Below are positions 1-64,000 of a DNA stretch of 64,000 nucleotides, piece by piece. Made by a program: the position numbers and the translations under genes. The notes beneath the pieces are model-generated. The model had not been told where the DNA came from, did no database searches, and saw only the letters and a list, made by a program, of their open reading frames with translations. The stretch's first letter is position 1; the number at the start of each line of letters is the position of its first letter. The stretch comes from Candidatus Latescibacterota bacterium (GTDB lineage Bacteria; Krumholzibacteriota; Krumholzibacteriia; WVZY01). The stretch spans positions 132,190-196,189 of the forward strand of contig WVZY01000057.1 of NCBI GenBank assembly GCA_011772205.1, read 5' to 3'.

Positions 1-786
1 CTGGTAATCCCTGTCGCGAAGCGTCTGAACCGGAGCGACGGTGATGCTGTCTCCGGTGTGCGTTCCCATGGGATCGAGATTTTCGATCGAGCAGACCACC
101 ACGTGGTTTGCGTCCCGATCCCGCATCACTTCGAGCTCGAATTCCTTCCACCCTTCGACGGACTCCTCGAGAAGCACTTCGCGAACGGGAGATTTCTGGA
201 GACCATTCCTCACGATCTCGATGAAGTCGTCTCTGTTTCTGGCCATGCCGCTTCCGCTTCCCCCGAGCGTATAGGAAGGCCTGACGATCACGGGGAGCTC
301 GAGGATGTCGATAATGGCCAGGGCTTCGTCGATGGTGGAGGCGACGGCGCTTCGCGGCGTCTCATGGCCAGCCGCATCGACCAGGGCTTTGAACTGTCTC
401 CTGTCCTCTGCGCGGCGGATCGCCTCGAGCGTCACGCCAATCAGCCGGATGTTGTATTTCTTCAGAATCCCGCTCTCGGCCAGCTGGACCGCGACATTCA
501 AAGCGGTCTGCCCGCCGAGTGTGGGGAGTATCGCATCACATGTTTCCTTTTCCAGAATCGAAGCACAGGTCTCCATGGTAATCGGCTCGATATAGGTAGC
601 ATCGGATAGTTCCGGGTCCGTCATGATCGTTGCCGGATTGCTGTTCACCAAAACGACCCGGAGTCCTTCTTCTTTGAGCGAGCGGATAGCCTGGGTCCCC
701 GAGTAATCGAACTCGCATCCCTGTCCGATGACAATCGGTCCCGAGCCGATGACCAGCACGCTCCCGATATCATGCAACCGAGGCAT
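1..786 (-). CDS. carB: carbamoyl-phosphate synthase large subunit, N-terminal part (runs off the window start)
   Basis: Minus-strand translation from ATG at 786: [41 protein letters not shown]...; directly downstream of and overlapping carA. Confidence 0.95.
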
Positions 787-1963
787 TTGTTCGTTTCCTC
801 ACTTTTTGACAAAACGCTTCGAAGATAAACACGGTGTCCTGTGGGCCTGGTGAGGCTTCCGGGTGAAACTGGACGCAGTCGATATCGCGGCTTGGATCGC
901 AAAAGCCCTCGACCGTTCCGTCGTTGGAGTTGACGTAAGTAATTTCGGCGTCCGATGTTCGCTCCAGATCATCGGAAACGGCATAGCCGTGATTCTGGCT
1001 GGTGATGGAAATCCGGCCCGTCCGGCGGCAAAGAACCGGCTGGTTCGCGCCGCGGTGGCCGAACTTCATTTTGTACGTGCGACCACCCATTGCCAAAGCA
1101 ACAATCTGATGTCCCAGGCAGATGCCGAGAATTGGAATGCTTCCCAGAAGCGATTCGACTTTGCGGATAATGCCAGGTACATCTGCCGGGTCGCCCGGCC
1201 CATTGGAAAGGACAAGGAAATCGAATCCGCCGGCGAGGATATCCTTAACATCAAAGCTCACATCGAAGACGGCTGTTTTGACACCGATTGTCTGAACCCT
1301 CTCGATGATGCTCTTCTTGGTTCCCAAATCGATGAGTGCGGCACGCAGGCCGGGTACCGCGTGCGGTGTTGGAGCAGTCACTTTGTTTGGTCCTGCTGCT
1401 GCTATCGATGATTGAAGATGTGAAGGTGTTCCCAATGCATATATAGGATTCCACGTACCGCTCACCGATTGCACGAGCGATTCTTCCGCCGAGTAGGCCT
1501 TTTCCCGGGCGAGCTCGAGGAGCTCTTCATCGGTATCCTCGGCGCTCCCGATCACGCCAATCACCGCACCGCGAGATCGGATTCGTCGAGTGATGGCCCG
1601 TGTATCCACTCCAGACAGACCGGGGAGCCCTTTTTCGACCATGAATGCCTCCAGGCTGATTCGATCTGGTCCCGGGGAGAAGTAGGGTGATAACTCTCTA
1701 ACTACCAACGCACTTGCAGCACAACTCGATCTCTCGCTGTCGGTGGAGGAAACGCCGTAGTTGCCGATTTGCGGATACGTCATGACGATCAGCTGTCCCG
1801 CATAAGACGGGTCGGTGATCACTTCCTGATACCCGGTCATGGAGGTATTGAAAACCACTTCGCCCCAAACTGGGAAGTTGCCCGAGCCAATCAAGTATCC
1901 ATCGAAACGGGCCCCATCGGCGAGGATAAGCTTCCCCTTCGGTCTGTTACGGATGGCATCCAT
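770..1963 (-). CDS. carA: carbamoyl-phosphate synthase small subunit
   Basis: ORF 397 aa; amidotransferase motif [16 protein letters not shown]; overlaps carB start. Confidence 0.96.
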
Positions 1964-2008
1964 TTGGATTCAAAGTCCTTTCTTGAGCAGAGGCCTGAGA
2001 CAGGGCAC

Positions 2009-2033
2009 AAAAAAACCGCTCGATCGAGCGGTT
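2009..2033 (-). terminator. intrinsic-terminator-like hairpin in carA leader (distal)
   Basis: Minus strand AACCGCTC-GATC-GAGCGGTT followed by T7. Confidence 0.7.
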
Positions 2034-2053
2034 CCGAACGGGGCGGGAAGCAC

Positions 2054-2082
2054 AAAAAAATCTCCCGCACGTTTGGGGAGAT
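2054..2082 (-). terminator. intrinsic-terminator-like hairpin in carA leader (proximal)
   Basis: Minus strand ATCTCCC-caaacgtgc-GGGAGAT followed by T7. Confidence 0.7.
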
Positions 2083-2168
2083 GAATTCTGCCGTTTTAGA
2101 TAGCGTATCACGGCTTCCCTTTCCAGCCTCGCTGTGCCAGATTAAAAGGAACTCATTTTGTTTGCGGC

Positions 2169-2197
2169 AAGATAGCCGCACAGTGTTTGTGTGTCAA
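2169..2197 (-). promoter_or_regulatory. sigma70-type promoter upstream of carAB
   Basis: Minus strand TTGACA-N17-TATCTT. Confidence 0.6.
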
Positions 2198-2354
2198 GAA
2201 GTTTTTACGGGGTGGGGGCATGGTGGACTGGAGTGAGATCCAGTTCAATCTTGGAGCCAGCTTCTCGGAGGGACGAGAGCATGGGTATAAATCACGTGGG
2301 TCACCCCGGGGGAGGGGATGTTTAGAGTGGAAAGCTTCTCACCTTTCTGTTCTT

Positions 2355-3113
2355 TTAACCGAGCAGCAAACTGATTCCTGCAGAGAGCTCGACACCGCTG
2401 TAGTTGTTCTCGATTCCCAGCGTCTCCGGGAAATCGGCCATCACGTTGTATCCCGCATGGACACCCACCATCAGGCGTCGACCAATCTGGATGTCGAGTC
2501 CACCTCCCAGGTAGCCGCCGAAAGTTCCCAGCGTTTTGGTAGTCTTCACCGTGTGATTGGTGTGGTTTTCTGTCTCCTTGTGGGATTCAATACCGAGGTA
2601 TGGACCTACGCTGGCGGTGATATAAGGTCGAAGAGGCGATAGAGCCGAAGAGACGGGATAGAATCGGATGCCAAACATCGCAGAGGTAATGATTACGGCG
2701 CTTTCGGATTCTCCTGAAGCCCCATCGATCGACGTTACTTCGGCGACGAGCCCCTTAAAAGTGATGTCGGTTGCCATTTTGTCATAGGCCCAATAGGCGT
2801 AGGAGAATGCCCCAACCAGGTCTTCAACGTGCGTCTTCTCCTGTATGTAAACGTGGGGTGACAATCTCTGATGCCGCCCCGAATCCCAGTATCCTGCTCG
2901 GAACTCCAGGCGGTGCCGCCCCGCGAGAGATCGATGGATGATGGCCGGATGACTGGTCGTTTCACTCGTCCCATTGAGGTCGGGGGATGAATAGGCGGAT
3001 TCGGATGGCGAGGCCCTGCCATTACCGGGCTGTACCAGCTGGGCACCCAGGAAGAACAGCACTGCAAGAATCCAAGCGCTCAAATGTTCCATCGTAAATC
3101 GAGGCGTAGGCAT
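2355..3113 (-). CDS. secreted outer-membrane beta-barrel-like protein
   Basis: 252 aa, signal-peptide-like N-terminus, alternating aromatic/glycine strands, hydrophobic C-terminus. Confidence 0.6.
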   Translation of the reverse strand: MPTPRFTMEHLSAWILAVLFFLGAQLVQPGNGRASPSESAYSSPDLNGTSETTSHPAIIHRSLAGRHRLEFRAGYWDSGRHQRLSPHVYIQEKTHVEDLVGAFSYAYWAYDKMATDITFKGLVAEVTSIDGASGESESAVIITSAMFGIRFYPVSSALSPLRPYITASVGPYLGIESHKETENHTNHTVKTTKTLGTFGGYLGGGLDIQIGRRLMVGVHAGYNVMADFPETLGIENNYSGVELSAGISLLLG

Positions 3114-3504
3114 GATTCTCCTCCTCTCTCGGCGGTAACATCACGCCCGTTGTAACGCAAGGCAATCGACTGCAAAGCCTCGACCCGTTGGGTGCGTGGA
3201 GACCGATGTGCTATGGAAGCGCTTTAGTATCCTCCAAAAAAATAAATATCAAGGTCGGCATTGTCAATATGCTGCGCCTGCAGATGCACCCCAATGATGA
3301 TTGCCGCGTGGAAAGCAAGAAAAGTTCTTCTATGAAAGACCTCCGGCCAGCAGCATTCGAGCGTGGGTTGACTCCAGTCCTCCAACTTGTCCAATCTGTG
3401 GAGTTTGATCTGGCACTACTCCCCTGAGAGAGGGCGGCACCTCTCCTCAGGATTGACATGCAAGGTCAATACGGATTCCCGGCGATAAAACCTGCCCGCG
3501 CCAA

Positions 3505-3729
3505 TTACGATCTCATCGAACTCGTCGATATCCGTATCTGCCTCAGTTGCAGCACGATTACAAAAAGCAGACCTATTGCAGCTATTTCAAGAAGACGTCC
3601 AGGAGAGTACAAACCTCTTACGAATGTGTATCCGGCAAAGTTGAGTATCCTTTCAAAAACGGCAATAGCTGCAACGATAAATGCTGCAAAGAGTAAAACC
3701 CGACGGACAACGGTTTCTAATGTATTCAT
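3505..3729 (-). CDS. small membrane protein, hypothetical
   Basis: 74 aa with two hydrophobic segments. Confidence 0.5.
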   Translation of the reverse strand: MNTLETVVRRVLLFAAFIVAAIAVFERILNFAGYTFVRGLYSPGRLLEIAAIGLLFVIVLQLRQIRISTSSMRS

Positions 3730-3742
3730 CGGACTTGCCTCC

Positions 3743-4042
3743 TTATTTGCGGTGGAATACCCTTACTTGATCCGAAAGTTCATTTTGTATGATGTTATAA
3801 GTTGCCATTCGAATGTTACCCTCATCGTCTTCGAACCAGAGTTGAACCCAATGCCTAATATCAGGCGCGCTGCTCACTGTAATCAGCTTTCCCCAATTCG
3901 AAGGAAAGGAATCTTCGAAGGGCAATTCTTCAACAGCTACCGCCCCCATTGTCACAGGTTTCTCTTCAGTCAATTTCGCGCAAGATATATTGAGAATGAC
4001 AAGAACCGCGATGCCCAAGTATATGCTTGCTCGACGTGACAT
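3743..4042 (-). CDS. small putative lipoprotein
   Basis: From internal ATG: MSRRASIYLGIAVLVILNISCAKL (lipobox-like); adjacent same-strand ORF. Confidence 0.5.
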   Translation of the reverse strand: MSRRASIYLGIAVLVILNISCAKLTEEKPVTMGAVAVEELPFEDSFPSNWGKLITVSSAPDIRHWVQLWFEDDEGNIRMATYNIIQNELSDQVRVFHRK

Positions 4043-4301
4043 AAGGCCTCCTTTCTTCCGCCAAGTGAAACGCGGAACGTTTTGCACCGTTTTCCCCTTA
4101 ATCACATCAATCAACCCATATCACAGAAGTGAATCGCAGATAAAGTGATAATTTGAGAAAAACTGAAAAGAAAAATACGGCTAAGTGCTGAATATCGTGG
4201 ATGAGTTTCTGGGGGTTGGCTCCAATGTCGTGCTGAAATCTGCGCAACCACCACCAAGGGTGAGAGGCCCGGCGCTCTTTATTCATCCAGCCACAAATCA
4301 A

Positions 4302-4871
4302 TTATTCTGAAAAAAGCGCCTTTACCTTCCCCCATGTGGTTTCACGTGTGGGAACTGTGATGAGTATTGGGCGGGGGCAGCTGGCGTTACCATTGATTGT
4401 GCTCATCAATCCGGTAGGGAAAAAAGTGTTGCCGTCGCAATCCGATGCTTCAATCAGGCCGGAAGGGAATTCTGGATGTGCCAACACTGTATAATAGCAG
4501 CAGCTTGGCAGCGGGAAGCTCGCAAAATACGTGATCGACATGACGGTCGTTGGAGCGGGTTCGCACGAGAAGTGAGAAAGCACGATTCCATCCTGAGAGT
4601 TTCCGGGTGGAAGGATATAAGTTGCATCGTAGTAATCCTCTAGCCACACCGCGGTGCTCATGCAAGCCGGCATCGGAGCCGAAAAAGCGATGGTCTGCAC
4701 TTCCGGCGTCCCAGTATAGACGACGTAGAAGATGATGAGCCCGAGTCCTGGAGCAATCATATCACACTCAGCTCCTGCAGGATCGGCGTAAACAGCGATC
4801 TTGCCTCCTTGGGCGGGGACATCGTTTGTTGACAAGAGAAGAATGAGGAAAACGAATAGCAGTTTTTTCAT
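4302..4871 (-). CDS. secreted protein with C-terminal TTWGKVKALF motif
   Basis: 189 aa; signal peptide MKKLLFVFLILLLSTNDVPAQ; C-terminus RETTWGKVKALFSE. Confidence 0.7.
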   Translation of the reverse strand: MKKLLFVFLILLLSTNDVPAQGGKIAVYADPAGAECDMIAPGLGLIIFYVVYTGTPEVQTIAFSAPMPACMSTAVWLEDYYDATYILPPGNSQDGIVLSHFSCEPAPTTVMSITYFASFPLPSCCYYTVLAHPEFPSGLIEASDCDGNTFFPTGLMSTINGNASCPRPILITVPTRETTWGKVKALFSE

Positions 4872-5174
4872 TTCTAAGTACGCTCCCGGCCAAATTAAAT
4901 GCTGATCGGACGGCCATTGATATCCTATCGGAAAGATGTAGCACTGCAGCGAATAGACGCTTCCAATATGTTATCTATTATAATCTTAGCACATATTTAG
5001 AAATGGGCAACTTTTGCAATGATGCGACTTGCAAAAGCATTACAGTCAAGATGTATTCAGGGAATCCATCGGATTTGCTGGCGATTGGGTTTGAAAGGCT
5101 TCGCACATTATCGATCCGGGAAGGTTGAGCGAATGCACAGGAAGGTTGAGTGAATGTGATGGTTCCGCCGGCAG

Positions 5175-5378
5175 CTATCCATCACGCTTGAATATCAATT
5201 CAAAATGCTTCGCGGAGTGGGGAAGCTCGATTCCGGGTCTGAGAATCTGCACCAGCTGCCATCCCTCTCGCTCATATTCGCGGATGACATCCTGATACTT
5301 TTCTCCTCGGGGACGACTGCCAGATCCACACCTCTCTTTCAAGCGGATATATTTGCATTCATGTGCTTGTTGGATCAT
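5175..5378 (-). CDS. DUF4177-like small protein
   Basis: YQDVIREYEREGWQLVQIL...KHFELIFKR; SD-like GAGGAG before ATG at 5378. Confidence 0.5.
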   Translation of the reverse strand: MIQQAHECKYIRLKERCGSGSRPRGEKYQDVIREYEREGWQLVQILRPGIELPHSAKHFELIFKRDG

Positions 5379-5575
5379 TACTGCTCCTCTCATGGCATCC
5401 GTCTGGTTAGGAAGAGGCGCTTGCTCTCAAGCTTCCAAAATGAGGTTCAAATACATATACGTTTGAGGAGAGCATTTTATTCAATAAAAATGATGGGGGA
5501 GGTCGGATTTTTATTAAATGCGGTCATTTGTGAGGCTTACAATTGCCGATGATTTCCCAAGTATGAAAGAACATT

Positions 5576-5845
5576 TCAAGCGTCCGTTGGGGCCGCCCGA
5601 AGTTGTCGGGCTAAGGAGGTTGCTGGGGTAAGTACTTTCACTTTGGGAAAGTCGACATCTGTCCAGGCGACGTGGTGGATGTCATTGATGAAAGTTTTGA
5701 GCCCCACGAGTGCAATGATCTCGGTGATCTCCACGTCGCTATAACCTGCTTCGCGCACGCGAGCCAGATCCTCGTCCGTTGCATTTCCGCGGGCCTCCAC
5801 GAGCAGCCGGGCAGACCTGAAAATGATTTCTTCTTTCGGTTTTTA
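5576..5845 (-). pseudogene. C-terminal remnant of a carboxymuconolactone decarboxylase/AhpD-like protein
   Basis: RSARLLVEARGNATDEDLARVREAGYSDVEITEIIALVGLKTFINDIHHVAWTDVDFPKV; in-frame stop immediately upstream and no N-terminal half seen. Confidence 0.6.
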
Positions 5846-5997
5846 TTAGGCAGGATGCACGCCGTATTGCGGGAACTGAACAAGCCTATTATTAATAAGC
5901 AGTTGAAGCATTCCAGCTCTGATCCAGATTGCACCGAAATATCGTTAATACTATTTTAGCGTTGACAATAATCGAAATATCGTTGTTCATTGCCCCC

Positions 5998-7626
5998 ATG
6001 GAACTGCCTCCGGGATACAAACCCGACTTCGAATCCTTCAAAGACCTCTTGCTGGAGATGGCGCAGGAGCGTGACCTCGACGCTATTTTGAAACTCGCCG
6101 TTTCCAGATTGGCCGCCCGGCCGCACATGGGACTCGCCAGGATTTGGCTCGTAAAATCGGGGGATATCTGTGTGAGGTGCCCGATGCGGACCGAATGTCC
6201 TGATCAGACCTTATGCCTCCACCTGGTAGCCAGCGCTGGGCGTCCCTTTGCAGAGGCATCTGCAAACTGGTCGCGCCTGAACGGTGAGTTCAGCCGGTTT
6301 CCACTTGGCGTCCGCAAGATCGGTAGGATTGGGGCCAGTGGGGTGCCCGTTCACATCGAAGATGTGGGGAGGGATATAGGATGGATGGCCAAGCCGGATT
6401 GGCTCAAGAAGGAAGGGATACGGAGTTTTTCGGGCCAGCCTCTCGTTTACAAAGGAGAGACGATCGGTGTGATCGCCGTCTTTTCGCGCATCAAACTTTT
6501 AGAGGAAGGTCTTTTCTGGTTGAGAATGATCGCCGACCACCTCGCCGCCGCCATCGCCAACGCCCGCGCGTTTGAAGAAGTCGATCGCCTTCGGCGAAAG
6601 CTTGAGCTCCAAAATGCGTACCTTCAGGAGGAAATGCTCGAACTCCAAGCATATGGAAACATCGTGGGCAAAAGTCCCGCGCTCAAAAATGTGCTCCGTC
6701 AAATCGAGATGGTCTCGCCGACGGATGCCGGCGTGCTGATCGTGGGAGAATCGGGTACGGGCAAGGAGCTCGTTGCCCGTGAGATCCACCGCAACAGCAC
6801 GCGGAGCGCTAAACCGATGATCAAAGTGAACTGTGCAACAATTCCGCGAGAGCTCTATGAGAGCGAGTTTTTCGGGCATGTGAGAGGCGCCTTCAATGGA
6901 GCGGTGAGGGACCGCGCAGGTCGATTCGAGCTGGCCCACGAGGGAACATTGTTTCTCGATCAGGTTGGCGAGATCCCCCTCGAGCTGCAGGGTAAGCTGC
7001 TTCGCGTTCTGCAGGAGGGTCAATATGAGCGCGTGGGAGACGAGCGAACACGTCAGGTTGACGTACGTATCATTGCGGCCACGAACAAAAACCTGAAAAA
7101 GGAAATTCAGGAAGGGCGGTTTCGGAAGGACCTTTACTACCGGCTCAATGTCTTTCCGATCGAAGTCGCGCCGCTGAGGCACCGAAAAGAAGATATTCCT
7201 CTTCTAGCGGAGCGCTTTCTGAAACAGGCAACCCAGAAACTGAGCTGGCCCCGGCCCCGACTCACTCAGGCCAATATGCTACAGCTGCGAGATTATGATT
7301 GGCCGGGAAACGCAAGGGAATTGCAGAACATCATCGAACGTGCAGTGATTACGTCCCGGTCACGAACCCTTCGCTTTGACTTTCCTGCTGGGGACATGCC
7401 ACGCGAAGCTTCGCTTCCACCCATCCCACCCCCACCGAAAGATGATGCGCCGCCTTTTGTGACCGCTGCGGAGATACGGCACCTCGAAAAAGAAAATCTT
7501 CTCGCCGTTTTGGAACTCACGAAGTGGAAGATCTATGGACGGGGCGGTGCCGCCGAATTGCTCGGCATGAAGCCGACGACGTTGTTTTCTAAAATCAAAA
7601 AGATGGGGCTAAAAAAGCCCGGTTAA
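5998..7626 (+). CDS. sigma54-dependent Fis-family transcriptional regulator (GAF-AAA+-HTH)
   Basis: GAF region with [16 protein letters not shown]; Walker A GESGTGKE; variant loop GAFNGA; variant Walker [10 protein letters not shown]-terminal Fis-like helix. ORF track start 5929 (TTG); ATG at 5998 preferred. Confidence 0.9.
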
Positions 7627-7713
7627 GTCAAGGGACGCGCATGTCTTCCAGGGAGAGCGATTCATTGACCGGACAGCGTTTCTTCTCTCCGGCTGGGATA
7701 ATCGGCCAGCTGA

Positions 7714-9357
7714 CTAGAACTTCTCATCATATTTGGTCCATAATTCATCGCCGAGCTTCCAAGCCCGCTCGACCACTTTTTCGCCCCACTTAATGTTATA
7801 GTCCGTGAGGAACTCAATCGCTTTCTTGCGGTTCTTCTTCAGAAGTTCCTGAGCTTTGTCCTCGATAGCCTTTTGGTTTTGGAACAATTCTGTCTGGAGC
7901 GGCTTCCAAACGGCGGTGACATCGTGACGCATGTCGCCCCAGCGCTGGGCGGTCAGAGTGCCGAGACGATTGAACGCCCACCAACCGGAATCGTGGATGT
8001 AACCATTAGCCCTCCCGGATGTTTTGTGGTACTTGGATACGTCGCTAATGCAGCAGTAGAAGGGAATGTAGATCGATGTCGCCACGTTATCCAGTGCGAT
8101 CCACGCGACGCCGCCAACTTCATCGGGGAGCCAATCACGCGATTGGAGGATTGACGCGTACATCGTGTACCACCGGGCGATGGTACGCTCCCCCCGCCAT
8201 CCCCATCCACCATTGATGTCGAAGATCTTGTTCATGTCGTATGGCATGAAGGGATTGGCCAAGGGAGAGATTTCATATTTTCCCTCACCGTTGACCCAAG
8301 TAATGTTCTTGATGAAGTTATAGTCGGTACTTTCGTAGTAATCCTGGAAAATGGCTACCATTTTCTCGAGTGGCACAAGTGTGTCCGGTTTTACCGAGAA
8401 AGGGAAGTTCTCCGAATTCGGGTGCAGCTTCAGTGAGGGGGCGACCAAATCGAATACGCGCCATTCCCTCCGGGTTGCTGCAAAGGAGGTTCGGCCTTCC
8501 GGATCGTAAGCATAACAGAATTCGAATGGACCTCTCTCCGGGTTCCACCATCCACTGTCTTGTGCGACGGTGAACACGTTTTCAGATGCCATGAAATAAT
8601 CGGGATTGTTCAAGTCGATCTGGCGGATGCGGCTGGCGTTGGCGTTCACGGTGACGTGCTCGTCGGGAACTCTCTGGGCCGCCCAAATCGAACCGACATT
8701 GCCCTTGCCGGGACCGACGATTTCGAAATGCCAGGCTTCCTTCGTATCGATCATCGACAGGCATTCGCCTTCATCGATCCACCCGTATTTTGTGGTCAGT
8801 TCTCCAGCCAGCTTTACGGCCTCCCGTGCGGTGGTGCATCGTTCCATGAGAGTGGTCACCAGCTGTTCGCAGTCGATGAGCCCCTTATCCGACTTCAGTG
8901 TTTTGCGTCCTCCAAAAGTGGATTCCCCGATACCGAGCTGGTGATCGTTCATGCATGGATAAGCCGTGTTGATGAATCCATGGGTGGATTCCACCTGAGG
9001 GATTTCCCCGATGGGAACATATTTATAAGCGGGCATGGCCAGGGAGTCATCATTGGTGCGGTGGACCATCGTTGCCATCGACCCTCTTTTGTGTTTTTTA
9101 GCCGGTACTATGTTGAACCATGAGCGGGTCCGGTGGCTGTCGCATGTATGGGATGTCATAACGGAACCGTCGGCCGATGCCAGCCGTCCTACAGTGACGA
9201 CGGTGCATCCATCGGACCGATCCACGGCTGAATCGGGTTTTGTATTGTCTGCCGATGCGATTGGGCTTTGAAATACGATGAAAAACGTCGCGAGCAAAAA
9301 GCAGGAAAGAACGAGCAGGCTGGTGATTCCACTGCGAGTGGTCGAGAGTTTTCCCAT
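7714..9357 (-). CDS. secreted dipeptidase, peptidase C69 (U34) family
   Basis: Signal peptide then DGCTVVTVGRLASADGSVMTSHTCDS; start chosen at 9357 behind GGGAGGA. Confidence 0.85.
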   Translation of the reverse strand: MGKLSTTRSGITSLLVLSCFLLATFFIVFQSPIASADNTKPDSAVDRSDGCTVVTVGRLASADGSVMTSHTCDSHRTRSWFNIVPAKKHKRGSMATMVHRTNDDSLAMPAYKYVPIGEIPQVESTHGFINTAYPCMNDHQLGIGESTFGGRKTLKSDKGLIDCEQLVTTLMERCTTAREAVKLAGELTTKYGWIDEGECLSMIDTKEAWHFEIVGPGKGNVGSIWAAQRVPDEHVTVNANASRIRQIDLNNPDYFMASENVFTVAQDSGWWNPERGPFEFCYAYDPEGRTSFAATRREWRVFDLVAPSLKLHPNSENFPFSVKPDTLVPLEKMVAIFQDYYESTDYNFIKNITWVNGEGKYEISPLANPFMPYDMNKIFDINGGWGWRGERTIARWYTMYASILQSRDWLPDEVGGVAWIALDNVATSIYIPFYCCISDVSKYHKTSGRANGYIHDSGWWAFNRLGTLTAQRWGDMRHDVTAVWKPLQTELFQNQKAIEDKAQELLKKNRKKAIEFLTDYNIKWGEKVVERAWKLGDELWTKYDEKF

Positions 9358-9512
9358 TGCATTTCCTCCCATTGAAATAATCCGGTTTGATTGTTGTGAG
9401 GCGAGAATCCGAAGCGCAATATTACCATAGTCCCATGGTGCCCCTTCAAGGGGAAAATCACTTAATTTCAACAGATTATGCGGTGCTGCCAATCTCAAAA
9501 TTACCCAGGCAG

Positions 9513-10379
9513 CTACCACGGGGATCCGATAATGCGAATACCCAGATTAAAAGTTTGCCCAGCACCGTTGTTCTTCCCTACAAGGAAAATCGAATACAGA
9601 CCCTCCAGTTCTATATTGGATGTCAGGTAGTATTTTCCCCCCAAACCGGTTTGCGAATAATAAGAGTTCCAAGATGCGCCGTCCCAAGTCGGAATGAGCT
9701 CCACAGGGAGGTAAATCGTCCACCTGCGTGCAGGGAAGTAATTGAGGATGGCCTTGAATGGAGTGAGAAAGTCGGTCCTGCTCGAGTCGAACCTGAAGAG
9801 AAGGCTGGGCTCGAAATAAGCGAGCGATCGATCGCTCAGTGGAAGATCGTAGAAGAACTGGGTCCACCATTGGACATCGTCGTAGTCCAAGAATGGCTGG
9901 TCGTTGTCACCTTCGAGATTGGATGCAACCGGGATGATGAGCGACGTCTGCAGAGCGAGCGTTCGAACCATGCTAAAGGGAGACAGCTTGATTTTAGGAG
10001 CGATCGACGCCAGCGCCGATCGGGAGTCTGACCCCGAAGAGAACTTGAACAGGGAAAAAGGAGAGCTGGATTTTTCGTCGATGCGCACCGATCTGAAATA
10101 CAGGTCGAGTCCGATGTTCATGCGGGGATCGATGCCGAAAAGAAGATTGGTAATTCCCGTAAAATACGTGACCCGAAAATCCAGGTCCTGCTTGTTCCCG
10201 TCGTTGTCAAAGACGGCGGTTTGCGTATACAGGTTGTTGAATTGCTTGAACTCGAGTTGACCTGTTCCAAGCAACTTCGATGGTGTATACGATCTCGCAT
10301 CCTGGGCGGCAGCGCTTTGGAGGCAAATAGAGCTGCAATTGACGATTATAAAAACGATGCTGATTAGCCATTTGGACAT
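9513..10379 (-). CDS. putative outer-membrane beta-barrel (transporter-like) protein
   Basis: 288 aa, signal peptide, many amphipathic beta strands. Confidence 0.6.
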   Translation of the reverse strand: MSKWLISIVFIIVNCSSICLQSAAAQDARSYTPSKLLGTGQLEFKQFNNLYTQTAVFDNDGNKQDLDFRVTYFTGITNLLFGIDPRMNIGLDLYFRSVRIDEKSSSPFSLFKFSSGSDSRSALASIAPKIKLSPFSMVRTLALQTSLIIPVASNLEGDNDQPFLDYDDVQWWTQFFYDLPLSDRSLAYFEPSLLFRFDSSRTDFLTPFKAILNYFPARRWTIYLPVELIPTWDGASWNSYYSQTGLGGKYYLTSNIELEGLYSIFLVGKNNGAGQTFNLGIRIIGSPW

Positions 10380-10457
10380 TTAAATCCGCTCCATGTCCGC
10401 GTTCTAGTGTTTTGAATCCGCGTTTCTATGAGTCATGAATTGAAGATTGCATCCGGA

Positions 10458-10946
10458 TTATTTGCTCCTCGCCCGAACGGCACCATTTCCTTCGATTCTG
10501 AGGTGAGGGCATCTTTCGACAAGGTCATGCAAGAATTGAAGTTTGGAAACCGGCGAAATAAGCAGGGCTTTGGAGGAGCCGCGATATTTGATGCTGAAGC
10601 GATCGAGTGAGCACGCAGGACTGGAGGCTGTGCTGCGCGATGGGCGGACTTCATCAATGGCCGTTAGGGAGACCACATAACGAAATGGCCCGCATCGGGC
10701 GATGATTTCCTGGTTCGTCAGTTTATAAGATGTCGAATAAAGGACCCAAAAGCCGAAAAAGACGGCTGCGAGACACAGGGCGATCACCACAACTTTCGGG
10801 AGAAGTGAGAGGGAGGAGCGAGCAAGATCGTAACTTGCCAGTGCCAGCAACGCCGCAGTGCCCCAGATGACGGCTACGAACCAGCCGTCTTTTTTCGATG
10901 GATAATGTTTCACCAATCTTCCGGGTCTGCTGTTCGATGTTGGCAA
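10458..10946 (-). CDS. membrane protein with bacterial PH (SunI/YnzG-like) domain
   Basis: Two TM segments then YKLTNQEIIARCGPFRYVVSLTAIDEVRPSRSTASSPACSLDRFSIKY...ALLISP. Confidence 0.6.
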   Translation of the reverse strand: MPTSNSRPGRLVKHYPSKKDGWFVAVIWGTAALLALASYDLARSSLSLLPKVVVIALCLAAVFFGFWVLYSTSYKLTNQEIIARCGPFRYVVSLTAIDEVRPSRSTASSPACSLDRFSIKYRGSSKALLISPVSKLQFLHDLVERCPHLRIEGNGAVRARSK

Positions 10947-11149
10947 AGGGCCCTCCGGGAGACAGAGAATGCTCTCGCCGCACCGGCAATCATGCCTGGT
11001 GTTTCGTCGTCACATCGTTTCGATTTCCAAGATATATGTTCAATGTTGATAAGTCGAGCTAGAAGATCAAGCCTGAATCGCGCGCATATGTCTTGGTATG
11101 GTATAAAATACGCAATATAATTACTACCTGTGTGATCGAGGTTACTAAA

Positions 11150-11791
11150 ATGGATTACAACCAGGCATATCGGGATATCGAGCATCTCTTCGGTGTTGAG
11201 CCTGAGCCCCTTCTCAAGCGCTGCTATATGGAGCTCGATATGACCAAACCGGTTTTGGATATCGGAGCCGGGCAGGGACGCAATTGTCTCTTTCTCGCGC
11301 GGGAGGGTTTCGATGTTGTTGCTATCGAACCCTCCGCTGTCGGCATCGAGGCCATATCGACCTCGGCCGCCAAAGAGGGGCTGAGCGTTCAGGCGCATCA
11401 AACGACATTCGAGGCATTTCGGCCCGGTTCCTGCCAGTTCGGGGGATTCCTCGTCTTCGGGCTCATTCAGGAACTTCCCAGGGAATCCATCGAATTGTTG
11501 ATCTCGAGAATAAATTCCTGGACGATGGCGGGCAGTTTTGTATTCGTAACCTGCTTTACTACTGACGACTCGGCGTATCCCCGTATCTCAAAAGAATGGA
11601 AAAATATCGGCAAGCGATCGTTCGCTGATGAAGATGGCACGATCAGAACGTATCTGGAGCCGAAGGAGATTCTGGGCATGTTCGGGGGCTACAAGGTGAT
11701 CCACCATTGGGAAGGATTCGGACCAATGCATAGACACGGTGATGGTCCTCCCGAGCAGCATGCCAAGGCGGAGCTGGTGATACAGAGATGA
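11150..11791 (+). CDS. class I SAM-dependent methyltransferase (TehB-like)
   Basis: PVLDIGAGQGRNCLFLAREGFDVVAIEPS. Confidence 0.8.
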   Translation: MDYNQAYRDIEHLFGVEPEPLLKRCYMELDMTKPVLDIGAGQGRNCLFLAREGFDVVAIEPSAVGIEAISTSAAKEGLSVQAHQTTFEAFRPGSCQFGGFLVFGLIQELPRESIELLISRINSWTMAGSFVFVTCFTTDDSAYPRISKEWKNIGKRSFADEDGTIRTYLEPKEILGMFGGYKVIHHWEGFGPMHRHGDGPPEQHAKAELVIQR

Positions 11792-11883
11792 TGGAGCGTC
11801 GATGGACGCCTTAATGCTCAAATCAGCTATGGTTCCGGACCGGTCTTCGTCCCCCAATGAAACGGCTTGATTGTATGGGTCGA

Positions 11884-13056
11884 TCAGTCTTTGTCCCACA
11901 AATGGGCGTACTTCAATCCACTTCCGGTATTGAAGACCACAGCGGTTTCACCCTCTCTGATCCATCCGTCGTTCGATAAGCGCTGGTATGCTGCAAGCGC
12001 CGCGCCGCCCTCTGGACACGCAAAAATTCCCTCGGTTCTGCCAAAGAGCTCTACCGCCTCGAGGCATTCAGGGTCGGATACCGCCACAGCGGTGCCGGAA
12101 CTTTCTCGCAGCGCCTTTAATATAAGGAAATCCCCCACGGCCGAGGGCACACGAAGCCCATCTGCAACCGTCTCTGCTCCCTCCCAGGGTTCTGCGAATT
12201 CCCGCTGCTCATGAAATGCTTTTACGATGGGCGCGCAGCCTTCCATTTGCACCGATACCATGCGGGGGCGTTTCGGGCCGATCCAGCCGAGGCTTTCCAT
12301 TTCCGCAAAAGCCTTCCACATGCCAACCAGTCCGGTACCACCGCCGGTCGGATAGATGATAGCGTCCGGCAGCTCCCACCCCATCTGTTCGGCGATCTCG
12401 TAGCCCATCGTCTTTTTGCCCTCCAGCCGGTACGGCTCCTTGAGCGTGGACAAATCGAACCGTCCAAAACGCTCCACACCTTCCCTGGCGACCCGGCCGC
12501 AATCGGTGATGAGCCCGTCGACGAGCGTGACTTCAGCGCCGTAGACACGGCATTCGGCAGGAAACAACTTGGGCACATCTTCGGGCATGAACACATAAGC
12601 CGGCAATCCAGCGAGAGCCGAATAAGCGCTCATGGAACCGCCGGCGTTTCCGGCGGTCGGTATCGAGAGCGACGTCGCGCCCAACTCCCTTGCCCGGGAC
12701 ACGGCAACGGAGAGGCCTCTATCCTTGAACGAGCCTGTCGGATTGTGGCTCTCGTCTTTTATAAAGAGATTCGTCGTGCCGAACTCCCGGGCCAATCGCT
12801 CAGCTTTTATTATGGGAGTGTAACCCTCCCCCAGCGACAGCATATTCTCCGAGTCTCGAATGGGAAGAAGCTCCCGGTATCGCCAGAGAGTCATCTCTCG
12901 AGAACCAAACGCATTCCGATTGAGAGACTTGCTGGCGGCTTCCAGGTCATATCGCGCAAGGAGCGGTTTTTCGCAGGCCGGGCAAAGATTCCAAAGGCGG
13001 TCAGCTTCCAGCTCTTTTTTGCAATGCCCGCACTCCAGATGGGTAAGAAACGTCAT
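11884..13056 (-). CDS. thrC: threonine synthase
   Basis: N-terminal CGHCKKELEADRLWNLCPACEKPLLARYDLE; PLP motif KDESHNPTGSFKDRG. Confidence 0.92.
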   Translation of the reverse strand: MTFLTHLECGHCKKELEADRLWNLCPACEKPLLARYDLEAASKSLNRNAFGSREMTLWRYRELLPIRDSENMLSLGEGYTPIIKAERLAREFGTTNLFIKDESHNPTGSFKDRGLSVAVSRARELGATSLSIPTAGNAGGSMSAYSALAGLPAYVFMPEDVPKLFPAECRVYGAEVTLVDGLITDCGRVAREGVERFGRFDLSTLKEPYRLEGKKTMGYEIAEQMGWELPDAIIYPTGGGTGLVGMWKAFAEMESLGWIGPKRPRMVSVQMEGCAPIVKAFHEQREFAEPWEGAETVADGLRVPSAVGDFLILKALRESSGTAVAVSDPECLEAVELFGRTEGIFACPEGGAALAAYQRLSNDGWIREGETAVVFNTGSGLKYAHLWDKD

Positions 13057-13265
13057 CGCGTTTGTTTCTCCAAAGTCGCAGGAATCCCAAACTCCAAACA
13101 AATCCAACCGGGCCACCGCTTACCCTTAGCGGCGCATGAGCAGGTGTTTTCACACGCCAGGTAACGGGCAGCTTCAGCGGAGGTGCATAGGTCCGAACTA
13201 TGATCAGCAAAGTCTATAATGCCGCCGGTGAAATATCAACAATCGGGTAGGAGAAGATCGATTGG

Positions 13266-14681
13266 CTATACTTTTACGAGCCTTCTTTTCTGGAATGATT
13301 TTGGATCGATCTTGTATTTCATCATCTTGTAACGAAGCGTTCCGCGGGTGACGGAGAGCATCCTCGATGCTTTCAAAACATTGCCGCCCGCCCGCTTGAG
13401 AATTTCTTCGATCACCTTTTTCTCGAGCATTTCCAGGCTGATACCGCCCTGGGGGAGTTCCAGAGTAAAATCATCCAAGTCCCCGGATATCGAAATGGCA
13501 CGCCGGTCGGGATTTTGCTGGATAGGTAGATCCTCTTTGCGGATCGCCTCGTCTTTGCAGAGCAGAACAGCGCGTTCAATGATGTTGATGAGTTCTCGAA
13601 CGTTTCCCGGCCAGGAATACTCTTCGATCATATCGATCGCATCGGGGGCGAAACTAAGATAGCGCTTGTTGAACTTGGTCTTATACTCGTCGAGGTAATG
13701 CTTGGCAATCATAAGAACGTCAGACTTCCGCTCGCGCAGCGGGGGAATGCGTATCTCGACCACATTCAACCGGTAGAAGAGATCCTCGCGGAAATGCTTC
13801 TGGCGAACTTCCTCTTTGAGGTTCCGGTTGCTGGCTGCGATGATGCGGGCGTCCACCGTGATCAAATTATCCCCGCCGAGTCGCCTGAGGTTCTTGGAGT
13901 CGAGAAACTTGAGTAACTTTGCCTGTGTCTGCAGCCCGATCTCCGTTACTTCATCGAAAAAGAGCGTTCCGCCATCGGCCAGTTCGATGAGACCGATTTT
14001 CTGCGTCTTTGCGTCCGTGAACGCGCCGGGTTCGTGACCGAAGAGCTCGCTCTCCATAAGGGATGCGGGAAGAGCCGCACAGTTGATTTCAATAAAAGGC
14101 TTTCTCGAACGATCGCTCAACTCGTGAATATATCGTGCGAACAAGCTTTTCCCGGTGCCGGTCTCGCCCAGGAGGAGAACGGATGTGGAAGCGCTTTCGC
14201 TTACCTTTTCGAGGAGCTTGAGAACCCTCTGGATTTGCTCGCTCTTCCCGACGATGCTGGACAACCGTGTTGCCTTCCGAGATGTTGTTGACAAACCCGC
14301 CCTTTCCTTTCGCCGCTGGATCGTTGGGAGCACCTTTTCGAGAAGCGTTGAGAAGGTTTCTTGGTCGAGTGGCTTCAGGAGGAGGGATCGCGCCTGATAC
14401 ACCAAAATCTTGGAATCGATGTCCGCAATCGTTTTGGGCGCTACCAGAATTACCTGGCAGTCCGGTGAGCGGGACCTGATGTTTGCAAGATCTTCTTCGA
14501 GGCGCTTTTGTTTCTCGGCGTTTCTGGGCAAGCCAAGGATCACGAGATCCACATCGTTTCGCCCGGACTCCAGGTCGGAAGCCTCGATGACACGCACCGG
14601 GTAGGGGAGCATATTGAGAAGCGAACGGATCCGCGCGCTATCCCGCTTGTATTCCTCCAATATGAGGATTGCAATATCCAT
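13266..14681 (-). CDS. sigma54-interacting NtrC-family regulator with receiver-like N-terminal domain
   Basis: AAA+ GETGTGKS, loop GAFTDA, Walker B LFFDEV, Fis-like C-terminus; N-terminal CheY-like fold lacking the phospho-Asp. Confidence 0.9.
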   Translation of the reverse strand: MDIAILILEEYKRDSARIRSLLNMLPYPVRVIEASDLESGRNDVDLVILGLPRNAEKQKRLEEDLANIRSRSPDCQVILVAPKTIADIDSKILVYQARSLLLKPLDQETFSTLLEKVLPTIQRRKERAGLSTTSRKATRLSSIVGKSEQIQRVLKLLEKVSESASTSVLLLGETGTGKSLFARYIHELSDRSRKPFIEINCAALPASLMESELFGHEPGAFTDAKTQKIGLIELADGGTLFFDEVTEIGLQTQAKLLKFLDSKNLRRLGGDNLITVDARIIAASNRNLKEEVRQKHFREDLFYRLNVVEIRIPPLRERKSDVLMIAKHYLDEYKTKFNKRYLSFAPDAIDMIEEYSWPGNVRELINIIERAVLLCKDEAIRKEDLPIQQNPDRRAISISGDLDDFTLELPQGGISLEMLEKKVIEEILKRAGGNVLKASRMLSVTRGTLRYKMMKYKIDPKSFQKRRLVKV

Positions 14682-14909
14682 TGATAGCCTTCTTTTGGAG
14701 CGTCTTTGGGCTGTGAATCCATCCGGCAGCTTCGTATTATGTTGTCATTAAATAAATTAGTAAATAGCCGGGGCCCTGTTCGGTCCTGTGCAAGTCCCAT
14801 GCCCCGCTCGGATCGAAGCCACTGTAGCGGGGATCGTTTCGAATGGTGCGTGGTTTCAAGCTGGAGCCTCGGAGTCTTGGGTCCGCCTTTTCGACTGCTT
14901 TTCCCAAAC

Positions 14910-14926
14910 GGGCATAACCCTTGCAA
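14910..14926 (+). promoter_or_regulatory. candidate sigma54 (-24/-12) promoter upstream of the M30-like lipoprotein gene
   Basis: GGGCATAACCCTTGCAA: GG-N10-GC with TTGCA at -12. Confidence 0.5.
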
Positions 14927-15090
14927 ACTGGTATATCATTCAGTAGATTGGGAGTCACCCCGAGAGCGATTCGCCTGGAAGCAGCGAAGCAGATGCCGGC
15001 CTTCTCGGGGATAAAATGAAGGCTGAGAGGATCGATATCCAAGGCAATAAGCAAAGCCCGATGTCCAGCAACAACTAAGAAAGGGATCCT

Positions 15091-16911
15091 ATGAAAATAA
15101 AACAACACCAAGATTCGCTGAATTGGTGGCGTTATATTTGTTCGGCTGTCGTTATTGCCTCCCTGATCGCGCCGTCGCTTGGAATCGTCGGCTGCGGGGG
15201 CGATGACAGTCCGTCCGAGCCGCCGGAGGTAAACCCGCCCGTGATTCAGTCGGTCAGCAAAGCAGTGGTTTCTCCAGGTGATACGATCACCATCAATGGG
15301 CAACAGTTTGCCACGCCGGCCAGCCAAAACCGGGTGACGTTCAACAACCCGCTCGCCGTTGTGATTCCGTTTTTTGCAAGCACCACCAGCATGAGCGCCG
15401 TCGTGCCCGAGGACGCCGCGACGGGGCCCATGACGGTGACTTCGAAAGGAGTCAAGAGCGATCCCACGACGGTCGAGGTGACGCGGGGCATAGGAGACGT
15501 ATGGGTGATAGCGGGGGCCAGCATGCCGTATTCGTTCAAACTTCCGGATCCAACCGGAACGGCGCGCTACCTCATCGTTCCACATTCCGCTACGACGGTC
15601 CCGCTGACGTTCTGGTATTCGGTGTCACCGGGCACGACGTCGGTATATCCGTCGCCCCCGGCGATGCGGAAAAGCGACAGACGGGGGACGCAAACATTCG
15701 AACAGCGTTTCGAAAGAAGCATCCAAGAGCAGGCGATCGAATATATCGAAAGATACGGTGCGGGGAAGCGCCCGACATTTAAACGAGCTCCCACTCAGGG
15801 ACCTCCCCCGGATACAACGACCTTCTACGTGTTGAACACCACGACGGGCAGTACGGTGGACCCATCGAGTTTCACGTTGGTAACGGCCGCGCTTCGGTAC
15901 AACGGCAGCCATGGATTGATCTATAGCGACATTGACGAGCCTTCTGGAGGGTATAGCCAGGCTGACTATGACGAGATGGGGCAGCAATTCGACAATGAAA
16001 TCTATCCGATGGATTCAACGTATTTTGGTCCCGAGACCGATATCGATGGGAGTGACAGAGTGGTGATCCTGTTTTCTCGCATCATAAACGAGCTGACACC
16101 TGATGGTCAGGCTGGAAGCGGTTTCATTGCCGGATTCTTCCTTTTGAACGATCTCGCGCCCGGCATCGTTCCGCCAGGAACAGGGAACGGTATGGAGATT
16201 TTTTATGTGTTGGTTCCTGATCCAACCGGTGAGACCGGGAATGTCTTTCCGAAAGCATCGGTTAAGCCCATTGCTGTTCAAACGCTGGCCCATGAGTTCG
16301 AGCACATGATCAGCTTCGGCTATCGGTTTGTTATCTTGGGTGGGGGCACCAGCATAACATATACACAAGCGCTCTGGCTGGAGGAGGGAATGGCTCACAT
16401 CGCTGAAGACCTGAATGCTATGAACAGCAGCAACATCGGCCGGGCAAACCTCTTCCTTGCCGATCCCGGCGCGGTATCGTTGATGGGTGATGACACACTC
16501 GAGCAACGCGGTGCGATCTACCTTTTCCTCAGGTATCTCGGAGATCAGCTCGGAAATTCAATTTACAGGACCATCCTGAGAAGCAGCTGCATTGGAATGG
16601 CATGCATCGAAAACGTGACGGGTGAGAACTTCTTTCTGAGCACAGCTGACTATTTTGCTGCGCTCTACTTGAGCAACAGCGGAGTTCCTCACGACGGCAA
16701 GTACGATTATACGTCGATCAACTACCCGGGTGATTTCAATCCGCTGGCTGTTACGTCCCGGTCCGTTTCCCAAGGTCAATTCAATGGATCGGTGCGGAAT
16801 GCCGCTGCGGATTTCTATACCGTGGGCAACATATCGACTCCAGCGCTCCGTTTAACGGTAACCGGAGGGACGGGAGCCGCGATTAGAGTTGTAATAACCC
16901 GTATACAATAG
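15091..16911 (+). CDS. lipoprotein with IPT/TIG domain and M30 (hyicolysin)-like zinc metallopeptidase domain
   Basis: Lipobox LGIVGCGG; IPT-like SVSKAVVSPGDTITINGQQF; HEFEHMISF...WLEEGMAHIAED. Confidence 0.8.
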   Translation: MKIKQHQDSLNWWRYICSAVVIASLIAPSLGIVGCGGDDSPSEPPEVNPPVIQSVSKAVVSPGDTITINGQQFATPASQNRVTFNNPLAVVIPFFASTTSMSAVVPEDAATGPMTVTSKGVKSDPTTVEVTRGIGDVWVIAGASMPYSFKLPDPTGTARYLIVPHSATTVPLTFWYSVSPGTTSVYPSPPAMRKSDRRGTQTFEQRFERSIQEQAIEYIERYGAGKRPTFKRAPTQGPPPDTTTFYVLNTTTGSTVDPSSFTLVTAALRYNGSHGLIYSDIDEPSGGYSQADYDEMGQQFDNEIYPMDSTYFGPETDIDGSDRVVILFSRIINELTPDGQAGSGFIAGFFLLNDLAPGIVPPGTGNGMEIFYVLVPDPTGETGNVFPKASVKPIAVQTLAHEFEHMISFGYRFVILGGGTSITYTQALWLEEGMAHIAEDLNAMNSSNIGRANLFLADPGAVSLMGDDTLEQRGAIYLFLRYLGDQLGNSIYRTILRSSCIGMACIENVTGENFFLSTADYFAALYLSNSGVPHDGKYDYTSINYPGDFNPLAVTSRSVSQGQFNGSVRNAAADFYTVGNISTPALRLTVTGGTGAAIRVVITRIQ

Positions 16912-16921
16912 GAGGATCCAG

Positions 16922-17524
16922 TTGGGAGTGAACGTTCGTCGCATTCTCATCGCAAGAGGGATGATCGTTTTGACGCTCATTCTTATCTTTTGTGTGGCTG
17001 GTATGTTCGTTTTTGGGTGCGGTGGGGCAAATACCCGGCACGCGGCGGAAAAAGATAAGATAGAGCGGGAAAAAGCAATCGAATTGACGGGAACGATTTC
17101 CGTAAGAGGCAGTGCCGCTGCTCCCATTATACTCTTGCAGGTGGATGATGGGATTGCTTATACGGTCCAAACATCGCAGGTCGGGCGTGAGCTGATGCGG
17201 CTCGAGGGCATGCGCGTGGTGGTCCAAGGGAATGCGCGGTCACCGGAGGGAAAGGGGCCCACGCTTCTCGATGTACACACATACCGCATCCTTCCCCTCG
17301 ATACGGGAGAAACGCCCGTCGTTGGCTGGATCAAGGGGAGCGAGGGAAGTTGCGTGCTCAAGGAGGAAGACGGGACGGAGTGGAAGCTCACGGGAGATCT
17401 CGCCTTGGTACTAATGGACTTCGACGGTGCAAAGGTGTGGGTGGTTGGCGAACGCAGCGAGACGGATCCCTCCAGCCGCGAGATCGTTGTGACAGGGTAT
17501 GGCATACTTGCTGAAGTTTATTGA
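16922..17524 (+). CDS. putative lipoprotein, hypothetical
   Basis: AGMFVFGCGG lipobox-like; TTG start 7 nt after AGGAGG. Confidence 0.6.
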   Translation: MGVNVRRILIARGMIVLTLILIFCVAGMFVFGCGGANTRHAAEKDKIEREKAIELTGTISVRGSAAAPIILLQVDDGIAYTVQTSQVGRELMRLEGMRVVVQGNARSPEGKGPTLLDVHTYRILPLDTGETPVVGWIKGSEGSCVLKEEDGTEWKLTGDLALVLMDFDGAKVWVVGERSETDPSSREIVVTGYGILAEVY

Positions 17525-17600
17525 GCGGGTGTTCGGAATTCGACAGGTTACTCTCCGCAAATTGCCTCTCTAAGTTCTTTGGAAAGAGGCGCTTCGTGCG

Positions 17601-17639
17601 TCAAGGGCGAATCGTCGGCATCGTGAGGCACGCCCTTGA
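17601..17639. promoter_or_regulatory. inverted repeat, candidate enhancer (UAS)
   Basis: TCAAGGGCG-N21-CGCCCTTGA, perfect 9-bp arms, about 77 bp upstream of the -24 element at 17716. Confidence 0.45.
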
Positions 17640-17715
17640 TATCGCTTGCTATCTTCACGCTTACCTAATCATTTGCAAAACAATCGGTTAAGTCTATGCT
17701 CCAACGGGACCTCAG

Positions 17716-17731
17716 TGGCACTGATCTTGCG
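17716..17731 (+). promoter_or_regulatory. candidate sigma54 (-24/-12) promoter
   Basis: TGGCACTGATCTTGCG (TGGCAC-N5-TTGC). Confidence 0.6.
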
Positions 17732-17811
17732 CGTATGGCCATTCACCCGAAATTCTCGGCTGCTGCACCTACGCCCCTTTTGGCCCAGGTTTCGAAGAGA
17801 GTCGCTTCAAT

Positions 17812-18816
17812 ATGTTGAACTCCCTTTTCTCGCAGCTGCAACCCCCGATCGTGGGTTCGTCTCCGGTGGCCGAACGGCTCCGTCGGCTGGCGGATAAGCT
17901 CGCAAATACGTCGGTCTCTGTCCTGATTACCGGCGAGAGCGGTGTGGGCAAAGAGTTATTTGCCAGACGCCTCCACTACAGCAGTCCGAGAAGCAACAAG
18001 CCATTTGTGGCTGTAAATTGCGCTTCTCTAAGCGCTGGCATTCTGGAAAGTGAGCTGTTCGGGCACGACAAGGGGGCGTTCACGGGAGCTATCCGATCGC
18101 ACGCAGGTCTATTCGAACAGGCGAATGGCGGGACGCTCTTTCTCGATGAAATCGGCGAAATCGCCCCCTTCATTCAGGCAAAACTACTAAGAGTGCTCCA
18201 GGAACGCGAGGTCCGGAGGATGGGGGGCGCTGTTGTTCGGCGTGTTGATGTCCGAATCATATGCGCGACAAACGCCAATCTTGCGAAAAAAGTCGAAGAA
18301 GGCGCCTTTCGGGAGGATATCTATTATCGAATAAATGTCGTACAGGTTCGGGTTCCGCCCCTGCGTGAGCGGGTGCAAGACATCGATGATTTCATCGACC
18401 ATTACTTCAAAAGGCAATGCCTCCCACCCCCTCTTTTGTCCGACGACGCCCGCAACCTTCTTTATCAATACGAGTGGCCGGGCAACTTCAGAGAGCTCGA
18501 AAACGAACTCGAGCGTCTTACCGCCCTCTACGATGATGTTCGGGAAATCACAGCGAACATGGTCTCCGAACGGATCATACATAGGGAGGATGCCGGTTCA
18601 CTCGATCTCCATAGATTTTATGAAACACCGCTTCCGAAGGCGGTGGAATATCTCGAAGAGCGCCTCTTGAAGTACGCGCTGGCAAGATCCAATTGGAACA
18701 AGACCCAGACGGCAAGGGTGCTCGGCCTCTCCCGCCAAGGTCTTCTGAAGAAAATCAAGCGTTACGGCATCCAACGGCAAGGTTATGTCGTCGGCGAAGA
18801 AGACGGGCCGTCTTAG
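17812..18816 (+). CDS. single-domain (PspF-like) sigma54 AAA+ activator
   Basis: Starts directly with the AAA+ domain; [22 protein letters not shown]; Fis-like C-terminus [22 protein letters not shown]. Confidence 0.9.
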
Positions 18817-18958
18817 CGCGGCCTATCTCTCGGACACGCCATGCCGAGCGTTTACATTTCCGGACCTTTAGGATAGAATCGTGATCAAGCAACGAGCCCT
18901 CGAGGTCAGAGTGAAAGAACGGCAATCACCGTGAACAATCCCATGAAAGGATTGGCAG

Positions 18959-19975
18959 ATGGCTGAGAAACAGGTTCGGGTGGCGGTCATAGGCGGCGGG
19001 CATGTTGCCCAGATTGCCCATTTTCCGGCCTACCAAAATAATCCAAATGCGAAGCTCGTCGCGCTCGTCGACGAAGACCCCATGAAAGGCGAGCGGCTGA
19101 AGGAGCAATTCGGCTTCGAACGCTTCTATGAGGATGCCACCGAGATGCTGGAGAAAGAAGATATCGACGCTGTAGACATCTGCACACCGAATTACCTTCA
19201 TGCGCCGATGGCCGTAGCCGCGCTGAGGTCCGGCCGGCACGTGCTGTGCGAAAAACCCCTTGCACGAACCACTGCGGAGGCCGAACGGATGGTGAGAACG
19301 GCGGAGGAGTGTGACCGGATCCTCATGGTTGCGCTCAACAACCGGTTTCGTGAGGACGTCAAGATCCTGAGAACGCTTGTCAAGCGAAAGGAGCTCGGCG
19401 CCGTCCAGTATGTCAAGGCCGGCTGGCTTAGAAAGAGCAAGGAGTGGGGGGAGCGTATATGGTTGACCGAGAAGGGGAAGGCGGGTGGGGGCGTGCTCCT
19501 CGACCTCGGAATTCCTTTGCTCGATCTGGCTTGCTGGATCGCCGACTTGAAAGACGCCACCAGGGTGAACTGCAGCACATTCGGCAGCGAAGAGAAAGGG
19601 GACGTGGAAGAATCCGCTTGCGCCATGATCAATTTTGCTGGAGGGGCTTGTCTCACACTCGAAGTGAGCTGGAACTTCCGCGAACCCAAGGACATCTCGT
19701 ACATACAGATACTTGGGAGCCATGGAGGAGCCAATGTGCACCCTCTACGGATTCATAAAGTGCTCCACGGGCAACTCGTCGATGTGACACCGGCTTTGAC
19801 GTCCCAGAAGAACTACTACAAGGAGAGCTACCGGCTGGAGATCGATCATTTCATAGAGTGCGTGCAGAAAAAGAAAACGCCCCTCACATCGGGTAACGAA
19901 GCGCTGCCTATGCTTCGGATCTGCGATGCAATGTATGAATCTGCCAAAAGTGGAAAAGAAATACGTCTCGATTAA
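18959..19975 (+). CDS. Gfo/Idh/MocA family oxidoreductase
   Basis: VAVIGGGHVAQIAHFPAYQ; LCEKPLARTTAEAERMV. Confidence 0.88.
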   Translation: MAEKQVRVAVIGGGHVAQIAHFPAYQNNPNAKLVALVDEDPMKGERLKEQFGFERFYEDATEMLEKEDIDAVDICTPNYLHAPMAVAALRSGRHVLCEKPLARTTAEAERMVRTAEECDRILMVALNNRFREDVKILRTLVKRKELGAVQYVKAGWLRKSKEWGERIWLTEKGKAGGGVLLDLGIPLLDLACWIADLKDATRVNCSTFGSEEKGDVEESACAMINFAGGACLTLEVSWNFREPKDISYIQILGSHGGANVHPLRIHKVLHGQLVDVTPALTSQKNYYKESYRLEIDHFIECVQKKKTPLTSGNEALPMLRICDAMYESAKSGKEIRLD

Positions 19976-21528
19976 TGAAGCGACAGCTCTTAAAATGGCT
20001 CCCCCCGCTCCCGCTCATCTTCCCAGCGCTTCTCTCCGGTGCGTTGCTCTCTGCGGCGTTCCCGCCAATCGCGCTCGGAGGAATCACCTTCGTTGCGCTC
20101 ATCCCACTTATCGTTTCTCTTTACCGCAAACCGTGGACGCGTGGTGAAGCATTCCGGGCTGGATTCTTTTTCGGGCTGATCTTTTTTCTGCTGCTCCTGT
20201 GGTGGATCGTCAAGCTCCTGCCTTGGGCGAACGTCACCATTCCGTGGCTGATGACACCGGCTTTGATTCTTCTCGTTCTCTATCTCTCACTGTACCCAGC
20301 TTTTTTCTGTCTTTTGCTCGTCACAATCGGGCGCGGCAAACTGGCGCCGGGATTTTTCGTGGCACCCGCTCTTTGGACGCTTCTGGAAATCATCCGCTCG
20401 CGAGGAGAGCTGGGATTCCCCTGGGGGGTTATCGGGTACGGGTTGTCGCGGCATGTGAATTTCATCCAGGGAGCGGCGTGGGTGGGGCTGTTTGGCGTTG
20501 GGTTTATCGTGGTCCTCATCAGTTTTGTCTTTAGCGCGGCTTTCGTCCAGCGCGAGATCTTCAGGAAAATTGTTTTTCTGGCCGTTGGTGCCGGCATGGT
20601 CGCTGCCCTGGGCTTGCATGGATGGAAAGTGGCTTCCGGCTTTCCGTTGGAAGAGCACGCCAGGGAGGTCTCGGTAGCTGTGATCCAACCCAACGTGTCT
20701 CTCAAGATCAAGTGGGATCCGGCGTTTAGGGATTCCATTCTCTCGTTGACCGAGCGGCTGTCACGAATCGCAGCAAGCGCAAATCCAGGCCTTATCATAT
20801 TCCCCGAGACTTCAGCGCCTGTTTACATCCACTATGAAAAGGAAGTCAAAAAGCTGCTGACATCGCTTGTGCGTGACATCGACACACCGATATACATCGG
20901 CTTTCTCGATGCCCGGCGCGACTGGCCGGATAAGAATCTCAACATATACAATTCGTCCGGCCTTTTTACACCGGATGGGAGGCTCGAGAAGTACGACAAG
21001 ACGCACCTGCTTCCGTTTGGGGAAGCGCTGCCGTTGAGCTGGAAGTTCCGCTTCTTGAAAAAAATAAATTTTGGCCAGGCGAACTTCCAGCCAGGCAAAC
21101 TTGCTCCTCCAATCGATAGCAGGATCGGCTCTCTTGGCCCGCTCATCTGTTTCGAATCTATTTTTCCCGAACTCTCGCGCAGGTATGCCCGTGCCGGAGC
21201 GGATTTCTTCGTGAACATCACCAACGACGGCTGGTTCGGCAACTCACCCGGGCCGTATCAACACGCAGAGATGTGCGTCTTCAGGGCCGTAGAGAACCGG
21301 CGCTACCTGCTGCGGAGCGCAAACACTGGCGTATCGATGGTCGTAAATCCCGTGGGTTCGGTGGCAAGTGCTCTTGAAATGGATAGGGAAGGGATGCTCG
21401 TCGAAAAAGTGCGGGCTATCAAAGGTCAGACGTTCTACACACGCGCTGGAGAATGGCCTGTGGTGATTGCATCGCTTCTGCTTTTGATCATCGGAGCAGT
21501 CGTTGCGCGGCGGTCTTTGAAGACGTAG
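19975..21528 (+). CDS. lnt: apolipoprotein N-acyltransferase
   Basis: Multi-TM N-terminus plus nitrilase domain: LIIFPETSAP, KTHLLPFGE, GPLICFESIFPE, NITNDGWFG. Confidence 0.93.
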   Translation: MKRQLLKWLPPLPLIFPALLSGALLSAAFPPIALGGITFVALIPLIVSLYRKPWTRGEAFRAGFFFGLIFFLLLLWWIVKLLPWANVTIPWLMTPALILLVLYLSLYPAFFCLLLVTIGRGKLAPGFFVAPALWTLLEIIRSRGELGFPWGVIGYGLSRHVNFIQGAAWVGLFGVGFIVVLISFVFSAAFVQREIFRKIVFLAVGAGMVAALGLHGWKVASGFPLEEHAREVSVAVIQPNVSLKIKWDPAFRDSILSLTERLSRIAASANPGLIIFPETSAPVYIHYEKEVKKLLTSLVRDIDTPIYIGFLDARRDWPDKNLNIYNSSGLFTPDGRLEKYDKTHLLPFGEALPLSWKFRFLKKINFGQANFQPGKLAPPIDSRIGSLGPLICFESIFPELSRRYARAGADFFVNITNDGWFGNSPGPYQHAEMCVFRAVENRRYLLRSANTGVSMVVNPVGSVASALEMDREGMLVEKVRAIKGQTFYTRAGEWPVVIASLLLLIIGAVVARRSLKT

Positions 21529-21561
21529 TCTCGTATGCCGGAGAGAACAGCGACACGAACG

Positions 21562-21993
21562 TTAGTCCGTCTTATCCTCTCCAAACACTTCCCGAGCCTT
21601 ATCACGAAGGCGCTCTTTTGCGTTCTCCACTTGCTGCAGGGCTTCTCTCAGCTCTTCCAGTTCGGAAGATCTCACTTTCAACCCTTCGCGAATAAAGAGA
21701 GCGGCCGCTTCAGAACGGCTCTTTACATAACCCGTTTGCACCCAGTCATCGAGGGCTTTGCTGCTTTCCTCGTCGATTCGAACCATGACGGTTTGATCCC
21801 GGGCGGATTGCCCCATCTCCTGGACGCTCACTTTTAGATCAGGAGCAATGCACACCATTTTCTTGCAGAAACTCTCCATGTCGCCGGAGCAGAGCGTGTC
21901 CGGGTCAATGCCTTTCTCACGGAGTTTCTCGCTGATCATTTGCCAGATGCCCGAATGGGAAGCATGCGCATGATCATCAGGGCAGCACATCAT
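21562..21993 (-). CDS. ribbon-helix-helix-like protein with Cys/His-rich N-terminus
   Basis: MMCCPDDHAHASHSG...; TVMVRIDEESSKALDDWVQTGYVKSRSEAAALFIREGL resembles RHH. Confidence 0.6.
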   Translation of the reverse strand: MMCCPDDHAHASHSGIWQMISEKLREKGIDPDTLCSGDMESFCKKMVCIAPDLKVSVQEMGQSARDQTVMVRIDEESSKALDDWVQTGYVKSRSEAAALFIREGLKVRSSELEELREALQQVENAKERLRDKAREVFGEDKTD

Positions 21994-22005
21994 AGGTTTC
22001 CTCTC

Positions 22006-22064
22006 TTGTAATAGTTGTATATGTAACACGATTACATATTACAATGTGTTGCTTTCTCTGTCAA
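22006..22064 (-). promoter_or_regulatory. promoter overlapped by nested palindromic operator
   Basis: Minus strand TTGACA-N17-TAATAT; ATATGTAA-CACGA-TTACATAT and TTGTAATA...TATTACAA. Confidence 0.6.
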
Positions 22065-22210
22065 GCAAGAAATAATAGGCGCTTTCTTCAGGGTGGTGAT
22101 CCAGCTAATACCCAGCAATTAAATCGATTATGTGTCTTCAGAAGGGAGTATCTTAGCTAATGGGAGGGACGTTATTCGATTAAATATGTTGTGCTAAAGA
22201 GGAATTCTGG

Positions 22211-22770
22211 TCACCCAAAGGGATAGTTTATCTGCTTCTGGATCTGCTCGCGAATTGTACGCCCGGCAATCTCCTCGCAAAGAAAGAGGCCAAGATCGAT
22301 AGACGATGTCACACCACGGGCCGTGATGATGTTCCCGCTCCTGATGACCCGCTTGTCGCTGATTTTGGAGGCGTACTTTGGAGCAATTCGTAAGCATTCG
22401 GGTGTGTCGTGGCCGTTTTGCCATCCAGTAAACCGGCGGCGCCGAGAAGCAAGGATCCGGTGCATACAGAGGCGATCAAATCGCTGTCCTTCGCTGTGCG
22501 AATCCACTCCACGAACTTTCCGTCATGAATGAGATCACGAGTGGTGATACCACCGGGAACAACAACGACTTTAAAACCATTTAGTGGCCGCCCAATCGTT
22601 GTAGGGGTGTATTTTTGGCCCAGGGAATCGGTCACTTCTTTGGTTACAGCGCAGAGATCCCAGACGAGATCTGGAATGAACCCCATGGTCTTCAATCGAG
22701 CTACGGGCTCCAGCGCTCCAACGAAGTCCAGCGCTGTCATGCCATTGAATATGACGTAACCGAATTTCAC
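22211..22770 (-). pseudogene. DJ-1/PfpI family protein, apparently frameshifted
   Basis: Frame 1 MKFGYVIFNGMTALDFVGALEP...VCTGSLLLGAAGLLDGKTATTHPNAYELL continues in another frame as RIAPKYASKISDKRVIRSGNIITARGVTSSIDLGLFLCEEIAGRTIREQIQKQINYPFG. Confidence 0.8.
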
Positions 22771-22887
22771 GGTCGTTGCGGAGCGAAGTACAGAAGATTT
22801 ACTGATATTGAATAGATGAATGTTTTCGAACTAGATGAAGTTCGCTTGCAGCCCTATATCCGTCTAATTCAAGAGATGCCATATCGC

Positions 22888-23490
22888 TCAATCGGACAAG
22901 CTTTCAGCCCAATACAGACTTTTGATTCTCCCCCACGTCGAGGTCTCTACTGAAATTGGCTCCGTCTCGATCACGATGTCCAAGGATAGTTCCGAGTTGT
23001 AAAGAAACGTGCCGGGCCAGTCCGGATTCGCCTGCCAGAGACCGGCGAAAGCGTTGTAATGCCCGGGATCCGGGTAGGTTCCTTGGAGGGGAATCACTTG
23101 GTCCCACGTCATCGTGAAAATCTCGCACTCCCCCGGTAACAGCGTAAAAGCCTGCGGGGGCAAGTACGTCGTTTCCGGGTAGAAATAGATCGCTGCATCG
23201 TAACAACCCGGTTGATCGAGTGCGGAGCAGCTGTCCGGGTAGATCACAAAGGCATGATTGGGATCATGAATAAAGGCGTCGAAACTGACTGTGTCCGTGC
23301 CCACGTTTTCGACCACGTAGTAGAAGTGGATGGTATCTCCGTGGATATAAACGAATTTCTCCATGGCGAACTTATAAGTAATACTATTTTCCGTTCGAGT
23401 GGCTTGGTTTTGGTACCCTGGCGGAAGGGAACAGTCATTCGTGGAAGAAACGGACAGGGAGAGTACTAACAGGAATGGCACAAAGTTCAT
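22888..23490 (-). CDS. secreted protein with C-terminal STWGRIKSLY motif
   Basis: Signal peptide; C-terminus VETSTWGRIKSLYWAESLSD; upstream TTGCTT-N17-TAGAAT. Confidence 0.65.
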   Translation of the reverse strand: MNFVPFLLVLSLSVSSTNDCSLPPGYQNQATRTENSITYKFAMEKFVYIHGDTIHFYYVVENVGTDTVSFDAFIHDPNHAFVIYPDSCSALDQPGCYDAAIYFYPETTYLPPQAFTLLPGECEIFTMTWDQVIPLQGTYPDPGHYNAFAGLWQANPDWPGTFLYNSELSLDIVIETEPISVETSTWGRIKSLYWAESLSD

Positions 23491-23694
23491 AGGAGCTCAC
23501 CTCCCCCGATTCTCTTGAGCTGCAATTTGAGAGACCGTTAATATTCTAGCATAGTGACTGTCTAGAAGCAATTCTTCATCTAAACCTTTCCGTGGACTCC
23601 ATAAATGAGTGCAGGCCTTGACTTGATCGCGGCGAGGCGGTTTTTCGACGTATCAAGCCAGGTGATGCGCCTGGCGAAGCCGATCCCGAACGGG

Positions 23695-24858
23695 CTAATC
23701 AATACCGAGTTTCTTGCGGATGTCTCTTGGGAGCCCGTCTTTGTGGACCATGATGAAAAGTGCTTTTGCGCGGATGTAGTTCTCGGAGAAATACTCGAGA
23801 CTCTTGTATGGGCCGTCCTCGGGGCCGACCGAATCCTTAGTGAAATAGAACTTCTTGCCTTTCTCGTCTTTAGCGATCCCCACTCCATGCACGAGATGCT
23901 GATCGAAGGTCCTCCAGTTCTCCAGCATCGTATCCCGTGCATCCTGGTCGATAACTCCTGCCTCCAATTCGGGCTCCAGCTCACAATAGCCTTTCTTGCT
24001 TTTGTAGAGCTCGGTCGTTGTGTGGAGATCGAAAACGAGCGAGAATCCGTTTTCAAGCGCGTGGTCGATGATTCCAATGAATTGATCGATTTTGACATTG
24101 TAGTAATTGCTATAATGGAGCCAATTGTCTTGAATGGTCAATTCTCCGGTTCCGTACAGCGGTAGAAACGAATACGATGTCACTTCGATATAGTCATCAT
24201 AGGGGAGCGCCAGGACCTCATCGGCGAATTCCTTTGGAGTCATCTTGCGGCCTTTGTATTGGATCGATTTCGGCACAGGCCCTGTATGATTGTCCAGAAT
24301 GTCTTTCATGTCGTCGAGCCATCTGCTGCTGAGTTTTCCATCGATCCATTTGCTGGACAGGTTTTCACCTTTACCGACTTCGACGACCGATTTCATTACG
24401 CCGTTTAGGAGCTTATACATCTCTCGATGGTTGTGCGCTGCATCTCCCGGCAGGAGGCCGCTGTAATCGGTGAGCCGGACGGTTCCATATTTTTTCATTA
24501 TGTGAATCACATCGTGTGGAAGCCCACCTTGCTTGAAGACGCCGTGACCGTGCATGCGGACGTTTCGCTGTGCTTTTTCCAAATAGGCGTGATAGGCAAT
24601 GTATATCTGTGACAGTTCGAGTTCGCCTCTGCCCAGGCGATAAGCTTCGGACTCGAGTAACGAGGTCGTGCTGAACGACCAGCATGTTCCCGTCTTGCCC
24701 TGGGATTTGTACGGAGTTCTCCATACTTCTTTGATGATCGTGAACTCTTTTTTCGGGGCCTGTTCTTGCTCCTGAACCGCAGTCCCGGCATCGGAGTAAG
24801 CAATCGAACAAAGCAATAGGCAGAGAGTAACAATAAGCTTCAAAACATCTTTTCGCAT
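23695..24858 (-). CDS. secreted bleomycin-hydrolase/aminopeptidase C-like cysteine peptidase (C1B-like)
   Basis: KSQGKTGTCWSFSTTSLLESEAYR; DQHLVHGVGIAKDEKGKKFYFTKDSVGP; signal peptide from ATG at 24858. Confidence 0.85.
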   Translation of the reverse strand: MRKDVLKLIVTLCLLLCSIAYSDAGTAVQEQEQAPKKEFTIIKEVWRTPYKSQGKTGTCWSFSTTSLLESEAYRLGRGELELSQIYIAYHAYLEKAQRNVRMHGHGVFKQGGLPHDVIHIMKKYGTVRLTDYSGLLPGDAAHNHREMYKLLNGVMKSVVEVGKGENLSSKWIDGKLSSRWLDDMKDILDNHTGPVPKSIQYKGRKMTPKEFADEVLALPYDDYIEVTSYSFLPLYGTGELTIQDNWLHYSNYYNVKIDQFIGIIDHALENGFSLVFDLHTTTELYKSKKGYCELEPELEAGVIDQDARDTMLENWRTFDQHLVHGVGIAKDEKGKKFYFTKDSVGPEDGPYKSLEYFSENYIRAKALFIMVHKDGLPRDIRKKLGID

Positions 24859-25006
24859 ATCCAATCCCTTCTTTTGGAACAATTTGTTTTTATCAACACT
24901 CAAAAATCAACGGGAGTCGTGAGCGAGGCCCTGGAAGTATCCGGCATGGATCAGAGTCCATCAGGTTTGATCTTGTGGGCTTGCTGTCAATCCCTTTGTT
25001 CGCCCG

Positions 25007-26314
25007 CTAAAACTTCATGCCGATGTCGAATTCGAACCGGCCGGGATCATCCAGCCGCCAGCCGTAATCGAAGCGCAGCCCGCTTGCACCTTTGGCGAGC
25101 AGGATCACGCCCGCACCGAAAGTCCCGTGAAAATTCCGTGTGGAGAGGTCCTCGTTATCCTCCCATGCAACAGCGGCATCGGCGAAAGCATGGAATGCTA
25201 TACCAATGAGGACATCTTCGATGGGTAAATTCCTGGAGAAATTCAGCGGTAACCGTCCCTCGATACCGGAAACGATCGATCGGGTCCCATGGAATGATCC
25301 GTAGTCGTACCCCCTCAGCGTTTGCGCCCCGCCGATATGCTCCCGCCGGTAGGCAGGCATCCGGTCCCCGTCACGATATCTGAGCCGCCCGTGACCGGCG
25401 ATGACACCCCTGCCTGCCAGGCTCTTGAAAAGGCGAAGGTCCGCTGTCCCTTCATGGATCGAGAATGTTTCACTCCCCGGCCCTACCTCTTCGCCTTTGG
25501 CTCTGAAGTACACGCCGTTCCAAGGATATGTGGGACTGTCTCTCGAATCATGGACAAAGGATATTGCCACCGTCGGGTAGGTGTCCCTTTCGGGTTCCAG
25601 CGTGACTCCGGGAGTGGAGCTTCTCACCGATTCAATACCCCCGGATAGTGTAATGCGAGTCCGTGAACCGAGCTTCCGGAAGATCCTCAGCTTTGCATGA
25701 AGCCGCTCAATCGATGCATCCTCGAGGGCCTTCCCGAGGTCGCCGTATACGTACTTGTATTCTTCGTAAGTGAGTCGTACTCCCACACCCACACGCGGTC
25801 CTGTCCCTATCCACGGATTTTCCCAAGAGGCGGTAACAATCGTGTTCCCTCTCAGCAGGAATGATCCTGAAAGCCTCTCGCTGCGCCCTCGAAAATTGAG
25901 TTCCCAAAGCTCCAATCCAAGGGAGATCTTATTTTGGTATCCCCGGCGGAAGAGAGGTCTTCCGTTGAATGTGGACTTCTCCGTGATAATGATGGAAAGC
26001 ACGATAGAAGAATCCCTCGGACTGTACGCTGCACGTACTTCCGAATAATCGACTCCAGGGATCTTTTGGATACGGCTCCGGGCTTCGTCGAGCTCCTCCT
26101 CATCGAACAGGTCCCCCCTCCGAAATGGAATTTCACGCCGCAGAATATGGGTTCGGATCTTTTCGTTTCCATATACGCGGATCTGCCCGACCCGAAAGGG
26201 GGGCGTTTCGCTTGTTTCCGGCAACGCTGGAGTCCAAGCGATCAAGAGCATACCGAATATGAGTATGGTTCGGATCACGCGTCGCCTGGTTTTTTTGGCT
26301 ATATGCGGATGCAT
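25007..26314 (-). CDS. Omp85/BamA-TamA superfamily outer membrane protein with one POTRA-like domain
   Basis: VGQIRVYGNEKIRTHILRREIPFRRGDLFDEEELDEARSRI; RGYDYGSFHG; terminal Phe. Confidence 0.8.
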   Translation of the reverse strand: MHPHIAKKTRRRVIRTILIFGMLLIAWTPALPETSETPPFRVGQIRVYGNEKIRTHILRREIPFRRGDLFDEEELDEARSRIQKIPGVDYSEVRAAYSPRDSSIVLSIIITEKSTFNGRPLFRRGYQNKISLGLELWELNFRGRSERLSGSFLLRGNTIVTASWENPWIGTGPRVGVGVRLTYEEYKYVYGDLGKALEDASIERLHAKLRIFRKLGSRTRITLSGGIESVRSSTPGVTLEPERDTYPTVAISFVHDSRDSPTYPWNGVYFRAKGEEVGPGSETFSIHEGTADLRLFKSLAGRGVIAGHGRLRYRDGDRMPAYRREHIGGAQTLRGYDYGSFHGTRSIVSGIEGRLPLNFSRNLPIEDVLIGIAFHAFADAAVAWEDNEDLSTRNFHGTFGAGVILLAKGASGLRFDYGWRLDDPGRFEFDIGMKF

Positions 26315-26551
26315 TGGTAGTCAGGAATGTTGAGTATAACAGGAAAAACAAGGCACAATGGGGCCTAACAGCGGACATTTAATCAGAGTATCGCACAAAA
26401 TGACAACAAGAAAAAAATCGATCGAATCCTCAGTTCCGAGCCGAATAGGATTGAAATCCACGGCCCCGATGCATCCTCCCGCCCAAGTTCTCCTTGTCTT
26501 GGGGCAAGCATCGCTATATCATATTGTCGCAGGAGGCTGAGTTGATTATTT

Positions 26552-26917
26552 ATGAACGTTTATCTTCTCAAATCGAAGCTGCACCACGCAAGGGTTACAG
26601 GTATCAACATGGATTATGAGGGAAGCATCGTGATCGATGCGGTTCTCATGGAAGAAGTTGATCTCTGTGCGTACGAAAAGGTGCTCGTCGCCAATATGTC
26701 GACGGGGGCCCGCTTTGAAACGTATGTGATTCCGGGACCTCCCGGTTCAGGCAGAATCGATCTGAACGGTGCAACTGCCCGACTGGGCCAGGTTGGAGAC
26801 CGGTTGATCGTCTTCGCGTTTGCCCAAGTAACCCGATCTGAAGCGGGCTCGTTCACTCCAAAAATCGTCCAACTTGACGAGAAAAACCGCGTCCTCCAAA
26901 GGCTTTCCCCAAAATGA
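26552..26917 (+). CDS. panD: aspartate 1-decarboxylase
   Basis: Self-cleavage motif DYEGSI; NMSTGARFETYVIPGPPGSGRIDLNGA. Confidence 0.93.
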   Translation: MNVYLLKSKLHHARVTGINMDYEGSIVIDAVLMEEVDLCAYEKVLVANMSTGARFETYVIPGPPGSGRIDLNGATARLGQVGDRLIVFAFAQVTRSEAGSFTPKIVQLDEKNRVLQRLSPK

Positions 26918-27079
26918 GAGAATATCGCTCCCAAATCGAGACGCGCCGCATCTCGAGGGTGGCGATCTGCAGCGGAGTTGCGAGCATCTTTTTTTTCGAG
27001 ATACGCCGGTGAGCCAGCATGCCACCCCGGCCGCTCCGGTTGAGCCGATGGCCGGATTCCGACAGAAAGTCTTGCGCCA

Positions 27080-28288
27080 ATGACGTCGAATCAGATGGAA
27101 GAAAAGTACTATCTGGATGATGCCTACACAACGGCGTTTCGGGCCAAGGTGCTGTCCTGTGAAAAGCTTCTCAACGGACATTTTGCCGTATTACTGGATA
27201 AGACGTATTTCTTTCCCGAATCCGGTGGGCAGCTTTCGGATAAGGGCAAAATCCTGAATGTGGATGTCGTGAATGTTCGCGAAGACGATGCGGGGAGAGT
27301 CGTTCACGAGGTGACCGCCCAGGTGGATGGTGAAGTGAGCTGCGACGTCGACTGGGAGGCGCGTTTCGATCACATGCAGCAACACACAGGTCAACACGTG
27401 CTTACCCGTGCTTTTATCGAGATTGCCGGGATGCCGACAGTCTCGTTTCATATGGGGGATGAGACCTGCACGATTGATCTCGAGGGGAAAGGGCTGGGTG
27501 ACCAGACTATCAACGCCGCCGAGGACCTTGCAAACGCCATTATCTGGGGAAACAGGGAGGTTAGTGCGAGAACAGTTCCCCTTTCTCGGCTGAAGGAAGA
27601 TGCGCTCAGGAGATCGCTTCCGGAGGGCGTTACTGATGCCCGCGTCGTGGAGATCGAGAATTTCGACGCCGTTGCATGCTGCGGGACTCATGTGAAGAGG
27701 ACGGGTGAGCTGGGCATTATTAAAGTGCTCAAGCACGAAAAGGTCAAAGGCAGCGTTCGCGTCCATTTCGTAGCCGGACGGCGGGCTCTCTTGGACTATC
27801 GAGACAAACACGGCGTGGTGAAATCGCTTGCCAACAGGTTTACAACGTCGGTCGACGGGATCCTGGATAAAACTGAAAAGCTCTCGAAAGATGCTCAGCT
27901 TTTGAGGAAGGAACTCCAGAAAAGCATCAAAAGACTTGCTGCCTTCGACAAACAGCGACTTCTCGCGGAGGCGTCGACCCACAAGGGCAGGCGTTTCATC
28001 GTGCACCTGTGTGAAGCGGGCGACGAAAGTTATCTCAATCTCCTTGCCTCGGCATGCAAGAACGAGGCGGGCACGATCGTTTTCCTGGGTTCGAAGGACG
28101 GGCATGTCGTCTGCGCCGCATCCCCCGAGGTCTCCATTGATCTTGCAACTCATGTCGTCGGCGCCGCGAAAGAAGCAGGTGGTGGGGGCGGAGGAAAGGG
28201 AGACTTCGCCAGGGTGACTCTCCCAGACTCCGTTGATGTCAGAGAATTTCTCGAAAAGGTATCCAGCTATGTCAAGAACGCTGTTTAA
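27080..28288 (+). CDS. alanyl-tRNA editing protein (AlaX-like, with DHHA1 domain)
   Basis: FFPESGGQLSDKG; HMQQHTGQHVL; CCGTHVKRTGELG; C-terminal AGGGGGGKGDFA. Confidence 0.88.
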   Translation: MTSNQMEEKYYLDDAYTTAFRAKVLSCEKLLNGHFAVLLDKTYFFPESGGQLSDKGKILNVDVVNVREDDAGRVVHEVTAQVDGEVSCDVDWEARFDHMQQHTGQHVLTRAFIEIAGMPTVSFHMGDETCTIDLEGKGLGDQTINAAEDLANAIIWGNREVSARTVPLSRLKEDALRRSLPEGVTDARVVEIENFDAVACCGTHVKRTGELGIIKVLKHEKVKGSVRVHFVAGRRALLDYRDKHGVVKSLANRFTTSVDGILDKTEKLSKDAQLLRKELQKSIKRLAAFDKQRLLAEASTHKGRRFIVHLCEAGDESYLNLLASACKNEAGTIVFLGSKDGHVVCAASPEVSIDLATHVVGAAKEAGGGGGGKGDFARVTLPDSVDVREFLEKVSSYVKNAV

Positions 28289-29057
28289 CTGGGTGAGGAT
28301 CCTGATGATGCTTGGCTTCTCGGGAGCCGTGATGGCGTCGGGCTTGCGGGAGCGTCCGGACTCGCTGCTGGCGCGTGTCCAAAAGGGGTCATATAAGGTA
28401 TTTCAACGGGTAGGGGAAGATACGATACCTCGTGAAATAGGCACTGAGACATTCACAAAAAAGTACTTCACGGACAACACTATCGTGCTCGAAATCGAAA
28501 AGGAAATGGATTTCGCCTTGATTGGAGCACCGTCTCGTACCTTGAAGCAAAAGAGCACACTGGAGATCGAAGAGGATTCCTATTTTCCAAGGCGCTATGA
28601 GATGAGGAAGGAGAATGGGGGGATGGAACAGGAATCCGGTATCGAAATGTTCTCGAACGTTGCAATTATATCCAGCCGCACCAATAAACTGGACGAGAAG
28701 GTAACTCTGGTTCTGTCGGCTGGCGCGATGTTCGTCGAAGGGAATTCCATCAGCCAGCACGCGCTTCTCCTGCATCGGTTGGATTCAAGCATCACCAGAA
28801 AACGAAACATCATGGTTTTCGATCCTCTTCTGAAAAGGGAGTCCTCCACTGTGGTCGTTTATGCTGGGGAAGTCACGGAGGTTACTGACGGAGAATCCAA
28901 ATCGCTTAAACTATACAAGATCGAAAAAGAGAGATACCCCGTGATGCAACTGTATGTGGACAATTCCGGAATTGTCGTTAAAGCGAGCGACGGCGTTCAG
29001 GAGTTCATACTCACTGGTTTTGAGGATATTGAGCTCCAAGCGCCATCAGGCGGTTAA
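28269..29057 (+). CDS. secreted hypothetical protein
   Basis: N-terminal hydrophobic segment; no family recognised. Confidence 0.5.
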   Translation: MSRTLFNWVRILMMLGFSGAVMASGLRERPDSLLARVQKGSYKVFQRVGEDTIPREIGTETFTKKYFTDNTIVLEIEKEMDFALIGAPSRTLKQKSTLEIEEDSYFPRRYEMRKENGGMEQESGIEMFSNVAIISSRTNKLDEKVTLVLSAGAMFVEGNSISQHALLLHRLDSSITRKRNIMVFDPLLKRESSTVVVYAGEVTEVTDGESKSLKLYKIEKERYPVMQLYVDNSGIVVKASDGVQEFILTGFEDIELQAPSGG

Positions 29058-29101
29058 AAACCGATTGCAACGTTTCTTTCCCACACACGTTTAGACCCGT
29101 T

Positions 29102-30376
29102 ATGAAACTTCATTGGAAGATCCTTATAGGGATGCTGATGGGCGTTTTCATCGGCCTTCTTGTGAACGAATCGTTCGTGCTTCCCGGTGTTCTCGGCGAT
29201 TTCCTCGGGAAGTTCGCGTTTGTCAGGGCATTCGCCATCAAAGTGATACAACCCCTGCTCGGCCCTGTCGGCTCCGTTTTCATCAAGTTATTGAAGATGT
29301 TGATCGTACCGCTGATCCTCGCTTCGATGATTGTCGGAGTCGCGAAGGTGGGGGACGTTAGAAAGCTCGGCGGACTGAGCGGGAGAACATTTGCTTTTTA
29401 TATTACCACCACATGGGCGTCTGTTGTGGTTGGGCTCATTGTTGTCAACATCATTGAACCGGGTAGCGGAGCACCCGCCCTCGTTAGCGAAGTGCCGGAA
29501 GCCGCTTATTCGGCGGTTAGCGTGTGGAGCGTAATCCTCAATATGATTCCGGACAATCCGATCAAAGCGATGGCGAACATGGACATCCTGCCGATCATCG
29601 TTTTCGCTCTCATGCTGGGCGCGATTCTCACAACGCTGGGAGAAAAAGGGAAGCCGCTCGTCAGCTTCTTTGACAGCCTGAACGAGGCGATGATGCGGCT
29701 GGCAGATGTGGTTATCCGGCTTACGCCGATCGGAGTTTTTGCGCTGCTTGCCGAAGTGGTTGCGCAAACGGGCCCCGGCATTTTTGCGAACCTCGGCAAA
29801 TACATGTTTACGGTTATATTGGGCTTGAGCGTACACGCCTTTGTTACGCTTCCGCTTCTTCTTGCGCTCGTAGGCCGGACGAGCCCCAGAAAGTATGTCA
29901 GTTACGTTTCCCCGGCGCTGACCACCGCTTTCTCCACGGCCAGCAGCAGCGCAACCCTGCCGCTCACTCTCGACTGCGTGTCGAAACGAGCCGGTTTGTC
30001 GGCAAAGGTGTCGAGTTTCGTTCTCCCGCTCGGAGCGACGATCAACATGGATGGGACGGCGCTTTACGAGTCCGTCGCAGCTGTATTCATTGCGCAGGTT
30101 TATGGTATCGATCTCACCTTTTCCCAGCAGTTGTTGGTCTTCTTTACGGCCACGCTGGCCGCTATAGGTGCCGCAGGAATTCCCAGCGCGGGCCTCGTTA
30201 CAATGGCGATCGTGTTGAAAGCTGTGGGACTTCCTCTGGAAGGGATAGGGATGATCCTAGCGGTGGACAGGATTCTCGATATGTGCCGCACTACGGTGAA
30301 TGTGTGGGGGGATACAGTGGGCTGCGCTGTGGTAACAAAGCTCCAGGGAGAGGACATACCCGCCTCAATCCGCTAA
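29102..30376 (+). CDS. dicarboxylate/amino acid:cation symporter (DAACS family)
   Basis: TAFSTASSSATLPLT; GATINMDGTALYE; MCRTTVNVWGD. Confidence 0.93.
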   Translation: MKLHWKILIGMLMGVFIGLLVNESFVLPGVLGDFLGKFAFVRAFAIKVIQPLLGPVGSVFIKLLKMLIVPLILASMIVGVAKVGDVRKLGGLSGRTFAFYITTTWASVVVGLIVVNIIEPGSGAPALVSEVPEAAYSAVSVWSVILNMIPDNPIKAMANMDILPIIVFALMLGAILTTLGEKGKPLVSFFDSLNEAMMRLADVVIRLTPIGVFALLAEVVAQTGPGIFANLGKYMFTVILGLSVHAFVTLPLLLALVGRTSPRKYVSYVSPALTTAFSTASSSATLPLTLDCVSKRAGLSAKVSSFVLPLGATINMDGTALYESVAAVFIAQVYGIDLTFSQQLLVFFTATLAAIGAAGIPSAGLVTMAIVLKAVGLPLEGIGMILAVDRILDMCRTTVNVWGDTVGCAVVTKLQGEDIPASIR

Positions 30377-30536
30377 ATAGAATTTTGCTGATGGTTCTGA
30401 TTGGCCTGATTTGGGAAAGAATTGGATAACGTGCCTGCTCGGATGAACATTTTGAAAATAAGAGGGAACGATATTATACTAAGGATATTTAATACAATAT
30501 TGGAGATTAGAGCGCTGTGAAAGGAGTAGATCTTCG

Positions 30537-31859
30537 ATGACCGGACATAGACACGTTCTTTTGATCTTAGCAACATCTATAAGTCTCTTTGCGATGTCGC
30601 TGATATTTGCTTGTGGGGAAAAGGGAAATCGTTACGACACCAATCTTCTCGAGAATCCTTCTTTCGAAGAAGTCAAGGGCGAGCTTCCCAGGGGCTGGGA
30701 GCTGGCTCCGTTCCGTGGACTGGAAGGGGAAAAGGAAGTCGATTACGGGATCGACAGAGAAACGGCCTACGATGGCGAGAATTCATTCTATTTCGAGGGG
30801 AACCAGCAGACGAAAAAGTGGTTCGCCCTCGCCCAGGAGCTGGAGGTTGATGGTATCACGCACGTCCGTCTCCGCGGCGCATTGCGTCTGGAGGAGGTTG
30901 GTCGGACTAGAGGGCAGTACGCTCGATGCAATTTTCTCCTGGCGTTTTTCGATGAAAATCATAGACGCTTTCAGGAAATGAGGTTTGCGGACAAGGGCAC
31001 CGAAGCCAGAGCTGGGACTACCGAATGGATTGTAGAAAACCGCACATTCCGGGTGCCAAGACATACGAGATACATCAAGGTCTACTGTATACTCGGTATG
31101 TCGGGGAAGGTTTGGTTCGATGATCTTTCACTGGAGATTCCTCGACCTGCTCCATGGCTTCACACGGCGACGCGTAACTTCGATTTCTACTGGCTGGCAG
31201 AAAGGCCATTCCCTCCAAGGGCAATGGAGAAGCAGCAAAGCCTCTACGAGGAATATTGCAGGAGACTTGGAGTAACAAGCGATGCGCGCATCTCGTATTA
31301 TTTGTATCCCGATTCTTCGACGATAAAAAGAATGCTGAGCCTCAAGGGCGTTTTTTATATCAGCTGGGATGACCAGGAGATTCATACGATCCAACCATAC
31401 GAAGACCACGAGATTATCCATATCATCACGGATCCCTTCGGTACGCCTCCGAGATCAATTTGCGAGGGGACGGTTTTTTATCTCCAAGGGGGATTTCGTG
31501 GAAAGCCGCTTCATCCTGTTGCTCGGCAGTTCCTAGCCGAAAAGAAGCTCCCCAGTTTGACAAGCCTCATCGACTACAACAGGTTCGTGTTTTTACCTTC
31601 GAGTTTGTCCTTGCCATCGATAGGTTCCTTCGTCGCATTCATTGTCGAGACGTGGGGAATGGAGCGGCTCATCGAACTGTACAGGGCCGCAAAAGGAGCG
31701 AACGCGTACTTGACATTCGGGCCTTCTTTCGAGCGGGTGTACGGGGTGTCCGCCGGTGAAGCGGAGACCCGCTGGAGACAGTTCCTCGCGAGGGGCGCTT
31801 TCGCTGAACCCGATACACTGCAAGCACCTGCAACTTCAAACGAAAGAAAAATCGATTGA
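30537..31859 (+). CDS. lipoprotein with carbohydrate-binding-like domain and gluzincin-like C-terminal peptidase domain
   Basis: LIFACGEKG lipobox; LLENPSFEEVKGELPRGWEL; HEIIHIITDPFGTPPRSICEGTVFYLQG. Confidence 0.6.
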   Translation: MTGHRHVLLILATSISLFAMSLIFACGEKGNRYDTNLLENPSFEEVKGELPRGWELAPFRGLEGEKEVDYGIDRETAYDGENSFYFEGNQQTKKWFALAQELEVDGITHVRLRGALRLEEVGRTRGQYARCNFLLAFFDENHRRFQEMRFADKGTEARAGTTEWIVENRTFRVPRHTRYIKVYCILGMSGKVWFDDLSLEIPRPAPWLHTATRNFDFYWLAERPFPPRAMEKQQSLYEEYCRRLGVTSDARISYYLYPDSSTIKRMLSLKGVFYISWDDQEIHTIQPYEDHEIIHIITDPFGTPPRSICEGTVFYLQGGFRGKPLHPVARQFLAEKKLPSLTSLIDYNRFVFLPSSLSLPSIGSFVAFIVETWGMERLIELYRAAKGANAYLTFGPSFERVYGVSAGEAETRWRQFLARGAFAEPDTLQAPATSNERKID

Positions 31860-32371
31860 ATAAGTACAAGTATTGCCCACGCTGTGGTTCGCTGCTTGAG
31901 GACAAGCATATGGATGGCAAAACGCGTCAGGCTTGTTCATCCTGCGATTTCGTTTTTTATCACAACCCGACACCTGCTGCGGGCGTTATTCTCATCGAAG
32001 ATCAGGAGGTGCTGTTAGTAAAGCGAAAGTACCCTCCGAAGGTGGGAATGTGGACGCTGCCGGCTGGATTTGTAGAGGCGGACGAAAACGCGCGCGATTG
32101 TGCTGTGAGGGAAATGAAAGAGGAAACGAACATAGATGTGCAGCTAACGGGGCTTTTCAATATTTATTCAGCGTTTGACGATCCCAGAGCGTCTGTTGTT
32201 TTGATCCTTTTTCTTGCAGAACGTGTAGGTGGTAGAGGGGAACTTCGGTGCGGGGATGACGCGAGCGATGCCCGCTTCTTTCACATAGATGATATCCCCG
32301 AGGATATCGCTTTCAAAGCGCACAGAATGGCGCTGAAAGAGATAAAAGAGCTCATCAAATCACGGCATTAA
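31856..32371 (+). CDS. NUDIX hydrolase with N-terminal zinc ribbon
   Basis: CPRCGSLL...[27 protein letters not shown] (Nudix box). Confidence 0.9.
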
Positions 32372-34347
32372 TCCAGAATCCTGACCCTGAACGTATCGCC
32401 CTGATCGATCCGATCCACGACGTTCATGCCTTTTGTGACTTTTCCGAAGATCGTGTACCGTCCATCCAGGTGACGCTGCGGTGAGTGCGTGATAAAGAAC
32501 TGCGAGCCGCCCGTATCCTTTCCGTCATGCGCGATACCGACGTATCCCTGGTTAAAAGTGTGTTGGCTGAATTCCGATCGGATGTAGTATCCAGCATCTC
32601 CCCAGCCATCTCCCCTGGGGCAACCACCTTGAATGACGAAGTTGGGAACTACGCGGTGAAAAGTGAGCCCGTCGAAAAATCCCTGCTTGGCAAGCGAAAT
32701 GAAGTTGGCCACGGTTTGCACGGCGTCGTCACCGAACAGCTCGACTTCTATTTCACCATGCTTGCAGGTGATGACGGCGTGCTTTTTCCCCATGGGCAGG
32801 GATAGCCGAATTCCCCTCGAAGGTGTGAATTCGCTTTCGTAGAAGAACCGATTTGGTTTCACCTCGGGTATTTCTACATTCATCTCTTGCAGGGCATCCA
32901 TTGCTATGGTCCGGACCCGCCCGTCGCTGTCTTCCAGTGCTTCCAAGAAAAGTAAAACAGCTTCATCAGCTTTGAACTTCCTGAGTGCTCTAAGGATTTC
33001 GAGTCGGATATTGACTTCAACCCGCTCCTTCTGTTTTTTATATGTTCCAATGAGTTCTGCTATCGCGGCCTCGTGCTCGATCTCACTCAATGCCGTAACG
33101 GCTTCGGTTGCAACTGCCCAGTCTTTGTCGGAGAGCTTCTCAATAAGAATCGATCCGATCCGATCTCTTCCGAAATGAGCAAGAGCCTTTACCGCAGCAG
33201 TCCGCATCATTGGATCTGAGTCGCTGCGCGAAATTTCGACGAGAAAATCTATCCTTTTCTCGAGCTTGGCAATGCCGATGCTCTCTATCGCTGCGGCCCG
33301 CACGAGGCGTTCGCCATCCTTGAGGCCCTCCTGAAGGAAAATGCTTGCCTCGTCGCCAAAGATTTTAGCAATGGCCCGCATTGCTTCCAGACGGACACCG
33401 GGGCTTTTGTCAATGATCGCCTGTAGCAAGTAGTTCTTTGCTTTCATAGATCCGATCATACCCATGGCGGTGACCGCCGCGCGCCGAACATGGTGCGAAT
33501 GGTGATTGCGGGCGAGCTCACCGAGCGGATGAACGGCTTTGTCATGACCGATCTTCCCCAAAGCAGCAGCTGAGTTTACCAGTACATGCCAGTCATTGTC
33601 GTCGAGGGCATCGATCAAACCGCTGACTACCTGCTTGGCTTTGTGGTTTCCCAGCGTTTGGGCTGCGTATGCCCTCACGAGTTCATTCTCATGATTCAAA
33701 AGCGGGAGAACACCGGTCGCAACGCGGTTGGAAGGTGCTTCTCTGAGCGCGTAAGTGGCACTCCAGATTACTCCCGCATCCATGTCGTGAAGAGCGATTA
33801 GGAGCGGGCGGATGGACTCAGGGTCCTGAAGCTTTGCCAGCGCGAGCGTTGCGTTTCTTCGAACGGGCGAGTGAAAATCCCGGAGGAGTTCGGTGAGTAC
33901 GGCCGTAGCTTCATCGCCTCCGATCTTGCCGAGTGCCTCAGCAACTTTGATAAGGATCTCAGGACGAGGATCTTTCGACAATTCAATGAGCGGTTCCAGC
34001 GCCTTCTGGGACCCGATCTGCCCTAACGCGAAGATCGCTTCGAGAACGACCCTTTGATCTGCATCCTTGAGCATGGGTAAGAGGTATGGAACATCGCTCT
34101 CGTCCTGAATCCTCCCGATCACTTCGACGGCGCGCAGTCTCACTAGGGGATTCTTCGATTTGAGATAGGCGAACACCTTTCCGTCTCCCGTGACGCGGCC
34201 GTCCTCCCACAAGGCAAGGTTCCGAAGTGTATCCCTGCCGGAAGATGCCGCGAGAAGGAATCGATAGCGACTGTGCTGATCTTCAGTTGAAAACGATGAA
34301 ACATTAAGGATCAGGAGGAATAACATTCCAACGATTTTTTGAATCAT
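32368..34347 (-). CDS. secreted HEAT-repeat / cyclophilin-type peptidyl-prolyl isomerase fusion
   Basis: Many HEAT/PBS-lyase-like repeats; C-terminal [13 protein letters not shown]...[25 protein letters not shown]. Confidence 0.9.
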
Positions 34348-34498
34348 CTTAAACCTCGGAGAGAGTCGTGTTTCAAATATTCATTGAAATTATTTCGTAA
34401 CCGTTACTTTGACCCGTTGATTAAAATGGTTTCACGGCTTTGAGAATGTGTCAAGGGGTTGTTGACCTGTACAATGCCTGGGTAATGCACCTATGTCT

Positions 34499-34527
34499 TT
34501 GAAAGGATAGCCGATTTGCTCTATAAT
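34499..34527 (+). promoter_or_regulatory. sigma70-type promoter
   Basis: TTGAAA-N17-TATAAT upstream of the beta-helix gene. Confidence 0.65.
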
Positions 34528-34557
34528 CATGTTAAGGAAAGGATGCCGGCAGCTTAG

Positions 34558-35937
34558 GTGGGAAAGAGATTCATGTTGCGAAGGCAGATGAAGAGAATGG
34601 GCAAATTGTCCTTTATTGCAATCGTCTTCGGGTGGATGCTGGCTCTATCTTTCTCCGCTCCGCGGGGCAGGACGTGGTACGTCAAGCCGGACGGCACCGG
34701 CGATGCCCCGACGGTACAGGCTGCTGTTGACAGTGCAGTGGCCGGCGACTCGATTTACGTTGCTGCGGGTAAGTATTTCGATGCCCGCGATATACTCGTT
34801 GACGGAGTAACGAAAAGGGTCAACCTGCATCTTTATAAGAATGTCAAAGTGATTGGCGAAAGTGGGCCGGAGAAGACGATGATCAAGGGCTATGAGAGTG
34901 ACATTGGAGTTTATATCGAAAATGTCGATTCCACAGCAGAATTGAGAAATTTCATTATCGAGACGTCCTGGGAGAATTACACATGCATCGATACCGGCTC
35001 AACCGTACCGGAACATCTCCATGTGGGAATCGAATGCCGACAAGCGGATGCAACGGTCACAGAAAACCTTGTGCACTTTAACGATATCGGCGTTAAGCTA
35101 ACCGATTCGGCCGCCCTGGTAATGCACAATGAAATCCACCACAGTCTCATCAACGTCCTGTGCAGAAATGGTTCGAATGCGGTGCTAAGTGATAATGAGA
35201 TCCACGATGGAATGCGTTTGATTCACTGCGATGCTTCCTCACCCCTAATCGAAGCAAACGAACTCAGGAGGGCTTGTGAGGGCATCCGCGCGGTGGGCGA
35301 CGCGAATCCTCTTATAATCAACAACACCATTCATTTCACGTTCAATTGGGCGGTGGTGTGCCGTTCGGGTTCTGTTATCGATCATAATAGAATCGAGGAC
35401 AATGCGTCGGCTGTACGTCTTGAAAATTCTATATCATCTGTTATCGTAAGAAACAATGTGTTCTACCATAACGTTATCGCCATCGAAGTATCCTCCTCCG
35501 CAGACGCTCTGATCGAAAAGAATACGATCGATGCTTGCGAATTCGGTATTTACTGTGATAACGGGTCCGGGCTCATAATACAGAACAACATCATCAGCCG
35601 GCCGAACTTTGGCATTTTCTGCGAGGCGACGTGCTCTCTAATCATTGCTTGCAATGACATTTTCGGTGCACGCGTCGAGCCGTATTCAGGGACCTGTCCG
35701 GACCTAACCGGCAGCGACGGAAACATTTCTCTCGACCCGGAGTTCTGCGGAATATTCGGCACCGGCAACTACAACCTGCAGAGCGATTCCCCCTGCGCTT
35801 CGGGGAACCACCCGGATGGTTACAATTGCGATCGCATCGGCGCGTTCGAAGTGGGTTGCGGTCAAGTACCAACCAAAAGGATGTCTATCGGAAAGCTCAA
35901 ATCTCTTTTCAATAAGAAAGATCGCAGAACCGAATGA
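34558..35937 (+). CDS. secreted right-handed beta-helix protein with C-terminal SIGKLKSLF motif
   Basis: Signal peptide; WYVKPDGTGDAPTVQAAVDSA; repeated short beta-helix coils; C-terminus TKRMSIGKLKSLFNKKDRRTE. Confidence 0.8.
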   Translation: MGKRFMLRRQMKRMGKLSFIAIVFGWMLALSFSAPRGRTWYVKPDGTGDAPTVQAAVDSAVAGDSIYVAAGKYFDARDILVDGVTKRVNLHLYKNVKVIGESGPEKTMIKGYESDIGVYIENVDSTAELRNFIIETSWENYTCIDTGSTVPEHLHVGIECRQADATVTENLVHFNDIGVKLTDSAALVMHNEIHHSLINVLCRNGSNAVLSDNEIHDGMRLIHCDASSPLIEANELRRACEGIRAVGDANPLIINNTIHFTFNWAVVCRSGSVIDHNRIEDNASAVRLENSISSVIVRNNVFYHNVIAIEVSSSADALIEKNTIDACEFGIYCDNGSGLIIQNNIISRPNFGIFCEATCSLIIACNDIFGARVEPYSGTCPDLTGSDGNISLDPEFCGIFGTGNYNLQSDSPCASGNHPDGYNCDRIGAFEVGCGQVPTKRMSIGKLKSLFNKKDRRTE

Positions 35938-36090
35938 CGGCTTCGATGAGACGACATTTGCCCGGCAAGGGCCGCGTTGACAGTCTACTCCTCCTATGCT
36001 AGGTTGACTTCACAACTCTTCCAGACGGCAGCAGCACGCAAGCCAAAGCATGATTCACATTCTTGAACCAGTACGGATTGAATTAGGGGG

Positions 36091-36897
36091 ATGAAGTTGA
36101 ATCTCATTTCGATGGACAATCGGAGGCAATCGGATGCTCGGCAGGTGTACCGTTTTTTCCCCAAGGATCCGCGCTTTGCGATTTTCGCTTTGGTGCTCTT
36201 GATCGTGTCTGCGTTCGTCGTCAGACGCCCAGGAGGAATGCTCTGCCTACTGGTTTATGTGCTTCTCTTGCACTCGCTCTCTGGTGCTTCTGCAGGATCG
36301 ATATGGAAACGATCGAAAAAAATACTTCTTTTCGCCTTGCTGGCTGTCGTATTGAACGCGGTACTGGTAAGTGGCGAGCCGCTCGTTACTGTCAGTGGGA
36401 GGCAAATCGTTTCAAAAGAGGGATTCTCCCGGGGGATATATTTTTTTATGCAGATCTTCGTCCTTTATCATTCGACGGTCTTGTTCGTGCTGTTCACTTC
36501 TCAAGAAGCGGTCGCTCAGGGGATTTCAGCGCTCATTAAACCGCTTGCACCAAAGCTCGCGAATAAAATGGCGTTCTATGCGTTCGTGTCAATCGGATTT
36601 CTACCGCTTTTCTTCGAGGAATTCGAGCGGATCGCCACTCTGCAAAGATTCCGTGGAGGTGGGTTGCAGGGAGGTCCTCTGCAAAAGCTGAGAGGCACCA
36701 GATTGCTCATTGTTCCACTTTTTCTTTCGGCGATCCAGCGTTCGGGTCAGTTGGCCATGGTGGTCGAGCTCCGGGGACTCAGAGACGCGGCAGGGGAGCT
36801 TCTGGAACTCGGACGGCCGAGTATTAGGGATTGTGTCTTTATCGGAGTGACATTGACCGTTGTTGCGTTTTGCGTTGTGGTGCTTTCTGGCGGTTGA
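36091..36897 (+). CDS. EcfT/CbiQ-like energy-coupling factor transmembrane protein
   Basis: Multi-TM protein with LQRFRGGG...RLLIVPLFLSAIQRSGQLAMVVELRGLRD; immediately upstream of truA. Confidence 0.7.
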   Translation: MKLNLISMDNRRQSDARQVYRFFPKDPRFAIFALVLLIVSAFVVRRPGGMLCLLVYVLLLHSLSGASAGSIWKRSKKILLFALLAVVLNAVLVSGEPLVTVSGRQIVSKEGFSRGIYFFMQIFVLYHSTVLFVLFTSQEAVAQGISALIKPLAPKLANKMAFYAFVSIGFLPLFFEEFERIATLQRFRGGGLQGGPLQKLRGTRLLIVPLFLSAIQRSGQLAMVVELRGLRDAAGELLELGRPSIRDCVFIGVTLTVVAFCVVVLSGG

Positions 36898-36940
36898 GGA
36901 TTTTGCGCCCAAACAGGCGTGCGGCTTTATGAAAGGCAAT

Positions 36941-37678
36941 ATGAAAAACTTAAAATGCATTCTTGAATACGACGGCACCGATTTTCATGGATGGCAGAAG
37001 CAGCAAGGCCAGCGCACGGTTCAGGGCGTTATGGAAGAGGCGATCGAGAAGATTCATGGTGAAAAGGTGCAGGTTCACGGTGCAGGCCGAACGGATGCCG
37101 GCGTGCATGCATGGGGGCAGGTATGCAGTTTCACGATCGATACGCGGCTTTCGGTCAAAAGAATCGCTAGAGCGGTAAGCTCGAAACTTCCTGGGGATGT
37201 GCGGATTCGCTCTGCGGAAGAGGTGCCGCTCGATTTTCATGCGCGATTCAGCGCGCTGAGCCGGCGGTATATTTATTATTTGCGAACGGAACCGACGGCA
37301 ATCTGGCGCAGGTTTTTTTATGTGGTACGGTACTCCCTCGACGCGGCGGCAATGAAAAAGGCTGCCCGGTATCTCCTTGGCGAAAGGGATTTTGCAAGTT
37401 TCACCACGGCACAAGCCTCCAAAGACGGCACCACGCAATGCCTGCTCACCGAGCTGGACGTCCAACAGACCGGAGCGGTCATCTCGTTCACCGCGGAAGC
37501 CGACCACTTTCTCCATAATATGGTCCGCATTATCGTGGGGACGCTTCTCGAGGTCGGCCGAGGGAAAATCCTCCCGGAACAGTTGAAAGAGATTGCGTGT
37601 AAAAAGGATAGAAATGCGGCAGGCCCGACAGTACCGCCGAATGGTCTCTTCCTCCTCGAGGTGGAATACCCGGAGTGA
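36941..37678 (+). CDS. truA: tRNA pseudouridine synthase A
   Basis: YDGTDFHGWQKQ; GRTDAGVHAWGQV. Confidence 0.95.
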   Translation: MKNLKCILEYDGTDFHGWQKQQGQRTVQGVMEEAIEKIHGEKVQVHGAGRTDAGVHAWGQVCSFTIDTRLSVKRIARAVSSKLPGDVRIRSAEEVPLDFHARFSALSRRYIYYLRTEPTAIWRRFFYVVRYSLDAAAMKKAARYLLGERDFASFTTAQASKDGTTQCLLTELDVQQTGAVISFTAEADHFLHNMVRIIVGTLLEVGRGKILPEQLKEIACKKDRNAAGPTVPPNGLFLLEVEYPE

Positions 37679-37836
37679 ATTGGTCTTGGAGTGCCCCAGG
37701 CAATGGATTATGATAAAATGTTAAGCCAAGCAGAGATGGCACTGAGGGGGTATAAAAGCCGAAAACGATTATTTGCCATATGATGTGGGGGAACTTGTCC
37801 ACTTCGAACCGTGTTCGGAATAGAGGAAGGAGAGAG

Positions 37837-38484
37837 ATGAAGCTTTTTCTTGATACCGCAAATATTGAGCAGATCCGCGAGGTCGCCGCGCTGGGCATTT
37901 TGGATGGTGTGACCACCAATCCAACCCTCATGTCAAAGGAAAAGGGGAACTATCGCGAGAGTCTGAAAGAGATATGCGACATCGTCCGCGGACCGGTGAG
38001 CGCCGAAGTCGTAGCGGAGGGATCGGAGGAGATGGTGCTCCAGGCCCGCGATCTCGCCAAGATCAGCGAGCACATCGTCATAAAGATTCCATTGATCGCC
38101 GAGGGTTTGAAGGCGGTAAGGGTGCTTTCTGCGGAGGACGTCAAGACAAACGTGACATTGTGCTTCAGCGCCAACCAAGGAATCCTCGCAGCGAAGGCCG
38201 GGGCGACTTATTTGAGTCCATTCATCGGCCGCATCGATGACGTGGGTCAGCCGGGGATGGACTTGATTGCAGATCTCATAGAGATATTCGAAAACTACGC
38301 GTTTGCAACGCAGATCATCGTGGCGAGCGTTCGGCATCCACTGCATGTGCTCGAAGCGGCGAGGCTCGGCGCCGACGTTGTCACGGTGCCGCATAAAGTC
38401 ATGATGCAAATGCTAAAGCATCCATTGACGGATGTAGGCATCGAGAAGTTCAACGAGGACTGGAAGAAGGTGATATCACGTTAA
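37837..38484 (+). CDS. transaldolase / fructose-6-phosphate aldolase-like
   Basis: [35 protein letters not shown]. Confidence 0.93.
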
Positions 38485-38609
38485 AAGTCGGATTTAGCGA
38501 TCTTCCCACATCGAATGGCAACCGTTGGCAAAAGCTGACCGCAGGCGAAATCGCGCCAAAGCGGTATCAAAAGATTGATTCAGTATTCAACTAAGAGTTG
38601 GGTGAAGAG

Positions 38610-39815
38610 ATGGACGATCTCCAGAAAATCAAAAAGATGCGCTACCTGCCGTATATTTTTGGGGCGATACTGGGTATTTCGCTCGCGTTGGTCATTATCT
38701 CGGGCTTGATCTTCTCTAGCGTGCCCAGGAGCTCTGCTGACTTAGCAAACCCGGCATCCACGACACCGGACGGCCGGATCGCTTCAATGCCCGCTGCATC
38801 GATCGGTGAGAGCCGCAGAAACGCCATCGTTGTGGCAACGGAGAACGTAGCGCCTGCCGTGGTTACTATCACGACCACCTTCACGCGGGTATACCGGCCG
38901 TTCCTTTTCGATTTCGAACAATGGTTTGGAAGGCACTATTTTAGGCCGCGAAAACGATCTTATTCCACATTGGGTTCAGGCGTAATTATCGATGGTAAAG
39001 GATACATTCTTACCAACGAACATGTGGTGTCCAGGGCAGAGGAGATCAACGTAACGCTTTCCACGGGCGAGACGCTCGATGGGCGTCTGGTTGGAAGCGC
39101 GCCGGACTACGATCTTGCCCTTATCAAAGTCGATGGGAAGGACCTTCCATATGCCCCTCTAGGGGATTCGAGCGATCTCCTCGTTGGAGAATGGGTGATC
39201 GCCATTGGAAGCCCCTTCGGGTGGGAGCTAAGCGATCCGCAGCCTACGGTGACAGTCGGTGTAGTAAGCGCATTCCACAGAGAAGTTAGGGGCGAAAGCA
39301 GCGAACGCATTTATAAAGACATGATTCAGACGGATGCGGCCATTAATCCTGGTAACAGCGGTGGGCCCCTGGTGAATTCGCGTGGAGAGGTGATCGGGAT
39401 CAATACGTTCATCTTCAGCCAAAGCGGTGGCAGCATAGGGATGGGATTCGCGATTCCAATCAATCGCGGCAAGTGGGTGCTCGATGAGATCGTGCACTAT
39501 GGCCGGGTTCGCTCGGTTTGGGTGGGAATCTCGGCAATGTCCGTCACGCCGGAAGTTGCAGTCAGCCTGAATCTAAAGAGGAGAAGGGGCGTGCTGATCA
39601 GTAGCATCGAGGAAGACAGCCCTGCCTCCAAAGCCGGCCTGAAACCCGGAGACCTCATTGTTGCCGTGAACGGCCGGGACGTCACCAGCGTAGACCAAGC
39701 AAATCACATCATCTTTGGATCCAGAGTGGGAGATGAGCTCGTCATGGATATCGAGCGGAAGGGCAAAAAGCAGCAGTACACTATCAAACTCGAAGAGCAT
39801 CCAGGCGATATCTGA
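38610..39815 (+). CDS. HtrA/Do-like serine protease with PDZ domain
   Basis: TNEHVV, DLALIKVD, GNSGGPLVN; C-terminal PDZ. Confidence 0.93.
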   Translation: MDDLQKIKKMRYLPYIFGAILGISLALVIISGLIFSSVPRSSADLANPASTTPDGRIASMPAASIGESRRNAIVVATENVAPAVVTITTTFTRVYRPFLFDFEQWFGRHYFRPRKRSYSTLGSGVIIDGKGYILTNEHVVSRAEEINVTLSTGETLDGRLVGSAPDYDLALIKVDGKDLPYAPLGDSSDLLVGEWVIAIGSPFGWELSDPQPTVTVGVVSAFHREVRGESSERIYKDMIQTDAAINPGNSGGPLVNSRGEVIGINTFIFSQSGGSIGMGFAIPINRGKWVLDEIVHYGRVRSVWVGISAMSVTPEVAVSLNLKRRRGVLISSIEEDSPASKAGLKPGDLIVAVNGRDVTSVDQANHIIFGSRVGDELVMDIERKGKKQQYTIKLEEHPGDI

Positions 39816-39924
39816 TTCGCTTGTTTCAAATAACACTGTCACTCACTGTGAGTTGGCTGCTTTCCGTCTGCTACCGCGGAGCACGCGCATAACGAAATCG
39901 ATGGGTCTGCCTTAGGGAGGGGTC

Positions 39925-41214
39925 ATGATCGAACGGTACACCCTGCCCGTGATGGGGAGGATCTGGTCCGAGGAAAACAAATTCCAAAAATGGCTCGAAA
40001 TCGAGATTCTTGTGTGTGAGGCGCTTGCCTCGATGGGAGAGATTCCCAAAGATGCGGTAAAGCGCATTCGCGAAAAAGCCGCTTTCGACTCCGAACGCAT
40101 CAAGGAAATCGAAGAAACCACCCACCACGATGTCATCGCCTTCCTCACGAATGTCGCCGAGCATGTGGGGGATGATTCGCGGTACATCCACATCGGAATG
40201 ACCAGCTCCGACCTCCTCGATACTGCGCTCGCCGCCACGCTCAAGGAGGCAGGGGAGAAGCTGCTGTCTCGGCTATCGGAGCTGAAAGCGGTAATCAAGG
40301 AACGCGCTCTCGAACACAAAAGAACGGTCATGGTGGGGCGCACCCACGGAATCCACGCAGAGCCAATCACGTTCGGGCTCAAGCTCATCGTCTGGTATGA
40401 CGAGTTATCGCGCAGAGAACAAGCGCTCGAGCGGGCGATCGATACTATTTCGTTCGGGAAGATTTCCGGGGCGGTCGGCAACTACGCCCATCTCGATCCA
40501 AAGGTGGAAACGTACGTCATCGAAAAACTGGGTCTCAAGCCGGCACCCGTATCCACGCAGATTCTCCAGCGTGACCGGCATGCTGAGTTCGTCTCAGCGC
40601 TTGCCCTCGTTGCCGCTTCGCTGGAAAAGATGGCTACAGAAGTTCGGAACCTCCAGCGTACCGATGTCCTCGAAGTGGAAGAGTATTTCGAGGAAGGTCA
40701 AAAGGGCAGTTCGGCGATGCCGCACAAGCGAAATCCGATCACCTGCGAGCGCATCTGCGGCCTCGCCCGCATCATCAGGGCGAATGCGATCGCCGCAATG
40801 GAAAACGTAACGCTATGGCACGAGAGGGACATCAGCCATTCTTCAGTAGAAAGGGTGATCCTGCCGGACAGCACAATCGCCTTGGACTATATGCTCGAGC
40901 GGTTCGCGTGGGTGATCAAGCGTTTGATCGTGTACCCCGACCGGATGAGGCAAAATCTCGAGCGGACGAACGGGCTCATTTATTCGCAGAAGCTTTTGCT
41001 GGAGCTTGCGAAAACCGGAATTTCGCGTGAGGAAGCGTACGCGGCGGTTCAGGAAGCAGCGATGGAAACGTGGGAGAGGGGAAAACCCTTCGAGCAGTCG
41101 GTTCGCGAGCGCGAGGCCATAACGTTACGGATGGATGGAAACACTCTCGATTCGATATTCACCCTGGATGCCTTTTTAAAATCGGTTGACGAAATCTTTG
41201 AAAGAGTAGTTTAA
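39925..41214 (+). CDS. purB: adenylosuccinate lyase
   Basis: IHIGMTSSDLLDTA; GSSAMPHKRNP. Confidence 0.96.
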   Translation: MIERYTLPVMGRIWSEENKFQKWLEIEILVCEALASMGEIPKDAVKRIREKAAFDSERIKEIEETTHHDVIAFLTNVAEHVGDDSRYIHIGMTSSDLLDTALAATLKEAGEKLLSRLSELKAVIKERALEHKRTVMVGRTHGIHAEPITFGLKLIVWYDELSRREQALERAIDTISFGKISGAVGNYAHLDPKVETYVIEKLGLKPAPVSTQILQRDRHAEFVSALALVAASLEKMATEVRNLQRTDVLEVEEYFEEGQKGSSAMPHKRNPITCERICGLARIIRANAIAAMENVTLWHERDISHSSVERVILPDSTIALDYMLERFAWVIKRLIVYPDRMRQNLERTNGLIYSQKLLLELAKTGISREEAYAAVQEAAMETWERGKPFEQSVREREAITLRMDGNTLDSIFTLDAFLKSVDEIFERVV

Positions 41215-41349
41215 TCGGATTCTCGGCATTGGACTATTCCTGGTGCGTCGCGGCGGCTAGCTGCGGCGTAACTGTTTTTTTGATTGCCCGCCACTTCGAG
41301 ATCCCGCTTATACGGGAAGCGCCAGGCTCCCGTCGGAACGGAACCGCAA

Positions 41350-43716
41350 ATGGACACGATCCAGAAAGAATATCTCATCGCACTCGACTCGGTAAGTAAG
41401 GCGGTTCTGGATCGCTTTCTCAAGGAGCAGAATCTAAGTCTGAAACCGGACGAACTCGACCAGCTCCGCGAACTTCTGGGAAGAAATCCGAGTCTTGTCG
41501 AGCTTCATATCTTCAACACGATGTGGAGCGAGCATTGCTCGTATAAAAGTTCCCGAGCGGTGCTCAAGAAGTATCTCCCTACGAAAGCGCCTCATGTCGT
41601 TTTGGGTCCCGGCGAGGATGCCGGTGTCATCCGGTTTTTCGAAAGGGAGGGGAGAAAGTACTGCCTCGTGATGGCGCACGAAAGCCACAATCATCCATCA
41701 CAGGTTCTCCCCGTCGAGGGCGCCGCGACCGGAATTGGTGGAATCGTCCGAGATGTGTACTGCATGGGAGCCGATGTTATTGGTGTAATGGATCCCCTTC
41801 GGTTCGGAGATCCTGAGGGTCCCAAAGGCGCCCGCGTTCGTGATATCGCGTGGGGCGTTGTCGATGGCATCGCGCAGTACGCAAACGCTCTGGGCGTTCC
41901 CAACTTGGGTGGAGAAGCGGCGTTCGATTCGAGCTTCGACGATAATTGCCTGGTAAATGTCGTGGCCCTTGGGATCGTTGAGGAGGCGGACATCATCAGG
42001 AGCCGAGCCCCCGATTCGGCATGTCGAGACCCCCATGACGTTATTCTCATCGGAAAACCCACTGATGCTTCCGGCTTCGGAGGAGCCGCCTTCGCGTCCG
42101 AAAGGCTGAGCGAGAACGATGCGGTAGAACGCCAGGAGGCCGTCCAGGTTCCCGATCCCTTCCTTAAAAGAGTGCTTAGCGAAGCCACGAAGTCCCTCCT
42201 CGATCTCGCCAAGCACGAACGAATCAAAATTGGCTTCAAGGATCTCGGCGCCGGGGGAATTAGCTGTGCTGTTTCCGAAATGGCTGCGGCCGGAGGGGTT
42301 GGTGCTTTTGTGGACTTCGACAAAGTCAATTGCGCGATCGACAACATGCGTGCTGAGGTGATTGCCTGCTCGGAGACCCAGGAGCGCTACGCAATGATCG
42401 TTCCCACAGGTTTCAGTGCGGACGTGCTGCGCATATATAACGAGGATTTCGAGCTGCCCGGTCTTTATCGCGGTGCGGGGGCTTTCGTGATCGGAAGGAT
42501 CACAAAGGACAAGCGCTTCAAAATCTCTCACAACGGACGTCTGGTTTGCGACGCGGATGTGGATGCTATCACTACGGGAATCCAGTACGATCGAGCTGCG
42601 GCGAGGAAGAAGCCGGCGCCACGCGGAGTTCCCAAAGATCCTGAACCAGGAATCAGGGAAGCGCTGCTTGCGCTTCTTGCATCGTACAACATTTCGGACA
42701 AGTCTAAGATCTACAAGCACTACGACACCGAGGTCCAGGGCAGGGCGGTGCTGAGGCCTGGTGAAGCCGATGCATCGGTATCCCTTTTTCTCCCTGGAGA
42801 ACCAGTGGGCGTGGCCGCCGCATGCGGCGGTAACTCGCGCCTCGCCGCGGTGGATCCGTATTTCGGCGGGGTCTGGGCCGTTATCGAGGCAGCCAGGAAT
42901 GTTGCATGCGTAGGCGGACAACCTCTCGCGATCACCGATTGCTTGAATTACGGCGACCCGGAAGATCCCGGCGTGTTTTGGGAGTTCTCCGAAGGTGTCC
43001 GGGGGATTGGCGATGCGTGCAGGGAACTCGCGATCTCCGAAGATAAGGGAGTTCCTTTGCCCGTGATCTCGGGCAATGTTTCGTTCTACAACCAGAGCGA
43101 AAAGGGAGAACCCATAGCGCCTTCGCCGATTGTTGCCTGTGCTGGGCGTGTGGGAGATGTGAGTGTTTGCCGCGGTATGGGCTTCAAGGAAAATGATTCG
43201 GTAATCGTGCTCCTCGGTGATTTCCATGCTTCGATAGGGGGGAGTGAGTACGAGGCGCTTTTCGGTATCGCCGGGGAAAGCCTTCCGCCAGCGCCCGATT
43301 ATGACATGGAAAGGGCGCTCCACGGAGCGCTGGTAGAGGGCATCCAGCGGATGCTGGTGCTATCCGCTCATGACATCAGCCACGGTGGACTCGTCGTGAC
43401 GGTCTCGGAGATGATGCAGGGAAGCGATCCCTTCACGGTTGGTTGTGTCCTGTCGCTCGAAAGCGGATTCCCTGGAGACGCTCCCGAGGCTCATTATTTG
43501 TTCAGTGAGTACGGAGGCGTCGTCGTCGAAGTACCCGGGCGCTGTTGGGAGGAATATCGTAGAGTGTTGGAACGGCATGGATCGACATGGTTCGAAATCG
43601 GGCAGACGAATCGCAGCGGAGGCATCGAGGTTCGGCTGCCAGAAGGGAAGATCGTCCTCTCAGCCGATGAAATGATCCGGGCTTCCAAAGGGAAGTGCGA
43701 GCGGCTTTTTGGATAG
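41350..43716 (+). CDS. purL: phosphoribosylformylglycinamidine synthase subunit PurL
   Basis: MWSEHCSYKSSR; FKDLGAGGISCAVSEMA; CLNYGDPEDP. Confidence 0.96.
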   Translation: MDTIQKEYLIALDSVSKAVLDRFLKEQNLSLKPDELDQLRELLGRNPSLVELHIFNTMWSEHCSYKSSRAVLKKYLPTKAPHVVLGPGEDAGVIRFFEREGRKYCLVMAHESHNHPSQVLPVEGAATGIGGIVRDVYCMGADVIGVMDPLRFGDPEGPKGARVRDIAWGVVDGIAQYANALGVPNLGGEAAFDSSFDDNCLVNVVALGIVEEADIIRSRAPDSACRDPHDVILIGKPTDASGFGGAAFASERLSENDAVERQEAVQVPDPFLKRVLSEATKSLLDLAKHERIKIGFKDLGAGGISCAVSEMAAAGGVGAFVDFDKVNCAIDNMRAEVIACSETQERYAMIVPTGFSADVLRIYNEDFELPGLYRGAGAFVIGRITKDKRFKISHNGRLVCDADVDAITTGIQYDRAAARKKPAPRGVPKDPEPGIREALLALLASYNISDKSKIYKHYDTEVQGRAVLRPGEADASVSLFLPGEPVGVAAACGGNSRLAAVDPYFGGVWAVIEAARNVACVGGQPLAITDCLNYGDPEDPGVFWEFSEGVRGIGDACRELAISEDKGVPLPVISGNVSFYNQSEKGEPIAPSPIVACAGRVGDVSVCRGMGFKENDSVIVLLGDFHASIGGSEYEALFGIAGESLPPAPDYDMERALHGALVEGIQRMLVLSAHDISHGGLVVTVSEMMQGSDPFTVGCVLSLESGFPGDAPEAHYLFSEYGGVVVEVPGRCWEEYRRVLERHGSTWFEIGQTNRSGGIEVRLPEGKIVLSADEMIRASKGKCERLFG

Positions 43717-43740
43717 AACAGAAGGAGCCGGTAAAACCCC

Positions 43741-44598
43741 ATGGCGAAGGTCACCGTGATCCAGTTTCCGGGAGTGAATTGCGAGTACGAGACGGTTCGT
43801 GCCTGCGAAGCTGCCGGCCTCGAAGCGAGAATTCTTCGGTGGAACGCATCGCTCCAGAGTGTGAAGGACGCTGCGGCGATTGTACTCCCCGGGGGATTCT
43901 CCTATCAGGACCGGATCCGCGCGGGCGTAGTGGCCGCGAAGGACCACATCGTTGATGCGGTAGTGAATGCGGCCGACAAGGGAGTTCCTGTAATGGGGAT
44001 CTGCAATGGCGCGCAGATCCTCGTGGAGGGTGGGATCGTTCCCGGATTCGAACCGGGACAGGTTGAGCTCGCCTTGGCGCCGAATCGGATGCCGGACCGG
44101 ACGGGCTATTTCTGCACATGGATCCGCTTGAAGCGAGGACCGGCGAAATGCGTATTTACAACGTTCATGGAAAGCGGTGCTGGGGAATCCTGCGCTCCCA
44201 TAAGTATCGCTGAAGCGCTTGCTGCAGATGGAGGAACGATTCCCATGCCCGTTGCCCACGCCGAAGGAAGGTTTCTAACGGCCAGCGCCGGGATCGCTCG
44301 TAGGATCGGGAATGGCGAGCGGGTGGCGCTTTACTACGCAACGGCGGAGGGGGAAGTGGCGCGGGATTTTCCGGAAAATCCAAACGGATCGATGGCTGCG
44401 GTGGCTGGAGTGACGAACGAGGCCGGAAATGTCTTGGCACTCATGCCGCATCCCGAGCGAGCCACATGGTTCCACCAGATTCCGAGGAGTGTTGGGGGAT
44501 ACTGGGGGAAACAGCGCACGGAGTTGAGGGCGGGCGGGCTGTTCGTGTCCGGTCCTGGACGCGGTTTCTTTGAATCGCTGAAGAGGGCGCTCGAATAG
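43741..44598 (+). CDS. purQ: phosphoribosylformylglycinamidine synthase subunit PurQ
   Basis: VIQFPGVNCEYET; GGFSYQDRIRAG; GICNGAQIL; MPHPERA. Confidence 0.95.
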   Translation: MAKVTVIQFPGVNCEYETVRACEAAGLEARILRWNASLQSVKDAAAIVLPGGFSYQDRIRAGVVAAKDHIVDAVVNAADKGVPVMGICNGAQILVEGGIVPGFEPGQVELALAPNRMPDRTGYFCTWIRLKRGPAKCVFTTFMESGAGESCAPISIAEALAADGGTIPMPVAHAEGRFLTASAGIARRIGNGERVALYYATAEGEVARDFPENPNGSMAAVAGVTNEAGNVLALMPHPERATWFHQIPRSVGGYWGKQRTELRAGGLFVSGPGRGFFESLKRALE

Positions 44599-44627
44599 AT
44601 GTCAATCCTCTCAGACAGGATGTATCG

Positions 44628-45308
44628 ATGAAGATCGACGTCAAACTCGTCGTTTACTTGAAGGGCACCGACCTGGTGGCGGAAACGGCCTATCTTGCTT
44701 TGGTCGGCAAAATGGGGTATGAAAGCAGGCTGGTTGCCCTCAAGCGCTTCGACCACCACCGGTTCATCATCGAAAGCGAAGCACCGGAGCGCGCAGCGTC
44801 AGATCTCAAGGACGTCCTTGCCCGCCAGAGTACGTTCTATAACCGGAACAAGCACAATCATGTGCTGGAGTGCGTCTGGGAAGGGGGGGAGCTGAGAGAA
44901 GGCCCTGAGCTGGCCGCCCTTCGCAAACGCGTCCTTGGGGAAGCGACCAAGCGGGTTATCCCCAAAAGAACTAAAGATTTCGATGGCAAGACTGTCGACA
45001 AAAAGGTTATTTTAGAGGGGAATCAATTATTCTTGGTAGAATCGCTGGTAGAAGAGCAGGATTCCGCGGTGCGTGCTTCGGCAGCGTGTAAGCTGCAGGT
45101 CGATTTGAAGGGAGCAGCCGTTGACGTGCCGAATAGCGGAACGTTGTGGTGGCTCGTGTTATCCGCTGATAGCGAGGCGGAAGCACGGGCGGCGGCTGAA
45201 GAAGTCCTGGTGTGCAGAAAAAGAGATCGGGGCCTGCTTTTGAATCCAAATTACCAGCGTTTCGAAATTTTAGCGCTTGCGGAGATGGAGCCTGGCAAGA
45301 ATGTTTGA
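44628..45308 (+). CDS. PurS-like protein, apparently a tandem duplication
   Basis: Between purQ and purF; two similar halves; second half ends LLLNPNYQRFEIL resembling the PurS LLANPvIEdYe signature. Confidence 0.5.
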   Translation: MKIDVKLVVYLKGTDLVAETAYLALVGKMGYESRLVALKRFDHHRFIIESEAPERAASDLKDVLARQSTFYNRNKHNHVLECVWEGGELREGPELAALRKRVLGEATKRVIPKRTKDFDGKTVDKKVILEGNQLFLVESLVEEQDSAVRASAACKLQVDLKGAAVDVPNSGTLWWLVLSADSEAEARAAAEEVLVCRKRDRGLLLNPNYQRFEILALAEMEPGKNV

Positions 45309-46704
45309 CACTTTGCACGAAGAATGCGGCATATTCGGCATTTACAACAGCGAAAGCGCTGCCAAGCTCACTTTCCTGGGCCTCTATTCGCTGCAGCATC
45401 GCGGGCAAGAGAGCGCGGGCATCCTCACGACGGATGGCCGCAGGGTTTGTGAATACAGGGGTCTGGGACTCGTTGCGCAGGTCTTCGATGAGGAGGCGAT
45501 CAGCAAGCTCACCGGCTCCATCGCTATCGGGCACAATCGGTATTCCACAACCGGGCATCCCCGCTTTACCAATATTCAACCTCTGCTCGTCGACTGTAAG
45601 ATCGGCAAGATCGCACTCGCCCACAACGGTAATCTCGTGAACGCTCTCGAAGTGCGGCATGAGATGGAGCGTAGTGGGTCGATTTTCGGGACGACGATGG
45701 ACAGCGAAATCATTCTCCATCTAATCGCCCGGAGCAAGGAGGCTGCTCTAGAAGACATGATCATCGATGCGATCAGTCATGTGCGGGGCGCCTATTCGCT
45801 GCTCCTGATGACGCAGGATAAGCTGATTGGCATGCGAGACCCTAATGGATTCAGGCCGCTGCTTCTTGGCCGCCTGGATGAAAGCTATATACTCGCCAGC
45901 GAATCCTGCGCGCTGGATATTATCGGCGCTGAATATATAAGAGATTTGAAGCCAGGGGAACTCGTCATCATTGACGAGGGGGGAATTCATTCGATCACAG
46001 CGTTCGAATCCAGTAAACAGGCGAAATGCATATTCGAGTTTATTTATTTCTCAAGGCCCGACAGCATCGTATTCGAGGAAAACGTCGACAAAATCCGACG
46101 GAAGCTGGGTGTCGTTCTAGCTAAAAACCACCCCGCAGACGCCGACATCGTTATCGCGGTTCCGGATTCGAGCAATACCTCCGCCCTGGGATTTGCCCGG
46201 GAATCAGGTATGCCTTTCGAACTTGGCCTCATCCGGAACCACTATGTGGGTAGAACGTTCATCCAGCCGGAACAATCCATCCGCGATGGGAATGTGCGGG
46301 TAAAATTCAATCCCGTCAAAGGGGTGTTGAAAGGGAAGCGGATAGTCGTGGTGGATGATTCCATCGTCCGCGGATCGACGATGAAGAAGCTCGTCAAGAT
46401 GCTGAGAAAAGTCGGTGTTGAAGAAGTTCATCTCCGCATTTGTTCCCCCCCTATCAAATTCCCCTGCTTCTACGGGATCGATACTCCCGCGCAAAGCGAG
46501 CTCATCGCATCATCTCAGTCGGTGGAAAAAACCAAGGAGTACCTTGGGGCAGACAGTCTCGAGCATCTGACGATTGATGACTTGAGATCCGTTGTTGATG
46601 ATCCAGACGACTTCTGCTACGCCTGCTTCACCGGTGAGTATCCTGTCCCGCTGCTTCATGATCACAAAAAGGCCGCACTCGAGGACAAGATGGTGAAGAG
46701 CTAG
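45301..46704 (+). CDS. purF: amidophosphoribosyltransferase
   Basis: EECGIFGIYN; GHNRYSTTG; VVVDDSIVRGSTMKKL. Confidence 0.96.
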   Translation: MFDTLHEECGIFGIYNSESAAKLTFLGLYSLQHRGQESAGILTTDGRRVCEYRGLGLVAQVFDEEAISKLTGSIAIGHNRYSTTGHPRFTNIQPLLVDCKIGKIALAHNGNLVNALEVRHEMERSGSIFGTTMDSEIILHLIARSKEAALEDMIIDAISHVRGAYSLLLMTQDKLIGMRDPNGFRPLLLGRLDESYILASESCALDIIGAEYIRDLKPGELVIIDEGGIHSITAFESSKQAKCIFEFIYFSRPDSIVFEENVDKIRRKLGVVLAKNHPADADIVIAVPDSSNTSALGFARESGMPFELGLIRNHYVGRTFIQPEQSIRDGNVRVKFNPVKGVLKGKRIVVVDDSIVRGSTMKKLVKMLRKVGVEEVHLRICSPPIKFPCFYGIDTPAQSELIASSQSVEKTKEYLGADSLEHLTIDDLRSVVDDPDDFCYACFTGEYPVPLLHDHKKAALEDKMVKS

Positions 46705-46840
46705 TCGGCGGGCCGGCCGATCTCCGTGACCGGTACCGCGCGCACCAGCCTTCACCCACCGGGCTGTCCTTCGGTGAGGGCGGATAGCACGTCATGGCCG
46801 ACCCTTGTCGGGGTACGCGGCGTGCACAGGTTCGGCAAGG

Positions 46841-47599
46841 ATGATCAGGTTTCGACTTCAATTTCAAAAGGTTGGCCGAATCCGTTTTACCTCGCATCGG
46901 GACATGTTGAGAATCTTTCAGCGGTGTTTTGCTGCGAGCCGGCTGCCGATCTGTTATTCGAAGGGATTTCACCCGCATCCCAGGATCTCTCTGGGTCCTC
47001 CGCTCAAAACGGGTTGGGAAGGGTTGGAGGAATACATGGATATCTATCTGGAGGAAAACCTTTCTGGGATTGGGGAGAGAATGAATCGTACCCTGCCAGA
47101 GGGACTCCGCATTCTGAAAGCGGTGCCCGTCGATGAGGGTGTCCCGAAGCTTACTGCTGACATTCGCACCGCTCGCTATGCCGTAGAAGTGGCGAAAGAT
47201 GAGGTGGCGCGGAGGTGCAAGATCAAAATGGAGTCGATGTCCTTGCAGAATGGCGCCCTGACAGAGAGCGCCGAATTCCGTTCAGGAAACGGGTTCTTAC
47301 GAGCGCTCGAAGAGGCGATGCGCGAGCGCTTTGGAGCGGGGGTGGAACGGGATGTTTCCGGAGAACCCGTCCTCCTGGAACTCACCACATTGGAGGACGG
47401 CGAACACGTCATTTTCGAATATTTGTGCACGATGCCATCTGGAAAGAGCCTGAGGCCCGAGGATCTGCTATCACCCTTTATGGGCAGGCTCGAGGAATTG
47501 ACGATTCCTCCAAAAGTGGTGCGGAAAGCCTTGTACGTCGAGAGGAAAAGTGCTTATCTCTCGCCGATCGATAAAGGAGTTGTTCAGAGGTCATCATGA
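46841..47599 (+). CDS. DUF2344 / TIGR03936 family (radical-SAM-associated) protein
   Basis: MIRFRLQFQKVGRIRFTSHRDMLRIFQRCFAASRLPICYSKGFHPHPRISLGPPL. Confidence 0.88.
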   Translation: MIRFRLQFQKVGRIRFTSHRDMLRIFQRCFAASRLPICYSKGFHPHPRISLGPPLKTGWEGLEEYMDIYLEENLSGIGERMNRTLPEGLRILKAVPVDEGVPKLTADIRTARYAVEVAKDEVARRCKIKMESMSLQNGALTESAEFRSGNGFLRALEEAMRERFGAGVERDVSGEPVLLELTTLEDGEHVIFEYLCTMPSGKSLRPEDLLSPFMGRLEELTIPPKVVRKALYVERKSAYLSPIDKGVVQRSS

Positions 47600-49143
47600 A
47601 AGAAATCATCATTAATTCCACGTCGCTCGAAATCCGGAGCGCTATCATCGAGGACGACGATCTGGTCGAATTCCTCGTTGAAAGAGAACAATCGCGGCGT
47701 TTGGTGGGGAATGTGTACCTCGGCAAAATCAACGCGATCCTTCCCGGTATCCAGGCGGCGTTTGTCGACCTGGGTTACGAAAAAGCCGGCTTCCTGCATG
47801 TGACCGATCTAATAGGCTCCGCGAAGGCAATTTCGGAGCGCGAGGAGGCCGATGTCCTGGAGCCTGCACCCCGAAGGGGCTCACGGCGGCGGGAAATTCG
47901 AAACAACCAAAAGCCAATCGAAAAACTTCTGTTCAAAGGTCAGGAAATTCTTGTCCAGGTGACAAAGGAGGCGATTGGCACCAAGGGTCCAAGACTGTCT
48001 ACACAGATTTCGCTTCCCGGAAGGTTCGTCGTATACATGCCCAGTCTCGATTACCTCGGTGTGTCGCGACGGATCGAATCTCACCAGGAACGGGCAAGGC
48101 TCAGGAACTTCATCTCGAAGAAAAAGCCTCCGAACAGCGCGATAATCGCCAGAACTGCTTGTGAAGGTGTGGATGAGAAGCAGATCGAATCCGATATCAA
48201 TTTTCTCCACAAGCTCTGGCGAAGTATTAAAAAGAGCTCCGAAAAAGCTTCTGCACCCAATCTCGTTCACGAGGAGGTGGGGCTGCTGATCGGGATGGTC
48301 CGGGACGTGATGACGGAAAATGTCGACCGGATCTGGATAGACAGCGAAACGGATCACAAAAGGCTCATTCGATACTTGAAAACCTTCAGCCCCAAACTGT
48401 GCTCACGCGTCAAGCTCTATAAAGATAAGGCACCGATATTCGATAAGTTCGGTGTCGAGAATGAAATCGATAAAACACTCGAGCGGAAAATATGGCTGAA
48501 AAAAGGTGGGTACATCACCATCGACCAGACGGAGGCGCTGGTGGCGATCGATGTCAACACAGGACGCTACGTTGGGAAAAAAGACCAGGAAGAGACAATC
48601 CTCGAAACGAATCTGCTGGCCGCAAGAGAAATACCGAGGCAGTTGCGCCTCAGAGACATCGGCGGAATCATCGTCATCGATTTCATCGACATGGAAAGAG
48701 AATCGGATAAGCGAAAGGTTCTCGCGGAGCTACGCTATCACCTCCGGAAGGATCGCTCCCGTGCGAAAGCGTTCCAAGTGAGTGATCTCGGGCTCGTCGA
48801 GGTCAGCCGTAAGCGGGTCCGGCCCAGCCTTCTCCATTTCTTCAGCGAGGAGTGCCCCTATTGCAAGGGGATGGGAAAGGTTCTATCATTCGATTCGCTG
48901 GCTACCAAAATCGAGCGGTGGATTCGGCGCGTAGGCTCCCGCACGAAGGAGAAGAAAATCCAGCTTCGGGTAAATTCCTCTCTTGCTATCTTTCTGGAAG
49001 AAGAACGACAGGATGTATTGGATGCTCTCGAGCGTCAATACCGAATGAAAATCGAGATCCAGGACGATCCGAGGCTCCATCGCGAGGATTTCAGACTGGT
49101 TTCGCTCTCATCGTTCAGGGATCTCGTCCAAGAACTCACTTGA
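47596..49143 (+). CDS. rng: ribonuclease G (Rne/Rng family)
   Basis: GNVYLGKINAILPGIQAAFVDLGYEKAGFLH; LVAIDVNTGRYVGKK; CPYCKGMG. Confidence 0.95.
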   Translation: MKEIIINSTSLEIRSAIIEDDDLVEFLVEREQSRRLVGNVYLGKINAILPGIQAAFVDLGYEKAGFLHVTDLIGSAKAISEREEADVLEPAPRRGSRRREIRNNQKPIEKLLFKGQEILVQVTKEAIGTKGPRLSTQISLPGRFVVYMPSLDYLGVSRRIESHQERARLRNFISKKKPPNSAIIARTACEGVDEKQIESDINFLHKLWRSIKKSSEKASAPNLVHEEVGLLIGMVRDVMTENVDRIWIDSETDHKRLIRYLKTFSPKLCSRVKLYKDKAPIFDKFGVENEIDKTLERKIWLKKGGYITIDQTEALVAIDVNTGRYVGKKDQEETILETNLLAAREIPRQLRLRDIGGIIVIDFIDMERESDKRKVLAELRYHLRKDRSRAKAFQVSDLGLVEVSRKRVRPSLLHFFSEECPYCKGMGKVLSFDSLATKIERWIRRVGSRTKEKKIQLRVNSSLAIFLEEERQDVLDALERQYRMKIEIQDDPRLHREDFRLVSLSSFRDLVQELT

Positions 49144-49210
49144 CAAAGAGGGGGAATTAACTTATTAAAAAGAGGTTATACAGGGATTTTAGCTGAAGAG
49201 GCACGGTATA

Positions 49211-49528
49211 ATGGAAGTATATGCCATCGTAGATGTTGGCGGACATCAGTTAAAAATTGCCCCGAACTCTGTTCTCCGGGTGCCGCGGATGTCCAATGAA
49301 GTGGGAGATGCGGTTGGCCTGGATCGCGTCCTCATACTGTCGAACGGCAAGAGTGTTGAGGTCGGCAAACCCTACATCGAAGGAAAGCGGCTTCAGGCCG
49401 AGGTCGTCCGCCATGGAAAAGAAAAGAAGATCGTCATATTCAAAAAGAAGCGAAGAAAAAACTACCGGAGGAAAAAAGGTCACAGGCAACCATTTACCGA
49501 AATTCGCATTCTGGACTTCCCCAGCTAG
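49211..49528 (+). CDS. rplU: 50S ribosomal protein L21
   Basis: YAIVDVGGHQLKI; FKKKRRKNYRRKKGHRQPFTEI. Confidence 0.95.
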   Translation: MEVYAIVDVGGHQLKIAPNSVLRVPRMSNEVGDAVGLDRVLILSNGKSVEVGKPYIEGKRLQAEVVRHGKEKKIVIFKKKRRKNYRRKKGHRQPFTEIRILDFPS

Positions 49529-49584
49529 GCTCCTCTGGACCTGGCGTAGTTTTCTTCCAGAAAGGGAAGGGGAGTTGATTCATC

Positions 49585-49842
49585 ATGGCGCATAAAAAAG
49601 GTGTAGGAAGCTCGAAAAACGGAAGGGATAGCCAAGGCCAGCGGCTCGGTGTCAAATGCTTTTCAGGGGAGAGAGTCACGGCCGGCAGCATCCTTGTGAG
49701 ACAGCGTGGTAGCCGGATTCATCCGGGCCTCAACGTTGGCATGGGCAAAGACGACACGCTCTTCGCAAAGATCGATGGTGTGGTCAGGTACGAGAATTTC
49801 GGCAAAGGGAAGAAGCGAGTCAGCATTCTTCAGACAAACTGA
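49585..49842 (+). CDS. rpmA: 50S ribosomal protein L27
   Basis: [24 protein letters not shown]. Confidence 0.97.
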
Positions 49843-49950
49843 TGCTCTGAAGGAATCCCTCCCGCTTTGCTCTCCCACGGCCTTCTTGTCCCTTAAAGTC
49901 TCCTATCCAAAATTATCACCAAATAGAGTCAAAAACCCTGTGAGGTCGCT

Positions 49951-52417
<2,467 letters not shown>

Positions 52418-52441
52418 GATTCTTCCAGGGGAGATTCAATA

Positions 52442-53287
52442 ATGAATCCCGTAACGATAGGACAATTCATTTGCGATGATAACTCGCCGCCGGTGCTCAT
52501 CGCCGGGCCGTGTGTGATCGAAAACGCTAATGAGACGTGTAAACTGGCTGAAGCGATACAATCTCTGCCAATTGTGGAGAAATACCAGTTCGTTTTCAAA
52601 GCCAGTTATCTCAAAGACAACAGGAGTTCCGGTGAGAGCTACCGCGGGCCGGGGCTTCACGAAGGTCTCGATGTGATGAGAAAAATCAAGGACGAGCTGG
52701 GCTGCCCGGTTCTATCCGACGTGCATGGGATCGAGGAGGTGATTCCGGCGTCCGAAGTGCTGGACGTCGTGCAGATCCCTGCATTTCTATCCAGGCAGAC
52801 GCGCCTCGTCGAGGCAGCAGCCAAGCATGCCAAAGCGATCAACGTAAAAAAAGGACAGTTTCTCGCCCCGGAAGATGTGAAGCTCATCGTGGTAAAGATC
52901 GAGAACGCGGGCGGGCATAACATCATTTTAACAGAGCGTGGCACCGTATTCGGGTATCATGATCTCGTAGTCGATTTCCGTTCGTTTCCAAAGCTCAAGG
53001 CGAACGGATATCCAGTGATTTTTGATGTTACACACAGTCTTCAGAAACCTGGCGGCCTAGGTGATCGCTCTGGTGGGGAGCCGGAGCATGCGGGGCTGCT
53101 CGCGCGCGCTGCAGCAGCCGTACCATGTGACGGATTGTTCATCGAAACACACTTCGAGCCGTCCAGTGCGTTGAGCGATAGCTCGACAATGGTTCCCTTC
53201 TCAGTATTAGATAAAATACTGGAAGACGTTCATCGGATCCATTCGCTCTCGAGGGAAATAGCGCACGAAAAACCCGCAATTTCCTAG
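52442..53287 (+). CDS. kdsA: 3-deoxy-8-phosphooctulonate synthase
   Basis: IAGPCVIEN; FKASYLKDNRSS; IQIPAFLSRQT-like motif; DVTHSLQKPGG. Confidence 0.96.
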   Translation: MNPVTIGQFICDDNSPPVLIAGPCVIENANETCKLAEAIQSLPIVEKYQFVFKASYLKDNRSSGESYRGPGLHEGLDVMRKIKDELGCPVLSDVHGIEEVIPASEVLDVVQIPAFLSRQTRLVEAAAKHAKAINVKKGQFLAPEDVKLIVVKIENAGGHNIILTERGTVFGYHDLVVDFRSFPKLKANGYPVIFDVTHSLQKPGGLGDRSGGEPEHAGLLARAAAAVPCDGLFIETHFEPSSALSDSSTMVPFSVLDKILEDVHRIHSLSREIAHEKPAIS

Positions 53288-53300
53288 CGAGCTACGGAAG

Positions 53301-54335
53301 GTGGACATGAAAACTAATCTGAAAAACGAAACTGCTATTAAGCTGATCGACAAGGCAAAGGAAGATATCCAGCGAGCACGGTCCGTATTCGACGCCGAAA
53401 TCCAGGGGCTACGTGAAGTCCGGGATCAGGTCGGTGAAGATTTTCACCGCGCCGTTGAGACGATTTGCAAATGCAAGGGAAGGCTTATCGTATCGGGGGT
53501 GGGGAAATCAGGCGTAATCGCCAAAAAGATCGCTGCGACGCTGACGAGCACGGGCACGCCGAGTTTTTATATCCACCCGGTGGAGGCGGCGCACGGCGAC
53601 CTCGGCTTGGTTAGCGATAAGGATGTCGTCCTCTTTGTGTCCAAAAGCGGAATGAGCGATGAACTGCGCCAGCTCCTCCCCTCCTTGGGGCGTCTCCGTA
53701 TTACGATCATCGCGATCACCGGGAACCGGAACTCGCTGCTTGCCAAGCACAGCGACATCGTCCTGCATACGAAAGTATCGAGGGAGGCATGCGCGATGGA
53801 TCTCGCGCCGACGACGAGTACCACCGCCGCTCTGGTAATGGGGGATGCGCTGGCAAGCGCTCTCATTGATCGGAAGGGCTTTAAAAAGGATGACTTCGCA
53901 CGGTTTCACCCAAATGGGATTCTCGGGAGAAGGCTCACGCTAACTGTCGAGGAGCTCATGCGAACCGGTGAGGATGTGCCTCTCGTGAAACTCGGCACCA
54001 CGCTGAAAGATGCGCTTTTAGAAATCATTCAGAAGCGGGTTGGTTGTACGGGCGTCGTCGATGATAAGAACAAACTCCGAGGAATTATCACAGATGGGGA
54101 TCTGAAACGCATCCTCGTAAAAAAACCGGATGCGCTCAAAACGCCGGTTCGGGAAGTGATGACGCCTGAACCAAAGAAAGTGCCACCTGATATCCTTGCC
54201 TCTGATGCGCTGAGTGCAATGGAGTTCAATCCATCGGGTCCAATCACCATGTTCTTCGTTACGGATTCGAAGGATCACCCAATCGGCATCATTCATATTC
54301 ATGATATCCTCAAGGCGGGCCTCAATCTCGAATAG
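53301..54335 (+). CDS. kdsD: arabinose-5-phosphate isomerase (KpsF/GutQ family)
   Basis: SIS domain VSGVGKSGVIAKKIAATLTSTGTPSFYIHPVEAAHGDLG plus two CBS domains. Confidence 0.94.
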   Translation: MDMKTNLKNETAIKLIDKAKEDIQRARSVFDAEIQGLREVRDQVGEDFHRAVETICKCKGRLIVSGVGKSGVIAKKIAATLTSTGTPSFYIHPVEAAHGDLGLVSDKDVVLFVSKSGMSDELRQLLPSLGRLRITIIAITGNRNSLLAKHSDIVLHTKVSREACAMDLAPTTSTTAALVMGDALASALIDRKGFKKDDFARFHPNGILGRRLTLTVEELMRTGEDVPLVKLGTTLKDALLEIIQKRVGCTGVVDDKNKLRGIITDGDLKRILVKKPDALKTPVREVMTPEPKKVPPDILASDALSAMEFNPSGPITMFFVTDSKDHPIGIIHIHDILKAGLNLE

Positions 54336-54342
54336 GGGCGCA

Positions 54343-54540
54343 TTTCGCTCGGGCTTCTCGCCCTCGGCGGGCGATCCTTGTGCGAATGCCGCGTGATGGG
54401 GGATTCCTCACTACGCTCCGGCTTCGCTCGGGCTTCTCGCCTTCGGCGGAGGATCCTCGCTCGCTCCGCGTAATGGTTCGTTACCCCCACGGAGACTTCC
54501 TGATTGCACCGCGTAGAGGTTCGTCACCCCCATCACGCAG
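54343..54540. repeat. intergenic GC-rich direct repeats (two types, two copies each)
   Basis: TTTCGCTCGGGCTTCTCGCCCTCGGCGGGCGATCCTTG / CTTCGCTCGGGCTTCTCGCCTTCGGCGGAGGATCCTCG and CCGCGTAATGGTTCGTTACCCCCACG / CCGCGTAGAGGTTCGTCACCCCCATCACG. Confidence 0.7.
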
Positions 54541-54632
54541 CACCCTGCTCGCTTGTTCGGCCTTCAGATTCTTTAAAAGGCAAGAGTCACCGCGCAATTC
54601 AGAAATGGCGAGAGGACTCGGCTAAATTTATT

Positions 54633-54648
54633 TGGCACAATCATTGCT
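54633..54648 (+). promoter_or_regulatory. candidate sigma54 (-24/-12) promoter, abutting a TTGACA -35-like box
   Basis: TGGCACAATCATTGCT then TTGACA-N17-TAACTA. Confidence 0.6.
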
Positions 54649-54693
54649 TGACAATCACCCCCGGTTGTGCTAACTAATTAAATGTAAAGGTTT

Positions 54694-55680
54694 TTGGCCA
54701 TTATTGAGAAACCATGCCAGGTTTCTGAGCAGGCACAACTAGGCGTTGAATCAGTGGTCGCGGTAAAATTTTTAAAAAGAAAAATTGCGATATTTCTGAT
54801 AGATGCGCTGATTCTGCTGGCAAGGATTCTTCCAAGGCGGTTGGGGATGAAAGTCTTTTCTGCCCTGGGTAGAGCCGCATCTCATGTATTTCAGACGGAC
54901 CGGCGAAAAGCAATGGAGAACCTATCGATCGCTTTTCCTGAAACAGCGCCGATGTTGCGGGCGGCCATCACCCGCGCGATGTATATTACACTTGGGGAGA
55001 ACATCTACGAATTTTTCAACCTCGAGGGTTCCTCGCGGGGTCGAATCAAGGGACTGGTTGACACGATCGAGGGCGAGCCGTTTTTGAGAGACGCATTCAA
55101 CGAGGGCAAGGGAGTTATCGCCATTACCGGCCATATAGGCTGCTGGGAACTTCTCGGTGCTCATCTTGTTAGCCGCGGGTACCCTGTGACTGTTGTGGCG
55201 AGGTCTCTCCAGGAAAGGAAATGGCAGAAGCGTATCCAGGCAATCCGGTCATCCGTGGGTGTAGCATCCATTGACCGGGACAGCAGTGCGAGGGAAATGC
55301 TAAAGCCGCTGCGCAGAGGAGAAATCCTCGGAGTATTGATGGACCAGAAAACTCGTGTCAGTGGACTGTTCGTGCCGTTTTTCAACAAGCCTGCACACAC
55401 GCCTAGCGGCGTGGCGAAGCTCTCTGCTATCTCGGGGGCGAAGATTGTTCCGATGGCGATCTATATGGATTCGAATTCGAAACACTTGATACGGATCCTC
55501 GAGCCTATTTCACCACCGCCGCGCAGAGGTGATCGCGAGAAGGGGATCAGAAACGTAACCAGCGCTTGTTCGCAAGCGATCGAAAAACTGATCAGATACG
55601 ATCCCAAACAGTGGATCTGGTGGCACGACAGGTGGTCAGCGACAGAAAGAGCGGAATTGGATTATGCGGTTCAGAATTGA
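54694..55680 (+). CDS. LpxL/HtrB-family lysophospholipid acyltransferase
   Basis: TGHIGCWELLGAHLVSRGYPVTVVARSL; MDQKTRVSGLFVPFFNKPAHTPSG; TTG start. Confidence 0.88.
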   Translation: MAIIEKPCQVSEQAQLGVESVVAVKFLKRKIAIFLIDALILLARILPRRLGMKVFSALGRAASHVFQTDRRKAMENLSIAFPETAPMLRAAITRAMYITLGENIYEFFNLEGSSRGRIKGLVDTIEGEPFLRDAFNEGKGVIAITGHIGCWELLGAHLVSRGYPVTVVARSLQERKWQKRIQAIRSSVGVASIDRDSSAREMLKPLRRGEILGVLMDQKTRVSGLFVPFFNKPAHTPSGVAKLSAISGAKIVPMAIYMDSNSKHLIRILEPISPPPRRGDREKGIRNVTSACSQAIEKLIRYDPKQWIWWHDRWSATERAELDYAVQN

Positions 55681-56218
55681 TCGAATATTGTTGATCGGCA
55701 TCATTACCCTTTTCGTTGCGGCATGCGGAAAAGATCCTTCGGGGGATATCGCGTTCAAACGCGGGGAAGTGCCCGACGAGGTGTTCGAAGATTTCGTGAC
55801 TCAGGAGACGGACAGCGGTCGAGCGAAATGGAAGCTGACTGCTCCGCTAGCGAACAGGTACAACGCAAAGAACCTCGTCCTGATGGACAAGCCAAAGATA
55901 GAATTCTATGGCGACGGTGGCGAACTCCAAACGACGTTGACATCGGACAAAGGAGAGTATTACGAAAATACGAGAGATATGCTGGCTTACGGTAATGTTG
56001 TCGTCGTTTCTATTGATGGCGACGTGCTTGAAACGGACAGTTTGCTCTGGGTAAACGCCAGGGATAAGATCATTAGCAATTGCTTTGTTAAGCTCACGCG
56101 GGGAAAGGACGTAATCACCGGGATTGGCCTGGAGTGCGACCACGATCTCTCCTCGGTCGACATTAAGGAAAACGTCAAGGCGACAATCATCGAAGAAGAG
56201 GAATCTCAGGATGAGTGA
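55664..56218 (+). CDS. lptC: LPS export ABC transporter periplasmic protein LptC
   Basis: LFVAACGKD lipobox; OstA/LptC-like beta-jellyroll; upstream of lptB. Confidence 0.8.
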
Positions 56219-56963
56219 GATCGGCCCAACGCCATCAATGAATGGATTTCTGCGCACTGAAGGTGTTGTAAAGATATACAGTAGGCGGAAGGTGGTCAAC
56301 GATGTCAGCATCGAAGTGAACGCTGGCGAAATCGTCGGTCTTTTGGGACCAAACGGAGCGGGTAAGACCACTACCTTCTACATGATTGTGGGAATGATCC
56401 AGCCCAATTCCGGGCGGATATATCTTCGCGATGAAGATATTACCAGCCGCCCAATGTACAAGAGGGCCCGAATGGGGATCGGTTACCTTCCTCAGGAGCC
56501 TTCGATATTCAGAGGGCTGACTGTTGAACAGAACCTAATGGCGATTCTTGAGACGATGTCGATGAGTAAAGCAAAGCGGGAGGAATTGCTGGAAAGCTTG
56601 TTGAACGAACTGGACATTGCCCATTTGAGAAAGAGCCTTGCTTACAACCTTTCAGGTGGCGAGAGGAGGAGAGTCGAAATTACCAGGGCTCTCGTATCGG
56701 ATCCTAAAGTGATGCTGCTTGATGAGCCGTTTGCTGGGATCGATCCTATCGCCGTGGCGGATTTGCAGCTCATCGTAAAGAAGCTGAAGGAAAGGGGCCT
56801 CGGAATTTTGATAACGGACCACAACGTGCGAGACACCCTGAGCATCACCGATCGTGCGTATATCATGTATGAGGGAAGTATCAAGAGATCCGGAACGGCC
56901 GATGAACTCGCTGGAGATGCAGAGGTCAGAGAAATTTACCTCGGTGAAGCATTCAGACTCTAG
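56211..56963 (+). CDS. lptB: LPS export ABC transporter ATP-binding protein
   Basis: [49 protein letters not shown]. Confidence 0.95.
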
Positions 56964-56992
56964 CACCGAAGTGAGCGGATGAGGTAATTGAC

Positions 56993-58420
56993 ATGGAAAT
57001 GAAATTCAACCTTGAGCTCAAACAAAAGCAAGCCCTCGTCATGACGCCAAAGCTCCAGCAGGCGTTGAAGCTGCTGCAGATGCCGGCCATTGAACTCCAA
57101 CAAATGCTCAAGCAGGAGATCATTGAGAATCCCCTCTTGGAAGAAGTAGATGAAGTGGAGGAAATCCAGGAGGAGGAAGCCGTCGAGGAAACCAAGAGCG
57201 AGTCAGAGACGGACAGTGAGTCTGAAGAAGAAATCATCGAAGAAGAAAAAATCGATCTAGAAGAATATTTCCGCAGCGGGTGGGAGATGGGCTATGGATT
57301 GGGCGAGGAGACTCAAGAAGAATTTTTCGAGAAGGTTCCCGTAGCAAAGCGTTCGTTCACGGATCAGCTCATCAGTCAGCTGAGAATCGCAACGGCCGAT
57401 GAAAAGACGATAGAGATTGGCGATTACCTGATTGGGAGCCTCGACGAGAGCGGGTATCTTACATGTGAACTCGAGGAAGTGGCGAATACGTTTGGCGTGT
57501 CCTTAGAGGAGGTCGAGAGAGTCCTTAAAATCATCCAAACCTTCGAGCCACCCGGTGTTGGGGCGAGAAATCTCCAGGAGAGCCTCCTCATTCAGCTCGA
57601 GAACCAGGGGCTTCAGGATTCGCTTGCCGCGAGGATCATCAGAGACTACTTCAACGATTTCAAGCACAAGAAGTATCTCGAAATATCAAAGAAGCTCAAA
57701 GTCTCCATTCAAGAGGTCCAGAACCAATGCAAGGTGATCAGCACACTGGATCCGAAGCCTGGTCTGCAAATCATGACGGAGGAACCGAGGTACGTCATAC
57801 CGGACCTCGTCGTGGAGCTCATCGATGGAAAATACGTCGTCTACTTGAACGACAGGAACATCCCCCGGCTGCGGGTCAGTCAAGCTTACCAGGACGAATT
57901 GCTCAAGGAGGCGAAAGACGGGGACAGGGAAACGAGGGAGTTCATTCAGTCGAGAATGAAATCGGCAAAGTGGCTGATCCAGACGATCGAGCAGCGGCGG
58001 AAGACCATGGTCAAGGTGATGGAGTGCATCGCAGAAAAGCAGAGAGATTTCTTCGAAAAGGGGACCGCTTATCTAAAACCGCTTACTTTGCAGCAGGTTG
58101 CCAGCGAGATAAATATGCACGAGTCAACCGTAAGTCGTGTAACGACAAATAAATACGTGCAAACGCCTCGCGGTGTGTTCGAGCTGAAGTTTTTCTTCTC
58201 CAGTAGCCTGGGGACGCAGGACGGGGGCGAAATCTCCGCGAAGAGCGCCAAGGACAAAATTCGTCGTATAATAGAGGGTGAAGATCAGAATAACCCCTTG
58301 AGCGATCAGAAAATAGCTGATATACTTAAGAAAGAAGGACTTAATATTGCCCGCAGAACGGTTGCCAAGTATAGAGAACAGCTCAATATCCTTCCTGCAA
58401 GAATGCGGAAGCAGTATTAG
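56993..58420 (+). CDS. rpoN: RNA polymerase sigma-54 factor
   Basis: LKQKQALVMTPKLQQALKLLQMPAIEL; RpoN box ARRTVAKYREQL. Confidence 0.97.
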   Translation: MEMKFNLELKQKQALVMTPKLQQALKLLQMPAIELQQMLKQEIIENPLLEEVDEVEEIQEEEAVEETKSESETDSESEEEIIEEEKIDLEEYFRSGWEMGYGLGEETQEEFFEKVPVAKRSFTDQLISQLRIATADEKTIEIGDYLIGSLDESGYLTCELEEVANTFGVSLEEVERVLKIIQTFEPPGVGARNLQESLLIQLENQGLQDSLAARIIRDYFNDFKHKKYLEISKKLKVSIQEVQNQCKVISTLDPKPGLQIMTEEPRYVIPDLVVELIDGKYVVYLNDRNIPRLRVSQAYQDELLKEAKDGDRETREFIQSRMKSAKWLIQTIEQRRKTMVKVMECIAEKQRDFFEKGTAYLKPLTLQQVASEINMHESTVSRVTTNKYVQTPRGVFELKFFFSSSLGTQDGGEISAKSAKDKIRRIIEGEDQNNPLSDQKIADILKKEGLNIARRTVAKYREQLNILPARMRKQY

Positions 58421-58698
58421 CCGATGTTCATATCGCTTGGCGGGTGTTCATTATTTAGGTATATTGCAAACGGGGACTTATGAGATACTTCGCGCGCGAG
58501 TGTTCGTTAAGCATCGACAGAGCACCCGAACGTGTTTATTTTTAAACTTCCAATTGATTGCCACTTCATTGCTTCAGGTAATCCATACCTTGTTCAAGCT
58601 CGCTTATTGCTCTACGGTACCTTGGTTCATGAGTACCGAGGTGCCGAAGGCTGGAGTAAATGTGCCGTTTGCGGCATTGCTAAGGAAAGAGGTGACCA

Positions 58699-59241
58699 AT
58701 GAAAGTAACCACCACAGCTCGGCATTATGAATTGACACCGGCTTTGAAGGATTACGCAGAAAGCAAGGTCTACCATTTAAAAAAATATTTTGATCAAATT
58801 GTTAATGCTCACATTACGTTTACTCTAGAAAAATATAGGCATACAGTTGAAATCACCGTTCATGTCAACGGAAGGGATTTCAAGAGCAAAGATGTATCGG
58901 AAGATATGTACGCGTCGGTGGATGGCGCTGTGGAGAAGCTCGAGCGGCAAATACTCAAACACAAAGGGAAGCGGCAAAAGCGGAAAAATCAAGCCAAAAT
59001 AACGGACGTTGAGGTTGTTCTTGTTGAGAATGTGGATGACGTAGAAGGGGAAACAACCGAGTCAGTAGAAGAATTCGTTACAGCAAGATCAGATGAATTT
59101 CCACAGCTTACGCCGGAAGAGGCCATACGGGAGATGAAGGGGAATGGGATCGATTTCAAGATTTTTTTGAATGCTACGACTAAAAAAGTAAATATCCTCT
59201 TCAGACGCGAAGATGGGAAGTACGGACTGATAGAGGCTTAA
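58699..59241 (+). CDS. hpf: ribosome hibernation-promoting factor, long form
   Basis: ARHYELTPALKDYAESKV; C-terminal ATTKKVNILFRREDGKYGLIE domain. Confidence 0.92.
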   Translation: MKVTTTARHYELTPALKDYAESKVYHLKKYFDQIVNAHITFTLEKYRHTVEITVHVNGRDFKSKDVSEDMYASVDGAVEKLERQILKHKGKRQKRKNQAKITDVEVVLVENVDDVEGETTESVEEFVTARSDEFPQLTPEEAIREMKGNGIDFKIFLNATTKKVNILFRREDGKYGLIEA

Positions 59242-59243
59242 AG

Positions 59244-60218
59244 ATGGAGAAAAAGACGCTAGCGGTAAAAGAGCTCTTCGAGGGGATGAAGGAAACTCTC
59301 TCATTGGAGCTGATAAATGATATCTACGAAGGCCAACTACCGATTACGGTCAGGGACATTCACCGCCCGGGGCTCGCGCTCGCAGGTTTTATGCAAAACT
59401 ATTTGAACGAGCGCATTCAGATTCTCGGCGAAACCGAAATCCTCTATCTCAATACCAGGACGCCTGAAGAACGAAAAGAAGCAATCGGGAGGCTTTTCAT
59501 CATGCCCCTCGTGTGCATCATCGTGACCCGGGGTCTCGAGCCTCCTGAGGAGCTCATTGGATTCACTCACGAGTACGGCGTTCCGCTCTTGCAAACATCG
59601 ATGCTGACCACTCCTTTCATCCAGGAGCTCACAAAGTATCTGGACGATTATTTCGCGCCAACATTGAACATCCATGCAACGCTAGTGGATGTCTATGGTG
59701 TTGGCCTTCTTTTCACTGGAAGGAGCGGCATAGGCAAGAGCGAAATCGCTCTGGATCTCATCGAGAGAGGGCACAGGTTGGTCGCTGATGATACGATTAT
59801 CGTCAAACGCACTGCCGAGGACATCCTCATCGGAAGAGGGCATGGGCATCTCAAGCATTTCATGGAAATCCGAGGTATCGGCATCGTAAACGTACAAGAT
59901 CTATTCGGCATTCGAGCTATTCGCATCCAGAAGCGTATCGAAGTGGAAGTGAACCTTCAGGAGTGGGACGAAAAAATGGATTGGGACCGGGAAGGTCTTC
60001 AAGATCGCGACGCAACGATACTTGGAGTAAAAATCCCACAGGTAGTGGTGCCAATTTACCCAGGAAAGAATATAACGGTGATATCTGAAGTTATTGCGAT
60101 GAATCACATGCTGAAGGTATACGGGATAAACGCAGCGCAGAGATTCGATCATATGGTGATTGATCAAATCGAAAGTGATAGACAAACCAGACACTATTTG
60201 CGATACGATACCGAGTAG
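59244..60218 (+). CDS. hprK: HPr kinase/phosphorylase
   Basis: GRSGIGKSEIALDLIERGHRLVADD; C-terminal KPGRN-type region PGKNITVISE. Confidence 0.95.
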   Translation: MEKKTLAVKELFEGMKETLSLELINDIYEGQLPITVRDIHRPGLALAGFMQNYLNERIQILGETEILYLNTRTPEERKEAIGRLFIMPLVCIIVTRGLEPPEELIGFTHEYGVPLLQTSMLTTPFIQELTKYLDDYFAPTLNIHATLVDVYGVGLLFTGRSGIGKSEIALDLIERGHRLVADDTIIVKRTAEDILIGRGHGHLKHFMEIRGIGIVNVQDLFGIRAIRIQKRIEVEVNLQEWDEKMDWDREGLQDRDATILGVKIPQVVVPIYPGKNITVISEVIAMNHMLKVYGINAAQRFDHMVIDQIESDRQTRHYLRYDTE

Positions 60219-60223
60219 GAGGG

Positions 60224-60637
60224 ATGAACAAGGGAACGTCTTCCATGGTGACAGGAATTGTAGTGACTCATGGAATGCTCGCTGAAGAGCTGCTCAGTAC
60301 AGCGAAGCGGATCTTCGGCGAATTTTCTGACTGCTATCCTGTATCGAATATTGCTAAATCACCCCAAGCCCTGACCGATGATCTCGCGGCTCTCGTCGAG
60401 GCTTGTGAGGGAAAGCCCTGCGTCGTATTTGTCGATTTCTTTGGCGGGAGTTGCAGCTACGCGTGCCTAAGGCTCCTTGGCATCCACAAGAATGTTCAAG
60501 TGATTACCGGCATAAACTTGCCAATGCTGCTGGCTTTTTTGAATAAGCGCGAAGAAATCCCTTTCGAGCGTCTCGCGGACGAGGTCATCGAAAGGGGGAA
60601 GAGTAGCATCCAAATTCTTAAAAGGGAGAATCTTTGA
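60224..60637 (+). CDS. PTS mannose-family EIIA
   Basis: GIVVTHGMLAEELL; CVVFVDFFGGSCSYAC. Confidence 0.9.
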   Translation: MNKGTSSMVTGIVVTHGMLAEELLSTAKRIFGEFSDCYPVSNIAKSPQALTDDLAALVEACEGKPCVVFVDFFGGSCSYACLRLLGIHKNVQVITGINLPMLLAFLNKREEIPFERLADEVIERGKSSIQILKRENL

Positions 60638-61113
60638 TGCCTCTTTGCCTCGTGCGTATCGACGACCGGCTCATACACGGGCAGATCGTGCTCGGGTGGG
60701 CAAGATTAATGAAGCCCGACCGCATTGTTGTATCAAACGATCGAGTTGCCAAGAACACCTGGGAGAGAAAATTCTATACATCGAGCGTACCCTCGCATAT
60801 CAAAGTGTCTTTCCTCACACTGGAAGAAACGGCAAGGGAACTTTTGAACAATCTTTATAAAAACGAGTCGGTGATGATCCTTTTCGAAACGGTCAAAGAC
60901 GCTTATCTTATTGTTGAAAAAGGCGTCCAGTTCAATGAAGTTAATATTGGGGGGTTGCATCACCGTGATGGAGCAAATGAGATTCTACCGTACCTTTTTT
61001 TGACGGAAGAAGATACGAACCTGTTGAGGGAACTGGTGAAGAAAAAGGTCAAGCTCTTTGCTCAGGATATCCCGGGCAATCAGCCCACAATCATCAACCC
61101 CCTGGTCGTCTAG
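60634..61113 (+). CDS. PTS mannose-family EIIB
   Basis: LVRIDDRLIHGQIVLGWAR. Confidence 0.93.
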   Translation: MMPLCLVRIDDRLIHGQIVLGWARLMKPDRIVVSNDRVAKNTWERKFYTSSVPSHIKVSFLTLEETARELLNNLYKNESVMILFETVKDAYLIVEKGVQFNEVNIGGLHHRDGANEILPYLFLTEEDTNLLRELVKKKVKLFAQDIPGNQPTIINPLVV

Positions 61114-61240
61114 CATCTCAAGGTTATCCAGCATCGCATAGGATTAGTGCATTACCGGGACGCTGACCCTTGGGCAATTCCATGTAGCGCATAAGGGTGA
61201 AAGAGGAGGATGGTGTGCCCTTCGAGCGTCTCTTGGAGAT

Positions 61241-61942
61241 GTGATGGACCACTATCTTGTGTTGGGGATTCTCGGGGGCGCGCTTGCGCTCGATGATCGG
61301 GCAGGATGGCAGAGCCTTGTTGCCCAGCCAATTTTTATATCTCTTATCGTCGGTTATATATTCGGTGAGATTTCTTCAGGCCTTATCGTGGGATTGTTTT
61401 TGGAGCTGATCTGGCTCGCTGTGCTTCCGATGCGGGGAACACGTCGGCCGGATCAGGTTTGCGGGGCTATTGTAGGATCCGCTTCGGCTTGCTTTTTGGT
61501 GCACACGATGGGAGATCCCCGGTTCGCATTTGTGATTTCACTGGGAGTGCTTTCGGGTCTGCTTGCCGGCGAATTCGCCTCTCGCTTATCCATGCCGTTG
61601 CAGCACCTGAAAGAACAGCGCTTGAGCCGTATTGCCTACCTGAGGAATAACGAGGACTGGCGGCCCGTACGAAATCTGTTTTGGGTGCATCTCTTTGCAA
61701 CAGCGTATACCTTCTTCATGGAAGTTCTCGTGGTGTTACTCTTTCTCGCCGTGGGATATGCGTTTTCGAAATGGGTGAGCAGCAGTGCCGGGGAGAGCGT
61801 CGTCAAATCCATTGAGCACTGGGGATTGTTATTCCCCGCATTTGGAGTGGCGTCACTCATCCATGTTTATTGGCATAAGCATCTAACGAGATTTCTGTTG
61901 ATGAGCACCGTCTTAATTCTCGTTGTACTATGGACAAAGTGA
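61241..61942 (+). CDS. PTS mannose-family EIIC
   Basis: Multi-TM; GLIVGLFLELIWLAVLPMRG; gene order. Confidence 0.85.
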   Translation: MMDHYLVLGILGGALALDDRAGWQSLVAQPIFISLIVGYIFGEISSGLIVGLFLELIWLAVLPMRGTRRPDQVCGAIVGSASACFLVHTMGDPRFAFVISLGVLSGLLAGEFASRLSMPLQHLKEQRLSRIAYLRNNEDWRPVRNLFWVHLFATAYTFFMEVLVVLLFLAVGYAFSKWVSSSAGESVVKSIEHWGLLFPAFGVASLIHVYWHKHLTRFLLMSTVLILVVLWTK

Positions 61943-62727
61943 TAAAAAAGCTCGGTTGGCTCGACCTTTTCAAGGTGGCCCTGAGGATTTTGTTCCTTCA
62001 GGGAGCGCTGCATCAGAAAGGTATGCAAAACGTTGGTTTCGCAAGCGCTTTTTCGGCAGGAAGCATAAAGATAGCAGGCAGAGAGGCCGATGCGCTAGTA
62101 CGCAAGCATCTGGGATTTTTCAACTGCAACCCAAACTTTACATCGCTGGTGGTGGGTGGCGTTCTTCGATTGGAAGAAGAGCGACTCGCGGGAAAGCCCA
62201 TCGACGATAATGACATAGAATATTTCAAAAAAGCCATCAGCAGTCCTCTAGCGGCGATGGGGGATATGCTGTTTCTCGGAGGCGTTAAACCACTAGCGTT
62301 GACTTTTGCATGCGTCTCTGCTATATATCATTCTCTTATAGGGTTGTTAGCCGTCCTTCTGCTGTACAACCTGATAATTGTCTCCTGCCGAATCTGGGGC
62401 GTTTACTTTGGCTACAACAAGGGCTGGGAACTTGTTGAATTCTTCTCCGGCCCCGGTTTTCAACGGCTATTGAGCGCAGTGCAGATCTCAGGCGCCTGTG
62501 CCGGAGGAGCTTTGACGGCCATTGTCCTCAATGCTCTCTTCGAAGGCGGGATGGGAGCTTTTCTGCCGGTTGGTTCGCTCAGCGTTCAGGGCGGTGTGCC
62601 GATGCTGCTATCGGGTGGGGTGCTTGTGGTGGTTGCAGTTATTTTATTGAGGAGAGATATATCGTCTTCTTGGTTTGCCGTTTTCCTCCTCCCGATTTCC
62701 GCTCTGTTAGCTTTTATCTTCAGTTGA
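61930..62727 (+). CDS. PTS mannose-family EIID
   Basis: FLQGALHQKGMQNVGFA...FFNCNPN; MGDMLFLGGVKPL. Confidence 0.92.
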   Translation: MDKVIKKLGWLDLFKVALRILFLQGALHQKGMQNVGFASAFSAGSIKIAGREADALVRKHLGFFNCNPNFTSLVVGGVLRLEEERLAGKPIDDNDIEYFKKAISSPLAAMGDMLFLGGVKPLALTFACVSAIYHSLIGLLAVLLLYNLIIVSCRIWGVYFGYNKGWELVEFFSGPGFQRLLSAVQISGACAGGALTAIVLNALFEGGMGAFLPVGSLSVQGGVPMLLSGGVLVVVAVILLRRDISSSWFAVFLLPISALLAFIFS

Positions 62728-62769
62728 AGATTCTGAGGGGAAATTGCCGATGGCAGTGGGAACGGAAAT

Positions 62770-63081
62770 GTGCACAGAGCAATGGTAGAATTCTCGAGTC
62801 GAATCAATAACAGGATCGGAATGCATCTTCGAGCTGCGGGGGAGTTTGTCAAAGTCGCCTCTCGCTTCAAGAGCGAGATAACGGTTTTCAACGGCGGCCG
62901 GCAAGCAAACGGTAAGAGTATCCTCGGATTGGCAGGCCTTGCGATACCTGCAGACGTTTTGTTTACGATCCAGATAGACGGCAAAGATGAAAAAGACGCA
63001 AGAAAGGCAATTGAAGAACTCATCGCTAGCAATTTCAACGAGGATAGCTCGGTTGATTTCAAGGATCGGTCGGAAAAGTGA
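62770..63081 (+). CDS. phosphocarrier protein HPr
   Basis: RIGMHLRAAGEFVKVASRF; ANGKSILGLAGLA. Confidence 0.9.
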   Translation: MHRAMVEFSSRINNRIGMHLRAAGEFVKVASRFKSEITVFNGGRQANGKSILGLAGLAIPADVLFTIQIDGKDEKDARKAIEELIASNFNEDSSVDFKDRSEK

Positions 63082-64000
63082 AAAAGTTTCGAAGTGATAT
63101 AGGACGGCCAACCGCTAAAGCCGAACTGGCACAAAAAGAGGAAATTCGGAAGAACGGCATTTCCGCATCGCCTGGCATCGTTATCGGAACAGCCTTTCTC
63201 ATGGATTCCGATATTCTCCTCGTTCCGGATATCCGGGTGCGCTCCAGTGATGTCAAAGGCGAGATCGAGAAATTCGAACGAGCTCTGGAAGATACAAAGA
63301 AAGAGCTCAGCGAGATAAAGGCGAGTCTCACACATCGTATGGGCGAAGACCACGCGAAGATCTTCGATGCACATCTTCTCATCCTCGATGATGTGATGGT
63401 AACCGAGGATACCGTCTCAGTGATCCAGAAGGAAAAACTGAGCGCCGCTTCTGCATTCCAAAAAGTTCTTTCACAGGTGATGGCCTCGTTCAGCGAGGTC
63501 CAGGACGAATATCTGAAAGATAGGTCCTCAGATATTATGGACGTTAAGAAGCGCGTCCTTCGGAAGCTTCTCGGCAAAGAGCGAAAGGGATTCGATAAGC
63601 CCACGGAACCGTCGATCATCATCTCCCACGACCTGGCGCCCGGGGATACTGCCCAGCTCGATCGGGAACTGACTCTCGCCTATGCTACCGATCTCGGTGG
63701 GAGGACATCTCACACAGCCATTCTCGCCCGTTCGCAGGGAGTGCCAGCTGTTGTCGGGCTCGAAAACCTTTTTCCTCTAGTTGGCAATGGCGATACGATC
63801 ATAGTGGACGGCAACTGCGGCACTGTGGTGGTAAATCCGACAGCGGAAACCCTCGATTCCTACAAAAAGGAAATCGAAAGATTCAAGAAACTTGAAGAGC
63901 AACTCCTCACGCTCACGGGATACCCCGCAATCACGCTGGACGAGAGAAGAATCCATCTCGTTGCCAATATCGACCTTCCCGAAGAGGTCGATTCAGTACT
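63078..64000 (+). CDS. ptsI: PTS enzyme I, N-terminal part (runs off the window end)
   Basis: GTG start overlapping the HPr stop; NGISASPGIVIGTAFL; DLGGRTSHTAILARSQGVPAVVGL. Confidence 0.95.
   Translation, partial: MKKFRSDIGRPTAKAELAQKEEIRKNGISASPGIVIGTAFLMDSDILLVPDIRVRSSDVKGEIEKFERALEDTKKELSEIKASLTHRMGEDHAKIFDAHLLILDDVMVTEDTVSVIQKEKLSAASAFQKVLSQVMASFSEVQDEYLKDRSSDIMDVKKRVLRKLLGKERKGFDKPTEPSIIISHDLAPGDTAQLDRELTLAYATDLGGRTSHTAILARSQGVPAVVGLENLFPLVGNGDTIIVDGNCGTVVVNPTAETLDSYKKEIERFKKLEEQLLTLTGYPAITLDERRIHLVANIDLPEEVDSV

Follow-up and report, generated by a model that had tools for sequence, protein, structure and literature searches.

A predicted ribbon-helix-helix protein and a conserved GTAAT-N3-ATTAC operator over its own promoter

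Based on comparison of the protein and its upstream DNA with those of relatives in several phyla, a 143-aa protein encoded in the window (the whole 64-kb stretch of DNA analysed here) is very probably a dimeric ribbon-helix-helix (RHH)-type protein that holds down its own transcription by binding GTAAT half-sites over its promoter. In the proposed mechanism, the dimer would bind the half-sites mainly as GTAAT-N3-ATTAC, and the bound operator, which overlaps the -10 region and the start of the promoter, would bring about negative autoregulation; dimerisation, binding and repression are proposed because of the RHH family membership and the overlap of operator and promoter. Tuning of oligomerisation or sensing of a signal, perhaps via Cys48, is the probable role of the N-terminal domain and the coiled coil, and in some relatives the operator would also govern a coupled protease or membrane-protein gene.

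The gene lies at 21562-21993 on the minus strand, as indicated by the open reading frame, its ribosome-binding site and the relatives in several phyla. Its best start is the ATG at 21993 (MMCC...), which is preceded by the ribosome-binding site AGAGAGG (22000-22006, minus), and an in-frame GTG is also present upstream at 22029. The promoter proposed in the first-pass annotation is confirmed, since the -35 element TTGACA (22064-22059, minus) and the -10 element TAATAT (22041-22036, minus) were read exactly with a spacer of 17 nt, and this pair was the sole sigma-70-type match in a promoter scan of 21400-22300 (10/12; shuffles 0.6). The nested palindrome described over this promoter was likewise found with all arms exact, namely ATATGTAA-CACGA-TTACATAT at 22019-22039 and the outer arms TTGTAATA at 22006-22013 and TATTACAA at 22037-22044. 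With up to three mismatches allowed, the 21-bp palindrome occurs once in the 64 kb against 0.04 expected, and is thus beyond chance expectation within the window. Its centre is the operator core GTAATCGTGTTAC (22023-22035, minus), which differs by one mismatch from GTAAT-N3-ATTAC and is conserved upstream of relatives. An extra GTAAT half-site at 22038-22042 on the minus strand forms a direct repeat with the core at a 7-bp period (22042-22038 and 22035-22031), and a further half-site belonging to an outer arm was read on the plus strand at 22008-22012; the operator overlaps the -10 element and the likely transcription start. Elsewhere in the window, a DJ-1/PfpI gene is seemingly split by a frameshift at 22211-22770 (minus), with its N-terminal part in the ORF 22309-22770 and its C-terminal part in the ORF 22211-22507, and represents either a decayed gene or an assembly error. 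A C1-like peptidase (23695-24903, minus), a short Omp85 protein with one POTRA match (25007-26314, minus) and a stand-alone alanyl-tRNA editing-like protein with tRNA_SAD and DHHA1 domains (27080-28288) were also observed.

The operator is conserved far beyond the window. Upstream of 50 relatives, GTAAT-N3-ATTAC was found exactly in 16 and with at most one mismatch in 31, compared with means of 0.03 and 0.6, respectively, and a maximum of 4 for 59 permuted half-site controls. After clustering at 65% identity, 13 of 25 clusters have an exact site and 17 a site within one mismatch. Counted with L072 left out and with the upstream region widened for two operons, the close relatives have exact sites in 13/22 and sites within one mismatch in 20/22, and the distant relatives in 4/27 and 13/27, so that 14 of these 27 have no site within one mismatch; L072 itself has an exact site outside the region read in the 50-relative count. 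With one exception, the spacer measures 3 bp. A 7-bp period of direct GTAAT repeats was found in 9 of the 50 relatives, against 0-2 for other spacings, and L004, one of the two close relatives with no site within one mismatch, repeats GTAAT every 7 bp instead. Even where protein identity has dropped to 20-30% and the flanking DNA is unconserved, the operator still accompanies the gene or its operon from phylum to phylum. Furthermore, operons that carry the RHH gene in second place have the operator at their head: in L037 and L039, the site, a membrane-protein gene and the RHH gene follow one another on one contig, and L011 is probably arranged in the same way, since its genome has an exact site at the end of a different contig, the last bases of which resemble the opening bases of the L011 contig. 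Upstream of 5926, L010 has a tandem of two exact operators separated by 20 bp. Autoregulation through the palindrome, as the first-pass annotation had suggested, is therefore well supported by cross-phyla operator conservation together with the RHH matches, while the repressing direction of that control is our inference.

The protein consists of a variable N-terminal domain (residues 1-66; 21796-21993, minus), an RHH segment (residues 67-107; 21673-21795, minus; QTVMVRIDEES...SRSEAAALFIREGL) and a long C-terminal helix (residues 109-138; 21580-21669, minus), an order kept in the alignments; the last part is one long helix in the structure model and a probable coiled coil. In the RHH segment, the expected elements are a strand at residues 68-73 and helices at 75-87 and 93-103, and the structure model does place helices in this segment. 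The resemblance to an RHH domain noted in the first-pass annotation is supported through the relatives rather than through the window protein alone, which passes no Pfam family threshold, RHH included, and gives only a partial AbmR match (29 bits, RHH part) and NikR traces in NCBIfam. Among 25 family members, PF01402 (RHH_1) is matched by 6 (best E 6e-5), the RHH part of AbmR by 20 (best E 3e-7) and the RHH region of NikR by 5, and a PHROGs repressor model matches residues 67-106 of the window protein at 2e-4. In hhalign, the strand and helices of NikR align in register with the segment, residues 68, 70 and 72 corresponding to NikR positions 3, 5 and 7, which are DNA-contacting strand positions. 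CopG alone failed to align, as did an unrelated control. The single-chain structure model is mediocre (pLDDT 70, pTM 0.32; no strand assigned), Foldseek against the PDB gave weak, non-significant matches (E > 1) that include ParD, MazE-mt1 and NikR, and no RHH match appeared in a PDB profile search. For the RHH superfamily (CopG/MetJ/Arc), a strand-helix-helix segment that matches its profiles was found through the relatives, and a specific operator with repeated half-sites at the level of the motif, its binding being predicted; the window protein is most likely an RHH-type DNA-binding protein. Arg72 of the strand is nearly invariant across relatives, and residue 70 is mostly Met with Thr or Ser in some distant relatives; because some of these still have GTAAT sites, Arg72 may be the chief determinant. 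No Pfam, NCBIfam or PHROGs model describes this family as a family, and a literature search returned no paper with GTAAT-N3-ATTAC as spelled. An orphan family that is nameless in these libraries, with a deeply conserved operator, gains a defined DNA target by comparison alone, which makes its function directly testable.

The relatives are patchily distributed over Gemmatimonadota, Planctomycetota, Acidobacteriota, Myxococcota/Deltaproteobacteria, a Bacteroidetes MAG and the window's own phylum, in which 2 of 80 genomes carry one. Scanning the genomes of 84,980 species yielded 13 loci, in Phycisphaerales, Planctomycetota, Bacteroidetes, Gemmatimonadota, Thermoanaerobaculia, Deltaproteobacteria and Myxococcales MAGs, among them L005, the own-phylum relative already found. 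Profile searches, whose counts include genomes already known from that scan, found members in 13/395 genomes of Gemmatimonadota, 4/392 of Planctomycetota, 29/396 of Acidobacteriota (mostly distant) and 2/379 of Myxococcota. Since the closest relative (71% identity in the best segment) belongs to another phylum, in Phycisphaerales, horizontal transfer of the family is likely, judged by identity rather than by a tree. No relatives were found on the plasmids and phages searched, and no gene neighbourhood is conserved around the relatives except among sister species.

Scans of 14 genomes with YGTAATNNNATTACR gave 0-2 places per genome, mostly the gene's own promoter, and 0 for the reversed control; the single site in most genomes makes a dedicated autoregulator, probably a repressor, the best reading. 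The regulon looked for in the window's own genome did not emerge, as the scan for the 21-bp pattern returned one good site, that of the gene itself. With one mismatch allowed, TGTAATNNNATTACA has three sites in this genome, of which one belongs to the gene itself and another falls within a coding sequence. Beyond the gene's own site, an aminotransferase ORF has GTAATGCAATTAC upstream of it at C9:112938, a membrane-protein gene has TGTAATGCGCTTACA upstream at C74:47226, and two further sites fall inside ORFs. These numbers are near chance for such short patterns, and therefore no targets are claimed. A symmetrical site on contig C62 of genome G083 lies inside a GH97 gene and was taken as chance. 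In the myxococcal genome G091, a gene for a retropepsin-like protease (PF13650, 5e-12) has a second exact site 16 bp ahead of its ATG, and this protein family, with pairwise identities of 32-33%, is also encoded directly after the RHH gene in L004 (Planctomycetota) and L040/L042 (Gemmatimonadota). The genes that follow the RHH gene encode S41 or PDZ proteins in L046, L038, L057 (gap of 129 bp) and L065, and small membrane proteins in L007, L036, L035 and L041. In some relatives, the same operator appears also to control a coupled gene for a retropepsin-like or S41 protease or a small membrane protein, and the operator can serve as a tag, a second copy flagging a candidate regulated gene such as the myxococcal protease gene. 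As separate observations, retropepsin-like aspartyl proteases recur beside the family or its operator in three phyla (L028 1501-1515; L004 6416-7321; L109 1789-2322; L110 1808-2341), and the small membrane proteins of L007 and L036 are related, with Cys-rich N-termini (MSCNCNCNCSHC, MPRNCCNSTCQC) and weak similarity to MerC.

The N-terminal domain contains the residues on which the first-pass annotation had based metal or redox sensing (Cys 3, 4, 35, 43 and 48; His 8, 10 and 13). A metal sensor following the logic of NikR, in which the Cys2/His3 set and the further Cys would bind metal and switch DNA binding, could draw on these five Cys and three His preceding the RHH segment, on two relatives in which the gene after the RHH gene encodes a Cys-rich membrane protein weakly similar to MerC, and on the operator tentatively linked to L011, which adjoins merT. 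However, counterparts of Cys3, Cys4 and the three His are absent in nearly all relatives (L005 carries a CC, but elsewhere in the alignment), the domain lacks Cys altogether in two close relatives and in most of the distant ones, and neither a NikR-type C-terminal metal domain nor metal genes next to the window gene were found. The metal reading loses its main support because these residues are not shared, and it is very unlikely. Of the cluster, only Cys48 (codon 21850-21852, minus) is widely kept, in 20/22 close relatives, with at least two N-domain Cys in 16/22. A thiol or redox switch formed by Cys48 together with another Cys close to it, within residues 35-43, a possible addition to autoregulation rather than an exclusive alternative, would account for this pattern, but Cys48 is missing in L013/L014 and most distant relatives, several of which keep the same operator, the second Cys varies in position, and a buried structural Cys would be conserved likewise; such a switch is unlikely, although worth considering. 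A wider reading, in which a new RHH autoregulator family spread horizontally over phyla would sense thiol-reactive stress via Cys48 and control envelope proteins including retropepsin-like and S41 proteases through GTAAT-N3-ATTAC, is speculative and decidedly unlikely.

Two other explanations concern the partner of the protein and of the palindrome. RHH antitoxins typically autoregulate through palindromes, and in some relatives the RHH gene overlaps the downstream gene by 4 bp, as would suit a toxin-antitoxin pair; against this, the window gene stands alone, with no adjacent co-transcribed toxin and with a convergent lnt as the next gene downstream, the relatives' partner genes encode non-homologous products, either proteases or membrane proteins, and PADLOC gave no match, which leaves an antitoxin highly improbable. 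The palindrome could instead be a chance feature or the site of another regulator, the protein not being its ligand, and, genome-wide, the relaxed 21-bp pattern indeed does not outnumber its reversed control (7 versus 9). The tracking of the motif with the gene or operon across phyla, as described above, argues against this possibility, for which we see very little room. A dedicated RHH autoregulator thus remains the preferred reading.

Among known systems, the plasmid omega repressor (pSM19035) binds as RHH dimers to half-sites placed every 7 bp in direct or inverted orientation. The likeness to it, drawn at the RHH level, lies in half-sites at 7-bp repeats, whereas the window half-site is GTAAT, a 3-bp spacer separates the main inverted pair and no partition genes lie near the window gene; work on the heptad repeats is cited in the references of PMC5016525. 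The antitoxins ParD and MazE-mt1 resemble the window protein in weak, non-significant Foldseek matches over the RHH segment, while the latter has no toxin partner and possesses an extra N-terminal domain and a long coiled coil. NikR shares the RHH strand and helices in register, but its RHH domain starts the protein, whereas that of the window protein follows another domain and is not joined to a C-terminal metal-binding domain; the NikR matches cover the RHH part only, the window protein scoring 13 bits against a cut-off of 175. AbmR (Rv1265) of Mycobacterium tuberculosis, a reported DNA-binding protein (PMC8628891; NCBIfam NF058631), has an RHH-like C-terminal part whose profile the family matches. 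The window protein covers positions 103-162 of the 167 in this profile with 29.4 bits against a curated cut-off of 160, short of a full-length match, and the likeness is drawn from the RHH-part profile alone, ATP binding and an Mcr11-like RNA belonging to the AbmR side.
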